The notes under the pieces are model-generated. The model was not told where the DNA came from, made no database searches, and saw only the letters and a list, made by a program, of their open reading frames with translations. 48,554 bases of DNA from Cloacibacillus sp. An23 (lineage in GTDB: Bacteria; Synergistota; Synergistia; Synergistales; Synergistaceae): assembly GCF_002159945.1 (NCBI RefSeq), contig NZ_NFJQ01000015.1, forward strand, positions 1 to 48,554, read 5' to 3'. How positions within the stretch are numbered: position 1 is the stretch's first letter; each line of letters opens with the position of its first letter. This document shows, one piece after another, positions 1 through 48,554 of this stretch. The translations under genes and the position numbers were made by a program.

Positions 1-300
1 ACACCGCTTTATAAAACGCGCCTAAATACATTAAACAACAGCCAAAAACATCGCTTGGCTTCTCCATATTATTACAACACCTTCTGTAAAAGTCAATCGC
101 GTACTGGCGAAAAAGGTACACCTTTTTCGCCGCTTTTTTTATTGCAATGTCAGTCTGTCTTGTGCGGACGGCATATTGCAATCAAAAATTATAAGAAGCT
201 AAAACTATCATTTTTTCAGCGGTAAGACGGCGTGAACGCCGGCACGCGCGTCCGGCTGGGTTAAAAGTGTGTCGGATATTGCAGGCTGAGGGGGGTACCG
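1..300. other. Left-edge non-coding region
   Basis: I see no convincing gene here. Frame 1 of the plus strand is open from the edge to about 222, but it runs straight through the terminator at 106-140 and its composition is unlike a protein, so I do not call it. The stretch holds that terminator and two copies of the self-complementary octamer ATTGCAAT (141-148 and 175-182). The minus-strand operon that begins at 6369 ends at 301. Confidence 0.5.
106..140 (+). terminator. Rho-independent terminator for a gene left of the window
   Basis: An 11-bp perfect stem (106-116 with 121-131) closes a TACA loop and is followed by GC and seven T residues (134-140). The T-run lies on the plus strand, so it ends a rightward transcript that enters from outside the window. 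Confidence 0.85.
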
Positions 301-996
301 TCACCGTACGTCGCGGTAGAGTTTCAGCAGCTCTTCGGGCGCGACGCCTTTTCTGTAGAGGTATTGTATTTTCTGCATTTTCCACATCGTGCGCAGCATC
401 CCGCCGTCGGTGAAGCGGCGCGCGGAGGTCTCTATATATCCGTCCGCGACTGCTATTTTCGTCTCGCGCGCTAGCGTTTCTGAGAAGCGGTAGTCCTCCA
501 TGAGAGGGATGTCGGGGAAGCCGCCGAGTTTGTCAAAGAGGGTTTTTTTTACGAATATGCCTTGGTCGCCGAAGGCTATCTGGCGGTGCTTCACGCGGAA
601 GGTGGACATGAAGGCGCATATTTTCATTAGAGGATGGCGCATGTCGAAGCGCAGCCGGAAGCATCCGGCTGCGCAGTTTTCCCGCTCGAGTGTGGAAAAT
701 ATCAGCGCCTCGCAGTCTTTCGGCAGGCGGCTGTCGGCGTGCAGGAAGAGCAGGACTTCGCCGGACGCGGCGGCGGCTCCCGCGTTCATCTGGCGCGCCC
801 TTCCGCGCGGCGCGTCAGCGAGGCGGAAGCCGCTTTTCGCGGCGAGCTCGCGGCTTCCGTCCGCGCTGCCGCCGTCGGCGAAAATCACCTCGTGGGACGC
901 GCCTTCGAGCCGCGCGAGGTTTTCAAGCAGCGCCGGCAAGGCGCGCCGCTCGTTGAGCATCGGGATTATTATCGAGAGTTTTGGGTTCGATTTCAC
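301..996 (-). CDS. Family 2 glycosyltransferase, TIGR04283-like (rSAM/selenodomain-associated)
   Basis: A GT-A fold glycosyltransferase of 231 aa. Visible motifs are the N-terminal nucleotide-binding strand SIIIPMLNE (8-16), FADGGSADGS (39-48), the DXD-type HADS (86-89), GDQGIFV (143-149) and MEDYRFS (166-172). This pattern fits the TIGR04283 group, now often called arsenosugar-biosynthesis glycosyltransferase. The GTG at 996 is chosen because it forms a GTGA overlap with the stop of the upstream transferase, which suggests translational coupling; a longer start at 1110 would overlap that gene by 118 bases. It is the last gene of the nine-gene operon. The sugar donor and acceptor are unknown. 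Confidence 0.82.
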   Translation of the reverse strand: MKSNPKLSIIIPMLNERRALPALLENLARLEGASHEVIFADGGSADGSRELAAKSGFRLADAPRGRARQMNAGAAAASGEVLLFLHADSRLPKDCEALIFSTLERENCAAGCFRLRFDMRHPLMKICAFMSTFRVKHRQIAFGDQGIFVKKTLFDKLGGFPDIPLMEDYRFSETLARETKIAVADGYIETSARRFTDGGMLRTMWKMQKIQYLYRKGVAPEELLKLYRDVR

Positions 997-1649
997 GCTA
1001 TTATGCCGGTTTCGCGCATGAAGGCCTCCGTGCGCGGAGCGAGGATTTTTCCAGAAATTACGCCTTGCGCCAGAATTTCCAAGTCTTCCGGAGTGTCCAC
1101 GTCCCGGCATTCGGCGGCGCGCGCGAGGGTTATTCCGGCCTCTTTCGCCGCCGCTTCGGTCGCGGCGAGGACGTCCGCTCCGCCGTAGGTTTCGACGGAA
1201 AAGAGACGCGGCAGGTATTTTTTCATGCCGATCAGGTAGTATCCGCCGTCGGCGGCGGGGCCTATTACGGCGTCTTTTTTTTCGAGAAGTCTGAAAGAAT
1301 CGGTCAGGATATCCGCCGTCAGCGCGGGGAGGTCGGAGCCTATGAGCACGGCGGCACTGTGCTCGTGCAGCGTTTCTTCGAAGGCTAAGCGCATTTTGTC
1401 TCCGAGGCCTCCGTCCGCCTGTTTGAAGAGCGCGGCGCCGCGCACCGGTTCCGGCAGAAGCGCGGGGCTACCGCCGGTGTAGTAGAGCCTTACGTTTTTT
1501 TTCGCCGCGAGGCATTTTTCGTAGACGTCGCAGAGAAACGCCGCGTGCAGCGCGGCGCACTGCACGCCCGTGAGCGCGCCCATGAGGCGCGTCTTGACCA
1601 TGCCGGGCACCGGCACACGTGTGAAGAGTATTACCGCTTCGCCGCGCAT
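993..1649 (-). CDS. DUF2064/TIGR04282 glycosyltransferase (rSAM/selenodomain-associated)
   Basis: A 218-aa protein of the DUF2064 family, a GT-A-like nucleotidyl/glycosyl transferase. Diagnostic motifs are FTRVPVPGMVKTRL (9-22), IGSDLPAL, GPAADGGYYLIG and DVDTPEDL near the C-terminus. The ATG at 1649 follows AAAGGCGG at a usable distance. Starting at 1694 would add an alanine-rich stretch unlike the family and overlap the preceding gene. Transferases of this type are known to occur beside radical SAM proteins of the ArsS family, and that arrangement is present here. The substrate is not shown by the sequence. Confidence 0.82.
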   Translation of the reverse strand: MRGEAVILFTRVPVPGMVKTRLMGALTGVQCAALHAAFLCDVYEKCLAAKKNVRLYYTGGSPALLPEPVRGAALFKQADGGLGDKMRLAFEETLHEHSAAVLIGSDLPALTADILTDSFRLLEKKDAVIGPAADGGYYLIGMKKYLPRLFSVETYGGADVLAATEAAAKEAGITLARAAECRDVDTPEDLEILAQGVISGKILAPRTEAFMRETGIIA

Positions 1650-1659
1650 AGCGCCGCCT

Positions 1660-2049
1660 TTACCAACGGCGGCGGCGGCCGCGCAGCGCGCCAAACGCTA
1701 TCAGGACGTACCCTATGACGAGGAACGCGGCGGCCGCGGCGTTTATCGCCGGCACGCCCACAAGCCGCGCGCCGAGCCCTTCGCGTATTATGAGCGCGGG
1801 CAGGACGCACATCCTGGAAGGGCCGAGGAAGAAGGCCCCAGCCGCGCATATTAAGACGAGGCTCGCGGTCGTGAAGAGCAGCGAAAAGCGGACGTTCCAT
1901 ATCGCGGAGACGACAAAGAAGAGCGCGAACAGCGCGAAGAGGACCAGCCCCATGTTCACGCGCATTTCGAGCCACGTGTTCTGGAAAAGGGCCGCGGATA
2001 CGGCCGCGGCCCATATAAACGAGTTGTACAGCCTGCCTATGTGCGTCAT
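1660..2049 (-). CDS. Small integral membrane protein of unknown function
   Basis: A 129-aa protein I do not recognise. It has about four hydrophobic segments (near residues 9-22, 34-48, 55-72 and 98-118) and a short Arg-rich C-terminus, so it is probably an inner-membrane protein. It sits between the YdjY-like gene (7 bases away) and the TIGR04282 transferase (10 bases away), and so belongs to the radical SAM operon. No strong Shine-Dalgarno lies before the ATG at 2049; a later methionine (about residue 29, or 33) could be the real start. Confidence 0.6.
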   Translation of the reverse strand: MTHIGRLYNSFIWAAAVSAALFQNTWLEMRVNMGLVLFALFALFFVVSAIWNVRFSLLFTTASLVLICAAGAFFLGPSRMCVLPALIIREGLGARLVGVPAINAAAAAFLVIGYVLIAFGALRGRRRRW

Positions 2050-2056
2050 GCCAAGG

Positions 2057-2710
2057 CTATTTCACGAGGCGGAAGATGACGTTGACGCGCGTGCCGTCCG
2101 CTGGCAGCACGTCTTTATTGCCGCGGAACTCGACGACTTTGTTCTGCGTCGTTCCGGTCGGATAGGCGGCGTTGCTCGTGATGCCGACGGCACAGCTGTC
2201 GAGGCAGAGGACGCATCCGGTGTTGTTTTTCTTAGCGGCTTCGATGTTGCCGCCGAAGCGGATGTCCATCGGCCTGTCTTCGGTCGCGACGATGATGTCG
2301 TGGAACGGTATTTCGCCGTTCGAGCCTTCCCATGTCACGAAGACGTCGAGTTTGTCGCCCTCGACGGATCTGCCGTTGTCGGGGCCGGCCTTCATGTCTT
2401 CGGCTGTGAGGTTGTCGCCGGCCTTTGCGCCTATGTCAAGGAGCGCCTGATAGAATACTTTTTCGTTTGAGAGTCCGCGAAGGACGGACTTCTCGCCGTT
2501 AGAGCCCTTGGCGTAGACCACGCCGTGGCGCGTCGGCTCGGTGAAATACTTCGCGTTGACCTCGGCGGGCATGATTATCTCGGCGCGGTCCTTGTTGACC
2601 TCCATCGGAAGCCCCGGGTCGTCTCCGCTTTTCTTCGAGCCGTTCCACAGCGCGAATCCGGCCGCTATGACTACTATCGCTGCTGCCGACCATATTATCT
2701 TCTTGTTCAT
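2057..2710 (-). CDS. YdjY-like domain protein, membrane-anchored or secreted
   Basis: A 217-aa protein with one N-terminal hydrophobic segment (about residues 5-22, an anchor or uncleaved signal) followed by a soluble domain. The GCVLCLDSCAVG stretch (three Cys) and the C-terminal proline-poor beta-rich part resemble the E. coli YdjY domain. In E. coli ydjY lies between two TVP38-family genes (ydjX, ydjZ) and next to ynjA; here the same family set occurs in one operon, which supports the assignment. The Cys cluster may bind metal or an Fe-S centre, which is inference. The ATG at 2710 follows AGGAGG by seven bases. Confidence 0.68.
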   Translation of the reverse strand: MNKKIIWSAAAIVVIAAGFALWNGSKKSGDDPGLPMEVNKDRAEIIMPAEVNAKYFTEPTRHGVVYAKGSNGEKSVLRGLSNEKVFYQALLDIGAKAGDNLTAEDMKAGPDNGRSVEGDKLDVFVTWEGSNGEIPFHDIIVATEDRPMDIRFGGNIEAAKKNNTGCVLCLDSCAVGITSNAAYPTGTTQNKVVEFRGNKDVLPADGTRVNVIFRLVK

Positions 2711-2771
2711 CTCTGTTCCTCCTGTTCAGCTTCGCTGAATTTTATTTGCGTCCGTGTTTTTACACGGCGTA

Positions 2772-3761
2772 TTACTGTTTCGTCGCGCCGCCGCAGCTCG
2801 AACCGCTTCCGGCGGTGCAGGCGTAGCAGTGGCTGCCGAAGCGTATCCTGCGCCGGACGCTCTTCGCCTCGGCCCATTCGCCTATCGTCGCCGGCCCTTC
2901 GGCGCGGAGGCCGAGCGCCTGGTTGAAATCGCAGTCGTATATGTATCCCTGCCAATCGACGGAAATCTGATCGCGGCACATCATCTTTTCGACCGCGCCG
3001 GGATTGAAGCTGTTGTAAAGGCGCTCCATATACCCGCAGAGGTTGCCGCTTCTGTCGAGGAATTCACGGAAACGGCCGACGGGGTTGTTCGTTATCGTGT
3101 AAAGGCTGTTGAAGACTATCCCGTGATCCTCCATAAGCCTCGCCTTGTAGTCGCGCTCAAGGGCGGACTGCGACGGCGGCAGGAACGCTCCGCCAGGATT
3201 GTAGACAAGGTTCAGCCGCAGTTTTTCATCTTTGCCGTAGCCCAGCTCGTTGAGGCGGCGCAGCAGCGTAACGGACTTGTCGAATACGCCTCCGCCGCGC
3301 TGGCGGTCGTTGTCGCGCTTCGTGTAGTACGGCAGCGAGCAGACGACCTCGACGCCGTATTTCGCGTAGAGCTCGGGGATGTCGCGAAAGCCCTCCGTGT
3401 CGAGGATGACGAGGTTTGTGCGCACTATGGTGTTGACGCCGGTTTTTGCCGCGTTCTCCAGCAGCCAGCGGAAGTTAGGATTCATCTCCGGAGCGCCGCC
3501 CGTTATGTCGAGCGTCTGAATGTTGCGTGATATGACGGCGCGCAGGCAGTCCGCGGCCACTTCGCGCGGCATTATCTCCTTTCTGTCGGGGCCGCACGAT
3601 ACGTGGCAGTGCTTGCACGAAAGGTTGCAGAGCCGCCCGACGTTCATCTGGAGCGTGCGCACCGTATCGTAGGTGTAGGCCCATTCTTCGTTCGGAATCT
3701 TGCTCTCGAAGCACGGGATCGGCGGGACAGCGTTGATTTCGGTTTCTGTGCAGGCCGGCAT
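2772..3761 (-). CDS. arsS: Radical SAM protein ArsS-like (rSAM core plus DUF3641)
   Basis: A 329-aa radical SAM enzyme. The CNLSCKHCHVSCG stretch holds the CxxxCxxC motif for the 4Fe-4S cluster that cleaves S-adenosylmethionine, and TGGAPEMNP is the GGE-like SAM contact. The C-terminal half, with CGYMERLYN, MCRDQISVDW, GYIYDCDFNQALG and the tail CYACTAGSGSSCGG, matches the DUF3641 region of TIGR04167. In some relatives a selenocysteine occupies a C-terminal position of this type; here all are ordinary Cys codons. The family is linked to arsenosugar synthesis. The ATG at 3761 lies one base after the AhpD-like stop with GGAG in front. The product in this organism is inferred, not shown. Confidence 0.85.
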   Translation of the reverse strand: MPACTETEINAVPPIPCFESKIPNEEWAYTYDTVRTLQMNVGRLCNLSCKHCHVSCGPDRKEIMPREVAADCLRAVISRNIQTLDITGGAPEMNPNFRWLLENAAKTGVNTIVRTNLVILDTEGFRDIPELYAKYGVEVVCSLPYYTKRDNDRQRGGGVFDKSVTLLRRLNELGYGKDEKLRLNLVYNPGGAFLPPSQSALERDYKARLMEDHGIVFNSLYTITNNPVGRFREFLDRSGNLCGYMERLYNSFNPGAVEKMMCRDQISVDWQGYIYDCDFNQALGLRAEGPATIGEWAEAKSVRRRIRFGSHCYACTAGSGSSCGGATKQ

Positions 3762-3762
3762 C

Positions 3763-4095
3763 TTACATCTCCAGTTTTTCGAGAATTTTTTTCATCTGGA
3801 CGCCGTGGACGAGCGTGGCCCCGCCGCGTATCGCAGCCGCGACGTGGACGGCCTCGGTCATCTGCTCTCCACCCGCCCCCTGTTCGAGACAGGCCTGGGT
3901 GTAGGCGTCGATGCAGTAGGGACACTGCACCGCGTGCGCCACGGCGAGCGCTATGAGCGCCTTCTCGCGCGCCGTCAAAGCCCCCCCGGCGAATACGGCG
4001 CCGTAATACTCCGAGAACTTTTCCCAGAGCTCCGGCGCTTCTTCGCCTATGGAAGAAAACTTCGGCAGATCATTAGGGTCGTAGTATGTCTCCAT
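3763..4095 (-). CDS. AhpD-like / carboxymuconolactone decarboxylase family protein
   Basis: A 110-aa alpha-helical protein of the CMD/AhpD fold. The motif AVAHAVQCPYCIDAYTQA carries the redox CPYC pair and the downstream acidic and His-containing helix expected of AhpD-like peroxidase-associated proteins. The version linked to ArsS clusters is called arsenosugar biosynthesis-associated peroxidase-like, and E. coli ynjA is a related member beside ydjXYZ. The ATG at 4095 is preferred to the GTG at 4116, since AAGGAG lies ten bases before it. It probably handles a thiol-dependent redox step for the operon. Confidence 0.82.
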   Translation of the reverse strand: METYYDPNDLPKFSSIGEEAPELWEKFSEYYGAVFAGGALTAREKALIALAVAHAVQCPYCIDAYTQACLEQGAGGEQMTEAVHVAAAIRGGATLVHGVQMKKILEKLEM

Positions 4096-4134
4096 CTGAA
4101 ATACACTCCTTAACACACGGGAAAGCCCGCCGCG

Positions 4135-4842
4135 CTACGCGGCGCGCCCCCGTTTCAGATAACGCTTGTAGAGAAACGCGCCTATCAAAGCCAGCATCAC
4201 AGCGAAAACGCCGGCCGCGCACATGAGCCCAGCCCTGTTCTCCGCGTCGGAAAGCCCGGCCGCGCCGATTGTGAAAAGCGCGACGCCCGGCAGCATGAAC
4301 ACGAAGGTGTAGAGCGTGTAGGGCATCAGCCCGATGTCCGTTATCCCGTAGGCGAAATTCTGCAAATTGTACGGGAAGACGGGCAGCAGCCGCGTCACCA
4401 TCAGCAGCACCAGAGCGCTGCCGTCCGCGTTGTCGAACAGAAAACGCTTCAGCGCCGGGCTCTTTTCGAGCATCGGCTTCACGCTGTCCTTGAGGAAAAA
4501 GCGTCCCGCAAGAAACGAAAGTACCGCGCCGAGCGTCGCGGAAACGAGGCACAGAAAAGTCCCCATCACCGGGCCGAAGAGCACGCCGCTGATTATAGCG
4601 AAGCAGACGCCCGGCAGCGCCAGCAGCACGCATCCGGCGGTAGTAGCCGCGACGTAGATCAGCGCCGCGGACATATAATGCTCAGCCGCGTAGGCGCGGA
4701 AACCGTCGATATACCCAGAATCCGCGAAACACTCCGACAGCCCCATGCGCCGCGACAGGACGTAAAGCGCCGTCAGCGCTGCGGCGAACGCAGCGGGCTT
4801 CAGCCATTTGCGGTGCGCGGCGAAAAATCCGCCCTGAGTCAC
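4135..4842 (-). CDS. TVP38/TMEM64 family membrane protein (second copy)
   Basis: A 235-aa multi-pass membrane protein of the SNARE-associated/VTT (DedA-like) superfamily. The core includes LALPGVCFAIISGVLFGP, the glycine-rich GAVLSFLAGRF and RLLPVFPYNLQNFAYG, the usual TVP38 signature with Arg and Pro. GTG at 4842 forms a GTGA overlap with the stop of the upstream Fe-S gene, which fixes the start. Family members are linked to lipid scrambling or unknown transport. Together with the copy at 5623 it recalls E. coli ydjX and ydjZ. Confidence 0.82.
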   Translation of the reverse strand: MTQGGFFAAHRKWLKPAAFAAALTALYVLSRRMGLSECFADSGYIDGFRAYAAEHYMSAALIYVAATTAGCVLLALPGVCFAIISGVLFGPVMGTFLCLVSATLGAVLSFLAGRFFLKDSVKPMLEKSPALKRFLFDNADGSALVLLMVTRLLPVFPYNLQNFAYGITDIGLMPYTLYTFVFMLPGVALFTIGAAGLSDAENRAGLMCAAGVFAVMLALIGAFLYKRYLKRGRAA

Positions 4843-5642
4843 AGCAGCCGCCCCGTAACGGCGTCTATACGGTTGCGCCACGTGCCGCGCTTCTTCCGCG
4901 TCCCAGGGAAGAGCAGCTCGAGGCCGTGCGCCGGACTGCATCCAGCGCCGGCGAAAGACTCGACGCAGGCGAAGCAGTAGGTCAGGATGTTCCTGTTCTC
5001 GCTCTCCGCGATGCGCATATTGAGTATCTCGCGCCCCTTCTCCGGGTTCAGCACCATAATCATACCCGCCTTGCCGCAGCAGCGCGCTTTCGCGCGCGAC
5101 GACGGGTACTCCTCCCACTTTATACCGCAGCGCGCGAAGACGTTCCGCGCCGCCTGCTGCGTATCCGGGTCGCTCCGCGTCGGGCATGGGTCGTGCAGCA
5201 CGAACTTCCGCCCGTCCTCAGTCCTGCGCTCGAACTTTTCCTCGTCGAGCAGCCTCCATATAGAGACCACAGAAAGGCCGAAGCCCTCCTTCAGCGTCCC
5301 CGAACAGTTGGGGCAGCAGACGACGAGGCGCTTAATGCCGAGCCCGCCGAGCAGCGCGGAAAGCCGTTCGCGGTGCGCCGCCGCCTTCTCTCCGTCTCCG
5401 AGCGCCAGCGTCGGATGTCCGCAGCAGGCGCTGACGAATCCCATCTCTGGATTGACGGAGACGAGCCAGCGGTAGACGCGGCGCATAAGCTCCGGGTCGT
5501 AGCCCATGAGGCTGCACCCGGGGAAAAAAGCAGTATCGCCGCCGCGCGACACGGCTTTCTGGAAAATCGGGGAAAAGCTCAGAAACTGATGGAGCTTAAC
5601 ACCCATATATCCGATTTTGTTTTTACTGTTTCGCGCTGCCAT
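4839..5642 (-). CDS. Cysteine-rich (CCG-type) Fe-S binding protein
   Basis: A 267-aa soluble protein with two CCG-type cysteine-rich modules as in HdrB, GlpC and LutA. The first module carries FFPGCSLMG, SACCGHPTL and VVCCPNCSG; the second carries LHDPCPTRS, ARCCGKAGM and YCFACVESF. Such modules bind unusual Fe-S clusters and act in electron transfer or disulfide reduction. The ATG at 5642 has GAGG six bases before it and overlaps the upstream gene by 20 bases; ATG 5606 is an alternative with a poorer ribosome site. It may feed electrons to the radical SAM or AhpD-like enzyme, which is inference. Confidence 0.78.
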   Translation of the reverse strand: MAARNSKNKIGYMGVKLHQFLSFSPIFQKAVSRGGDTAFFPGCSLMGYDPELMRRVYRWLVSVNPEMGFVSACCGHPTLALGDGEKAAAHRERLSALLGGLGIKRLVVCCPNCSGTLKEGFGLSVVSIWRLLDEEKFERRTEDGRKFVLHDPCPTRSDPDTQQAARNVFARCGIKWEEYPSSRAKARCCGKAGMIMVLNPEKGREILNMRIAESENRNILTYCFACVESFAGAGCSPAHGLELLFPGTRKKRGTWRNRIDAVTGRLL

Positions 5643-6369
5643 TTCCGGCCTCGGCCCGTTTTTTCACCCTTTCCTTATATATCTGGCGCAGCATCACGCT
5701 CAGCACGGAAAGGCTGAAAAGTATAAGCAGCCCCATGACGACGAACTTCGCGCCGCCGGTCAGCATACCGCCGACATACGAGTAAACGATCGTAGCCGGG
5801 AGCTGCCCTATGCCCGTCGCGACGAAGAATCCGACGAAGCTCATCGACGTCAGCCCCGCGGCGTAGCTCACGAAGTCGAAAGAAATAAACGGCAGAAGTC
5901 GCGCTATGAGAATGCTCTGCTTGCCGTGGCGCTCAAAAAATTCGTCTATCGCGCACAGCCCGCTCTTGCTCGTCAGCTTCTCCACAACGTCGCGCCCGAA
6001 GATGCGCGCGATATAGAAGCAGAGAGCGGCTCCGGCCATAGCGCTCGACCAGGAAAGGATGGCTCCCTGCCACCAGCCGAAAAGATTCGCGTTAGCGAAA
6101 GTGATGAGGAAGGCCGGCAGCGGAGCCGCGACCGACTGGAAGACCATAAGGAAAAACGAAAGCGCGGCGGCCTGCTTGCCGTACTTCGCGATGAACTCGC
6201 GCATGACCTCGAAATCGCCCGTCGCGAACGTACGCAGTATGTCGTCGATGACGGCTTTATAGCCTGGGCATACGAAATACGCCCCCACCGCCGCGGCAAG
6301 GACGGCGGCGGTTACTATTCGCTGTACTCTCTTTGATTTTTTCTTTGCTTCGGCGGACGCCTCTGCCAT
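5623..6369 (-). CDS. TVP38/TMEM64 family membrane protein (first gene of the operon)
   Basis: A 248-aa membrane protein with about five or six hydrophobic segments after a basic N-terminus. The VTT-domain core is visible as APLPAFLITFANANLFG, GAALCFYIARIFGR, RLLPFISFDFVSYAAGLT and IGQLPATIVYSYVGG. The ATG at 6369 has AGGAGAGG six bases before it and is preferred to the TTG at 6372. It is the promoter-proximal gene of the nine-gene minus-strand operon that ends at 301, and shares its fold with 4135-4842 while differing clearly in sequence, so the two are not a recent duplication. Confidence 0.83.
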   Translation of the reverse strand: MAEASAEAKKKSKRVQRIVTAAVLAAAVGAYFVCPGYKAVIDDILRTFATGDFEVMREFIAKYGKQAAALSFFLMVFQSVAAPLPAFLITFANANLFGWWQGAILSWSSAMAGAALCFYIARIFGRDVVEKLTSKSGLCAIDEFFERHGKQSILIARLLPFISFDFVSYAAGLTSMSFVGFFVATGIGQLPATIVYSYVGGMLTGGAKFVVMGLLILFSLSVLSVMLRQIYKERVKKRAEAGNGSAKQ

Positions 6370-6865
6370 CAAAAACCTCTCCTTTTTATTTTACTCCGGC
6401 CCGCACAATCCACATACACGCCAAAAATTCCGCGCGCAAAACGACTGCGGAACCGTATAGCTTCCTTTCATATTTTTATGTATATCTTTGACGTTTTCTT
6501 AGAGAATGGAGACGGACGCCGTAAAGCTGCGCGCCTAAACGGCGCTTCGGACTGAAGATGCGGACTTACGCTATGCGGACATGCCCGGCATGACGGCGCT
6601 CTGTTCTCCGCGCACAACGTGCACGCTCAGAAGCCGTCTCACGTCAACTAACTGCGAACATACGCGCCACCTCCCGCCGGACACGATAAGTGAATTCTAA
6701 CGCGAGTATATAGTCTGAAACGCCGCATGTCTTTATTCATCAGACCAGAAAGCAACGAACAAAAGCAATCATAAATAAAAGAATGATAAATTTTCAAAGA
6801 CAACTGGCAAAATTCTTAAAAGAAGCGTCATACGAATTGAGCGCGTGAAAGACGGATATAGACAC
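6370..6865. other. 496-base intergenic region without a recognisable gene
   Basis: I find no supported gene on either strand. The left part must carry the promoter of the operon starting at 6369, but I cannot point to a clear pair of hexamers. The right half (about 6700-6865) is AT-rich. Short GC-rich dyads occur near 6505-6560, though none is followed by a T-run. A small RNA cannot be excluded from sequence alone. Confidence 0.4.
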
Positions 6866-6901
6866 AACAAAAAAGACATAGAAAAAGTCTTCTATGTCTT
6901 T
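6866..6901 (-). terminator. Rho-independent terminator of the tRNA unit
   Basis: A perfect 12-bp stem (6872-6883 with 6890-6901) has a six-base loop. Read on the minus strand it is followed by an uninterrupted T-run into TTTTTTGTTG (to 6866). It lies 15 bases beyond the 3' end of tRNA-Arg and ends the two-tRNA transcript. Confidence 0.88.
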
Positions 6902-6915
6902 AACTCTTAAAAAAA

Positions 6916-6992
6916 TGGCGCGCCGGACAGGATTTGAACCCGTAACCTTTGGATCCGTAGTCCAATGCTCTATCCAGTTGAGCTACCGGCGC
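6916..6992 (-). tRNA. tRNA-Arg (anticodon ACG)
   Basis: A 77-base cloverleaf with the CCA end encoded. The acceptor stem GCGCCGG pairs fully with CCGGCGC, the D arm is GCTC/GAGC, the anticodon stem is TTGGA/TCCAA around loop CTACGGA, and the T loop is TTTGAAT. The anticodon ACG is expected to be edited to ICG and to read CGU, CGC and CGA. It follows tRNA-Ser by 14 bases. Confidence 0.96.
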
Positions 6993-7006
6993 GTATTCGG
7001 TTTTTA

Positions 7007-7102
7007 TGGCGGTGAGGCAGGGATTTGAACCCTGGAGGGAGCTTTATGGCCCCCTACCCGCTTAGCAGGCGAGCGCCTTCAGCCTAGCTCGGCCACCTCA
7101 CC
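7007..7102 (-). tRNA. tRNA-Ser (anticodon GCT)
   Basis: A 96-base class II tRNA with encoded CCA and a long variable arm (GGGGGCC-ATAA-AGCTCCC region). The acceptor stem GGTGAGG pairs with CCTCACC, the anticodon loop is CTGCTAA with GCT, and the T loop is TTCAAAT. It reads the AGC and AGU codons. It is the first gene of the tRNA transcript. Confidence 0.96.
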
Positions 7103-7114
7103 AGCGCGAGGAAT

Positions 7115-7143
7115 ATTCTATTGCACATCCTCGGATTTGTCAA
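7115..7143 (-). promoter_or_regulatory. Sigma-70 type promoter of the tRNA-Ser/tRNA-Arg unit
   Basis: On the minus strand TTGACA (7143-7138) is separated by 17 bases from TAGAAT (7120-7115). The start would fall a few bases before the tRNA-Ser 5' end at 7102, as is usual for stable RNA units. Confidence 0.85.
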
Positions 7144-7296
7144 CGATTTATTTTTGCGTTTTTTATCATTTCCATCAAAAATCGCGGCGGCGCATTTTTG
7201 TGGACAAACGGCGTTTTTTACGCTAAGCTGAAAATGTTTATACGTTTATATTAGGCGGCCGCCAAGAAGCGCGCCGCGCATATCGGAGGCAGGCTC

Positions 7297-8904
7297 GTGA
7301 GGTATGTCGGTAAAACAGCAGCGCCGCACCGTTTTTTGTCCCGCATTTTTTTGACAGCTTTGTTCGCCGCAGTCCTTTGTACTGCGGTCCGGCACGCGCT
7401 CCCGGCCGCAGCGCTTGAAGCCGGGGACGACGGCGTCTATATCATCGCGACGAGCGCGGATCTCATCGCTTTCCGCGACGCGGTGAACGAGGGCAGCGGC
7501 GGCATAAGCGCGAAGCTGACAGCCGATATAGACCTGTCGTCCGGCGGCAGGCCCATAGAGTGGGAGCCCATCGGGAATCCGACATACAACGGCAGATTCG
7601 ACGGCGGTGGGCATACAGTGAGCGGGTATGTCGTGACTGAGGCTGTCTACGATTCTCGTTCGACATATTATGCCGGCTTCTTTGCAAAGATGGGAGATAT
7701 AGGCAAAAGATGCGAAATAAAAAATCTCGTGCTGCACGGCGATGTGAATCTGTCGGCCGAATACGACGGCTACCTGCGTGTCGGCGGCGTCGGCGGTCTG
7801 CTGTATGGGAAAGATCCGGTTCGCAGTCGTATTTCAAACTGCGTACATGTCGGTTCTGTCTATTCCATCGACGACACAAAGACAAAGTTAGGAGGATTTC
7901 TCGGTTATAATGACGGCGGTACGATTGACAACTGTTTTCATTCTGGCGATGTTTACACGAAACCGTCCGGCGATGTCACAGATATGGGAGGCTTCGTTGG
8001 AAGCAATTCAAAGGCGCAAAACATACTAAACTGCGGCTGGCAGAGCGGCGGAGGCAGCGGCGAGAATTATGTGAAAAACGGAGTCTGCGGCACAAGCAGT
8101 GCCGCAGATGTGACGACGCTTGATTATCAAATTGCAGCCCCTCCCATAGCAACCGCGCTCTCTGCGTCAATAGAAAAAGCTTCCATTGATACGGATGAAG
8201 TCACAACGGTAACTATCACAACCGCTCCGGGGACTCCGGCAAACGCCGGTGAATACATCGCCGACGCCCATGTTGCCGAAGATTCCTACAACCGCGCAGT
8301 GATAGAAGTTTCGGATAGCGGCGGCCTCACTTTTACAATTACGCCGGTCGCGGCCGGAGAGACCTCCGTAACCTTCGTAGCGGAGCTTCGTCCTACGGAT
8401 TTTTCAAAGCTTCCCGATTTCGTTCCGTCTTCCGACGACGGCTTGACTAATGAGATGTCGATGACGGTCGGTGTAAAAGTGACGAAAAAAGCCGCGGCCG
8501 AGGATATCCGCGTCGTTCCGGCGTCGGCAGATATGACGGTTGGCGAGCGGCTGACGCTTGCTGTTTTTTCTGGGGAAACGCGGCTTGAGGATGGCGTTAG
8601 CTGGGCCAGCGGCAGCGAGATGTGCGCGTGCGTCGACGCCGGCGGCGTTGTGACCGCGCTGGCGGAGGGGACCGCCGTGATCACGGCCTGCGCCGGTGAG
8701 GAAAAGAGGGCGCGGTGCTTTATCAATGTGTCGCCAACCGACGACGAAAAACCTGTTTCGGACGACGTGCCGCCGCGGCCGGAGGCTCCTGGCGGCACGG
8801 ACCAGCCTGACGCGCCGAGTTCTTCCGGGGGCGGATGTTCCGCGGGCTTCGGCGCTCCGCTGCTTATAGCTGCCGTTCTCCTCGTTGTTTGCAGACGGCG
8901 CTAG
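7297..8904 (+). CDS. Secreted GLUG/Ig-like protein with Synergist-CTERM tail
   Basis: A 535-aa exported protein. The N-terminus has a basic part and a hydrophobic signal segment (about 14-38, ending near LPAAALEA). Residues about 45-280 contain right-handed-helix-like GLUG repeats (GGVGGLLYG, LGGFLGYNDGG and MGGFVGSNS followed by NC motifs). An Ig-like group 2 domain lies at about 403-480 (VVPASADMTVGE, VTALAEGTAVITA). After a Pro/Asp-rich linker the tail at 507-535 has SSSGGGCSAG, a hydrophobic stretch and three Arg, fitting the Synergist-CTERM sorting signal. The start is GTG with GGAGG seven bases before it. It is likely surface-attached and possibly an adhesin; the ligand is unknown. Confidence 0.82.
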   Translation: MRYVGKTAAPHRFLSRIFLTALFAAVLCTAVRHALPAAALEAGDDGVYIIATSADLIAFRDAVNEGSGGISAKLTADIDLSSGGRPIEWEPIGNPTYNGRFDGGGHTVSGYVVTEAVYDSRSTYYAGFFAKMGDIGKRCEIKNLVLHGDVNLSAEYDGYLRVGGVGGLLYGKDPVRSRISNCVHVGSVYSIDDTKTKLGGFLGYNDGGTIDNCFHSGDVYTKPSGDVTDMGGFVGSNSKAQNILNCGWQSGGGSGENYVKNGVCGTSSAADVTTLDYQIAAPPIATALSASIEKASIDTDEVTTVTITTAPGTPANAGEYIADAHVAEDSYNRAVIEVSDSGGLTFTITPVAAGETSVTFVAELRPTDFSKLPDFVPSSDDGLTNEMSMTVGVKVTKKAAAEDIRVVPASADMTVGERLTLAVFSGETRLEDGVSWASGSEMCACVDAGGVVTALAEGTAVITACAGEEKRARCFINVSPTDDEKPVSDDVPPRPEAPGGTDQPDAPSSSGGGCSAGFGAPLLIAAVLLVVCRRR

Positions 8905-9057
8905 CGGCTGTTTTGCGGCAATATCCTGGCGTTCGGCACGAAGTTCTATTCAACTCCGGCATTCGCCATGCCGCGCTCCATCACGGCATCAGCCGTAGTC
9001 GCTTTATAGCGCGTTTATAAAAACTCCGTCGCTGGGCGAATGTCTGCCACGAATGAC

Positions 9058-9097
9058 AAAAAGCCGCGAAGAAGCTTTCGCGCTTCCCCGCGGCTTT
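9058..9097 (-). terminator. Terminator of the Lrp/AsnC regulator gene
   Basis: A nine-base stem (9060-9068 with 9089-9097) contains an inner GAAGC/GCTTC pairing. On the minus strand it runs into TTTTT (9062-9058). It lies 24 bases beyond the stop codon at 9122 and may also slow transcription arriving from 8904 on the other strand. Confidence 0.82.
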
Positions 9098-9121
9098 GAC
9101 GTTTTCCCGTACTTCGCGCTT

Positions 9122-9604
9122 CTATTGCTGCTGCTGGCCTCCGGCGGGCTGTTTTACCGGGTCTATGGGACGCGAGACGACGGGCGACGACAGGACTATC
9201 GCGGTGGTCGTCATGCCGCAGCTTCCCATTTTGCTGATGACCTCTTCTAGGTGGCCTACCGACGAGACTATGACTTTCAGTATGACGCCGTCGCTCCCCG
9301 TGAGGTGGTGGCATTCAAGCACTTCGGGGATCGATTTCGCCAGCTCGTCGGCCTGAGCGAGGAATGAGACCGGAATGGAAAGGCGGACGAAGGCCATTAT
9401 CGGATAGCCGACGCGCGACTGGTCTACTATCGCGCGGTATCCGAGGATTATCCCCGCTTCTTCCATGCGGCGCACGCGCTCCGCCACGGCTGGAGACGAG
9501 AGGCCGACCTTGCGGCCGAGCTCATTGAATGATATTCTCCCGTCTTCCTGGAGGATTCTGAGTATCTGTCTTCCAATGTCGTCAAGAAGTTTATTGCTGA
9601 GCAT
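9122..9604 (-). CDS. Lrp/AsnC family transcriptional regulator
   Basis: A 160-aa DNA-binding regulator. Residues 1-60 form the winged helix-turn-helix (ILRILQEDGRISFNELGRKV, then LSSPAVAERVRRMEEAGII). Residues about 62-145 form the RAM/ligand domain (GYPIMAFVRLSIP, VLECHHLTGSDGVILKV). The last 15 residues are Gln- and Pro-rich and are not typical of the family. Lrp-type proteins sense amino acids and control their metabolism. It is transcribed alone, with its own terminator. The target genes are not evident; nearby carAB is possible but unproven. Confidence 0.92.
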   Translation of the reverse strand: MLSNKLLDDIGRQILRILQEDGRISFNELGRKVGLSSPAVAERVRRMEEAGIILGYRAIVDQSRVGYPIMAFVRLSIPVSFLAQADELAKSIPEVLECHHLTGSDGVILKVIVSSVGHLEEVISKMGSCGMTTTAIVLSSPVVSRPIDPVKQPAGGQQQQ

Positions 9605-9783
9605 CTGTTAAATCCCCGCCCTTCTCATTAAAAAATAAGTTTATAAAACAATACAACGTTAATATTAAAGCATAATCGAAAAAAAAGGAATAGCTGATAA
9701 GGAATTTTTATCCCGTAAAGAGATTTTTTACTAAAAAACGCTTTTTGCCGCTCTTTAGGCGGCGCCGGACGTCTCGTCAAATG

Positions 9784-9811
9784 AAAAGGAGGGCGGCGCG
9801 CGCCGTCCTCC
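9784..9811 (-). terminator. Terminator of carAB
   Basis: An 11-pair GC-rich stem with one G-U pair (9788-9798 with 9801-9811) is followed on the minus strand by TTTTCATTT. It is located 18 bases after the carB stop. Confidence 0.75.
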
Positions 9812-9829
9812 GGTTTCGTCTTGCTTCGT

Positions 9830-12800
9830 TTATCTTTTGCCGAGCCCCGCCGCGACGGCCCACGCCGCGGAAATCGAGTGCAGGCACGGGATGCCCGCAG
9901 AACAGGCGTGGCGGCGTATCAGCGTGCCGTCCGCCATGTGGCGCTCGTTGCCGCCGGGGATGTTGAGCACTAGATCCCAGCCGCCGGAGCGCAGCCGTTT
10001 CACAAGGTCTTCGCGTTCGACGCATCCGGCCTCTATGCCCCACTTTTTGAGGTAGGCCGCCGTGCCTGCTGTCGCCTCGACCTTCCAGCCGAGCTGTTTG
10101 AAGAGCGCCGCGACAGGCATGGCCTCCGACTTTTCGCTGTCCGCTATGCTCATCAGTATGCGTCCGGCCTGCGGCGGCGTCCAGCCCGTGCCGCGCAGCC
10201 CTTCCATGATCGCGTCTGAGAGGTTGTCGGCCATTCCAAGGCTTTCGCCGGTGGACATCATTCTCGGGCCGAGCTTCGGGTCGAGGCCGGGCAGCTTGTC
10301 GTTGGAGAAGACGGGGACTTTCACGCCCCAGAGGCCGCTCTCATGGTAGAGGCCGAGGCCGTAGGGCATGTCGCGCAGTTTTTCGCCGAGCGCGAGGCCG
10401 ACGGCTATATCGACGAGCGGCAGGCCGGATATTTTGCTGGCTATCGGCACAGTGCGGCTCGCGCGCGGGTTGGCCTCAATTATCCAGAAGGCCCCGGACC
10501 TGAGCACGAACTGTATGTTGAGCAGGCCGTGGACGTCGAGCTCGCGCGATATGGTCGAGACGAAGCTGAGCACCTCGTCCTGCTGCTCCTTCGTGAGCGA
10601 GAAGCTCGGGAAAACGGCTATCGAGTCGCCTGAGTGTATTCCGGCAGGGTCTATGTGTTCGAATATGCCTGGGATGAGCACGTCCCCGCCGTCGCAGAGC
10701 GCGTCACATTCAAACTCGCGGCCCGCGAGGAACTGGTCCACCATTACCTTCTGTCCAGGGACCGCGTCGAAGGCTTCTTTAAGCACTGCGACAAGCGATT
10801 TTTCGTCGTAGACGGCGCGCATCGCGACGCCGCCGATGACGAAGCTCGGGCGCACCATGAGCGGGTAGCCGAAGCGTTCAGCCGCTTCGAGAGCCTCTTC
10901 TACGGATGCGACGTCCACGCCCTTGGGCTCCGGCACGCCGATGCGCGCAAGCAGGCGCGAGAACTGGCCTCTGTCCTCAGCCGCCTCGATGACCTTAGCG
11001 TCGGGGCCGAAGAGCTTCACGCCGCGCGCTGCGAGGTCGAGGCCGAGGCGCAGCGATGTCTGCCCGCCGAAGCAGGCGAAGACGCCCGCGGCCTTTTCGC
11101 GCTCGAGTATCGGCACGGCGTCGTCCACGGTGAGCGGCTCGAGGTAGAGCGCGTCGGATATGTCGTGGTCTGTGCTGACCGTCTCGGGGTTCACGTTCAT
11201 CATTATCGCGCGCACGCCGCGGCGGCGCAGCGCTTCGACCGCCTTGACGCAGCAGTAGTCGAACTCGACGCCCTGCGCTATGCGTATCGGGCCGGAGCCG
11301 AGGACGACTACGCCGCCCTCATGGTCGCCGTGCGGGTCGTCTCCCGCGCCCGGCGCGCCGTAGTAATAGCCGGAGCCGGAGGGGAACTCGCCGGCGCAGC
11401 CGTCAACTTCACGGTAGCCGGAGGCGCAGCCCTCTTCTTTTATGATCCTGCGCGCCTCGTCCTCGGAGAGTCCCGCGGCGCGCGCTATCTGCGAGGCGGT
11501 GAATCCCTTCATCGCGGCGCTGGCTATATTGCCGTTGACTGCGCCGTCCTCTTCGAGATATTTTTCCGCGAGCTGTATCGCGTTGAGCTGTTCTATAAAG
11601 TAGCGGCGTATGTGCGTCCTGCGCGCTACTTCTTCGACGGTCGTCGAGCTGCGGCGCAGGAGTTCGGTTATAGCGTCGATTCGCAGGTGCGTCGGGCGGT
11701 TGACCTGGTCCCAGAGCTTGCGCGTCTCCCACGTGCGCATATTCCTGTCGGGCAGGCTCTTGCCGCGCGCGACGGAGCGCCACGCCTTTGTAAGCGCCTG
11801 CGCGAAGTTCGTGCCTATCGCGAGGACCTCGCCCGTCGCCTTCATGCGCGGGCCGAGCGTGAAATCCGCCTGCGGGAAGCTGTCGAAGGGCCACGACGGA
11901 ACCTTGACGGCCACGTAGTCGAGCGCCGGCTCGGAGAGCGCGCTGCCGGCGCCCGTGACGGGGTTCGCCATCTCGGTGAGCTCGAGGCCGAGCGCGATCT
12001 TCGCCGCCATGCGCGCTATCGGATATCCCGTCGCCTTGCTCGCGAGGGCGCTGGAGCGGCTCGCACGCGGGTTGACCTCTATTACGTAATACTCGCTGCC
12101 ATCCGGCGCGAGCGCAAACTGCACGTTGCAGGCCCCGCGTATGTCGAGCGTGTCTACTATCTTCAGCGCCGCCGTGCGCAGCATCTGCCATTCCTTGTCG
12201 GTGAGAGTCAGTGTCGGCGAGACGACGACGGAGTCTCCAGTGTGGACGCCCATCGGGTCTATGTTCTCCATTCCGCAGACGGCCAGCGCATTTCCGGCGC
12301 AGTCGCGGACGACTTCTATTTCTATCTCGTGCCATCCCTCGAGGTAGCGCTCGATGAGCGCGCGCCCGACCGGCGATGCGGCGAGCGCGTCCTCCGTCTG
12401 GACGACGAAGCTCTCGACGTCGCGCACGACCGAGTTGCCCGAGCCGCCGAGAGTGAAGTCAGGGCGCAGGATAAGCGGAAGCGGCGTGTGCAGGGCGAAC
12501 TCCTGCGCCTCCGCGACCGACGAGATACCGCGGCTCGCTATTATCGGCTGGCCTGCGTCGAGCATAGCGCGGCGGAAGGGCTCGCGCGCCTCGGCGCGTT
12601 CGACCGCCTCGGGCTGCGTGCCGAGCACGCGGCATTTGTGGCGCTTCCATATCCCGCGCTTTTCGCACTCCATACATAGGTTCAGCCCCGTCTGTCCGCC
12701 GAGAGTGGCGACGACGCCGTCGGGCGCGTGCTCTCTGAGTATCTCTTCGACGACCTCGGGAAGCAGCGGGCGGATATACACCACGTCCGCGACAGAGCTG

Positions 12801-12967
12801 TCCGTCTGTATCGTCGCCGGGTTGCTGTTTAAGAGGATGACGCTGCATCCCTCTTCCTTCAGCGCGCGGCAGGCCTGTGTGCCGGCGTAGTCGAACTCCG
12901 CCGCCTGTCCTATCTTTATCGGGCCGGAGCCCAGCACAAGAACTTTCTTTATAGATGCGTCTCTCAT
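9830..12967 (-). CDS. carB: Carbamoyl-phosphate synthase large subunit
   Basis: A 1045-aa enzyme with two ATP-grasp halves that makes carbamoyl phosphate from bicarbonate, ATP and ammonia delivered by CarA. The N-terminal half starts with VLVLGSGPIKIGQAAEFDYAG and NSNPATIQTDSS. The second half restarts at VVVLGSGPIRIAQGVEFDYC, and metal and nucleotide motifs such as VIEVNPRASRSSA and IIEANPRASRT occur in each. The C-terminal MGS-like allosteric domain ends the protein. It is slightly shorter than E. coli CarB (1073). ATG 12967 follows the carA stop by one base with GGGGAG in front. It supplies arginine and pyrimidine synthesis. Confidence 0.97.
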   Translation of the reverse strand: MRDASIKKVLVLGSGPIKIGQAAEFDYAGTQACRALKEEGCSVILLNSNPATIQTDSSVADVVYIRPLLPEVVEEILREHAPDGVVATLGGQTGLNLCMECEKRGIWKRHKCRVLGTQPEAVERAEAREPFRRAMLDAGQPIIASRGISSVAEAQEFALHTPLPLILRPDFTLGGSGNSVVRDVESFVVQTEDALAASPVGRALIERYLEGWHEIEIEVVRDCAGNALAVCGMENIDPMGVHTGDSVVVSPTLTLTDKEWQMLRTAALKIVDTLDIRGACNVQFALAPDGSEYYVIEVNPRASRSSALASKATGYPIARMAAKIALGLELTEMANPVTGAGSALSEPALDYVAVKVPSWPFDSFPQADFTLGPRMKATGEVLAIGTNFAQALTKAWRSVARGKSLPDRNMRTWETRKLWDQVNRPTHLRIDAITELLRRSSTTVEEVARRTHIRRYFIEQLNAIQLAEKYLEEDGAVNGNIASAAMKGFTASQIARAAGLSEDEARRIIKEEGCASGYREVDGCAGEFPSGSGYYYGAPGAGDDPHGDHEGGVVVLGSGPIRIAQGVEFDYCCVKAVEALRRRGVRAIMMNVNPETVSTDHDISDALYLEPLTVDDAVPILEREKAAGVFACFGGQTSLRLGLDLAARGVKLFGPDAKVIEAAEDRGQFSRLLARIGVPEPKGVDVASVEEALEAAERFGYPLMVRPSFVIGGVAMRAVYDEKSLVAVLKEAFDAVPGQKVMVDQFLAGREFECDALCDGGDVLIPGIFEHIDPAGIHSGDSIAVFPSFSLTKEQQDEVLSFVSTISRELDVHGLLNIQFVLRSGAFWIIEANPRASRTVPIASKISGLPLVDIAVGLALGEKLRDMPYGLGLYHESGLWGVKVPVFSNDKLPGLDPKLGPRMMSTGESLGMADNLSDAIMEGLRGTGWTPPQAGRILMSIADSEKSEAMPVAALFKQLGWKVEATAGTAAYLKKWGIEAGCVEREDLVKRLRSGGWDLVLNIPGGNERHMADGTLIRRHACSAGIPCLHSISAAWAVAAGLGKR

Positions 12968-12968
12968 A

Positions 12969-14027
12969 CTAATTTCTCCCCTGGCGCGCGGCCTTCATGC
13001 GGTCAATGAAATTGTCGAAGATATATGAGGCGTCCTCCGGCCCCGGCGAAGCCTCCGGATGGAACTGCACCGAGAGCGCGTCGAAGCGCCTGTGGCGAAG
13101 CCCCTCGACCGTGCCGTCCCCGAGATGCTTGTAGGCCACCTCGAGCTCAGTATTCACGAGGCTATCCGCGTCCACCGCGTACTGGTGGTTCTGGCTCGTC
13201 AGCAGGCCGCGCCCAGTCGCCACGTCGAACACCGGCTGATTCGCGCCGCGGTGGCCAAAGGAGAGCTTCTTCGTCCTGCCGCCGCAGGCCATCGCAAGAA
13301 GCTGATTGCCGAGGCATACGCCGAGCAGCGGAAGTTTCCCGAGCATCTTCGCCGCCTCCGCCGCCTCGCGCCCGAGCACCGATGGGTCGCCGGGGCCGTT
13401 GCTCAGCAGCACGCCGTCGGCGCCGCTCGAAAGCACGGTATCGGCCGGCGTATCGTGCGGGAAGCGGATGACGCGGCAGCCGCGCCGCTCCATACTGCGG
13501 ATTATATTCTCCTTCACGCCGTAGTCCATCACCGCGACGGTGAGCTCCCCACCACCGCTGACGATAGGCATATCGCAAGAGACCTCGTGAACCAGCGTCG
13601 GCGGCAGCTCGGTAAGCCCCGGGGCCGCCGGTTCCGTATCGAGGCGGCCCATCATCGAACCCACCTCGCGGATCTTGAGGACAAGCCCGCGCGTATCTAT
13701 ATCGTGGACGATCGGACGGCCGTTCTCCGCCATCCAGTCGTGTAAACTTTCAAAGCGCCCGCATTCCGTTTCGTCGAGGCGCGTCATCAGCGCCGCTCGC
13801 GGCCACACGCGCCGCCCTTCGAGATTCTCCTTGTCTACGCCGTAAATCCCGATGGGCGGGAAAGCGAAAACGACGATCTGCCCGTTGTACGAAGGGTCTG
13901 TCAGAGTCTGCGGATAGCCGCACGAGGCGGTCGTAAAGACGACCTCCCCCTCCACCGGCCCGTCGAGCCTGCCGCGCCCGCGCCACACCGAGCCGTCGCT
14001 CAAAGTCAGATATACGTGGTCATCCAT
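12969..14027 (-). CDS. carA: Carbamoyl-phosphate synthase small subunit
   Basis: A 352-aa glutamine amidotransferase subunit that hydrolyses glutamine and passes ammonia to CarB. The N-terminal domain shows the family motifs TTASCGYPQTLTDPSY and DTRGLVLKIR. The class I amidotransferase domain has the nucleophile Cys238 in LGVCLGNQ and the downstream His-Glu in FHPEASPGP; GHRGANQPV is also typical. AAGGAG precedes ATG 14027. It is the first gene of a carA-carB operon driven from the promoter at 14120-14147. Confidence 0.97.
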   Translation of the reverse strand: MDDHVYLTLSDGSVWRGRGRLDGPVEGEVVFTTASCGYPQTLTDPSYNGQIVVFAFPPIGIYGVDKENLEGRRVWPRAALMTRLDETECGRFESLHDWMAENGRPIVHDIDTRGLVLKIREVGSMMGRLDTEPAAPGLTELPPTLVHEVSCDMPIVSGGGELTVAVMDYGVKENIIRSMERRGCRVIRFPHDTPADTVLSSGADGVLLSNGPGDPSVLGREAAEAAKMLGKLPLLGVCLGNQLLAMACGGRTKKLSFGHRGANQPVFDVATGRGLLTSQNHQYAVDADSLVNTELEVAYKHLGDGTVEGLRHRRFDALSVQFHPEASPGPEDASYIFDNFIDRMKAARQGRN

Positions 14028-14054
14028 AATCTATGCGCTCCTTCGAGGCGAACT

Positions 14055-14087
14055 AAAATAAACAGGAACAATTATTTTGTTTACTTT
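14055..14087. repeat. Dyad in the carA leader
   Basis: AAAATAAACA (14055-14064) and TGTTTACTTT (14078-14087) are complementary at nine of ten positions across a 13-base gap. The dyad lies between the predicted carA start point and its ribosome site. It could be an operator or an AU-rich RNA stem. It does not resemble the ARG-box consensus. Confidence 0.4.
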
Positions 14088-14119
14088 CATATTTCACCCA
14101 GCGTTCAAATTTCCAGTGT

Positions 14120-14147
14120 ATTATAACCTTAACAGGAAAAACGTCAA
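14120..14147 (-). promoter_or_regulatory. carAB promoter
   Basis: On the minus strand TTGACG (14147-14142) and TATAAT (14125-14120) are 16 bases apart. A start near 14113 gives a leader of about 85 bases before the carA ATG at 14027. Confidence 0.78.
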
Positions 14148-14401
14148 CCCCGCAAGCGCACGTTTTTCCGCAAATAATGCAAATTCAACCGATTGCACAA
14201 AAATTGGCCCTTATTTTTAGCCAGGAATAGTCAACATCGGGATATACGCGCGTCCGGCCACGCTAAAACACTGGCGCCGAAGCTTTTTCGGCCTCAACGG
14301 TACGAATCGAAGTCCGGAAATTTTATATACAACGGCGCATCGGTATGGCTCTCCGCTTCGTCAATCGAAACGCAAGAATTCCGCGCGGCGCGGCGAAAGG
14401 A

Positions 14402-14407
14402 TATAAT
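14402..14407 (+). promoter_or_regulatory. -10 element for the DNA glycosylase gene
   Basis: A perfect TATAAT lies 34 bases before the ATG at 14441, with GGAGG (14429-14433) between them. The matching -35 (TTCCGC at 17 bases) is weak, so the assignment rests on the -10 alone. Confidence 0.42.
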
Positions 14408-14440
14408 AGCCTGGTAAAAAACGGAAACGGAGGACGCGCG

Positions 14441-14944
14441 ATGAAATACAGCTTCGGCCCGCTGATAAACGAAAACTCAAAAATACTGATACTGGGCTCT
14501 CTGCCGGGAGTGAGGTCGCTCGCCGAATCCAGATACTACGCGCATCCTCAGAACAAATTCTGGAAAATAATCTACGGGGCGTGGGGGCTGACGCCAGACG
14601 CGGACTTCGACGCGCGCTACGGCTTCATACTCGCCCACGGACTCGCGCTCTGGGACGTGATAAAATGCGCGCGCCGCGAAGGCAGCGCCGACGGCAGCAT
14701 CCGCGACGAAACGCCGAACGACGTCCCGGCGCTCCTCGCTACCCACCCCGCCGTATCGCTGATAATCTTCAACGGAGGCTTCGCCTTCGCGAAATACAAA
14801 AAATACTTCGGCCTCCCGAAAATAGAATACAGAAAAATGCTCTCCACCAGCCCCGCCTGCGCAGGACGGGACAAGGAAAGAGAGGAGATGTGGAGGGCGG
14901 CGCTGAGGCGTGCAGCCCCAAGCTCAGCCATCCCATTACAATAG
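14441..14944 (+). CDS. DNA-deoxyinosine glycosylase (uracil-DNA glycosylase superfamily)
   Basis: A 167-aa repair enzyme that removes deaminated adenine (hypoxanthine) from DNA. Family signatures are ILILGSLPGVRS (15-26) and YYAHPQNKFWKII (32-44), followed by GLALWDVIKCARREGSADG and, near the C-terminus, LSTSPACAG, matching TIGR04274. The ATG at 14441 follows GGAGG by seven bases; a longer reading frame from 14345 runs over the promoter and is rejected. It is probably transcribed alone; the next gene has its own promoter. Confidence 0.88.
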   Translation: MKYSFGPLINENSKILILGSLPGVRSLAESRYYAHPQNKFWKIIYGAWGLTPDADFDARYGFILAHGLALWDVIKCARREGSADGSIRDETPNDVPALLATHPAVSLIIFNGGFAFAKYKKYFGLPKIEYRKMLSTSPACAGRDKEREEMWRAALRRAAPSSAIPLQ

Positions 14945-15000
14945 AAAACCACACGGCGCGGCAAAGCGAACACAGCGATGCCGCAGCGGGAGTATAGCAT

Positions 15001-15028
15001 TTGACACCACATTATGTTTGGCTATAAT
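15001..15028 (+). promoter_or_regulatory. Consensus sigma-70 promoter for the DUF4143 ATPase
   Basis: TTGACA (15001-15006) and TATAAT (15023-15028) both match the consensus exactly, with a 16-base spacer. The expected start is near 15035, about 29 bases before the ATG at 15064. Confidence 0.85.
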
Positions 15029-15063
15029 AAAATCAAATTTTAGAATAGCCGGGTATGAATTAA

Positions 15064-16314
15064 ATGTACATAAAACGCGCGGCAGAAGAAACGGTAAAAA
15101 AATTGTCGAATATGTTTCCTGTTCTGCTTGTCACAGGGCCCAGACAGGTCGGGAAAACTACACTGTTACAGAAGCTTATGGAGGACGATCGAAAATATGT
15201 GACGCTAGACGACCCTGACGTTCGGTATCTAGCAAAGCGCGATCCCGCTCTTTTTATGCAGCGCTATACTCCGCCGGTGCTCATTGACGAAATTCAGTAC
15301 GCTACGGAGCTACTGCCGTATATAAAGATGAGCGCCGACCGCTCAGGACGCAAGGGAGATTTCTGGCTTACCGGCTCGCAGGTATTCCGGCTTATGAAGA
15401 ACGTAAGCGAAAGCCTGGCTGGGCGCGTAGGCATCGTCAATCTGCTGGGACTCTCGGACGCGGAGATATACGGATACGAAAGCACTCCGTACACCACAGA
15501 CGCCGCGCGCCTTATGAAACGAGCCGCTGGTATGAAAGAAAGAGGCCTGAACGAAATCTACGCCAGAATATTCAAAGGGTCGATGCCGGCGCTCTACGCA
15601 GGTGACACAGACTGGGAAGTGTATTATAGGTCTTACGTAGAGACATACTTGCAGCGCGATATCCGCGACCTTTCACAGGTGGCGGACGAGATGCAGTTTT
15701 ATAATTTTATGACGATAACTGCCGCGCACACGTCGAAGCCGGTCGTATATGAGGAGTTTGCGGGCGCAGCAGGCATAAGCGCGCCGACTGCCAAGAAATG
15801 GCTCTCTCTGCTCGTATCGTCTCACATTATCGCGCTCGTTCAGCCATACTCGAACAACATCTTAAAGCGCGCGGTAAAAATGCCGCTCATGCATTTCCTG
15901 GACACCGGGCTGGCGGCGTACCTTTTAAAATGGGGAAGCCCTGAAGTCCTTGAACGCGGCATAATGTCTGGGGTTTTTTTTGAAAGCTACGTATTCTCCG
16001 AAATTTACAAAAGCTATCTGAACGCCGGGAAGGAGCCGCCTGTCTATTACTACAGAGACAAAGACCAGAAGGAAATAGACATCCTGCTCTATCAGAACGG
16101 TACGATATTTCCCATCGAAATAAAGAAAGCCGCTTCGCCAGGCAAGAGCTCAATAAAAAATTTCTCCGTGCTGGCTCCGCTGGATAATCCGGAACGCTTC
16201 GGAGGAATGCGCGAGCTCAAGACCGCAATAGGCCAAGGCAACGTAATTTGCATGTCGAAGAACCTGCTGCCCATCGACGAAAAAAACTGGTACGTCCCGG
16301 CCTGGCTCGTGTAA
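15064..16314 (+). CDS. AAA-type ATPase with DUF4143 domain
   Basis: A 416-aa protein of the widespread AAA_14/DUF4143 group. Walker A is GPRQVGKTT (25-33), Walker B is VLIDEIQ (72-78) and the sensor region is FWLTGSQ. The mid-part carries SYVETYLQRDIRDL, the DUF4143 entry motif. The C-terminal part has HFLDTGLAAYLL, FESYVFSEI, YYRDKDQKEIDILL and IEIKKA, a PD-(D/E)xK nuclease-like core (E, D, E-x-K). These genes are common, often horizontally spread and of unproven role. The ribosome site before the ATG is weak despite the strong promoter. No partner gene is next to it. Confidence 0.86.
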   Translation: MYIKRAAEETVKKLSNMFPVLLVTGPRQVGKTTLLQKLMEDDRKYVTLDDPDVRYLAKRDPALFMQRYTPPVLIDEIQYATELLPYIKMSADRSGRKGDFWLTGSQVFRLMKNVSESLAGRVGIVNLLGLSDAEIYGYESTPYTTDAARLMKRAAGMKERGLNEIYARIFKGSMPALYAGDTDWEVYYRSYVETYLQRDIRDLSQVADEMQFYNFMTITAAHTSKPVVYEEFAGAAGISAPTAKKWLSLLVSSHIIALVQPYSNNILKRAVKMPLMHFLDTGLAAYLLKWGSPEVLERGIMSGVFFESYVFSEIYKSYLNAGKEPPVYYYRDKDQKEIDILLYQNGTIFPIEIKKAASPGKSSIKNFSVLAPLDNPERFGGMRELKTAIGQGNVICMSKNLLPIDEKNWYVPAWLV

Positions 16315-16336
16315 TCAGCTGAGTCAGATACAAAAC

Positions 16337-16372
16337 GAGGATGCCCCGCTTATAACGGCGCGGGGCATCCTC
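16337..16372. terminator. Long hairpin terminator between converging transcripts
   Basis: A perfect 13-bp stem (16337-16349 with 16360-16372) with a ten-base loop. On the minus strand it is followed by GTTTTG, fitting the end of the TRAP operon (stop at 16407). On the plus strand it lies 22 bases after the ATPase stop but lacks a T-run. Confidence 0.72.
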
Positions 16373-16406
16373 TGCTTCAAGGGAAAAACTCCGGGAAATT
16401 GCTGAA

Positions 16407-16916
16407 TTAGTCTTTCGGTTTTACGTCGATTGCGAACTTCGGTCCCTTTACAAAATCTGCAATCGTATTGCGCAGCTCATACAACGACAAGATTGCAAAG
16501 GAGACAGGAATCGCCGAATATGTGTACCGATAAGGGATCCTAAGGGCCGGCGTCATGCGTGAGCCTGCGACATTCACGAAATCTATGCCTATGAGCATAA
16601 CGATCACCGACGCGGCGAGCATAAGAATCTGCGAAACAAATGTCAGAGTGCGGTTCGCGCTGTGCGGCATCATCTCCTTAAAAACTACGATGCTCACATG
16701 CTCGCGCTGTACAGCTATTATGGTCGTGCTGAGCAGGCAGAACCACACTAGAAGTATCTTAAGCAGCTCTTCGGACCATGTCAGCGAATCGTTGAGCACA
16801 TAGCGGCAGAATACGTGCGCCCAAGCGACGACCAGCATTACTAGCCCAATGGCGATTATCACCGCCAGCACTACATTGTAGACTGCTTTTATAAGCTTAT
16901 CGAGAGCAGCCAGCAT
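16407..16916 (-). CDS. TRAP transporter small permease (DctQ family)
   Basis: A 169-aa membrane protein with four predicted helices (near 12-34, 50-66, 87-107 and 132-150). RYVLNDSLTWSEELLKILLVW is typical of DctQ. It pairs with the large permease to form the Na+-coupled carrier of a tripartite transporter. It is the last gene of the operon, 17 bases after the DctP stop; GAAGGAAG precedes ATG 16916. Substrate not shown; see the divergent kinase and enolase-like genes. Confidence 0.9.
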   Translation of the reverse strand: MLAALDKLIKAVYNVVLAVIIAIGLVMLVVAWAHVFCRYVLNDSLTWSEELLKILLVWFCLLSTTIIAVQREHVSIVVFKEMMPHSANRTLTFVSQILMLAASVIVMLIGIDFVNVAGSRMTPALRIPYRYTYSAIPVSFAILSLYELRNTIADFVKGPKFAIDVKPKD

Positions 16917-16933
16917 AGCTTACGCACTTCCTT

Positions 16934-17962
16934 CTAATTCATCCCCTTGAGAATATCTGCTTTAACCGCTTTGATGTCGGAAAGGAATTTATCGACGTAT
17001 TCAGCCCCAAGCTCTTTCTTTGCTCTTTCTATAACGACAGGCTGCGCCGCGTTCCGTATCTCTGCTAACGCCGACGGTTCGAGACTGTTGACTTCCATGC
17101 CCCTTTTCTTAAGCTCTGCAAGTATCACGTCCTCGCGGCCCGCGTTTACGAAGCGGCTGTAGTTCTGTCCAAGAATCGCACCGACGGCGAGAGCCTCCTG
17201 ATATTCGGGCGGCAGCTTTTCAAACCAGCGGAGATTGGCGACAAGCGGCATTCCGTCGTAAATGTGCCCGGTGAGCGAGACATATTTCTGTACTTCGTAC
17301 ATGTTGAGGTCCCACATATTGGAAATCGGGTTTTCCTGTCCGTCTACGATTTTCTGCTGCATCGAAAGATAGAGTTCGGAGAAGGGGACGGGCGTCGGGT
17401 TTGCGCCGAGGGCTTCAAAGCTCGCCATGTGCATCGGGTTCTGCATCGTTCTTATCTTAAGCCCTTTGAAATCGGCAAGCTTTGTTATAGGTTTCACGGA
17501 AGAGGTAACATGACGGAAGCCGTTTTCCATGTAGGCGAGCCCTTTCATGCCGCATTCTTCGAGCGAGGCGAGCAGATCCTGCCCGACTTTGCTGTCCATC
17601 ACCATCCACGCTTCATTGTAATTATTGAAAAGGAACGGAATATCGAGGACGAAGAAATTTTTCTGGAACGTGGTGACGGGCGCCAGAGACGCGGTCGCCA
17701 TTTCGAGGGAGCCAGTCTGCACCTGTGCGAGTGACTCTTCCTCGGCGCCGAGCTGGCTGTTCGGGAAGATGTTGATTACGAAATTGCCGTCGGTTTTGTC
17801 CTCGACGTACTGCTTCATTACAAGAAGGCCTATCGTCTGCGGATGCGTCATCGAGTTGCAGGCGGAGACGCGCGCCGTGATTTTTTCAGCGGCGAAGGCG
17901 CATACAGACGTCAACATGACGCAGGCAAGAGTTAAAAGTGCAGCTATCGCTTTTCTTCTCAT
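16934..17962 (-). CDS. TRAP transporter substrate-binding protein (DctP family)
   Basis: A 342-aa periplasmic solute receptor. A signal peptide ends near residue 24 (CAFA-AE). The mature part has the DctP features FPNSQLGAEEESLAQVQTG, KGLKIRTMQNP with the Arg that pairs with the substrate carboxylate, and VDGQENPISNM. Such receptors bind organic acids or amino acids. The gene lies between DctM (37 bases) and DctQ (17 bases). The conserved carboxylate-binding Arg suggests an acid substrate, whose identity is not evident. Confidence 0.93.
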   Translation of the reverse strand: MRRKAIAALLTLACVMLTSVCAFAAEKITARVSACNSMTHPQTIGLLVMKQYVEDKTDGNFVINIFPNSQLGAEEESLAQVQTGSLEMATASLAPVTTFQKNFFVLDIPFLFNNYNEAWMVMDSKVGQDLLASLEECGMKGLAYMENGFRHVTSSVKPITKLADFKGLKIRTMQNPMHMASFEALGANPTPVPFSELYLSMQQKIVDGQENPISNMWDLNMYEVQKYVSLTGHIYDGMPLVANLRWFEKLPPEYQEALAVGAILGQNYSRFVNAGREDVILAELKKRGMEVNSLEPSALAEIRNAAQPVVIERAKKELGAEYVDKFLSDIKAVKADILKGMN

Positions 17963-17999
17963 TTTCAGAAATAACTCCTCTCAGTAATATTCTATGCTG

Positions 18000-19274
18000 C
18001 TAGTAACCCGCCAGGCGAGGCAGGAAAAGCACCAGTTTCGGGCAGAAAGTGACGAGCAGAAGGACGCATATCGTGGCGGCGATAAATGGTATCGCTTCCT
18101 TGACAGTGTCCTCTATTCGCACCCCCGCCACAGGGCTTGTGACGAAAAGTGTTATTCCAAAGGGCGGCGTCGCGAGTCCTACGACCAGGTTGATGCAGAT
18201 GACGAGCCCTATATGAAGAGGGTCTATGCCGAGCTCCCACGCTATAGGCGCGATAAGCGGGGCGAGAATGACTATCGAGGCATAGTCGTCCATGAAACAA
18301 CCGACGATAAGGAGCAGGATGTTGACGCAGAGCAGGAAAAGCCACCACGGCATCGTCGAAAGCGGGCCGATGAGGCTGTCGAGCAGACGCTCGTTCGCGA
18401 TGGCCCAGGCCATAACGCTTCCTGCTCCAGCAAGCAGCAGGACGAGCCCGGTCGTCGAAGCCGCGTCAAGGAACATATCCGGGATGTCCTTGAGCTTGAC
18501 GGAGCGGTTGACGCAGAAGGCGAGGAATCCGCTGTAAAGCACGGCAACAGCCGATGCCTCGGTTATCGTGAATATACCGCTGAATATGCCTCCGAGAATG
18601 ATGACCGGCAGCAGCAGAGACGGCAACGCCTTCTTGGTCGCCGCTATTTTCTGTTCGGCCGTAGCCTTGCCGTGAGCTTTGTACCCGCGCTTCGTCGCTA
18701 TCCTGTTGGCAATTACGATCTGCACCCCTGCGATAAGCAGGGCCGGGACTATCGCAGCCATAAATAGTCCGGCAATGGACGTTTTGCCGACGGACATGCA
18801 GTAAAGGATCATCAGGACGCTCGGCGGCATTATCGGGCCGAGAAGTGAAGCCGACGACATGACACCGGCGGAAAACGCAGCGGAATAGCCCTCCTTCTTC
18901 ATCATAGGAATGAGAAAGACTCCGAGCGAAGCGGCGGCTGCGACCGCGAGGCCGACGATCGACCCCATAAGGAGGCTAGCGCCTATAGTGACCATCGCTA
19001 TCGCTCCGTTGAAACGCCCGAAGAAAGCATTTACGAAGTCGATGAGCGATTCAAGCAGCTTCCCCTTGAGCATGAGCTGTCCCGTAAGTACGAAGAACGG
19101 AACTGCCAGGAAGGAGAAGCTGTTCATTCCCTCATACATCTTCTGCGTGATGACGATGACAGGAAAACCGCTGACAAGAAGATATGCCAGCGAGCTTATA
19201 ATCAGGTTATAAGCTATAGGCAGCCCTATCACCATCAAAAACAGAAAACAAATGACCAGCGTCGCTAGTTCCAT
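18000..19274 (-). CDS. TRAP transporter large permease (DctM family)
   Basis: A 424-aa carrier subunit with about twelve hydrophobic segments. DctM hallmarks include IGLPIAYNLIISSLAYLL, FSFLAVPFFVLTGQLM, GVMSSASLLGPIMPPS, GLAVAAAASLGVFLIP and VGLATPPFGITLFV. It performs sodium-driven uptake of the ligand delivered by DctP. ATG 19274 has AAGGAG nine bases before it. Its position directly after the cyclodeaminase-like gene suggests that the transported compound is also that enzyme's substrate, or feeds the same pathway. Confidence 0.94.
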   Translation of the reverse strand: MELATLVICFLFLMVIGLPIAYNLIISSLAYLLVSGFPVIVITQKMYEGMNSFSFLAVPFFVLTGQLMLKGKLLESLIDFVNAFFGRFNGAIAMVTIGASLLMGSIVGLAVAAAASLGVFLIPMMKKEGYSAAFSAGVMSSASLLGPIMPPSVLMILYCMSVGKTSIAGLFMAAIVPALLIAGVQIVIANRIATKRGYKAHGKATAEQKIAATKKALPSLLLPVIILGGIFSGIFTITEASAVAVLYSGFLAFCVNRSVKLKDIPDMFLDAASTTGLVLLLAGAGSVMAWAIANERLLDSLIGPLSTMPWWLFLLCVNILLLIVGCFMDDYASIVILAPLIAPIAWELGIDPLHIGLVICINLVVGLATPPFGITLFVTSPVAGVRIEDTVKEAIPFIAATICVLLLVTFCPKLVLFLPRLAGY

Positions 19275-19307
19275 TTAATTGAACTCCTTCGGCAAAATTT
19301 CACCTTG

Positions 19308-20429
19308 TTACTTTATATACGGCTCGTCCCACAGCAGGAGCTTCTGGCCTACGCCCTGTTTCAGCGCGCGCTGGTAGAGCTCGAAGCCGCATGCGACGTC
19401 GAATACCGCCATTCCGCAGGCGACGAAGATTATCGTCTCGTCGTCGCTCGTGCGTCCGGGCTTGTTGCCGAGTATGACGTTTCCGATGTCGGTGGAGTCC
19501 TCAAGCTTCGGAAGCTTGCCTTCGTCGATGAGCGTGTATATCGGGCCGCCGATGACTCCGGCGTAATATCCGGGGACGTCGCCGGAGGCGTAGGCTTCTT
19601 CGACGTAGGCTTCGTGAAGCTTGATGTTGTCGTAGACTATCTTGCTCTTGAGCCAGAGGTCGTCGTCGCCCTTAGCGGGGCCGGTGAGCATGACGAGAGC
19701 GCCTTTTTTAATCCACGAGCTCTCGATGTGGAGCGGCTTGAGGCGCGACGCGGCGACGGTGACGAGGTCGGCCTCCTTGAGCGCCTCCGGCAGTTCCGTC
19801 GTGGCGGAGGCTTCGAGGCCGAATTCGCTCTTGGCCCAGTCGGCGAAGGCCTGCGCCTTATCGAGGAATATGTCGTAGGTTATGATCTTCTTGAGGTTCG
19901 GGGCCTGGGTTACGATGTGGCGGAAGCAGGACTTGTTTATCGGGCCGCAGCCTATAACGGCGCAGACTTCGGAATCCTTGCGCGCGAGGTGGCGCGTGGC
20001 GACGGCGGGGATGGCTCCCGTGCGCGTCGCGCTGAGTATGTTCGCCGACATGTGGCAGAGGGGCGCGCCAGTGTCCTTATCGTTGATGAGGACGGTCAGT
20101 ATCGAGCGCGGGAGCCCCTTCGCGGTGTTCGCGGCGTTCGAGCCGTACCACTTGTTGCCGCAGACATCGAAGCGGCCGCCGAGATAGGCCGGCATTGCGA
20201 AGAAGCGGCGGTCGGGGCCGGCGACCGGCATATTCGGGAAGGGAGATTCCTTCGGGAAGATTATCCCCATGCCGTGGCTGTTGTGGTTCGGCCCGCCCAT
20301 GAGGTAGTCGCCCTTGGCGAGGAGCCCGAAGACCTCTTCGCAGACGTCTACCCACGCCGGAGCGTCGGTGATACCGAGCTTGATGGTATCCGGCTCAGAA
20401 AGATAGATAAACTCAATCTTGTTGCTCAT
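19308..20429 (-). CDS. Ornithine cyclodeaminase / mu-crystallin family protein
   Basis: A 373-aa NAD(P)-binding enzyme of the OCD superfamily, first gene of the TRAP operon. It shows the N-terminal substrate part with RFFAMPAYLGGRFDVCGNKW and ANTAKGLPRS, the ATRTGAIPAVATRHLA turn, and the Rossmann motif AVIGCGPINKSC. It is longer than bacterial ornithine cyclodeaminases (about 330-350). NCBI uses the name tyramine oxidase subunit B for some relatives, and I recall that name without being able to test the match. Relatives catalyse ornithine deamination, imine reduction or amino-acid dehydrogenation. AAGGAGAG lies before ATG 20429. The reaction here is unknown. Confidence 0.8.
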   Translation of the reverse strand: MSNKIEFIYLSEPDTIKLGITDAPAWVDVCEEVFGLLAKGDYLMGGPNHNSHGMGIIFPKESPFPNMPVAGPDRRFFAMPAYLGGRFDVCGNKWYGSNAANTAKGLPRSILTVLINDKDTGAPLCHMSANILSATRTGAIPAVATRHLARKDSEVCAVIGCGPINKSCFRHIVTQAPNLKKIITYDIFLDKAQAFADWAKSEFGLEASATTELPEALKEADLVTVAASRLKPLHIESSWIKKGALVMLTGPAKGDDDLWLKSKIVYDNIKLHEAYVEEAYASGDVPGYYAGVIGGPIYTLIDEGKLPKLEDSTDIGNVILGNKPGRTSDDETIIFVACGMAVFDVACGFELYQRALKQGVGQKLLLWDEPYIK

Positions 20430-20592
20430 TCAGCATCTCTCCTTATTGCGATCAGTTTTCAGCTTTTGATAAAAGCTATATAACAATCAAGCGGCGCCGC
20501 CCTCCTTAACACGGCAAAAAGACAACAAAACCACTGAACTGTCTTTTATAACAGCCTTAAGAATGTATTCACAATAAGTTCTGTCAAACAGT

Positions 20593-20610
20593 ATAGGCAT
20601 AGGAATAGGT
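20593..20610 (+). repeat. Three tandem ATAGGN hexamers
   Basis: ATAGGC, ATAGGA and ATAGGT follow one another without gaps. They lie in the shared control region about 60 bases before the AraC-gene -10. They could be a binding site for the regulator, which is only inference from position. Confidence 0.45.
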
Positions 20611-20661
20611 ATTTTCTATTAGCTTATTAGCCCGTTTTATAAAAATATTAACTTGTAAGTA

Positions 20662-20670
20662 TGGTACAAT
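20662..20670 (+). promoter_or_regulatory. Extended -10 promoter of the AraC-type regulator
   Basis: TGG followed by TACAAT (20665-20670) forms an extended -10, which can work with a poor -35. A start near 20677 excludes the in-frame ATG at 20661 and supports the GTG at 20736 as the true start. Confidence 0.6.
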
Positions 20671-20735
20671 ATGCTCAACGTGTAAGGGGTTGTGTGTTTA
20701 TTTTTAATTCTCCAGAAAAGGAGAGTGGATTTTCT

Positions 20736-21677
20736 GTGATAAATTACCGCCCCATACTTGTAGACAGCACGCTCCAGGAGCTCACGGAGCACGGCGATTT
20801 CGCCTTCCCGATGTCTATGGACGAGCAGCGCGTCTCCGACAGCTATGTCGCCTTCGTTCCGCACTGGCACTACGAGATACAAATCTCTGCGGTCGTAAAG
20901 GGCTCCGTGATTTTCAGGACGCCGGAAAATGAATTCCGGCTTGAAAAGGGCGAGGCCGTTTTCTTCAACAGCGGCTGCATACACGAGGCCGTCCCGACCG
21001 AGGACAAGGACGGCGTCTACACATGCGTCAATTTTCACCCTAAGGTCGTTTACGGCTACGCCGAAAGTCTGCTGCGCCAGGACTATGTCAATCCAGTCCT
21101 CTACTCCAACGAGCTGCAGGCGATAGTTTTCCGGGACGAGCCGTGGCATCTCGAGGTGCGTAAGCTCATGGATTCGCTCATAGCGGTCAACCGCGCGGAG
21201 CGCTTCGGCTACGAGCTTGAGATGTACTCCATCATACTGAAGATATGGCACCTCATCGTGCAGAACAACGAAAGCCTAATCTCGGCCTCCTCGCTCGTAT
21301 CCTTCGCGGACAAACAGAGGATAAGGTCGCTCACGCACTTCATACACAAGAACTATATGGAGCGCATATCCCTGACCGAGATAGCGGAGTCGGACCACAT
21401 CAGCAAAGGCGAATGCTGCCGCGTCTTCCAGCGCGTACTCGGCACAACGCCATTCGCATATCTGATAAACTACCGCATACACCAGGGCATGAAGATGCTG
21501 GCGACGACCGACCACAACATTTCGGAGATAGCGCAGAGCGTAGGCTTCGGCTCCGGCAGCTACTTCACGGAATGCTTCAAGAAGATGATGCACTGCTCGC
21601 CGATGCAGTACCGCAAGCATATTCGCAAGGAAGGCAAATCGGAGGATGCGCCGCGGCCCGAGGAAGACTATTCGTAA
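20736..21677 (+). CDS. AraC family transcriptional regulator with cupin sensor
   Basis: A 313-aa regulator. The N-terminal half is a cupin sensor (FVPHWHYEIQISAVVKGSV, then EFRLEKGEAVFFNSGCIHEA with the PHWHYE metal or ligand motif). The C-terminal 100 residues hold two helix-turn-helix units (ISLTEIAESDHISKGECCRV and NISEIAQSVGFGSGSYFTEC). The GTG start at 20736 has AAGGAGAG 10-12 bases before it; ATG 20661 is in frame but overlaps the promoter. It diverges from the OCD/TRAP operon and precedes the kinase and enolase-like genes, so it probably activates one or both sides when the substrate is present. Confidence 0.9.
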   Translation: MINYRPILVDSTLQELTEHGDFAFPMSMDEQRVSDSYVAFVPHWHYEIQISAVVKGSVIFRTPENEFRLEKGEAVFFNSGCIHEAVPTEDKDGVYTCVNFHPKVVYGYAESLLRQDYVNPVLYSNELQAIVFRDEPWHLEVRKLMDSLIAVNRAERFGYELEMYSIILKIWHLIVQNNESLISASSLVSFADKQRIRSLTHFIHKNYMERISLTEIAESDHISKGECCRVFQRVLGTTPFAYLINYRIHQGMKMLATTDHNISEIAQSVGFGSGSYFTECFKKMMHCSPMQYRKHIRKEGKSEDAPRPEEDYS

Positions 21678-21710
21678 TATTGCCCTCAACTATCGACATA
21701 TTGACGCTCC

Positions 21711-21786
21711 CGTTGACTTTGTTAAATAAAGCTTTTTATACTGGATTCGCACTCTGGACATAATAAAGCTTCGTACAAAGCCAACG
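21711..21786. repeat. Inverted repeat around the kinase promoter and ribosome site
   Basis: CGTTGACTTTGT (21711-21722) and ACAAAGCCAACG (21775-21786) are inverted copies with 11 of 12 positions matching, 52 bases apart. The first arm contains the -35 TTGACT; the second ends at the ribosome site GGGAGG of the kinase gene. AATAAAGCTT also occurs twice directly (21725-21734, 21762-21771). The repeats suggest paired operator sites. Confidence 0.55.
21713..21742 (+). promoter_or_regulatory. Promoter of the kinase / enolase-like operon
   Basis: TTGACT (21713-21718) and TATACT (21737-21742) are 18 bases apart. A start near 21749 would give a leader of about 50 bases before the ATG at 21801. The gene pair can therefore be transcribed apart from the araC-type gene that ends 36 bases before the -35. 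Confidence 0.62.
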
Positions 21787-21800
21787 GGAGGTTTTTATAT

Positions 21801-23204
21801 ATGCAGTGGAAAATAAGGAACCGCGAGCAGCTTTTATCCCACGGAGACACGGAGTCAAGACGCATCGTCCTCGACATAGCCGACAGGACGCTCCAGAAGC
21901 TTGACGCTAAGGAGCGCATCAAGAGCATAATGAGCCTGGACGGCGATATTCTGCGCATCGGGACGAAGAGCTGGGACCTTTCCAAGAAAAAGAACGTCTA
22001 TCTGCTCGGCGCCGGCAAGGCATGCAACCACATGGCGATGGCGGTGGACGAGATACTCGGAGACAGGCTGACGCGCGGCATAGCGATCGTAAAAATATCG
22101 GAGCCGACGGACGTTTTCAATAAAACCGAAGTTTACGTCGGCGGGCATCCGCTCCCCAACGAAGAGGGCTACAGGGCCTGCAGGATAATACTCGACATCG
22201 TGGACAACTCCGGACCGGACGACCTGTTTATATGCGTCATCAGCGGAGGCAGCTCCGCGCTGATGAGCTGCCCGATAGACGGGATCTCGCTCGAAGACGA
22301 GATAAAGGTGACGGACGTGATGCTCAAGTCCGGGGCGAACATATACGAGATAAACGCGATACGCCGCCACATATCGCAGATGAACGGCGGCATGCTGGCG
22401 AAGCGTATAGAGGCGCGCGGCGCTGAGCTGATAGGTTTCGGCATCAGCGACGCCGTGGGCACGCCTCCGACAGGCGACATCGGCATCCCTTACGCAAATT
22501 ACAAGAGCACGCCGATGGGGCCGGACGCGACGACGCTCGACGACGCGCGGCGCGTGATACGCGATTACGACGTCGCGGACAGGCTGCCGAAGAACGTCGT
22601 GGACTACCTGATGAACGCGGGCCCCGAGTGCGAGACGCCGAAGGCCTTCCCGAACAACACGTACTACTTAATAAACACGCTGCCAGACTCATGCGCCTAC
22701 GCGAAAAAAATTGCGGAAGAGATGGGCGTTCCCGCCGTCATACTCACGTCGTTCCTCGAGGGCGAGAGCCGCGACGTAGGCACGATGCTCGCCTCAGTGG
22801 CGCGCGAGATACAGGCCTACGGCAACCCGGTCAAGGCTCCGTGCGTGCTGCTCGCCTCCGGCGAAGCGACGACGCAGATCCTCGACAACAGCACGATAAC
22901 GGGCCACGGCGGCCCGTCGCAGGAGGAGACGCTGAGCTTCGCGCTATCGGCCGCTAAGGCCAGGGGGATATGCCTGCTCTCGATAGATTCAGAGGGCACC
23001 GACGGCACGACCGGCGTCGCGGGCGGCATCACCGACTCGACCAGCTACAAGGCGGCTCTTGAAAAGGGAATCGACGTACACGCAGCGCTGCGCGGACACG
23101 CGAGCTTCGAGGCGCTCGACGCGATAGGAGACGCGGTCTTCACAGGAAACACTGGAACCAACCTCTGCGACTTCAACGTAATGTACGTTCCGAAAATAGA
23201 TTAG
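21801..23204 (+). CDS. DUF4147/MOFRL kinase, divergent glycerate 2-kinase family member
   Basis: A 467-aa kinase of the type-2 glycerate kinase family. The N-terminal DUF4147 domain shows LLGAGKA (68-74), GGHPLPNEEG (114-123), ISGGSSAL (147-154) and NAIRRHISQMNGGMLA (185-200). The C-terminal MOFRL part shows ASGEATTQ, GHGGPSQEE (368-376) and DSEGTDGTTGVAGG (396-409). From memory, family norms are SDVVGDD..IASGPT, KGGRLA and GRGGRNQE; here these read SDAVGTPPTGD plus YKSTPMGPD, NGGMLA and GHGGPSQEE. The substrate is therefore probably not plain glycerate. GGGAGG precedes the ATG. The enolase-like gene follows after 12 bases, so the two act together. Confidence 0.84.
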   Translation: MQWKIRNREQLLSHGDTESRRIVLDIADRTLQKLDAKERIKSIMSLDGDILRIGTKSWDLSKKKNVYLLGAGKACNHMAMAVDEILGDRLTRGIAIVKISEPTDVFNKTEVYVGGHPLPNEEGYRACRIILDIVDNSGPDDLFICVISGGSSALMSCPIDGISLEDEIKVTDVMLKSGANIYEINAIRRHISQMNGGMLAKRIEARGAELIGFGISDAVGTPPTGDIGIPYANYKSTPMGPDATTLDDARRVIRDYDVADRLPKNVVDYLMNAGPECETPKAFPNNTYYLINTLPDSCAYAKKIAEEMGVPAVILTSFLEGESRDVGTMLASVAREIQAYGNPVKAPCVLLASGEATTQILDNSTITGHGGPSQEETLSFALSAAKARGICLLSIDSEGTDGTTGVAGGITDSTSYKAALEKGIDVHAALRGHASFEALDAIGDAVFTGNTGTNLCDFNVMYVPKID

Positions 23205-23216
23205 GAGGACGCGAAA

Positions 23217-24488
23217 ATGTCAAAGATAACGGAAGTCAAGGCAAGACAGCTAATCGACTGCAAATGCCGCCCGATGGTGGAGGTAGACGTAATAACCGAA
23301 AAAGGCTCGCTCGGACGCGGAAGCGCGCCGACCGGAAGTTCCGTCGGAATGTACGAGTCGTTCGTGCTGCGCGACAACGACCCCAAAGAATACAACGGCA
23401 TGAGCGTCCACAAGGCCGTCGAAAACGTGAACAAGATAATAGCCCCGGCGCTCATAGGCAAAGAAGTTAGCGGGCAGGAAGAAATAGACAAAATAATGAT
23501 AGAGCTCGACGGCACGCCGGACAAACATAATCTCGGCGGAAACGCGATATACAGCGCATCGATAGCGGCTTTCCGCGCCGCCGCAGGAGACGCCGGCAAA
23601 ACGCTCTACGACTATATAGCGGGCGAGCCGGTCAAAGACGTGCCGATACCGTCATTCAACGTCATCAACGGCGGGAAATATCCCGGACTGACGCAGGCCT
23701 TCAACGAATTCATCGTGATGCCCTACAAGGCCGATTCCATATACGAAGCCGTCGAGATCGCCGTCAAGGTGTTCCAGAAGCTCGGCCCCGTCATCAAGAA
23801 CTATACGAAAAAAGAGCCGGGCGTCGGCGGATCATACGGCTGGATCGCGCCGTCGGAGGACCCGGAGGTGCTGTTATCGCTCATGCAGGAGGCGATAGAC
23901 GCGTGCGGCTACACCGGCAAATGCGCTTTTGCGCTCGACTGCGCCTCCAGCGAGATGTACGACGCCGAGACTAAGACGTACTACCTTAACGGCAAGCGCC
24001 TTTCCTCCGACGAGCTCATAGGCTACGTCAAAGGGCTTACGGAAAGATGGAATTTCGTCTTCATCGAGGACATGCTCGACGAAAACGACTGGGATGGCTA
24101 CGAAAAGGCCCACAGAGAGATAACGAGGACTCTCATCATAGCAGACGACTTCACCGCGACAAGCAAGGAACGCATAGCGCGCGCCTGCTCGACGAACTCG
24201 ATAGACGGCTTCATCCTCAAGCCGAACCAGGTCGGCACGATAAGCGAAGCGCTCGACGCATACCGCTTTGCGCGCGAGCGCGGACTGCTCGCGATACCTT
24301 CCGGACGCTCGGGCGGCGTCATCGGCGACGTCGTGATGGACCTCGCGGTCGGCCTCGACGTGAGCTTTATCAAGAACGGCTGCCCGCGCTCCGGCGAGAG
24401 GATAGACAAACTGAATTTCCTGATGCGCGTCGCCGACCTGAACCCCGGCTGCGTGATGTCGGACATTTCTTCGCTCGTGCGCTTCTAG
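23217..24488 (+). CDS. Enolase-superfamily protein lacking canonical catalytic residues
   Basis: A 423-aa protein aligning end to end with enolase (432 aa in E. coli). Kept are the Ser-rich loop TGSSVG (39-44), Glu164 (NEF), the metal ligands Asp241 (LDCASSE), Glu284 (FIEDM) and Asp310 or 311, the catalytic Lys335 (KPNQVGT), phosphate-binding Arg364-Ser365 and Lys398. Changed are GG(S/E)HA to GGKYPG (152-157), GDEGG to GGSYG (204-208) and SHRSGE to SGRSGG (362-367). This removes the two His and the Glu that act on the leaving hydroxyl in true enolase. It probably handles another 2-phospho-acid made by the adjacent kinase. Automatic naming as phosphopyruvate hydratase would be misleading. GGAGG precedes the ATG. 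Confidence 0.85.
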   Translation: MSKITEVKARQLIDCKCRPMVEVDVITEKGSLGRGSAPTGSSVGMYESFVLRDNDPKEYNGMSVHKAVENVNKIIAPALIGKEVSGQEEIDKIMIELDGTPDKHNLGGNAIYSASIAAFRAAAGDAGKTLYDYIAGEPVKDVPIPSFNVINGGKYPGLTQAFNEFIVMPYKADSIYEAVEIAVKVFQKLGPVIKNYTKKEPGVGGSYGWIAPSEDPEVLLSLMQEAIDACGYTGKCAFALDCASSEMYDAETKTYYLNGKRLSSDELIGYVKGLTERWNFVFIEDMLDENDWDGYEKAHREITRTLIIADDFTATSKERIARACSTNSIDGFILKPNQVGTISEALDAYRFARERGLLAIPSGRSGGVIGDVVMDLAVGLDVSFIKNGCPRSGERIDKLNFLMRVADLNPGCVMSDISSLVRF

Positions 24489-24514
24489 GAGAAGCGCGCC
24501 TTCCACACGAAAAG

Positions 24515-24540
24515 GCCGGAGCGACGGCTCCGGCTTTTTT
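24515..24540 (+). terminator. Terminator of the kinase / enolase-like operon
   Basis: An eight-bp GC stem (24515-24522 with 24527-24534), four-base loop and six T residues (24535-24540), 27 bases after the stop at 24488. On the minus strand it is followed by CTTTT, so it may also stop the C69 peptidase transcript. Confidence 0.9.
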
Positions 24541-24704
24541 ACGTTGTTATATCCGTTCAAGAAACGGCGCGCGTCGCCGCCTGTTCAAAAGTATTTTTAC
24601 GCTCGCTTTTGCGGACTGCGCACAGCGCAGCGCACGGCATTACGGCCCGGCCGCGCTTGCTTAAACTCGGGCGGAACGGGCCGCGAAACACGAACGCCGC
24701 CCCC

Positions 24705-26078
24705 TCACCACAGCCTCATCCCGACGCGCCTGCAGTACTCCTCCAGAAATTCTTTTTTCGTGCCGGCCAGGCCGCCGCGGGATTTTATCATTGCGCTTAT
24801 TCTTTCGAAGTTTTTCAGCGCAAACGATGCGGCTTTGTTCGCGCACTCTTCCATGACTGAGCAGAGGACTTCTGCGGCTTCTTCGGAAAGGCCGCGCCTT
24901 GCCAGACGGGCCGCCTCGCGTTCGGCTCTCGCGGCCTGCGTTTCGATTTCCTCTTCGAGCGCGACTCCGCCCACGCGGATGAACGGCGCGTATCTGTCGT
25001 AGTCGGCCGATACCGCGGCGGCGAGCCTTTCAAAGAGCCACCAGAGCGAGCTTTCACTGAACTTTTCGCCGCTTTCGCTCATAAGCGGCGGCAGAGGGCC
25101 GGCGCAGTACGCCGGTATGTAGAGCGACAAGCATGGCAGCGAGCAGGCGAAGCGCATCGCAGGGCCCGCGCCTTCCGCCCAGCGGCATATCATGGAGGCG
25201 GCCGTCTGGCTCGACTCCGGCGTCATCGCGTGCATACAGACCGACGGGAAGACGCCGAAGGATACGCCGAAGCGCGGCTCTAGGAGCGTGCCCTCGAAGT
25301 GGTCGCGCAGGATGGATTTTACCGTAACGGCGTCGAAGGGGTCTTTTTCGGCTTCGAGCATGGAGCTCAGCCGCCGCAGCCTCGGCACGGCGCCGGTCTG
25401 TCTTTGCGCCGGGGCCGTGTAGGCCTTCGCGAAGTTAAACCGCTCGCCTTCCGCGAGCCAGCCTTTGTCCCGCGCATATTTTTCCAGCGCCTCGCTGCAT
25501 TCGTCCGGTTTCGCGATCGTATAGCAGTTGCTTATCGCGCACGGCTCTTCTATGCGTTTGGCGGCCCACATGCGCCCAGCCGTCTCGAGCAGCCAAATTT
25601 CCTCCCTGTCGGCTATAAGAAAAGAATTTTCGTAACGTTTGTCCTCGAGCACGCTCGCGTTGGCGTTCTGCCCGTATTCCTCAAGCAGCGCCGTTATGAC
25701 GCGCATCGCCTCGCGGGCAGTCGCTCCTCGCTCGAGGCCGAGGCGCAGCATATCCATGCCAAGCAGCGCGTTTCCGCGTCCCGTCTCGGCGGCTTTGCTG
25801 CCCTGCGCCTCGTTGCCTATCATCACGCCTTTTTCGTTGACGCCCATCTCGAAGCCCCACATCCAGTAGGGTCTGGAGCCGAGCACGCCGTATGTCTCGC
25901 CGGTCTGCGGGACGGATATGTAGGTACATTCGACTTTCTCGCCGGCTCCGTGCTTCGCGCCGGGCGACCATGTCAGCGCCTGCGCCTCGCCGAGCGGCCT
26001 GTCGCTGTTTTTCGCCAGAAGATTGCTCCCGCCCAGGCATCTCCCCGCCGGAAGCGCGAATGTGTCGCATGAAAGCAT
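24705..26078 (-). CDS. Secernin-like C69 family peptidase
   Basis: A 457-aa N-terminal-nucleophile hydrolase. The start MLSCDTF places Cys4 as the likely nucleophile after trimming, and AKNSDRPLGEAQ (22-33), KVECTYISVPQ, SRPYWMWGFEMGVNEKGV, LLGMDMLRLGLERG and LLETAGRMWAAKRI match the secernin branch of family C69. Relatives are dipeptidases. A cytoplasmic location is likely, as there is no signal sequence. The C-terminal 120 residues are charged and helical. It would support peptide use in an amino-acid fermenter. A -10 lies at 26132-26137. Confidence 0.88.
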   Translation of the reverse strand: MLSCDTFALPAGRCLGGSNLLAKNSDRPLGEAQALTWSPGAKHGAGEKVECTYISVPQTGETYGVLGSRPYWMWGFEMGVNEKGVMIGNEAQGSKAAETGRGNALLGMDMLRLGLERGATAREAMRVITALLEEYGQNANASVLEDKRYENSFLIADREEIWLLETAGRMWAAKRIEEPCAISNCYTIAKPDECSEALEKYARDKGWLAEGERFNFAKAYTAPAQRQTGAVPRLRRLSSMLEAEKDPFDAVTVKSILRDHFEGTLLEPRFGVSFGVFPSVCMHAMTPESSQTAASMICRWAEGAGPAMRFACSLPCLSLYIPAYCAGPLPPLMSESGEKFSESSLWWLFERLAAAVSADYDRYAPFIRVGGVALEEEIETQAARAEREAARLARRGLSEEAAEVLCSVMEECANKAASFALKNFERISAMIKSRGGLAGTKKEFLEEYCRRVGMRLW

Positions 26079-26131
26079 TTTTTACTCTTCTTCTCCCTTC
26101 GCGTATGCAGGATTTTCCCGATTACACGAAC

Positions 26132-26137
26132 ATTATA
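26132..26137 (-). promoter_or_regulatory. -10 element for the C69 peptidase
   Basis: A perfect TATAAT on the minus strand, 53 bases before the ATG at 26078. No good -35 is seen at 16-18 bases. Confidence 0.4.
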
Positions 26138-26240
26138 CTCACTCGCGCGGCAAAGAAAAACGGCGCGCACAAACCGCGGGAAACGAATACGTTTCTGCAT
26201 AAATAATAGTGAATTGACTAAACCGGCAGACATTTATGTC

Positions 26241-26265
26241 ATTCCGGCAATCTTCTGGCCGGAAT
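26241..26265. repeat. Palindromic ATTCCGGC...GCCGGAAT element
   Basis: An eight-bp perfect stem (26241-26248 with 26258-26265) with a nine-base loop, flanked by GTC and CTCC. The form GTCATTCCGGC-loop-GCCGGAATCT is familiar from dispersed intergenic repeats of several bacteria. Only one copy is present in this window. Confidence 0.5.
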
Positions 26266-26423
26266 CTCCATCCCTTGCACCGAGGCTGAATGAAGCGGCA
26301 TAGAGGCGACGAGGCTATTGGATATGGGACGAATACCCAGCAGGGCCCGCCACGTTTCACCGGGCGCAGGAGATTTGCAGGGCGACATACAATTTTTAGA
26401 AAAATTAATCAAGTATACGAAAG

Positions 26424-26457
26424 CGGAAACGCCGGAGGCGTGCCCCCGGCGTTTCCG
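26424..26457 (-). terminator. Hairpin after the lysine aminotransferase gene
   Basis: A perfect 12-bp stem (26424-26435 with 26446-26457) and ten-base loop, 28 bases beyond the stop at 26486. The T-run on the minus strand is poor (CTTTCG), so termination may be partial. Confidence 0.6.
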
Positions 26458-26485
26458 TGCGTTTACTTTGATTCGCGTTTCCGCG

Positions 26486-27853
26486 CTACTTTCCGAAAAC
26501 TTCCCTCGCGGCCTTGCGCGAGATTTCGATTCCGAGTTTGATGTCCTCGAGCGGGACGTTGAGCGCCGGGCGGAAGCGGACGGTGTTGCTGCCGCAGCCG
26601 AGGATGAGCATGTGGTTGGCCTGGCAGGCTTTGAGGAACTTGTTGCGCAGCTCTTCAGAGCATATGTCGTAGGCGCACATGAGTCCTTTGCCGCGGACGT
26701 TGCGGATATACTTCGGGAACTCTGCCTCGAGCTCCTTGAGTCCGTTATAGAGCGCCGGGCCGGCGACGTTCGCGACGTAGTCGAGAATTTTGTCGTCGCG
26801 GTAGATTTCAAGGTATCTCTGCGCGCGCACCATATCTACCACGGTTCCGCCCCACGTCGAGTTGAGGCGGCTCGAGACCTTGAAGCAGTTGTTCTCCACT
26901 TCGTCGATGCGCGGTCCGGCGATGACGCCGCATATCTGCGCCTTCTTGCCGAAGGAGAAGAGGTCCGGCTTGACCGGAGCGTGGTGCTCCCACGCCCACA
27001 TCTTGCCGGTGATGCCCATGCCGCACTGGACTTCGTCGAAGATGAGCAGCATTTCGTTCTCGTCGCATATCTGGCGGAGCTGCTTGAAGAACTCCGTGCG
27101 GAAATGGTTGTCGCCGCCCTCGCCCTGTATGGTCTCGATGATGACGGCGGCTATTCCGTCGGGATCGTTCATCAGAACGTGTTTGATCTGCTTGATGGCC
27201 TGCGCCTCGAGCCACTCGACTTCGCCGAGATGCTCTTCGAGCGGGAAGGTGATCTTCGGGTTGATGATGCGCGGCCACTCGGTGAATTTCGCGTAGCGCT
27301 GGTGCTTGTTCGGGTCGTTGGTGTTCGTCACGGAGAGAGTGTATCCGCTGCGCCCGTGGAACGCCTCGTTGAAGTGCATTATCTTCGTGCCTTTGCGCCC
27401 GTCGTAGGCTTCGCCAGGGGTTATCTTGCCCTTCTGAAGAAGTTTCTGAGTCTTCCAGTCCATCGCAACTTTGAAGGTGTTTTCGACGGCGAGCGTCCCG
27501 TAGTCTATCAGGAACAGGTGCTCGTAGCCTTCGGGCACGGCTACCTCGCCGAAGGTCTTGACGAATTCGGCCATCTCCTGAGTGTAGATGTCGGAGTTGG
27601 CGACTTTGTTGATAGCTGCGCGGAATATCTTTTCCTTGAACTCTTCGTTGTCGAGCTTCGGGTGGTTCATCCCGAAGGGGGCCGACGCGAAGAACGTATA
27701 GAAGTCGAGCCAGTCCGCCCCGCTGACGGAATCTATGACGTGACTGCCCTTTGATTTCTCCATGTCGATTACGATGTCAAAACCGTCGCGGAGCAGCAGC
27801 TTTTCTATCGTCGAGAATACGTCCTTTGGCGCTACGGAACAATTCGATGCCAT
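26486..27853 (-). CDS. lat: L-lysine 6-aminotransferase
   Basis: A 455-aa class III PLP aminotransferase that moves the epsilon amino group of lysine to 2-oxoglutarate, giving 2-aminoadipate semialdehyde and glutamate. Family motifs are FYTFFASAPFGMNHPK, NEAFHGRSGYTLSVTNT, IIETIQGEGGDNHF, LIFDEVQCGMG, the PLP lysine in FSFGKKAQICG and LNSTWGGT. The usual GGALAVENALK is DYGTLAVENTFK here. ATG 27853 is chosen because GGGAGG lies eight bases before it; ATG 27859 would leave only two. It starts lysine breakdown or cyclic-imine formation. It is monocistronic, with a promoter at 27932-27960. Confidence 0.9.
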   Translation of the reverse strand: MASNCSVAPKDVFSTIEKLLLRDGFDIVIDMEKSKGSHVIDSVSGADWLDFYTFFASAPFGMNHPKLDNEEFKEKIFRAAINKVANSDIYTQEMAEFVKTFGEVAVPEGYEHLFLIDYGTLAVENTFKVAMDWKTQKLLQKGKITPGEAYDGRKGTKIMHFNEAFHGRSGYTLSVTNTNDPNKHQRYAKFTEWPRIINPKITFPLEEHLGEVEWLEAQAIKQIKHVLMNDPDGIAAVIIETIQGEGGDNHFRTEFFKQLRQICDENEMLLIFDEVQCGMGITGKMWAWEHHAPVKPDLFSFGKKAQICGVIAGPRIDEVENNCFKVSSRLNSTWGGTVVDMVRAQRYLEIYRDDKILDYVANVAGPALYNGLKELEAEFPKYIRNVRGKGLMCAYDICSEELRNKFLKACQANHMLILGCGSNTVRFRPALNVPLEDIKLGIEISRKAAREVFGK

Positions 27854-28196
27854 TTGCATAACCTCCCAATGTTTAGTTAGACTGTTTAGACAATGCTGGG
27901 AATAGTTCGTTCAAAACTCCACTGCACTTTTAGTCTACATTCAAAATACAATAAAATCAAGGGTTAATTTCCAGACTTCTACTATTATTTTTTGATAAAA
28001 TATTATATTTTTCTTTATAGAATAATATTTATTTTATAAATTTAATTTTACTGCCCGCCTCTTGATGCGCGGCGGAGCGCTGTCGTATCCGCTGTGCGGA
28101 AAGCCGCCGTTCGCAAGCTTTCGTCTTATGGAGCGTTTTTCGCGGCGAGGGTAAAAGTAACAGCGGCCCCTTACAGGGCCGCTGTGTCGTTTTTTC
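27854..28196. other. AT-rich region upstream of the lysine aminotransferase gene
   Basis: A 343-base non-coding stretch. It holds the lat promoter, an AAATATTAT/ATAATATTT inverted pair (27998-28006, 28022-28030) inside a very AT-rich block (27960-28050), and the terminator at 28160-28185. No gene is supported. Confidence 0.55.
27932..27960 (-). promoter_or_regulatory. Promoter of the lysine aminotransferase gene
   Basis: On the minus strand TTGATT (27960-27955) and TAGACT (27937-27932) are 17 bases apart. The leader to ATG 27853 would be about 70 bases and contains repeated TTAGAC/TTTAGAC motifs near 27874-27891. Confidence 0.58.
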
Positions 28197-28197
28197 T
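28160..28197. terminator. Bidirectional terminator after the YkgJ-like gene
   Basis: A perfect ten-bp stem (28160-28169 with 28176-28185) and six-base loop. The plus strand continues with GTCGTTTTTT and the minus strand with TTACTTTTAC. It marks the end of the long minus-strand ribosomal-to-mreB gene series. Confidence 0.82.
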
Positions 28198-28619
28198 TAC
28201 AGCTCGGAGGCTGCTGGGAGTTCGAGGAATTTTCGCACCAGCTCAGGCGGATAAAGCCTGCCGTCGTTCATGCCGGGGCAGAAGGCGGCGTAATAGTCCC
28301 ATACGCGCCTGTCGGTCAGCATCGAGGGCCAGAATGGGAACATGCGGCACTGGAGCGGGCGGACTTTGTAGATTTTGCAGCGGCGTGTATCCGCGTCGAG
28401 GAAGAGGCAGTCGTAGTTCTCCTTTTCCTTTATGCTGCAGCGCCCGTCTATGCGCGTTAGGCATTCCTTTCTGAAGGCGGCCTCGTCCATGCCGAGCTCG
28501 GCGGCTATTCTCGCGCGCTCGGCGGGCGTCACCCATATTTCGCCCGGCTCGCCGCCGCAGCAGCGTCCGCAGCCGCGGCACTCGAAGCGCACGCCTTCTT
28601 TTTCCCACCAGAAACTCAT
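28197..28619 (-). CDS. YkgJ family cysteine-cluster protein
   Basis: A 140-aa protein with the CxxCxxCC cluster at Cys14, 17, 20 and 21 and further Cys in ECLTRIDGRCS, YDCLFLD, RRCKIYKVRPLQCRMFPFW and AFCPGM. This is the YkgJ/zinc- or Fe-S-binding (UPF0153) pattern. The function of the family is not established. Its ATG overlaps the mreB stop (TAATG), so the two are translationally coupled. Confidence 0.85.
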   Translation of the reverse strand: MSFWWEKEGVRFECRGCGRCCGGEPGEIWVTPAERARIAAELGMDEAAFRKECLTRIDGRCSIKEKENYDCLFLDADTRRCKIYKVRPLQCRMFPFWPSMLTDRRVWDYYAAFCPGMNDGRLYPPELVRKFLELPAASEL

Positions 28620-29662
28620 TATTTGTTGACGATGCCCTTTCTCGTCGCGAGGTAGACGGCTCCCGTCTCCTTGAGTTTGTCGAGCGATTCAAGCGCTATC
28701 CCCGTGCCGAGCGCGACGCACTCTCCGGCGGATTCCGCGACCATCGCGTTTATCTCGGTCTCTTCCATTATAAGCTCGGCTATGCCGCGCAGGTACGCGC
28801 CGCCGCCGGTGAGGATTATTCCGCGGTCCATTACGTCGGCGGACAGCTCAGGCGGCGTTTTCTCAAGCACGCGCTTTATTCCGGCGACGATTGCGTTGAC
28901 GGGCTCTTCTATGGCCTTAGCTATATCGACGCTTGAGACCGTGACCTGGCGCGGAAGCCCTTGTATGAGGTCGCGTCCGCGTATGTCCATCGTCTTTTCG
29001 GGCGAGGCGGTCTTTGGGTCGCAGGCTCCTATCTGCTTTTTGATGTCCTCGGCCGTCTGCTCGCCTATCGCCAGGTTGAACTGCTTACGCATGTAGCGGA
29101 CTATCGATTCGTCGAATTTGTCTCCGCCGACGCGCAGCGATTCGTAGACGACGAGGCCGCCGAGCGATACTATCGCTATGTCGCTGGTGCCGCCGCCTAT
29201 GTCTACGACCATGTTGCCAACCGGCTCGCCGACCGGCATATTCGCTCCTATCGCGGCGGCCATCGGCTCCTCTATCAGATATGCTTCCTTCGCCCCGACT
29301 TCAAGCGCGGCCTCGAGCACTGCGCGGCGCTCGACGTCGGTGGCTCCGGCCGGCACGCCTATCATCAGGCGGTGGCGCACGAGGCGCTCTATGCCGTGGG
29401 TAACTTTTTTCATAAATTCGCGCAGCATGACTTCCGTCATGGTGTAGTCGGCTATGACCCCGTCGCGCAGCGGGCGGATGGCTACGACGTTGCCGGGCGT
29501 CTTGCCTATCATCACTTTGGCGTCTTCGCCGACGGAGAGTATTTTGCCGGTCGATTGGTCCATCGCTACGACCGAGGGTTCGCGCAGCACTATGCCCTTG
29601 CCTTTTACGAATACGAGGACTGTCGCCGTCCCGAGGTCTATGCCTATGTCTTTATTCCACAA
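28619..29662 (-). CDS. mreB: Rod shape-determining protein MreB
   Basis: A 347-aa bacterial actin that directs lateral cell-wall synthesis at the inner membrane. It has the phosphate-1 motif DIGIDLGTATVLV, REPSVVAMD, the MIGVPAG region, phosphate-2 VVDIGGGTSDIA and the adenosine motif ILTGGGAYLRG. The start is TTG at 29662 (leading to WNKDIGID) with GGGAGG ten bases before it; no in-frame ATG fits the family start. It follows truA by 68 bases without mreC or mreD beside it, a separated arrangement. A rod or curved cell shape is implied. Confidence 0.95.
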   Translation of the reverse strand: MWNKDIGIDLGTATVLVFVKGKGIVLREPSVVAMDQSTGKILSVGEDAKVMIGKTPGNVVAIRPLRDGVIADYTMTEVMLREFMKKVTHGIERLVRHRLMIGVPAGATDVERRAVLEAALEVGAKEAYLIEEPMAAAIGANMPVGEPVGNMVVDIGGGTSDIAIVSLGGLVVYESLRVGGDKFDESIVRYMRKQFNLAIGEQTAEDIKKQIGACDPKTASPEKTMDIRGRDLIQGLPRQVTVSSVDIAKAIEEPVNAIVAGIKRVLEKTPPELSADVMDRGIILTGGGAYLRGIAELIMEETEINAMVAESAGECVALGTGIALESLDKLKETGAVYLATRKGIVNK

Positions 29663-29730
29663 AATTCGTCAGCCTCCCGTTTTTATACAGAGGTCTTGTC
29701 TGCATAACGTGTTCCGTTCAGATAACAATT

Positions 29731-30489
29731 TTACCATATCGGCGCGTCGTAGGTGACCTTCCAGAACCAGAGGCCGCAGGCGGGGAACGTCCTGCCTCCG
29801 TCGGAGCGAGTGCGCGTTTCCGTGTCCAGCAGCGAGTTTATTTCCTCCGGCTTTATTTTGCCGAGCGCCGCAAGCTCGAGGTTGCCGAGGATTATGCGCA
29901 CCATATTGTGAAGGAATCCGTCGCCGCGTATCTGGAATACGACGAGGCGTCCTCTTTGGACGAGGCGTGCGCGCGCTATCGTGCGCACGGTCGTATGTTC
30001 ATAGCCCTCGAGGCGGCAGAAGTTGCGGAAGTCGTGCGTCCCTTCCAGCCGTTTCGTGGCGCGGGCGGCGGCTTTCCAGTCGTAGCCTCCGTGCTTGAGC
30101 CAAGCGGCGCAGCCTTTTATGTGGGGGTATATCGAACTTGCGTTCCAGATGAAGTAGCGGTATTCGCGCGAGAGGGCGCTGAAGCGCGCGTGAAAATCGT
30201 CCGCGACCCGCGCCGTGCGCATGACGCTCACTCCCTGCGGGAGATGCGCGTTCATCGCCAGCATGAGGCCGCGCGGCTCCCATTCTCGCTTCATGTCGAA
30301 TGTGCAGACCTGCGCGCGCGCGTGTACGCCGGTGTCCGTGCGCCCGGCCCCCGCGACGTTCGTACGCCCCCCGTTGATCGCTGAGGCGGCTTCTTCGAGC
30401 GCGAGCTGGACGGTAGGCAGCCCCGGCTGCACCTGCCAGCCGAAGAATTTTCCTCCGTCGTATGAAACTTCGGCGGCGTATCTCACCAT
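29731..30489 (-). CDS. truA: tRNA pseudouridine synthase A
   Basis: A 252-aa enzyme that makes pseudouridine at positions 38-40 of tRNA anticodon arms. The catalytic Asp lies in GAGRTDTGVHARAQ. YDGGKFFGWQ at the N-terminus, SREYRYFIWN and GDGFLHNMVRIILGNL are further TruA signatures. ATG 30489 overlaps the end of ecfT by seven bases, consistent with co-transcription with the ECF genes. Confidence 0.96.
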   Translation of the reverse strand: MVRYAAEVSYDGGKFFGWQVQPGLPTVQLALEEAASAINGGRTNVAGAGRTDTGVHARAQVCTFDMKREWEPRGLMLAMNAHLPQGVSVMRTARVADDFHARFSALSREYRYFIWNASSIYPHIKGCAAWLKHGGYDWKAAARATKRLEGTHDFRNFCRLEGYEHTTVRTIARARLVQRGRLVVFQIRGDGFLHNMVRIILGNLELAALGKIKPEEINSLLDTETRTRSDGGRTFPACGLWFWKVTYDAPIW

Positions 30490-31298
30490 AAGCGCGCCGT
30501 CCTGTCGAAGGCGACGAGCAGAACGCAGCCGAGCAGGAAAACTGCGAGCGCAGCTCCGTCAGTCCGTCTCCACACGGGCGGATAAAGCTTGGTTCGCCCC
30601 TCGCCGCCGGAGTAGCCGCGCGCCTCCATTGCCAGCGCGAGGTTTTCCGCCCGTCTGAAAACTATGACGAAAAGCGGTATCAGCACCGGAATGTAGGCTT
30701 TCGCCCGGCGAATGGGGCCGCCGCAGTCGAACTCGGCCCCGCGCGATTTCTGCGCTTTGATGATGCGCGAAGTCTCTTCAAAAAGCGTCGGGATGAAACG
30801 CAGCGCGATGGTGATCATCATCGCTATGTCGTGCGCGGGCAGGCCGAGCCGCTTGAAGGGCGAGAGAAGCCCCTCGAGCCCGTCGGAGATTTTCGCGGGG
30901 GTGGTCGTGAATGTCAGCAGCGAGGCAAACATCACGAGGTATATGAGCCGCAGCGACATCGCGGCGGCGAGCGCCGCGCCCTCGCGCGTTATTTCGGCTC
31001 CGAAGATCGAGAGCAGCGGCGTGCCTGGCGTAAGGAATAAATGAAATAAGGACGTGAATATCACCAGGAACAGCACCGGGCGCGCCGAGCGGAGCACGAG
31101 ACGGAAGGGCAGGGCCGCGAGCCGCGAGAGCAAGAAAATAGAGAGGCCGCACAGAAGGAAGGCCGGCATAGTGCGTATCATAAAGACGGCGGCCATCGCG
31201 GCGGCGGTGACGAGTATCTTCGCGCGCGGGTCGAGAGAATGTACGAAGGATTCGGCCGGGACGTACTGTCCGAGCGCTATTTTATTGAGAGACGCCAT
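30483..31298 (-). CDS. ecfT: ECF transporter transmembrane subunit EcfT
   Basis: A 271-aa membrane scaffold subunit of an energy-coupling factor vitamin/metal transporter. The N-terminal LGQYVPAESFVHSLDPRAKI is the family entry motif. The two coupling helices carry the Ser/Ala-Arg-Gly motifs in KSRGAEF and MEARGYSGG. It is overlapped by ecfA2 (17 bases) and truA. No substrate-binding S protein is present, as in group II modules that serve several S proteins encoded elsewhere. Confidence 0.94.
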   Translation of the reverse strand: MASLNKIALGQYVPAESFVHSLDPRAKILVTAAAMAAVFMIRTMPAFLLCGLSIFLLSRLAALPFRLVLRSARPVLFLVIFTSLFHLFLTPGTPLLSIFGAEITREGAALAAAMSLRLIYLVMFASLLTFTTTPAKISDGLEGLLSPFKRLGLPAHDIAMMITIALRFIPTLFEETSRIIKAQKSRGAEFDCGGPIRRAKAYIPVLIPLFVIVFRRAENLALAMEARGYSGGEGRTKLYPPVWRRTDGAALAVFLLGCVLLVAFDRTARLW

Positions 31299-32124
31299 TT
31301 CTGACTCTCCTCAGCTCGTCCATCAGCGCATCCGCGCTCCACGCCAATTTAGAGATTTTACCGGCGCGCCGCAGCTTCGCCGAGATTTCCAGAATCTCCG
31401 GCGCGGCGAGTCCCTTTATATTTCTCGATACGACGGCCTCCGCGGTCTCTTCCGGCGTGCCCCACGATACGGCGCGCCCCTCCTCGAGCACTAGTATCAT
31501 TGAGCTGACCTCGAGCGCGAGCTCAATGTCGTGGGTTATCAGCGTTACCCCGGTGCCGGAGGCGGCGAGCCTTTCAAGCATAGATATAAAAGCGGACGAA
31601 GCGGCGAAGTCCAGCCCCGCCGTCGGCTCGTCGAGCACGAGGTACGACGGTCGGGCGGATATTACGGAGGCGATGGCGACGCTGCGTTTTTGTCCTCCCG
31701 AAAGGCCGTATGGTGAAGCGTCGAGCAGCGCCTCCCCGAGCCCGGTCTCGCGCGCGGCCCAGCGCACGCGGCCCTCGATTTCATCCTCCGGAACGCCCCA
31801 GTTGCGAGGCGCGAAGGCTATTTCGTCGAAAACTTTTTCTGAAAATATCTGCTCCTCCGGATACTGGAAGACGAGGCCGACCTTTCGCCTCATGTCGCGC
31901 GGCGCGGCCGCGCTCGAGACGCCGTCGGCGGTCACGCTGCCGCCCTGCGGCGCGATGAGCCCGTTCAGATGCTGCGCGAGCGTGGATTTTCCGCTGCCCG
32001 TGTGCCCGAGCACGGAGACTACGGCGCCGCGCTCAACCTCGAAAGAGACGCCGCTCAGAGCGGCGCGCTCGGACGGCAGCCCTAAGTTGTACGTGCAGCT
32101 CAGATTTTCTACAACGAGCGGCAT
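31282..32124 (-). CDS. ecfA2: ECF transporter ATPase EcfA2
   Basis: A 280-aa ABC ATPase. Walker A is GHTGSGKST, the Q-loop region is FQYPEEQIFSEKVFDEIAF, the signature is LSGGQKR, Walker B is YLVLDEPTAG and the switch His is in LITHDIELA. The start at ATG 32124 has GGAGGAAT before it and reads PLVVENLSC, fitting the family; upstream codons lie inside ecfA1. It forms a heterodimer with EcfA1 on EcfT. Confidence 0.94.
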   Translation of the reverse strand: MPLVVENLSCTYNLGLPSERAALSGVSFEVERGAVVSVLGHTGSGKSTLAQHLNGLIAPQGGSVTADGVSSAAAPRDMRRKVGLVFQYPEEQIFSEKVFDEIAFAPRNWGVPEDEIEGRVRWAARETGLGEALLDASPYGLSGGQKRSVAIASVISARPSYLVLDEPTAGLDFAASSAFISMLERLAASGTGVTLITHDIELALEVSSMILVLEEGRAVSWGTPEETAEAVVSRNIKGLAAPEILEISAKLRRAGKISKLAWSADALMDELRRVRNGVSQ

Positions 32125-32942
32125 AATTCCTCCACCAGCGCTTCCGCGCCGTCGGGACATTCAGACGATATGAACCCCTCTGCGCGCAGGTTTTCAGCTA
32201 AACGCTCGAGCGGCGGCTTCGTAAGCTTCATCGCAGCCAGCTCGGCGGAGCTCTTACGTAAAAAATCGCGGACCGGCATGTCGCATACAACGCGTCCGCC
32301 GTCAAGAACGACGGCCCGGCCGGCGCGGCGTATCTCCTCAAGACGGTGCGTCACCTCAACTATTGTGACGCCTTTTTTATGCTCGGCGGCAATCATATCG
32401 GTGAATTCGACGCGAGAGCGCGGGTCGAGCATAGACAGAGCCTCGTCGAGAAGTATCGCCTGCGGCTCCATCGCGAGAGCGCCCGCGAGGGCGAGGCGCT
32501 GCTTCTGCCCACCGGAGAGCGACGAAACGAGGTCGCGCCGCCGCTCCCACAGCCCAACGGCTCTGAGCGACCTTTCGACGCGCGCCCGTATCTCTCCAGG
32601 CGAGACGCCCAGATTCTCCGGGCCGAAGGCGGCCTCCTCTTCGACGACTGCGGCGACTATCTGATCCTCCGGGTTCTGGAATACGATGGCGGAAACGCCG
32701 CGGAGCTCGGACGGCTTCGCGGCCTTCGTGTCCTTTCCGCGGACAAAACAAAAGCCCTGCGTGGGAGTCAGCAGGGCGCTTAATATTTTTAGAAGTGTGG
32801 ACTTACCAGAACCGTTAGCCCCAAGAAGCGCAACCCACTCGCCGGCGCGGATTTCCAAATCGATCCCGCGGAGTATCTTTTCGCCCGCGTCCGCATAAGC
32901 GAACTCCGCGCCTTGGAGAATGAATTGTGTTTCTTGCGGCAT
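32109..32942 (-). CDS. ecfA1: ECF transporter ATPase EcfA1
   Basis: A 277-aa ABC ATPase. Walker A is GANGSGKST, the Q-loop region is FQNPEDQIVAAVVEEEAAF, the signature is LSGGQKQR, Walker B is AILLDEALSMLD and the switch His is in VEVTHRLEE. The C-terminal 50 residues are an EcfA-type extension. It begins ten bases after rplQ with a weak ribosome site and ends inside ecfA2. The order rplQ-ecfA1-ecfA2-ecfT-truA is a widespread bacterial arrangement. Confidence 0.94.
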   Translation of the reverse strand: MPQETQFILQGAEFAYADAGEKILRGIDLEIRAGEWVALLGANGSGKSTLLKILSALLTPTQGFCFVRGKDTKAAKPSELRGVSAIVFQNPEDQIVAAVVEEEAAFGPENLGVSPGEIRARVERSLRAVGLWERRRDLVSSLSGGQKQRLALAGALAMEPQAILLDEALSMLDPRSRVEFTDMIAAEHKKGVTIVEVTHRLEEIRRAGRAVVLDGGRVVCDMPVRDFLRKSSAELAAMKLTKPPLERLAENLRAEGFISSECPDGAEALVEELCRSL

Positions 32943-32952
32943 AACCGGATTT

Positions 32953-33306
32953 TTAGTCTACGAGCTGTATTACCGCCATCGGCGAGGAATCGCCTACGCG
33001 AGTCCCGATTTTGACTATTCTGGTATAGCCGCCGTTGCGCTCGGCGTACTTCGGGCCGAGCTCGTTGAACAGCTTATTTACCGCCTCTTTATGAGGGATC
33101 CTGGCAATAACGAGACGACGGTCGTTGAGCGTCCCGGACTTCGCCTTCGTGATGAGCTTCTCGGCTACGCGGCGAAGCTCCTTGGCGCGGGTCTCGGTCG
33201 TCACGATGCTACCCTCTACGAAGAGACTGGCCGCCATGTTGCCAAGCATGGCCCACCTGTGGGCGCTGCAGCGGCCCAACCGCCTTGTACTCATGCGGTG
33301 TCTCAT
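32953..33306 (-). CDS. rplQ: 50S ribosomal protein L17
   Basis: A 117-aa large-subunit protein near the exit tunnel. [20 protein letters not shown] and the C-terminal [20 protein letters not shown] are diagnostic. Length is normal. It begins three bases after the rpoA stop and is the last gene of the alpha operon before the ECF genes. Confidence 0.98.
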
Positions 33307-33309
33307 TGC

Positions 33310-34374
33310 TTACTCCTCCTTCGGATTCTGTTCGTTGGTCTCCAAATCCTCGTCGTCATCGTCGATCGGCGTGCTTATGTCGCCGCTCAGATGCAGGTCG
33401 AATTTGGCAAGTTTTTCCTCGATCTCTTTAAGCGAGATTTTACCGAGGTTGCGGATTTTCAGAAGGTCGTCCCTCGTGCGCGACACGAGCTCGCCTATCA
33501 TGTGGACGCCGCCGCGCAGCAGGCAGTTCTCGCTGCGGACGGAAAGCTCGAGATCCCTCACCGGGCGCGTATAAATGGAGTTCTCGCCCATCGGGAAACC
33601 CGTCATTCCGGGGCCGAAGCCCTTCGCGCCGCCGAGAGCGGAACGCGATGAATCGTCGCTCTTGATGATCTCGTCGAGAGCGCTGGTACCAGGGCCCGCA
33701 AGCGCATCGACGATCGACGCGTAGTATCCCTTGAGGATACGACTCGCCTGGATGACCGCGGACTCTGGCGAAACGACCTCGTTCGTCCAAATCTCAAGGG
33801 TGAGGCTGTCGTAGTCAGTCCTCTGCCCCATGCGTTTGTCCTGAATGTCATATTTCACGCGCTGGACGGGGGAGAAAAGCGCGTCCGTCTGAAGCGCGTC
33901 GACCGGAAGGTAGGAAGCTCTCGGACGGTCGATCGGAGCATATCCCGTGCCCGTGGTCACATATATGTCCATCGAGATCGAATGGCCTTCCTCGATGGTG
34001 CAGATATACGCCTCGGGATCGGGGAACTCTATCTCGCTGTCCGGGTCGATATCGGATACAGTGACGACCTTGGGGCCCTTCGCCTCGAGGTGAAGCGTCC
34101 TGACCGTAGCCGAGTGGCAGCGGACGGGTACATGCTTCATATTGACGAGAAGCTCTATGACGTCCTCCTTGACTCCCGGAATTGTGCTGAATTCATGCAT
34201 AACTCCCTCGATGCGCACCGCTACCACGGCCGCGCCGCTTATAGAAGAGAGCAGGACGCGGCGCAGGGAGTTGCCGAGCGTTACGCCATAGCCTCTTTCA
34301 AGGGGCTCGATGGTGATTTTACCATACGACGGGGTGGATTCTTGTACTATGATCTCATGGCGATCATGCTCCAT
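33310..34374 (-). CDS. rpoA: RNA polymerase alpha subunit
   Basis: A 354-aa subunit that nucleates polymerase assembly and contacts promoters. The N-terminal assembly domain shows EPLERGYGVTLGNSLRRVLL and AGPGTSALDE-type connecting segments. The C-terminal alpha-CTD (RDLELSVRSENCLLRGGVHM, then LLKIRNLGKISLKEIEEKL) binds UP elements. A 15-residue acidic tail follows. ATG 34374 is preferred because AGGTGG lies eight bases before it; the GTG at 34386 is within the ribosome site. There is an insertion of about 30 residues (SDDSSRSALGGAKGFGPG) between the domains, longer than in E. coli. Confidence 0.97.
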   Translation of the reverse strand: MEHDRHEIIVQESTPSYGKITIEPLERGYGVTLGNSLRRVLLSSISGAAVVAVRIEGVMHEFSTIPGVKEDVIELLVNMKHVPVRCHSATVRTLHLEAKGPKVVTVSDIDPDSEIEFPDPEAYICTIEEGHSISMDIYVTTGTGYAPIDRPRASYLPVDALQTDALFSPVQRVKYDIQDKRMGQRTDYDSLTLEIWTNEVVSPESAVIQASRILKGYYASIVDALAGPGTSALDEIIKSDDSSRSALGGAKGFGPGMTGFPMGENSIYTRPVRDLELSVRSENCLLRGGVHMIGELVSRTRDDLLKIRNLGKISLKEIEEKLAKFDLHLSGDISTPIDDDDEDLETNEQNPKEE

Positions 34375-34397
34375 GTTCTCCCCCACCTTTCGTCACA

Positions 34398-35024
34398 CTA
34401 ACGTGCATAGAATTCAACAACAAGCTGTTCGTTCACAGGAACGTCTATCTGCTCGCGAACCGGTACCGTAAGTAACGTGCCTGACATTGTTTCCGGATTA
34501 AATTCGAGCCACGCGGGTATGCTGCGCGCGGCCGAAGCCTCTGCGTTGTCCTTCAGCGTCTGGATATCGCGGCTTCCTTCCGCGACGGCGACGACGTCGC
34601 CGGGCTTGAGAAGCGCGCTCGGTATATTGAGTTTGCGGCCGTTGACCGTGAAATGGCCGTGGCTGACGAGCTGGCGCGCCTGCGCGCGGCTCACTCCGAA
34701 ACCGAGACGGTAGACGACGTTGTCGAGACGGCGCTCAAGAAGCTGAAGGAAGTTGTGACCGGTCTGCCCGGCCATCCCCGTGGCTTTCTCATATATCGTG
34801 CTGAACTGCGTCTCGTTGATCCCGTAGAAGCGGCGGAGCTTCTGCTTCTCGCGGAGACGGATTCCGTATTCGCTCTGCTTCCCGCGGCGCGTGCCGTGCT
34901 GTCCGGGCTTAGAGTTGCGCTTGGTGAGTCCGCACTTCTCCGTGTAGCAGCGGTCACCTTTCAAAAAGAGCTTGGCGCCTTCCGCGCGGCAGAGCCGGCA
35001 GACAGGTCCTGTATATCTGCTCAT
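34398..35024 (-). CDS. rpsD: 30S ribosomal protein S4
   Basis: A 208-aa primary 16S rRNA-binding protein. The N-terminus keeps a zinc-type pattern (CRLCRAEG, CYTEKCGL), so it is the C+ form. The S4 RNA-binding domain shows RLDNVVYRLGFGVSRAQARQ and VSHGHFTVNGRKLNIPS. In many bacteria S4 represses the alpha operon. Normal length, 24 bases after rpsK. Confidence 0.98.
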   Translation of the reverse strand: MSRYTGPVCRLCRAEGAKLFLKGDRCYTEKCGLTKRNSKPGQHGTRRGKQSEYGIRLREKQKLRRFYGINETQFSTIYEKATGMAGQTGHNFLQLLERRLDNVVYRLGFGVSRAQARQLVSHGHFTVNGRKLNIPSALLKPGDVVAVAEGSRDIQTLKDNAEASAARSIPAWLEFNPETMSGTLLTVPVREQIDVPVNEQLVVEFYAR

Positions 35025-35048
35025 CTGTATAAGTACCTCCTTATGGGA

Positions 35049-35441
35049 CTACACGCGGCGCCGTTTCGGAGGACGGCATCCGTTGTGCGGGATCGGCGTT
35101 GCGTCGCGAATCACGTTTACCTGAAGTCCGGCCGCCTGAAGCGAACGGATTGCGGACTCGCGTCCCGGTCCGGGGCCTTTGACGACGACGTCTATCTCGA
35201 CGACCCCGTGATCCTGAGCCACCTTGGCGGCCTGGGCAGCCGACATCTGGGCAGCGTACGGAGTCGATTTACGCGTTCCCTTGAAACCGACGTTTCCGCC
35301 CGAAGCCCAGGAGAGCGCGTTGCCCTGCTTGTCGGTCAGCGTCACTATCGTGTTGTTGAAGGTCGAATATATATGTGCTACGCCGTAGCTTACGTTCTTT
35401 CTTTCTTTGCGCTTGCGGCTGCGCTGTACGCGTTTGGCCAA
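35049..35441 (-). CDS. rpsK: 30S ribosomal protein S11
   Basis: A 130-aa platform protein. Motifs are [36 protein letters not shown] and the C-terminal [12 protein letters not shown]. The start codon is TTG at 35441 with GGGAGG eight bases before it, giving LAKRVQRSR; no ATG is available in the right place. It follows rpsM by 22 bases. Confidence 0.98.
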
Positions 35442-35463
35442 CTGTTATTCCCTCCCTAAAACC

Positions 35464-35841
35464 TTACTTCGTAGCTTTCTTCTTGCCGGCGACGGTCCTC
35501 TTCGGGCCCTTGCGCGTGCGGGCGTTCGTCTTCGTCCTCTGTCCCCTTACAGGAAGGCCGAGGCGGTGACGGAGGCCTCGATAGCATCCGATGTCCATCA
35601 GACGCTTGATGTTCATGGCGATGTCGCGGCGGAGGTCGCCTTCGACATGACGGTTGTTTTCAATTTCCGCGCGGAGCTTCTGCTCCTCTTCCTCGGTGAG
35701 GTCCTTGACGCGGGTGTTGGGATCTATCCCAGTGACCTTTATAATATCGTTCGCTACTGCCGGCCCGATACCAAATATATAGGTAAGGGCTATTTCGATT
35801 CTTTTCTCACGCGGCAGGTCGACACCGGCTAGACGAGCCAT
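35464..35841 (-). CDS. rpsM: 30S ribosomal protein S13
   Basis: A 125-aa head protein that contacts the P-site tRNA and 50S bridges. [20 protein letters not shown] and the C-terminal [20 protein letters not shown] are diagnostic, with a basic tail. It starts six bases after rpmJ with GGAGGTAG-type sequence in front. Confidence 0.98.
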
Positions 35842-35847
35842 TCCCTG

Positions 35848-35973
35848 CTACCTCCTTGCACCCTGGCGCTGCTTGTGGCGCGGGTTTCTGCTGCATATTA
35901 CGCGCACGACGCCGTGACGCTTGATGACTCTGCAGTATTCACATATCGGCTTGACCGACGGTCTTACTTTCAT
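35848..35973 (-). CDS. rpmJ: 50S ribosomal protein L36
   Basis: A 41-aa protein, normally 37-38 aa. It begins [19 protein letters not shown] and has the zinc ligands CxxC plus a later Cys and His ([14 protein letters not shown]), so it is the C+ zinc form. The slightly long Arg-rich end overlaps the ribosome site of rpsM. AGGAGG lies before ATG 35973 after a short gap. It sits between infA and rpsM as usual. Confidence 0.95.
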
Positions 35974-36028
35974 TAAATGCAGACCTCCTTGACTAAACTT
36001 CTTGTTCCCCGACGACGATTATCTTCGT

Positions 36029-36247
36029 CTACTTATATCTGTATGTTATCCGTCCGCGGGTCAGATCGTAGGGCGAAAGCTGCAGAAGCACCCTGTCGCC
36101 CGGAAGTATTCTGATGAAATGCATCCGCATTTTACCCGAAACATGAGCTAAGATTTTATGACCGTTCTCCAGCTCCACGCGGAACATGGCGTTGGGGAGC
36201 GGCTCAACAACTTTGCCCTTTACTTCGATTACCTCTTCTTTGGCCAT
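36029..36247 (-). CDS. infA: Translation initiation factor IF-1
   Basis: A 72-aa OB-fold factor that occupies the A site during initiation. It begins [20 protein letters not shown] and ends [11 protein letters not shown], the normal length and ends. ATG 36247 fits the family; AGGAGG lies 13 bases before it, longer than usual. The start lies within the end of the KOW-protein gene, an overlap of 19 bases. Confidence 0.97.
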
Positions 36248-36573
36248 CCGGCTGATCCATCCTCCTGTTTGCAAGATGCGCAGTCTCTGTTCATCACAAC
36301 CGAAATCTCCTGCATCAACCAGCCGTTGTCAAGAGGTTTACCGCTAGTGACACGCCCGGCCACATCTTCGAGATTAAAGTGCGTATGCTGCAGATGAATA
36401 ACATTTTTTTTCTTTGGCTTGGACGCTTCGTACTCGGCCCCGTTAGCGATAAGGACCCTGTCATCGCGCATCCCAACCACCGCAAAGGGTTTGCCGGCGA
36501 ATTTGCCGCGCCGTACTATGACGACGTCCCCCGCGTGAAAGAGGCCGATGTTCCTCGATCCTCTCACTCCCAT
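36229..36573 (-). CDS. KOW domain RNA-binding protein of the spc operon
   Basis: A 114-aa protein. Residues 12-50 form a KOW-like motif ([37 protein letters not shown]), as in ribosomal proteins L14e and L24. The rest is basic and partly His-rich. Genes of this kind lie between map and infA in a number of Gram-positive bacteria and Synergistota. The role is unknown; ribosome binding is a fair guess. It overlaps map by ten bases and infA by 19, so it is translated with them. Confidence 0.8.
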
Positions 36574-37334
36574 GGCGTGAGTATCTCCACGCCGTCTTCC
36601 GTGACCAGCAGGCTGAACTCAAAGTGAGCCGCGTCGCTGCCGTCCTTCGTAACGACGGTCCATCCGTCCGCCAGAGATTTCACGTCTTCTTCCCCGGTCA
36701 TCACCATAGGCTCCACGCAGAACGTCATTCGCGGTTTGACGGTGAGACCGCTGCCAGGCTCCCCGAAATTGGGAACCTGCGGCGCTTCGTGAAGTTTATG
36801 CCCGATGCCGTGACCGGCGTAGTCTCTTACGAGGCCGTAGCCGGCGGGAATCACGACGCTTTCTACCGCATGACCGATGTCTCCGAGCGTCGCTCCCGGC
36901 TTCACCGCGGCAACTCCCTTATGGAGGGATTCAAGCGTAAGATCGAGCAGCCGCTGTCGTTCATCGCTTATCTTCCCCACCGCGTAGGTACACGCCGCGT
37001 CGCCGAAAAAGCCCTCTATGGAGGCTCCGGTATCGATACTGATTATGTCTCCCTCCTGAAGCACGCGGCTTCTAGAAGGAATCCCATGCACGACTTCGTT
37101 GTTTATAGAAGCGCAGATCGTGCCTGGGAAGGGAACCGAGACCCACGGAACCTTGTACCCTTTGAAAGCGGGTTTACCGCCGGCTTTCAGTACGAGATTC
37201 TCGGCCGCTTCATCAAGCGTCAAGGTATCGACTCCTGGCCTCACCATATCGCGCATAAGCTTGAGGATGTCGGCCACAACCTGACCAGCCCTGCGCATCT
37301 TGGCTATGTCGCGGTCGCTTTTAAAAGTAATCAT
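36564..37334 (-). CDS. map: Methionine aminopeptidase, type I
   Basis: A 256-aa metalloprotease that removes the initiator Met. The metal ligands lie in ISIDTGASIEGFFGDAACTY (two Asp), GHGIGHKLHEAP (His) and the C-terminal Glu residues of FCVEPM and HFEFSLLV. The N-terminal zinc extension is absent, so it is type Ia. Its ATG overlaps the adk stop by one base (TGATG). Confidence 0.97.
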   Translation of the reverse strand: MITFKSDRDIAKMRRAGQVVADILKLMRDMVRPGVDTLTLDEAAENLVLKAGGKPAFKGYKVPWVSVPFPGTICASINNEVVHGIPSRSRVLQEGDIISIDTGASIEGFFGDAACTYAVGKISDERQRLLDLTLESLHKGVAAVKPGATLGDIGHAVESVVIPAGYGLVRDYAGHGIGHKLHEAPQVPNFGEPGSGLTVKPRMTFCVEPMVMTGEEDVKSLADGWTVVTKDGSDAAHFEFSLLVTEDGVEILTPWE

Positions 37335-37981
37335 CAGGCGTTAGCCTTCTTCTGTTCCAGTACTTTCAGGACGGCGTCTTTCTCGCCGGTCGCGTCCACC
37401 GGCACGAGGATGCCCTGCTTCCCGTAATAATCGATCAGCGGGGCCGTCTGCTCGTGAAAGACGGAGAGACGTTTGCGTATGACGTCTTCCTTGTCGTCGT
37501 CGCGCTGTACGACGTCGCCGCCGCACTTGTCGCAGACGCCTTCCTTCGACGACGGCTTCATCACCGTGTTATAAATCTCGCCGCACTGGCGGCAGACTCT
37601 TCTCGAAGTCAGGCGTCCGACGACCGCGTCGTCCTCTATGACGAGGTCGACAACCGCGTCAAGCTTGAGCTTCATCTTATCGAGAATCTCGTCAAGCGCT
37701 TTTGCCTGCGCAATCGTACGCGGAAAACCGTCCAGCATGAAACCTTCCTTCGCGTCGTCTTCCATGAGGCGTCTTTCCATCATGGCGATTATCACGTCGT
37801 CTGGCACAAGCTTGCCGGCGTCCATGTAGACCTCGGCGTTCCTGCCGAGCTCCGTTCCCTCTTTTATGTTGGAGCGAAGCATGTCTCCGGTCGAGATATG
37901 AGCGACCGGATATTTAGCTTTTATACTGTCCGCCTGAGTGCCCTTACCGGCGCCAGGCGCTCCCAGAAGAATGATCCTCAT
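37334..37981 (-). CDS. adk: Adenylate kinase with zinc LID
   Basis: A 215-aa enzyme converting ATP and AMP to two ADP. The P-loop is LGAPGAGKGTQAD; DGFPRTIAQA binds AMP. The LID contains CRQCG and CDKCGGD, four Cys for zinc, which is the long zinc type common in Gram-positive and related bacteria. It lies between secY (20 bases) and map (1-base overlap), a standard spc order. Confidence 0.98.
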   Translation of the reverse strand: MRIILLGAPGAGKGTQADSIKAKYPVAHISTGDMLRSNIKEGTELGRNAEVYMDAGKLVPDDVIIAMMERRLMEDDAKEGFMLDGFPRTIAQAKALDEILDKMKLKLDAVVDLVIEDDAVVGRLTSRRVCRQCGEIYNTVMKPSSKEGVCDKCGGDVVQRDDDKEDVIRKRLSVFHEQTAPLIDYYGKQGILVPVDATGEKDAVLKVLEQKKANA

Positions 37982-38000
37982 CTGATTCGCCTCTTTTGGA

Positions 38001-39296
38001 CTACAGTTTCAAAAGCCCGCCGCCTCTGCCGCCGCGGCGTTTCAGAATCCCTTCATAATGGCGCATCAGAAGCTGGCCTTCAATCTGATGCACGGTGTCG
38101 AGAGCGACGCCGACTACGATTATAACCGCTGTGCCGCCAAAATAGAAGGTATTGATGTTCATAATCCCCGTCATCATCGTAGGCACGACCGCTATCACAG
38201 CGAGCGCCACCGCGCCGCCGAGGGTAATGCGCCCCATAACCTTTTCGATGTAATCGGTCGTCGGCTTTCCGGGACGGATGCCGAGGATGAACCCGCCGTT
38301 CTTCTTCATATTATTCGATATATCTTCAGGCTTGAATACAACAGCCGTATAGAAATACGAGAAGAACACGATCATTATCACATACAGCACCATATAGATT
38401 GGGCTGTTCGGGCTCATGGCCTGCTGAACGGCTCTGGCTGCGCTGTTCTGGAACAGGCCGGCGACGGTGTAAGGGAAGAGCAGGACCGAAGACGCGAAGA
38501 TTATCGGTATAACTCCCGCCGTATTTACCCTAAGCGGGATGAAGCTGCTCTGTCCGCCGTACATTTTATTCCCGACCATGCGTTTGGCGTACTGCACAGG
38601 CAGACGGCGCTGTCCCTCCTGCAGCATGACGCAGCCCGCGACAACCGCGAGCATAACCGCTATGGCAAGCAGCAGGACGAGCACATTCATCTCTCCGAGG
38701 CGTACAAGCGAGAAGGTACGGACGACGGCTTCAGGAATCCTCACAACGATACCCGCGAAGATAAGGAGCGAGATGCCGTTGCCGATCCCATGGTCGGACA
38801 TTATCTCACCGAGCCACATGACGGCGACGGCTCCGGTCGTCAAAGTGAGGGAAACGAGGATGATATCCATGAAGCTCCCCGTATAGATTCCCAACCCTCT
38901 CAGCCATCCGGTCATTCCGACCGCCTGGATGAAAGCGAAGATGATGGTCCCGTAGCGCGTCCACTGGACTATCTTCTTACGCCCCTCATCTCCCTCCTTC
39001 TGAAGCTTCTCTATGCTCGGCACTACTACCGCGAGAAGCTGCATGACGATGCTGGAGTTGATGTAGGGCGTGACGCCCAGCGCAAAGATGCTGAAACGGC
39101 TGAGGGCCCCTCCGGCAAAAAGATCAAGGAATCCAAGAATGGATCCCTGATCAAACAGCCTTCCGAGGGCGGCTGCATCCACTCCGGGAGTGGGCACATG
39201 GGCGCCAAGTCGGTACACGAACAGCGCTGCAAGCGTAAAAAGGATGCGGCGCTTCAGATCAGGCAGCCGAAAAGTGTCCCGGAATGAATCCAGCAT
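38001..39296 (-). CDS. secY: Protein translocase subunit SecY
   Basis: A 431-aa channel protein with ten membrane helices. It begins with FRLPDLKRRILFTLAALFVY and shows the plug and pore features GGALSRFSIFALGVTPYINS, the cytosolic loop RRLPVQYAKRMVG and the C-terminal end QLLMRHYEGILKRRG. Normal length. It is the gate of the Sec export pathway used by DctP and the Synergist-CTERM protein in this window. Confidence 0.98.
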   Translation of the reverse strand: MLDSFRDTFRLPDLKRRILFTLAALFVYRLGAHVPTPGVDAAALGRLFDQGSILGFLDLFAGGALSRFSIFALGVTPYINSSIVMQLLAVVVPSIEKLQKEGDEGRKKIVQWTRYGTIIFAFIQAVGMTGWLRGLGIYTGSFMDIILVSLTLTTGAVAVMWLGEIMSDHGIGNGISLLIFAGIVVRIPEAVVRTFSLVRLGEMNVLVLLLAIAVMLAVVAGCVMLQEGQRRLPVQYAKRMVGNKMYGGQSSFIPLRVNTAGVIPIIFASSVLLFPYTVAGLFQNSAARAVQQAMSPNSPIYMVLYVIMIVFFSYFYTAVVFKPEDISNNMKKNGGFILGIRPGKPTTDYIEKVMGRITLGGAVALAVIAVVPTMMTGIMNINTFYFGGTAVIIVVGVALDTVHQIEGQLLMRHYEGILKRRGGRGGGLLKL

Positions 39297-39297
39297 A

Positions 39298-39744
39298 CTA
39301 TATCACCTCAGCCTTGCCGCCGGCAGCTTCTATCTTCTTCGCGGCGGACGCGCTGTAAGCGTTCGCCTTAACATTGAGGCTCTTGCTGAGTTCGCCGACG
39401 CCGAGCACCTTCACGGGGCTTTCGGGCGACGAAATCAGACGGAGCTCGCTGAGCTCCTTCGCCGTGACTTCACTGCCCGCCTCAAAGCGTTCTTCCAGAT
39501 CCGCAATGTTGACGATCTCGTACTTCACCGCGAAACGGAAGTTGCTGAACCCGCGCTTCGGGATACGGCGCGCGAGCGGCATCTGCCCGCCTTCGAAGTT
39601 GGCCTTGATGTCCGGGCTCTTTCTAGCCTTCTGTCCTTTGTGGCCCTTACCGGCGGTTTTGCCTTTGCCGCTTCCAAGGCCCTGGCCGAGACGTTTCGGC
39701 TTTCTGCGCGATCCCGGCACGGGACTGAGTTCATGAAGTTTCAT
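39298..39744 (-). CDS. rplO: 50S ribosomal protein L15
   Basis: A 148-aa late-assembly protein. MKLHELSPVPGSRRKPKRLG and the glycine-rich GSGKGKTAGKGHKGQKAR are diagnostic, and the C-terminal part ends normally. It lies one base from the secY start. Confidence 0.98.
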   Translation of the reverse strand: MKLHELSPVPGSRRKPKRLGQGLGSGKGKTAGKGHKGQKARKSPDIKANFEGGQMPLARRIPKRGFSNFRFAVKYEIVNIADLEERFEAGSEVTAKELSELRLISSPESPVKVLGVGELSKSLNVKANAYSASAAKKIEAAGGKAEVI

Positions 39745-39756
39745 GCCAGTACCTCC

Positions 39757-39939
39757 TTATTCCTCGACTGAGAAATCCAACAGATGGCTGATTTTCGCAA
39801 TCATGCCGCGAATCTGCGGAGTGTCCTCATGGTACACAGTCTCGTTGAGCCTGTGAAAGCCAAGAGCTTTGATAACGCGCTCCTGGTGCGGAGGACGGCC
39901 GATCGTGCTTCTTTTCCACGTTATACGAAGCTTAGCCAT
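39757..39939 (-). CDS. rpmD: 50S ribosomal protein L30
   Basis: A 60-aa protein. LRITWKRSTIGRPPHQERVI is the family motif, followed by ALGFHRLNETVYHEDTPQIR. Normal bacterial length. It is placed between rpsE and rplO as expected. Confidence 0.98.
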   Translation of the reverse strand: MAKLRITWKRSTIGRPPHQERVIKALGFHRLNETVYHEDTPQIRGMIAKISHLLDFSVEE

Positions 39940-39954
39940 GGTGATGTTACCTCC

Positions 39955-40476
39955 CTAGGCTTCCTTGCGTTCTTTACCGCGCAGGCGGTAAATTTCTTCA
40001 GGCGTACGAAGGCGCTTCACCGCGTCGAGCGTTGCATAGGCGATGTTGATCGGGTTGGAAGTCCTGCCCGTAACCTTCGCGATAACGTCCTTCACCCCGC
40101 CGAGCTCCATTATCGGGCGAACCGAGGAGCCGGCAAGAACGCCGGTACCCGGAGCTGCCGGACGGAGAAGAACCTCCGCCGCGCCGAACTTCCCTATAAT
40201 CGGATGGGGAAGCGTGTGCCCCGTCTTCTTGAGGTCGATCATGTTCTTCTTCGCATGCTCAATCCCCTTCTTCATGGCTACGGAAATTTCCTTCGCCTTG
40301 CCGGTACCGAGGCCGACCTGGCTCACGCCGTCGCCGACGACGACAAGAACGCTGAAGCGGAAGCGCTTACCGCCTTTTACGACTTTGCTGACGCGGTTGA
40401 TGGAAACGATGCGCTCAGAAAGTTCAAGGCCCCTGCTGCTGTAGGATTTTGTATTCTGCTGTGTCTCTTTCGCCAC
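39955..40476 (-). CDS. rpsE: 30S ribosomal protein S5
   Basis: A 173-aa protein important for accuracy and mRNA unwinding. RIVSINRVSKVVKGGKRFRF and VGLGTGKAKEISVAMKKG mark the N-terminal dsRBD-like domain, and LLRPAAPGTGVLAGSSVRPI the second domain. The start is GTG at 40476. It is preceded by rplR with 15 bases between. Confidence 0.98.
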   Translation of the reverse strand: MAKETQQNTKSYSSRGLELSERIVSINRVSKVVKGGKRFRFSVLVVVGDGVSQVGLGTGKAKEISVAMKKGIEHAKKNMIDLKKTGHTLPHPIIGKFGAAEVLLRPAAPGTGVLAGSSVRPIMELGGVKDVIAKVTGRTSNPINIAYATLDAVKRLRTPEEIYRLRGKERKEA

Positions 40477-40491
40477 TATACTGCGCCTCCC

Positions 40492-40857
40492 TTAGAACTT
40501 CAGACCGGCTTCGCGGGCGGCTTCCGCAAGGGCTTTGATCCTGCCGTGATAGACATGGCCGCCCCTGTCGAAAACCACTTCCGTAATTCCATGAGCGAGA
40601 GCGCGCTCTGCGATGAGCTTACCGACCGCCTTTGCGGCTTCCTGATTGCCGGTGCCCTTTATTTCTTCAAACTTATCCTGTACGGTAGACGCAGAAACGA
40701 GCGTATGCCCCTTTTCGTCGTCGACTACCTGTACGCTGATATGCTTCAGGCTTGCGAATACCGCAAGGCGCGGGCGCTCGGCTGTGCCGGAGAGATGTCT
40801 CCTGAGGCGGCGGTGGCGGATCTCCCGCATTTCATTACGACTGCGACTTTTAATCAA
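40492..40857 (-). CDS. rplR: 50S ribosomal protein L18
   Basis: A 121-aa 5S rRNA-binding protein. [20 protein letters not shown] and [20 protein letters not shown] are diagnostic. The start is TTG at 40857 ([12 protein letters not shown]), with AGGTGAAGG before it; the internal ATG nine codons later would cut off the conserved start. Confidence 0.97.
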
Positions 40858-40873
40858 CGTCCTTCACCTCGCC

Positions 40874-41416
40874 TTATTTTTTGGCGCCGGCCTTACCGGC
40901 TTTGCGGATCACGTACTCGCCGGCATACCTGATACCCTTGCCTTTATAGGGCTCGGGCGGGCGGTAGCCGCGAACATTCGACGCTACCTGGCCGACAAGC
41001 TGTTTGTCTATGCCGCGAACGATGATTTTAATCGGGCTCTCGCAGGCGAATTCTATTCCCGCGGGGGGAACGACTTCCACCGGATGCGAGAAGCCGAGGC
41101 TAAGAACGAGGTTCTTGCCCTGCATCTGAGCTCTGTAGCCTACGCCGACGATCTCAAGAACCTTCTGGAAGCCCTCCGTGACGCCGACCACCATGTTGTT
41201 GATTAGCGCCCTCGTCATTCCGTGGGCGGCACGAACCGCCTTATTGTCGTTTTCACGGGTGACGGAAACGGCGCCGTCTGCAACGGTGACGGCTATGTGG
41301 TGCATGACATCCATCTCAAGAGTGCCCTTAGCGCCCTTGACGGTTACATGCTGTCCATTTACTGTTACGTCCACTCCCTTTGGAAGCGTTATAGCTTTAC
41401 GTCCTATTCTCGACAT
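40874..41416 (-). CDS. rplF: 50S ribosomal protein L6
   Basis: A 180-aa two-domain protein at the factor-binding site. MSRIGRKAITLPKGVDVTVN opens it, and RGYRPPEPYKGKGIRYAGEY near the end is the family signature. Normal length. It follows rpsH by 15 bases. Confidence 0.98.
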   Translation of the reverse strand: MSRIGRKAITLPKGVDVTVNGQHVTVKGAKGTLEMDVMHHIAVTVADGAVSVTRENDNKAVRAAHGMTRALINNMVVGVTEGFQKVLEIVGVGYRAQMQGKNLVLSLGFSHPVEVVPPAGIEFACESPIKIIVRGIDKQLVGQVASNVRGYRPPEPYKGKGIRYAGEYVIRKAGKAGAKK

Positions 41417-41431
41417 TTCGCTTGCCTCCGA

Positions 41432-41836
41432 CTACCAAACGTAGCAGACTACTTCGCCGCCAAGACCGAGCTTGCGGGCGGAAGCGTCCGTCATAAGTCC
41501 GGCCGAGGTCGATATCATTGCTATGCCGAGACCGCCCATGACCTTCGGCAGCTCGTCCTTGCCGACATATATACGGCGGCCGGGCTTGCTTATCCTGCGC
41601 AGCCCCTGAATGACCCTTTCCTTCTGCGGGCCGTAGTTCATCGTGAGGCGGAGGATGGGCATAGGCTGCTTCGCGTCGGTGATCGTCTTGTAATTGCGGA
41701 TATATCCTTCTTCTTTTAATATGCGAGCCATTTCAAGACGCATCTTTGAAAGAGGCATATCTACCATTTCATGGTAAACAACATTCGCATTTCTGATGCG
41801 AGTGAGCATATCCGCGACAGGATCGGTAATATGCAT
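41432..41836 (-). CDS. rpsH: 30S ribosomal protein S8
   Basis: A 134-aa 16S rRNA-binding protein, known as the spc-operon repressor in E. coli. [20 protein letters not shown] and the end [20 protein letters not shown] with GGEVVCYVW are diagnostic. It follows rpsZ by 31 bases. Confidence 0.98.
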
Positions 41837-41867
41837 ATTAAAGGATCCTCCCTTCTATGCCCTATTG

Positions 41868-42053
41868 TTACCAGCTGGCCTTTACCACGCCGGGGATTTT
41901 ACCCTCGCGCGCGAGCCTGCGGAAACAGCAGCGGCACATATCAAACTTGCGCATATATCCGTGGGGACGCCCACAGATAGGGCAACGGTTATATTTTCTA
42001 ACCTTGAACTTCGGCTCCTGAGCAGCCTTGTTCTCCATACATTTACGAGCCAT
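41868..42053 (-). CDS. rpsZ: 30S ribosomal protein S14, zinc type
   Basis: A 61-aa protein of the short zinc-binding (type Z) form. The ligands are CPICG and CRCC within [20 protein letters not shown]. The C-terminus [13 protein letters not shown] is canonical. With L36 and S4 it shows that this genome uses Cys-rich zinc versions of ribosomal proteins. Confidence 0.97.
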
Positions 42054-42066
42054 TTCCTTCTCCTTC

Positions 42067-42609
42067 CTAGCGGGCGAAAGGCATGCCGAGCTCTTTCAAG
42101 AGAGCCATAGCTTCCTCATCCGTCCTGGCCGTCGTAACGAAGGTAATGTTCATGCCGCGCTGGCGGATGACCTTATCGTAGTCTATTTCAGGGAAAAGGA
42201 GCTGCTCCTTAAGGCCGAGGTTGAAATTGCCCCTGCCGTCGAAGCCTTTCTTGGAAATTCCCTGGAAGTCTTTAATGCGCGGTAGAGCGATGCTGAAGAG
42301 CCTGTCTACAAACTCCCACATTCTGGCGCTTCTCAGCGTAACGGCGCATGCGACGGGCATCCCCTCGCGGACCTTGAATCCTGCAATAGACTTCTTGGCG
42401 CGCTTAAGCACAGGTTTCTGCCCTGAAATAATGGTGAGCTCATTTATTGAAGCGTCCATATACTTCTGGTCAAGCTTGGCTTCGTTGACGCCGATATTGA
42501 TAACCACCTTCGCGAGGCGCGGGATCTCCATTACGTTCTTGTACTGGAACTGCTCGTTGAGGTGAGGACGAACTTCTTCCGTATATTTTGTCAAAAGACG
42601 CGGTGTCAT
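42067..42609 (-). CDS. rplE: 50S ribosomal protein L5
   Basis: A 180-aa protein that binds 5S rRNA and contacts P-site tRNA. Motifs are [38 protein letters not shown] and the end [20 protein letters not shown]. Normal length, 15 bases after rplX. Confidence 0.98.
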
Positions 42610-42624
42610 GATGTCCCCTCCTTA

Positions 42625-42951
42625 CTAAGCCTTATCTATTATCTCGCTGCACTTCTTGCAGACGCGGACTTTTCTGCCGTCGTCAAGAAAAGCGCGGCCC
42701 ACGCGGGTGGCCTTGCCGCACTTGGGGCATACGAGCATAACCTTAGAGGCGGCAAGCGGAGCTTCCTTCTTCACAAGTCCGCCGCGGGGGTCTTTCTGAG
42801 TCGGACGCACGCTCTTCGTCACGAAGTTGATGTTCTCAACAATGACGGTATCCTTCTGGATATTGCGGCTGAGAATCTTACCTTCCTTACCGGCGTCCTT
42901 TCCGGAAATCACCCGGACGCGATCTCCCTTTTTTATTCTCATCTTAGACAT
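42625..42951 (-). CDS. rplX: 50S ribosomal protein L24
   Basis: A 108-aa assembly-initiator protein. The KOW motif is IKKGDRVRVISGKDAGKEGK. The C-terminus keeps two CxxC pairs (CPKCGKATR and CKKCSE), a zinc-ribbon-like form. It follows rplN by 13 bases. Confidence 0.98.
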   Translation of the reverse strand: MSKMRIKKGDRVRVISGKDAGKEGKILSRNIQKDTVIVENINFVTKSVRPTQKDPRGGLVKKEAPLAASKVMLVCPKCGKATRVGRAFLDDGRKVRVCKKCSEIIDKA

Positions 42952-42964
42952 GAGCGGTTTCCCC

Positions 42965-43333
42965 CTAAACTACTTCGGGAGCCAGAGAGACTATGCGCAT
43001 ATATTTCTTTTCTCTCAGTTCCCTTGCGACAGGTCCAAAAATACGCGTTCCCTTGGGGTCGCCGTTGTTGTCGATGACGACAGCCGCGTTATCGTCAAAA
43101 CGAACATACGAACCATCCTTGCGGCGGATCTCCTTCTTAGTTCTGACGATGACGGCCTTAACGACGTCGCCCTTTTTGATATTGCCGTTTGGAGCAGCCT
43201 CGCGAACGGCTCCGACAATAACGTCTCCGACTGTCCCGACCTTGCGGAAGCTGCCGCCCTTGACCTGGACGCAGAGCAGCTTGCGCGCGCCAGAGTTGTC
43301 GGCTACATTAAGTACTGTACGAAGCTGAATCAT
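42965..43333 (-). CDS. rplN: 50S ribosomal protein L14
   Basis: A 122-aa protein at the subunit interface. It begins [20 protein letters not shown] and ends with [14 protein letters not shown], both canonical. Normal length, two bases after rpsQ. Confidence 0.98.
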
Positions 43334-43335
43334 TA

Positions 43336-43629
43336 CTACTCAGCCCCCTCTTCAGCGGCATTGCCGAGTATAGGCGCTCTCTCGACTATCTCAATGACTT
43401 CCCAGCGCTTTCTCGCGCTGAGAGGTCTGGTTTCACCTATCATTACCGTGTCGCCAACGCGGCATTCGTTAGTCTCGTCGTGCGCCATAAATTTCTTGGA
43501 ACTAAGAACAGGCTTACCGTAGAGAGAGTGCTTTGCCATACGGTCAACGCGAACGACTATGGTCTTTTCCATCTTGTCGCTAACCACAGTACCGGTGCGG
43601 ATCTTACGATGTGCGGCGCGTTCTTCCAT
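43336..43629 (-). CDS. rpsQ: 30S ribosomal protein S17
   Basis: A 97-aa OB-fold protein. [20 protein letters not shown] and [20 protein letters not shown] are diagnostic. A ten-residue acidic tail extends beyond the usual end. ATG 43629 lies six bases after the rpmC stop. Confidence 0.98.
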
Positions 43630-43635
43630 CTCCGG

Positions 43636-43851
43636 TTACCTCCTTGCTCCAGAATGATCTATGCCCATCTCTTTTTCGGTAATGACCGTAAGTATACGGG
43701 CGATAGTCTTCTTAACTTCTTTTATGCGTCCTGAATTGTTCAGCTGGCCGATAGCGTTCTGGAAGCGGAGGTTGAACAATTCTTCCTTGTACTGCTTGTG
43801 TTTATCTTTGAGCTCAGCAATACTGAGATCTCTGAGTTCCTTGGGATCCAT
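43636..43851 (-). CDS. rpmC: 50S ribosomal protein L29
   Basis: A 71-aa helical protein at the tunnel exit. MDPKELRDLSIAELKDKHKQ and LFNLRFQNAIGQLNNSGRIK are diagnostic. It follows rplP by two bases. Confidence 0.97.
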   Translation of the reverse strand: MDPKELRDLSIAELKDKHKQYKEELFNLRFQNAIGQLNNSGRIKEVKKTIARILTVITEKEMGIDHSGARR

Positions 43852-43853
43852 AA

Positions 43854-44273
43854 TTATTCACCTGCTCCCTCTCGGGTTAACATTTTGACCTTGATGGGCA
43901 GCTTGAATGACGCTGTACGGAATGCCTGCTCGGCTATATCGCGAGGCACACCGGCTATCTCAAACATTACGCGTCCGCGTTTTACCGCTGCAGTCCAGTA
44001 TTCCACGTTACCTTTACCTTTACCCATACGAGTTTCAAGAGGCTTCTCGGTAACAGGACGGTCCGGGAATATTCTGATCCAGATTTTTCCGCCTTTTTTC
44101 ATTTTACGGCTGATGGCGACGCGGACTGCTTCTATCTGACGCGCGGTGATCCAGCCGTTTTCACATGCCTGCAGACCGTACTCACCAAAGTCGACCTTCG
44201 TAGCGCCTTTGCTGTATCCGCGAAGAGCGGTAAGGTGAGGCTTACGATATTTTACTCGTTTCGGAGAAAGCAT
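43854..44273 (-). CDS. rplP: 50S ribosomal protein L16
   Basis: A 139-aa protein near the A-site tRNA and peptidyl transferase centre. [40 protein letters not shown] and [12 protein letters not shown] are canonical. Follows rpsC by six bases. Confidence 0.98.
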
Positions 44274-44279
44274 CGAATG

Positions 44280-44954
44280 TTACCCCCTATCCTTGGCTGC
44301 CGGCTCCGCGTCAAGAACGGGCTTGCGCTCCATGACTTCGCCTTTATATATCCATACCTTGATCCCGATGACTCCGTAGATCGTGTGAGCTTCAGCGAAG
44401 CCGTAGTCTATATCGGCACGGAGCGTGGAAAGAGGAAGCTGTCCTTCAAGATACCATTCCGTACGAGCAATTTCAGCTCCGCCGAGACGCCCGCCGCACT
44501 GAATCTTGATGCCCTTAGCTCCTGACTTCATGGCGCGGAATATCGACTGCTTCATCGCGCGGCGGAAGCTGATTCTGCGTTCCAGCGAAGAAGCGACGCC
44601 CTCGGCTACCACCTGAGCTTCCACATCAGGATTTTTCATCTCCTGAATATTTATCATTACCCGGTTACCGGTCATAGCCTGAAGTTCTTCACGAACTGCC
44701 TGTATTTCAGCGCCTTGCTTGCCAATTACAACACCAGGCCGGGCGGTCCAAACTGTGAAACGCATAACGTCGCCTATACGCTCAATCTCTACACGGCTGA
44801 TGCCGGCCTGAGCCCAGCGCTTCTTTATCCAATCTCTGAGCTCAAGGTCTTTATGAAGAAACTTAGCGTACTTCTTGCCGTCAGCATACCAACGGGACTC
44901 CCAATCGTAGATGACGCCGAGTCTATATCCTACCGGGTGAACCTTCTGACCCAC
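44280..44954 (-). CDS. rpsC: 30S ribosomal protein S3
   Basis: A 224-aa protein of the mRNA entry tunnel with a KH domain ([18 protein letters not shown]). It begins with GTG at 44954, giving the conserved [19 protein letters not shown], and AGGAGG lies nine bases before it. Earlier in-frame codons up to 45002 would run into rplV and are not used. Confidence 0.97.
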
Positions 44955-44968
44955 TGCTTCACCCCTCC

Positions 44969-45301
44969 TTACTTCTCGCACACGACCACTGTAATGTGGC
45001 ACGTGTGATGTCTAAACGCATGAGCGCGTCCCATTGAGACCGGACGGAAGCGCTTCATATATGCTCCCTGATCGGCGGTGGCGGACTTTACCACAAGCTT
45101 GTCCATATCAAGACCGTGGTTGTGTTCCGCATTGGCGACCGCGCTCTTCAGAACCTTCTCAGCATAGCGTGCCGGCTTGTTGGGTGTGTATTTAAGAATC
45201 ATGAGCGCCTCCGAGGCGTTTTTGCCGCGGATTAACGCGAGCACTCTGCGAGCCTTGTTAGCAGAAACACGAAGCTGCTTTGCAGACGCTTTTACTTCCA
45301 T
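44969..45301 (-). CDS. rplV: 50S ribosomal protein L22
   Basis: A 110-aa tunnel protein. [20 protein letters not shown] and the C-terminal loop [20 protein letters not shown] are diagnostic; this loop lines the exit tunnel and is a known macrolide resistance site. Normal length, 12 bases after rpsS. Confidence 0.98.
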
Positions 45302-45313
45302 AACGCAGCCCTC

Positions 45314-45598
45314 CTACTTCTTCACTTTCGTAGTACGTTCCTGCCCGGCATGCCCGCCGAACTTGCGGGTCGGTGCAAATTCACCGAGCTTATGTCCAAT
45401 CATGTTGTCGCTGATGTATACAGGGACGTGGATGCGGCCGTTATGCACGGCTATCGTATGCCCGACCATTTCAGGGGTGATCGCGCAGGCGCGGGCCCAG
45501 CTTTTAATCACCGTTTTCTTGCCGGATTCGTTCATATCCTCGACCCTGCGAAGCAGCTTAGCGTCGACGTACGGACCTTTCTTAAGTGAACGAGCCAT
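45314..45598 (-). CDS. rpsS: 30S ribosomal protein S19
   Basis: A 94-aa head protein. [20 protein letters not shown] and VSDNM-type [19 protein letters not shown] are canonical. It follows rplB by 28 bases with GGAGGG before the ATG. Confidence 0.98.
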
Positions 45599-45626
45599 CT
45601 AAAAATTCCCTCCTACCAATTACGGG

Positions 45627-46451
45627 CTACTTCTTACGGCGGCGGACTATAAACTTGTCCGACGGTTTCCGTTTGCGAGTACGGTAACCCTTCGCCGGAG
45701 TACCCCACGGAGAGACAGGATGCTTATGAGATTTGCTCTTTCCTTCTCCTCCGCCCATCGGATGGTCGACAGGGTTCTGAATCATACCGCGGATATGGGG
45801 GCGAATGCCAAGCCAACGGGTTCTGCCCGCTTTGCCGAAAACGACGTTCTCGTGCTCCTCGTTGCCTACCTGGCCAACCGTGGCCATGCACTCGAGAAGA
45901 ACGAGTCTCAGTTCACCGGAGGGCATACGCACGAAGGCGTATTTGCCTTCTTTCGCCATGAGCTGGGCGGACGAGCCGGCTGAGCGTACAAGTACGCCGC
46001 CGCGTCCAGGTTCCAGTTCTACGTTGTGAATCACCGTACCTACGGGGATGTCCTTCAGCTTAAGGGCGTTTCCCGGGCGAATGTCGGAGCCCTCACCTGC
46101 GACAATGACGTCGCCGACGTTAAGTCCGATCGGAGCGAGGATGTATCTCTTTTCTCCGTCCTTATAGGAAATAAGAGCGATCCGCGCAGAGCGGTTGGGA
46201 TCGTACTCTATAGCAGCAACCTTGCCTGGTACACCGTACTTATCGCGCTTGAAGTCGATGATACGGTATTTGATTCTTCCACGCCCGCCGCGATGGCGCA
46301 TAGTTACGCGCCCATTGTTGTTGCGTCCGGCAGACTGCGAAAGGGAGACGACTAGGCTGCGCTCCGGCTTTGACTTCGTGATCTCAGCAAAATCAGGAGT
46401 CGCCATTTGACGGCGGCTAGGCGTAGTGGGACGATATTTTTTTATACCCAT
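45627..46451 (-). CDS. rplB: 50S ribosomal protein L2
   Basis: A 274-aa protein required for subunit joining and peptidyl transfer. [20 protein letters not shown], the [20 protein letters not shown] block and the C-terminal MNPVDHP-type [16 protein letters not shown] are canonical. Normal length. Confidence 0.98.
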
Positions 46452-46471
46452 GAAATATTTCCCCCTTCTCC

Positions 46472-46768
46472 TTAGGCGTTTGCGCCCTCAAAGAAAGCTA
46501 TCTTCTCGCCCTTAGCGAGTGTAACGACGGCTTTCTTCCAGGAACGGGAACGACCCAAGAAAGCACCCATCCGCTTCGGTTTTGAACGGACCTGGATCGT
46601 ATTGACCTTTACAACCTTCACTTTAAATACTTCCTCCACTGCTTTGCGAATTTCAATCTTATTCGCTTTCGGAAGTACTTCAAACGTGTACTGTCCGAGC
46701 TCCATCTGACGGCTGGTCTTCTCCGTTATGACGGGCCGAACTATTATATCATAAGAAACGGCATTCAT
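46472..46768 (-). CDS. rplW: 50S ribosomal protein L23
   Basis: A 98-aa tunnel-exit protein that docks trigger factor and [23 protein letters not shown] and [20 protein letters not shown] are diagnostic. Its ATG overlaps the rplD stop by one base (TAATG). Confidence 0.98.
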
Positions 46769-47391
46769 TAACCAAATACCTCCTCGAGCTTTTTAATTGC
46801 TTCGGGAGTGGCGATCAGCTGATCGTGATTCAGCAGGTCATAGACGTTTACGCTGTCTACGTGCTGCACATACGCGCCCGGGATATTCGCCGCAGATTTG
46901 ACTACGGCCATGTTCGTCTCATGCAGGACGAAAAGCGGTTTCTTGCCGTTCTGTACCGCTGAGAGGAAGGCCATCATGCTTTTAGTCTTCGGCACGTCCA
47001 TATCGAACTTGTCGACTACGATCATGTTCTCAGCCTGCGCCTTGAGCGTCAGAGCGCTGCGTATGGCTATGCGGCGGACCTTTTTATTGACCTTCTGGTG
47101 ATAATCGCGCGGGTGCGGACCGTGCGCAACGCCGCCTCCCACCCACAGCGGAGAGCGGGAGCTTCCCGAGCGGGCGCGCCCAGTATGCTTCTGGCGCCAT
47201 GGCTTTTTACCGCCGCCGCGGACGTCGCCGCGGTCTTTCGTGTTGTGCGTGCCAAGGCGGCAGTTCGCCAGGTGGGCGACTACGACCTGGTGCATTGCAG
47301 GCACGTGGATCGGGGCGCCGAAGACGGCATCAGAAAGAGTTACTTCCCCGATAACCTCGCCCTTAAAATTAACTTCTTTTACTACAGGCAT
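46768..47391 (-). CDS. rplD: 50S ribosomal protein L4
   Basis: A 207-aa protein; in E. coli it represses the S10 operon. The long tunnel loop is visible as RGGGKKPWRQKHTGRARSGS, followed by SPLWVGGGVAHGPHPRDY. Normal length, 17 bases after rplC. Confidence 0.98.
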   Translation of the reverse strand: MPVVKEVNFKGEVIGEVTLSDAVFGAPIHVPAMHQVVVAHLANCRLGTHNTKDRGDVRGGGKKPWRQKHTGRARSGSSRSPLWVGGGVAHGPHPRDYHQKVNKKVRRIAIRSALTLKAQAENMIVVDKFDMDVPKTKSMMAFLSAVQNGKKPLFVLHETNMAVVKSAANIPGAYVQHVDSVNVYDLLNHDQLIATPEAIKKLEEVFG

Positions 47392-47408
47392 CGTCCTCAG
47401 CCTCCTAC

Positions 47409-48035
47409 CTAAGCAGTCTTGCGAATCATAACGAGGCCGTCGCGAGCGCCGGGAACAGGGCCGGCGATCAGGATAAGGTTGTTCTCCTCGTCGATCGAGA
47501 AAACCTTAAGATTCTTGGTCGTTACGCGCTCGTTCCCCATGCGTCCGGCCATTCTGCGGCCTTTCATTACGCGCCCGGGGAAGCTGCTGCATCCGATAGA
47601 ACCGGGGTGACGGTGCGTTACGGAATGTCCGTGGCTCGCCGGCGTACCGCCGAAGCCGTGGCGCTTCATAACGCCAGCTGTCCCCTTACCTTTGCTGACG
47701 CCGATGACATCAACAACCTCGCCATTTTGGAACAGAGAAACGGTGATCTCCTGTCCCACCTGGTAGCCCGACGTGTCGTCCACGCGGAACTCCCTCAGCC
47801 AGCGCCTGGGCGCAACATTCTGCTTCTCGAAGTAGCCTTTCATGGGCTTCGTAACCTTTACAGGCTTGACGTCTCCGAGACCGAGCTGCACTGCGCTGTA
47901 GCTGTTCTTTTCAGGTGTCCGGATTTCAACGATCGTGCAGGGACCTGCCTCTATTACAGTAACAGGTACCGCTTTGCCGTTTTCGTCGAAGACCTGGGTC
48001 ATCCCTACCTTGCGGCCCAGAATCCCCATACTCAT
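47409..48035 (-). CDS. rplC: 50S ribosomal protein L3
   Basis: A 208-aa early-assembly protein. MGILGRKVGMTQVFDENGKA, then HGFGGTPASHGHSVTHRHPG and FPGRVMKGRRMAGRMGNERV are canonical. ATG 48035 has AAGGAG about ten bases before it and is preferred to the ATG two codons later. Confidence 0.98.
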   Translation of the reverse strand: MSMGILGRKVGMTQVFDENGKAVPVTVIEAGPCTIVEIRTPEKNSYSAVQLGLGDVKPVKVTKPMKGYFEKQNVAPRRWLREFRVDDTSGYQVGQEITVSLFQNGEVVDVIGVSKGKGTAGVMKRHGFGGTPASHGHSVTHRHPGSIGCSSFPGRVMKGRRMAGRMGNERVTTKNLKVFSIDEENNLILIAGPVPGARDGLVMIRKTA

Positions 48036-48068
48036 TAACGTTTCACTCCTTTTCAGACTAAGGCTGGG

Positions 48069-48374
48069 TTAAAGCTTAATCTGTATATCCACTCCAGAAG
48101 GCAGGTTGAGCTCCATAAGAGCCTCCATCGTCTTCTGTGTCGGGTCCACTATATCTATCAGGCGCTTGTGCGTCCTGATCTCATACTGGTCGCGCGCGTC
48201 CTTGTCGACATGCGGCGAGGTGAGAACGCAGAAGCGCTCTACCGCCGTGGGAAGAGGCACGGGACCGGAAACCTTCGCGCCTGTGCGCTGCGCTGTGTCC
48301 GCTATCTGGCTTGCGGAGGCATCAAGTACGCGATGGTCAAATGCTTTGAGTTTTATACGAATCTTCTTCGCCAA
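48069..48374 (-). CDS. rpsJ: 30S ribosomal protein S10
   Basis: A 101-aa head protein, also the NusE antitermination factor. [20 protein letters not shown] and [20 protein letters not shown] are diagnostic. The start is TTG at 48374 (LAKKIRIK), with AGGAGG about eight bases before it; no suitable ATG exists. It lies 21 bases after tuf, the usual order. Confidence 0.97.
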
Positions 48375-48395
48375 AGTTTTCCCCTCCTGGGGCTG

Positions 48396-48554
48396 CTAGT
48401 CGATGATCTCGGTGACGACGCCGGCGCCGACCGTGCGTCCGCCTTCGCGGACCGCGAAGCGAAGTCCTTCCTGCATCGCTATAGGAGCGATGAGTTTGAC
48501 TTCGAAGGTGCTGTTGTCGCCAGGCATTACCATTTCAACGCCTTCCGCAAGCGT
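48396..48554 (-). CDS. tuf: Elongation factor Tu, C-terminal part (cut by window edge)
   Basis: The last 52 codons of EF-Tu. It reads from [20 protein letters not shown] to [20 protein letters not shown], the canonical C-terminal beta-barrel end. The gene begins beyond the right edge. It precedes rpsJ as in the classic str-S10 arrangement. Confidence 0.97.

Follow-up and report, generated by a model that had tools for sequence, protein, structure and literature searches.

A candidate catabolic module pairing a glycerate-kinase-like protein with an altered enolase in Cloacibacillus sp. An23 and other bacteria

The window, i.e. the whole 48,554-nt stretch of Cloacibacillus sp. An23 DNA that was analysed, contains two facing gene groups. 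The seven genes were found at the coordinates and on the strands given by an earlier sequence-only reading, with DctQ, DctP, DctM and OCD on the minus strand and AraC, KIN and ENO on the plus strand, and in the Pfam profile search the domains of all seven exceeded the cut-off. The features are as follows:

16407..16916, minus strand: DctQ, TRAP small permease (PF04290, E 1.9e-23)
16934..17962, minus strand: DctP, TRAP solute-binding protein (PF03480, E 3.8e-88)
18000..19274, minus strand: DctM, TRAP large permease (PF06808, E 1.4e-109)
19308..20429, minus strand: OCD, ornithine cyclodeaminase/mu-crystallin-family NAD(P) enzyme (PF02423 OCD_Mu_crystall), NCBIfam subfamily NF004848
20430..20660, no strand: 231-nt intergenic gap separating the divergent OCD-TRAP and AraC-KIN-ENO groups
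20661..21677, plus strand: AraC-type regulator with cupin sensor domain (PF02311 AraC_binding and PF12833 HTH_18)
21801..23204, plus strand: KIN, DUF4147/MOFRL kinase, class II glycerate-2-kinase-like, distinct subfamily (PF13660 and PF05161)
23217..24488, plus strand: ENO, enolase-fold protein with altered active site (PF03952 Enolase_N and PF00113 Enolase_C)

All seven ORFs begin with ATG and most are preceded by a Shine-Dalgarno-like sequence. Spacing within the operons of the window is 12–37 nt, whereas AraC and KIN are separated by 123 nt and the divergent OCD and AraC genes by 231 nt; this last interval is probably a regulatory region.

Linkage between the genes was analysed in the neighbourhoods of 90 loci from at least six phyla; in GC-rich loci the ORF clusters c3 and probably c18 and c27 are shadow frames, and the module genes were positioned there by tblastn. 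KIN was located directly upstream of ENO and on the same strand in 85 of the 90 loci, with a median gap of 26 nt, and eight single-ORF KIN-ENO fusions were present among the loci examined. The window's own genome carries an additional 867-aa KIN-ENO fusion of divergent copies. In samples not selected for linkage, KIN and ENO occurred in identical sets of 7 of 250 Lachnospiraceae genomes (~1e-13 if independent) and of 9 of 72,556 plasmid records, and KIN, ENO and OCD, three of the seven genes whose co-occurrence in other Synergistota had been suggested as a check, shared the same 3 of 149 Synergistota genomes. The hosts comprise gut Firmicutes, Synergistota and Treponema, Planctomycetota, rhizobia and Burkholderia, and the module is also found on Rhizobiaceae plasmids. 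This breadth of spread, the KIN-ENO fusions and the residues lost on the leaving-group side of ENO are points absent from the sequence-only reading.

OCD was detected in 75 of the 90 loci, which supports the earlier claim that the TRAP-OCD and AraC-KIN-ENO halves are one functional unit. DctM of the window's type (at least 60% identity) was found in 15 of the 90 loci, 14 of which also had OCD, so that the two halves are not unlinked in all relatives, the observation that had been named as decisive against the unit. An AraC homologue was present in 10 of the 90 loci, and the full TRAP-OCD/AraC-KIN-ENO layout was repeated in the Synergistota genome G065 (72–87% identity; AraC, 61%). It could be argued that OCD with TRAP and KIN with ENO form two independent pathways under one shared AraC regulator, since the halves are divergently transcribed in the window and in several relatives, no OCD exists anywhere in three KIN-ENO genomes (those of loci L046, L114 and L090) and none was detected in the KIN-ENO-carrying Lachnospiraceae G195 and G365. 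Against this stand the frequency of OCD in the loci, its co-directional position with KIN-ENO in operons of Proteobacteria, Planctomycetota and Actinobacteria, and the correlation between OCD and ENO divergence (r = 0.91, shared ancestry included), and we regard two separate pathways as quite improbable. Five of the eight KIN-carrying genomes whose locus has no OCD encode it elsewhere.

ENO matched both enolase domains (PF03952, 150.8 bits; PF00113, 198.5 bits) and scored 361.8 bits against TIGR01060, the cut-off being 300. Residue roles were transferred from yeast enolase by alignment of 89 ENO members. Like enolase (EC 4.2.1.11), whose fold it shares, ENO retains the Mg ligands D246, E295 and D320, the general base K345, and K396, E168 and R374 in all 89 members; S39 is also kept, with Thr in five of them. 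In contrast, E211, H159, Q167 and H373 were found in none of the 89 members, whereas all four were present in each of 26 ordinary Synergistota enolases. The family substitutions (yeast numbering) are E211S (Ala in one member), G212Y/F, H159Y/N, Q167N/S and H373G, and in the window's protein S206, Y207, Y155, N163 and G363 replace E211, G212, H159, Q167 and H373, respectively. D210 is changed to Arg or Lys in 16 of the 89 members. In the tree, the ENO clade had full support and sat on a long branch, with 33–39% identity to ordinary enolases and at least 54% within the family. By sequence comparison, ENO is a distinct clade and not a spare enolase. Since Ser stands in place of E211, the acid needed for expulsion of hydroxide, and Gly in place of the neighbouring H373, the group at C3 of the substrate is probably larger than a hydroxyl and leaves without that acid, or is protonated by Tyr207.

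KIN contains both the DUF4147 and MOFRL domains (PF13660, 202.3 bits; PF05161, 87.9 bits) and shares 60–95% identity with its orthologues in other phyla. It remained below the NCBIfam glycerate 2-kinase equivalog cut-offs (184 vs 550 and 149 vs 670 bits), a weak test as these models represent narrow thermophile groups. Class II glycerate 2-kinases (MOFRL) have the conserved motif D-X(0,2)-G-X(0,1)-D-[GP]-X(4)-[APS]-[ACDGST] (PMC2063504), which DSEGTDGTTGVAGG of the window's KIN resembles on inspection. The subfamily motifs GGSS and GNTGTN differ from those of stand-alone glycerate kinases, and an inserted loop is present (TPPTGDIGIPYANYK region). The kinase family, the enolase fold and the order of steps recall the glycerate 2-kinase (class II, MOFRL)-enolase-pyruvate kinase shunt of the lower non-phosphorylative Entner-Doudoroff pathway, as does a pyruvate kinase gene, which in three unrelated genomes (loci L050, L082 and L109) lies 11–169 nt away from the module. 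The module differs from that shunt in the four residues missing from ENO and invariant in the ordinary enolases compared, in the separate KIN subfamily with its loop and motifs, and in its gene adjacency, fusion and OCD partner.

These differences bear on a rival explanation, ordinary glycerate catabolism, in which KIN would be a 2-kinase for D-glycerate and ENO would serve as another phosphopyruvate hydratase, converting 2-phosphoglycerate into PEP. The TIGR01060 score, the matches of KIN to glycerate 2-kinase models, and the pyruvate kinase and D-2-hydroxyacid dehydrogenase neighbours would all fit glycerate; moreover, an ordinary enolase is missing from the window's genome, where the altered fused copy is the sole other match. 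Nevertheless, the loss of all four residues across the family, the long and fully supported branch and the unusual KIN motifs argue against it, and OCD would be left unexplained. We consider it rather improbable.

The type of substrate is suggested by the neighbouring genes and by DctP. A LarA-type racemase was located within ~3.5 kb in ten type-A and three type-C loci. All four type-C loci, in which OCD was not detected, have a D-2-hydroxyacid dehydrogenase gene 27–39 nt away from KIN, and such a gene also lies beside or near the module in three others (L059, L116 and L046); matches to 2-hydroxyacid dehydrogenases at 29–38% identity and more than 2 kb away were not counted as linked. LarA, the dehydrogenase and pyruvate kinase each occur in a minority of module loci. 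A type-B companion (L143:16858-18153), taken by eye for a LarA-like protein, had no Pfam match and was dropped. DctP scored 264.9 bits against TIGR00787 (cut-off 175) and has the two Arg and the Asn that bind carboxylate. Its nearest solved structure is 4P47, where R152, R173 and N213 bind carboxylate and hydroxyl groups (PMC11668362); these residues and acidic residue 76 align with R150, R171, N211 and E74 of DctP, which are invariant across the DctP alignment (A2). By sequence DctP is close to pantoate/erythronate binders; its predicted model is poor (mean pLDDT 66) and the fold search made with it adds little. Together with the racemase and dehydrogenase neighbours, this resemblance of DctP supports a 2-hydroxy acid; the sequence-only reading had put forward a 2-hydroxy or imino product.

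OCD scored 444.1 bits against NF004848 (cut-off 362) and failed the SbnB model TIGR03944 (N-(1-amino-1-carboxyl-2-ethyl)glutamate dehydrogenase; 170.2 vs 326.9 bits). The automatic name of NF004848, 'tyramine oxidase subunit B', was discarded as a clue to function; no tyramine-degradation genes were recognised near the module OCD. The module OCD is separate from relatives at 43–50% identity, which lie beside FAD secondary-amine dehydrogenase-type genes with no KIN-ENO, and because of these relatives OCD may instead be an imine reductase. A true glutamate dehydrogenase, retaining the Lys and Ser of glutamate enzymes, was found in 16 module loci, pointing to ammonia handling. HyuAB hydantoinases, proline-racemase-family proteins, M20/YgeY hydrolases and sugar ABC transporters, encoded in some loci, fall outside the scheme proposed below.

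An imine-reducing OCD would suit a different chemistry. Here KIN would phosphorylate an N-substituted or cyclic amino acid at its beta-hydroxyl, ENO would abstract the alpha proton and eliminate phosphate, leaving an enamine or imine, and reduction of the imine by OCD would yield the saturated amino acid. Ketimine reductases and relatives such as SbnB belong to the OCD family, the distant OCD relatives adjoin amine-dehydrogenase-type genes (FAD or iron-sulfur), amino-acid ABC transporters, a DadA-like dehydrogenase and a gene of the proline-racemase family are found in many Proteobacterial loci, and the missing hydroxide-leaving acid suits phosphate as leaving group. However, neighbouring genes for pyruvate kinase, LarA or D-2-hydroxyacid dehydrogenase would not be expected under this scheme; S39 and R374, which in enolase serve the C2 phosphate and the second metal, are retained; and type-C loci have a hydroxyacid dehydrogenase with no detected OCD. 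We judge the scheme unlikely.

The explanation that we prefer, at roughly even odds, is a catabolic module for a C3-substituted 2-hydroxy acid and the matching alpha-amino acid, with phosphorylation at C2, after which ENO would produce an enol phosphate of the PEP type. The substrate would have the form X-CH2-CH(OH)-COO- or R-CH(X)-CH(OH)-COO-, and would be imported by the TRAP system in the window and by other transporters in other hosts. OCD, judged by its family, would bring in the amino acid through an NAD(P)-dependent deamination leading to the 2-oxo or 2-hydroxy acid; the right 2-hydroxy enantiomer would come, in other hosts, from a LarA-type racemase, a D-2-hydroxyacid dehydrogenase or both. 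KIN may then transfer a phosphate to the C2 hydroxyl, the reaction that class II glycerate 2-kinases carry out on glycerate. ENO, acting as a pair with KIN and sometimes in one polypeptide, would hold the product like 2-phosphoglycerate, with the carboxylate on Mg and the phosphate on S39/R374; its retained lysine would take the C2 proton and the C3 substituent would be expelled to give PEP or a PEP analogue, from which pyruvate kinase, linked in three hosts, could recover ATP. Most of the chemistry in the sequence-only reading appears to hold at the level of sequence, the compound and the order of steps having been offered there as inference: phosphorylation followed by elimination to an enol phosphate agrees with the adjacency and fusion of KIN and ENO and the retained enolate machinery, and ATP formation by pyruvate kinase-type chemistry agrees with the linked pyruvate kinase genes.

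As to the group X, isoserine, with ammonia leaving, is weakly disfavoured, because a cationic leaving group fits poorly with a site that has lost its acidic residues and in some members has Arg or Lys in their place. A special case of the preferred explanation is 3-sulfolactate/cysteate, with KIN forming 2-phospho-3-sulfolactate and ENO splitting it into sulfite and PEP, which would run the ComA step in coenzyme M synthesis backwards. The phosphosulfolactate synthase ComA interconverts PEP plus a nucleophile and 2-phospho-3-X-lactate, so that its possible reverse reaction resembles that proposed for ENO; however, ComA belongs to another protein family. Sulfite is an anionic leaving group for which no acid is needed, in keeping with the Arg or Lys at D210, and cysteate is the amino acid that corresponds to the hydroxy acid sulfolactate. 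Nonetheless, the annotated recurrent neighbour families included no recognised sulfite dehydrogenase, sulfite exporter or known sulfonate gene, and the recurrent amide/hydantoin hydrolases do not fit, making this case very improbable. More generally, and as a tentative proposal with the chances against it, ENO could represent a new class of enolase-fold lyases. Their substrate would be a 2-phospho-3-X-propanoate formed by a kinase that is dedicated to this step and in some cases fused, and the group expelled would be one other than water (sulfite, amine, thiol, aryl or sugar oxygen). This would be a general cleavage of beta-substituted hydroxy and amino acids, in which C2 is phosphorylated, X is eliminated and the phosphate is retained in PEP. 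At least two kinase-enolase pairings, types A and C, would have diverged separately; the fused type B was left unplaced among them.

In the open-access papers searched, no description of a glycerate-kinase/enolase pair with an OCD partner was found; 'DUF4147' appeared only in an unrelated context and 'tyramine oxidase subunit B' was not found. Automatic annotation would label ENO as 'enolase', and since it passes TIGR01060 yet lacks residues that enolase chemistry needs, it may be counted wrongly as glycolysis in metabolic models and MAGs; two enolases, neither of them ordinary, would seem to be present in the window's genome. One kinase and one lyase, naturally fused in some hosts, would make a simple in vitro pathway with a PEP/pyruvate-kinase readout. 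The module probably feeds a hydroxy or amino acid into central metabolism, and its presence in gut, soil and plant-associated hosts and on Rhizobiaceae plasmids suggests that the substrate is probably a common compound of diet or plant origin.

All seven open reading frames assigned to the module by the sequence-only reading were found at those positions with complete domains. The genes for OCD (an ornithine cyclodeaminase-family NAD(P) enzyme) and the TRAP importer diverge from those for the AraC regulator, KIN (glycerate-2-kinase-like) and ENO (enolase-like), with a 231-nt intergenic region between the two groups:

OCD-DctM-DctP-DctQ, leftward, inter-gene gaps of 17-37 nt
AraC-KIN-ENO, rightward, gaps of 123 nt (AraC-KIN) and 12 nt (KIN-ENO)
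15064-16314, forward strand, AAA_14/DUF4143 ATPase gene, adjoining the TRAP operon and convergent with it
24705-26078, reverse strand, C69-family dipeptidase gene, downstream of ENO on the opposite strand
26486-27859, reverse strand, L-lysine 6-aminotransferase gene (TIGR03251 above cut-off), likewise downstream of and opposite to ENO

The closest named relative is a Candidatus Caccocola faecipullorum MAG (L040), with 95% identity in both KIN and ENO.

Eighty-nine full-length ENO members were aligned with yeast enolase, whose numbering is used, and with 26 ordinary Synergistota enolases. Residues D246, E295, D320, K345, K396, E168 and R374 were kept in all 89 members, and position 39 held Ser in 84 and Thr in 5. 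H159, Q167, E211 and H373, all present in the 26 ordinary enolases, were absent from every ENO member, being replaced by Tyr (67), Asn (19) or others (3), by Asn (87) or Ser (2), by Ser (88) or Ala (1), and by Gly (89), respectively. A new near-invariant aromatic residue (Tyr207 of the window ENO) was Tyr in 87 members and Phe in 2. In yeast enolase K345 takes the proton from C2, the carboxylate is bound by the metals, the second metal and the phosphate are held with help from S39 and R374, and the departing C3 hydroxide is served by E211 with H373. Read against these roles, the residue counts indicate that the enolate-forming and phosphate-holding parts are kept, and that the C3 side has been remodelled, its residues now being smaller or neutral apart from the new aromatic. 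The family formed a fully supported clade on a long branch and, judged by its sequences, ENO is not an ordinary enolase. Ordinary glycerate use by KIN and ENO is unlikely because of these residue losses.

KIN carries the DUF4147 and MOFRL domains and is 30-36% identical to stand-alone glycerate kinases of Synergistota, from which it differs by GGSS instead of GGGS, GNTGTN instead of GPTGTN and a family-specific insertion. The GNTGTN motif and an altered GGG loop are common to the kinases of two other kinase-enolase pairings, types B and C. Type B is a second, divergent pair in the window's genome:

contig C3, L143:14252-16855, reverse strand, kinase-enolase fusion in one 867-aa ORF

Its enolase part has an altered active site (H373L and H159F), and beside it are a GntR-like gene and a tripartite tricarboxylate-type transporter (identified by eye). 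The genome has a second OCD (46% identity) about 8 kb from the fusion. Type C, present in four other Synergistota (L136-L139), has the order ENO-KIN followed 27-39 nt on by a D-2-hydroxyacid dehydrogenase gene, together with LarA-type and TRAP genes where the contig reaches far enough; its enolase keeps E211 and carries H373E and H159L. The TRAP adjoining this form in G130 is 55-64% identical to that of the window. Type C enolases were not grouped in the tree with those of the window type (type A), and the type B row was too long-branched for placement. No ordinary enolase was found in the window's genome, where the type B fusion was the only enolase match besides ENO, and in eight genomes of one family (f1) in the Synergistota sample nothing matched enolase. 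These genomes may lack lower glycolysis or have a replacement for it.

An ENO profile scan of 84,980 prokaryote genomes gave 101 confirmed relatives; the best 80 of these, seven plasmid loci, two Synergistota loci and the window made up the 90 loci compared. Their hosts are Synergistota, Firmicutes, Spirochaetes (Treponema), Proteobacteria, Planctomycetota and Actinobacteria, and identities across the loci were 54-95% for ENO and 65-95% for KIN. In 85 of the 90 loci KIN and ENO shared a strand, with KIN immediately 5' of ENO (median gap 26 nt, range 15-231 nt, from aligned ends). A single open frame of about 895 aa encoded both in eight loci (L042, L043, L044, L045, L048, L052, L056, in which the frame is cut by the contig end, and L057). 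The exceptions were L116, with KIN on the opposite strand, L049 and L104, with KIN cut by the contig edge, and L117 and L119 (Mycobacterium), the loci among the 90 in which KIN was not found; in these two, ENO stands without KIN or OCD and adjoins a two-component system. OCD was present within 75 of the 90 loci, and elsewhere in the genome in five of eight KIN-carrying genomes checked that had none in the locus.

Since the 90 loci had been chosen by ENO, three samples not chosen for linkage weigh more. Module-type ENO, KIN and OCD were all in the same three of 149 Synergistota genomes. Among 250 Lachnospiraceae genomes, KIN and ENO were found in the same seven, and OCD (at least 56%) in five of these and one other. 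ENO (at least 60%) occurred in nine of 72,556 plasmids, and KIN in the same nine. Pairwise divergences of KIN, ENO and OCD were correlated (r = 0.90-0.92, 66 loci), a correlation that includes shared ancestry. One Lachnospiraceae genome, G195, holds one KIN followed by two tandem ENO copies without OCD (L154:8987-11571, reverse strand), with tripartite tricarboxylate-type transporter genes and a mandelate-racemase-family gene nearby. OCD relatives (43-50%) in Lachnospiraceae (L148-L153) share an operon with genes for an amino-acid permease and a FAD oxidoreductase of the DAO type, and with small iron-sulfur-type and FAD/NAD genes, an arrangement similar to a dehydrogenase complex for secondary-amine amino acids.

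The window's TRAP type (DctM at least 60%) was found in 15 of the 90 loci and AraC in 10; other loci had other TRAP, ABC, MFS or GPH-type transporters, or transporters judged by eye to be NCS1- or amino-acid-permease-like, so uptake appears interchangeable. Among solved structures, the window DctP was closest to 4p47 and to a group that contains 4p9k/4pak, 4pdd and 4pdh. According to a 2024 paper (PMC11668362), 4P47 is open and pantoate or erythronate occupies most related structures, the carboxylate and hydroxyl being bound by Arg152, Arg173, Asn213 and, at position 76, an acidic residue. The equivalents in the window DctP (R150, R171, N211 and E74) were invariant across module DctPs, which supports a hydroxylated carboxylate as the probable ligand. 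A chemoreceptor gene adjoins the module in rhizobia (L038, L101, L090), suggesting chemotaxis towards its substrate.

Several neighbours also speak to function. A pyruvate kinase gene follows the module after 11 nt (L050), 116 nt (L109) or 169 nt (L082), and ten type A loci have homologues of LarA-type nickel-pincer 2-hydroxyacid racemases, either within the TRAP operon or adjoining the module. A D-2-hydroxyacid dehydrogenase gene lies 324 nt (L059) or 182 nt (L116) from the module, and inside its operon in L046, which is without OCD. Glutamate dehydrogenase with the glutamate-specific Lys and Ser was present in 16 loci. Recurrent genes in Proteobacteria encode HyuAB hydantoinase-type, xylose-isomerase-like, proline-racemase-family, shikimate-dehydrogenase-like and DadA-like proteins, and in Firmicutes and Synergistota M20/YgeY hydrolases; the recurrence of the hydantoinase-type and M20/YgeY genes suggests that the substrate can occur in N-acyl or hydantoin form.

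The sequence-only scheme of uptake, C2 phosphorylation and elimination to an enol-phosphate is mostly upheld as chemistry by the protein families, residue pattern, linkage and fusion, from which we infer every reaction and substrate. A hydroxy acid would enter the cell, or an amino acid would be deaminated by OCD; KIN would add phosphate at C2 of the hydroxy acid, ENO would abstract the alpha proton with loss of the C3 group, and the PEP-type product would pass to pyruvate kinase. Alternatively, ENO may be a phospho-lyase, expelling phosphate to leave an imine that OCD reduces. No description of the kinase-enolase-like module was found in the open literature searched. The module is widespread; we rate it as a variant of the glycerate-kinase/enolase route, new within that literature, and there is a real chance that the lyase reaction of ENO is itself new.

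Follow-up and report, generated by a model that had tools for sequence, protein, structure and literature searches.

A kinase-paired enolase relative without the general acid of enolase: a candidate phospho-acid lyase in Cloacibacillus sp. An23 and other bacteria

Enolase is generally seen as a one-reaction enzyme, and the question raised by the locus described here is what should be expected of an enolase-like protein in which the residues for binding metal and phosphate and for abstracting a proton are in place, while the general acid is gone. The protein is encoded in a stretch of 48,554 nucleotides from Cloacibacillus sp. An23 (contig NZ_NFJQ01000015.1), the whole of which is referred to below as the window. 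The features that matter for the argument are as follows.

16407-16916, minus strand: TRAP transporter small permease (DctQ-like; open reading frame and synteny)
16934-17962, minus strand: TRAP transporter solute-binding protein (DctP; TIGR00787)
18000-19274, minus strand: TRAP transporter large permease (DctM; TIGR00786; kept in the cluster)
19308-20429, minus strand: ornithine cyclodeaminase/mu-crystallin (OCD) family protein, divergent (Pfam; NCBIfam NF004848)
20661-21677, plus strand: AraC-family regulator with a cupin-type sensor domain (Pfam; same position in loci L034-L037)
21713-21742, plus strand: promoter-like site 5' of the kinase gene, 10/12 matches (consensus scan only)
21801-23204, plus strand: DUF4147-MOFRL kinase of the class II glycerate-kinase fold, carrying an insertion specific to the family (Pfam PF13660, PF05161)
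23217-24488, plus strand: enolase-like protein, 423 residues, ATG start (open reading frame, Pfam and alignment)
24509-24540, plus strand: terminator-like hairpin, 14 pairs and a T run, directly 3' of the enolase-like gene (consensus scan only)

The enolase-like gene starts 12 bp past the stop codon of the kinase gene, with an AGGAGG site within the gap, and the AraC-type regulator gene lies upstream of the kinase gene on the same strand. Beyond the 3' end of the enolase-like gene, on the opposite strand, are a peptidase C69 family gene (24705-26078) and an L-lysine 6-transaminase gene (26486-27859); a similar aminotransferase occurs near the family genes of L034 and L037, which is possibly just local synteny.

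The active site across the family

That the protein aligns with enolase over its full length, as a preliminary description of this DNA had proposed, is borne out both by Pfam, where Enolase_N and Enolase_C are complete across the 423 residues, and by structure comparison: an AlphaFold2 model (27 sequences as input, mean pLDDT 94.3) has solved enolases as its nearest structures in Foldseek (TM 0.90-0.95, about 0.93; 33-38% identity). The NCBIfam model TIGR01060 'eno' accepts the protein with a score of 361.8 against a cut-off of 300, and thereby conceals it under the name phosphopyruvate hydratase, confirming the earlier suspicion that database names mask it.

Residues are numbered here as in E. 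coli enolase (MG1655 record, Met = 1), and unless otherwise stated the counts refer to 40 family members, all reading through without stops, set against 23 canonical enolases. In the window protein GGEHADN has become GGKYPGL, GDEGG has become GGSYG and SHRSGE has become SGRSGG, and these three changes, already noted in the preliminary description, are real and no errors of a single sequence, the key positions in them being altered across the family. Nearly all the residues that it listed as retained are constant: the metal ligands D246, E290 and D317, the base K342, the second lysine K393 and the phosphate-binding R371 are kept in 40/40, as is a second active-site glutamate, E168, which it had not mentioned; the position of S372 is looser (Ser in 31, Ala in 7, Gly in 2). 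By contrast with the canonical controls, which retain S39, H159, E209, H370 and E374 in 23/23, no family member has any of these five. The position of the general acid E209 is occupied by Ser in 39 and Tyr in 1, that of H159 by Tyr in 25, Asn in 14 and Gly in 1, and that of H370 by Gly in 38 and Gln in 2, while E374 is replaced by Gly, and S39 of the mobile loop by Thr, in every member. Altogether 27 alignment positions are near-fixed differences between the family and canonical enolases; in a 36-member count, position 158 is Lys or Arg in 27 and position 208 is Arg in 15. The return of the lost His and Glu residues at shifted positions, which had been raised as something that would undermine the earlier proposal, was looked for in the alignment of the 40 family and 23 canonical sequences, and none is restored.

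The further claim that all three missing residues protonate or contact the hydroxyl on C3 was too strong for H159, which we take to sit in loop L2 and not simply to be a ligand of that hydroxyl. It does stand for the glutamate: in the yeast enzyme the general acid that assists the departure of hydroxide is Glu 211, and lysine 345 serves as base (PMC4450660); yeast Glu211 aligns with E. coli E209. Since the general acid is lost and the base kept, abstraction of the alpha-proton from a 2-phospho-carboxylate should still be possible in this active site, whereas the usual expulsion of a C3 hydroxyl would be left unsupported, although E168 might conceivably take over as acid. The small residues that replace E209, H370 and E374 (E209S, H370G, E374G), taken with the basic residues at 158 and 208, suggest a larger and more anionic substituent at C3.

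In a tree the family forms a separate clade with support of 100/100 and a long stem of 2.18 changes per site. Canonical enolases branch outside it, as does another altered enolase of the An23 genome (encoded on contig C3 and described below), although the latter is a long branch whose position is unsure. Strong purifying selection acts on the enolase-like gene, dN/dS being 0.036 against congener L034 and 0.11 against L037. The family was traced to 40 sequences in Synergistota, Bacillota, Planctomycetota, one actinobacterium and rhizobial plasmids; a scan with one genome per species gave 31 loci, made up of 29 family members and two canonical-like Shapirobacteria sequences. Hosts include Candidatus Caccocola (Synergistaceae), Paenibacillus rhizosphaerae, Psychrobacillus lasiicapitis, Propionicicella superfundia, Cuneatibacter, gut Clostridia and Planctomycetota MAGs, while the plasmid carriers are Agrobacterium cucumeris, Rhizobium and Shinella. 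Prevalence in three groups was 9/397, 2/297 and 1/294 genomes, a rarity consistent with horizontal spread. At least two copies (L065 and L087) are broken, apparently by frameshift or stops; that of L087, on a Rhizobium jaguaris plasmid, was matched as two pieces and left unannotated, and intact copies exist elsewhere. One locus (L102:8487-11071, genome G113) carries two members of the family in tandem, which share 49% and 53% identity with the window protein; both have Gln at the H370 position and are adjoined by kinase and TctA/TctC-type genes.

The partner kinase and the surrounding genes

A MOFRL kinase gene is present in 42 of 43 distinct family loci, usually no more than 100 bp away, and the sole exception ends at a contig edge; in L042-L044, L049, L069 and G641 kinase and enolase are fused in a single open reading frame of about 900 residues. 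The partner shares with class II glycerate kinase (PDB 2b8n, 1x3l) its two domains and most of the conserved motifs, but differs where that enzyme has its ASGP motif. Ordinary MOFRL kinases of related genomes read SDxxGDxxxxIASGP at this point, and the one in the An23 genome (C4:221124) reads SDIIGDPLDMIASGPAYPD, whereas the family partners carry an insertion, ISDAVGTPPTGDIGIPYANYKSTPMGPD in the window copy, and the ASGP motif is lost there. The partner also falls below both NCBIfam cut-offs for glycerate 2-kinase (184/550 and 149/670 bits), scores whose meaning is limited by the few lineages that these models span. That it phosphorylates its substrate would follow from homology; that kinase and enolase-like protein have changed together argues that their shared substrate is not D-glycerate.

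The neighbouring genes point to several compound classes, namely dicarboxylates, amino acids and hydroxy acids. Across the 43 family loci, an OCD-family gene is found in 33, an RpiR regulator in 13, TRAP genes in about 13, a D-2-hydroxyacid dehydrogenase in 10, a LarA-type racemase in 6, a GDH-type dehydrogenase in 5 and hydantoinase/oxoprolinase genes in 4-6. The LarA homologues are nearest to the nickel-pincer 2-hydroxyacid racemases for malate and lactate, yet lie below all equivalog cut-offs, the four tested all being under those for malate/lactate racemase. The OCD protein of the window shares its domain over most of its length with the nearest solved structure, 4m54 (a putative ornithine cyclodeaminase), but belongs to a subfamily of its own, NF004848, and lies far under the SbnB, BhcD and EutC cut-offs. 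Through that subfamily it has acquired the name 'tyramine oxidase subunit B', for which no paper using it was found; given the OCD-family domain, the name may mislead. For the TRAP binding protein, the nearest PDB entries give no clear ligand.

Whether a canonical enolase exists elsewhere in the same genome, a check proposed in the preliminary description, turns out to depend on the host. One scoring above 400 bits stands alongside the family member in 16 of the 19 host genomes tested, and the relative G026 also carries one. The An23 genome itself (99% complete) has only two Enolase_C matches, both altered, and no canonical enolase, although it encodes PGK and a PPDK-type protein. It thus provides the first half of a combination (a genome with no other enolase, together with normal 2-phosphoglycerate dehydratase activity) that had been held to count against a new activity. 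A missing canonical enolase nevertheless need not call for a substitute, since among 47 near-complete genomes of Synergistales that were searched, 9 lack any Enolase_C match above threshold. A role for the enolase-like protein as sole enolase in place of eno was considered, and is weakened by the canonical copies in those 16 genomes. No match to iPGM_N was found in any relative searched.

The family thus resembles enolase (phosphopyruvate hydratase, EC 4.2.1.11, TIGR01060) in fold, length, metal ligands, K342, K393, R371 and E168, and differs from it in having none of E209, H159, H370 and E374, in forming its own clade, in being paired with a kinase and in occurring beside canonical eno in most of its hosts.

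Candidate functions

Fixed loss of the acid, purifying selection, the separate clade, the pairing and fusion with a MOFRL kinase and the canonical enolase in 16/19 hosts together lend in silico support to the idea, put forward in the preliminary description, of a specialised enolase relative fit to bind a 2-phospho-acid and remove its alpha-proton, but not to release a C3 hydroxyl. The reading that we favour, as somewhat the more probable outcome, is a kinase-lyase couple that breaks down a 2-hydroxy acid distinct from glycerate, or its 2-amino counterpart. The compound would be taken up by TRAP, tripartite tricarboxylate or amino-acid ABC transporters and converted by the OCD-family protein toward a 2-hydroxy acid of one hand, a step to which a D-2-hydroxyacid dehydrogenase, a glutamate-dehydrogenase-type enzyme or a LarA-type racemase may contribute in some clusters. 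The MOFRL kinase, to judge from its fold and its partner, would then place a phosphate on the 2-hydroxyl. In the last step, as the retained residues suggest, K342 would take the C2 proton, with the aci-carboxylate bound by the metals and the phosphate by R371, and the C3 substituent would be expelled without protonation by Glu209, leaving either PEP or a substituted form of it.

Candidates for the C3 leaving group are an amine, a sulfonate and anionic groups of larger size. A sulfonate route (from 3-sulfolactate, in the reverse of phosphosulfolactate synthase) is a chemically attractive candidate in that the leaving group needs no acid; no sulfite-handling genes were recognised in the clusters when these were read without dedicated profiles. 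Amine release, for instance from isoserine-type acids, is another candidate, in keeping with the OCD, CN-hydrolase and M20 genes nearby. Amino acids of mimosoid legumes, suggested as substrates by the rhizobial hosts, were set aside because of sampling bias, and PbfF was dropped as a precedent for an OCD-type racemase, as it descends from D-2-hydroxyacid dehydrogenases and not from the OCD family. No paper on the pair of genes was found in the open-access literature.

It is also conceivable, though unlikely, that proton abstraction leads not to elimination but to different chemistry, for example one that epimerises or isomerises the phosphorylated acid. Members of other subgroups of the enolase superfamily do racemise, and an active site that has lost its acid while keeping the base and K393 would allow reprotonation; but E168 is kept, LarA-type racemases already handle stereochemistry in several clusters, and fusion to a kinase suits a pair that phosphorylates and then eliminates at least equally well. 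Somewhat less probable still is that the protein goes on dehydrating 2-phosphoglycerate in a rearranged site, where E168 or a Tyr serves as acid, and that it supports a glycerate pathway and, in An23, general metabolism as well. The glycerate 2-kinase fold of the partner, the invariant E168 and a genome that lacks canonical eno but encodes PGK and a PPDK-type protein would all suit such an enzyme, and yet the usual general acid is gone from all 40 members, most hosts tested have a canonical enolase as well, the partner kinase has diverged in step from the ordinary glycerate kinase that An23 also keeps, and several near-complete related genomes do without any enolase. As for a pseudoenzyme, with no catalysis of its own and serving as scaffold or regulator of the kinase, the near-constant pairing and the fusions would fit, but such a partner would not need the metal ligands, base lysine and phosphate arginine that are invariant in 40/40, and we consider it very improbable.

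Other altered enolases and what they may mean

The kinase-lyase couple may have parallels outside the window family. The second altered enolase of An23 is part of an 867-residue MOFRL kinase-enolase fusion (L003:8252-10855; region C3:84251, about 84.2-86.9 kb), the enolase part of which reads SLRSGE and PEDGG; it adjoins a group 22 nickel-pincer (LarA-type) isomerase (NF052515, above cut-off), a GntR regulator and a tripartite tricarboxylate (TctABC-type) transporter. In G037, another member of the Synergistales, a module (L129:873-7911) contains in a row a LarA-like protein, an enolase with H159L and H370E that retains GDEGG, a MOFRL kinase and a D-2-hydroxyacid dehydrogenase, and its last open reading frame resembles, by eye only, a TRAP binding protein. 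These cases suggest that enolase paralogues have repeatedly been recruited to kinase-coupled catabolism of acids, and the window family, the An23 fusion and the G037 module with LarA and H370E, whose residues facing the substrate C3 differ, may have separate origins. Extra enolase copies with SARSGE (H370A), retaining GGAHA and DEGG, were also seen in two Planctomycetota genomes (L131:179-1504 and L132:789-2102).

We would put at about even the chances that the enolase subgroup of the superfamily has a second catalytic function, that of a phospho-acid lyase which releases something other than water and is served by a dedicated MOFRL kinase, in a design that may recur. If so, names assigned automatically (phosphopyruvate hydratase, glycerate kinase, tyramine oxidase subunit B) would be concealing a whole pathway, and false enolase calls could enter genome-based metabolic models. 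Bacteria of the gut, the termite gut, soil and plants would have a hidden route of degradation, and a widespread catabolic branch that dispenses with the leaving-group acid would show how the enolase active site can be re-aimed.
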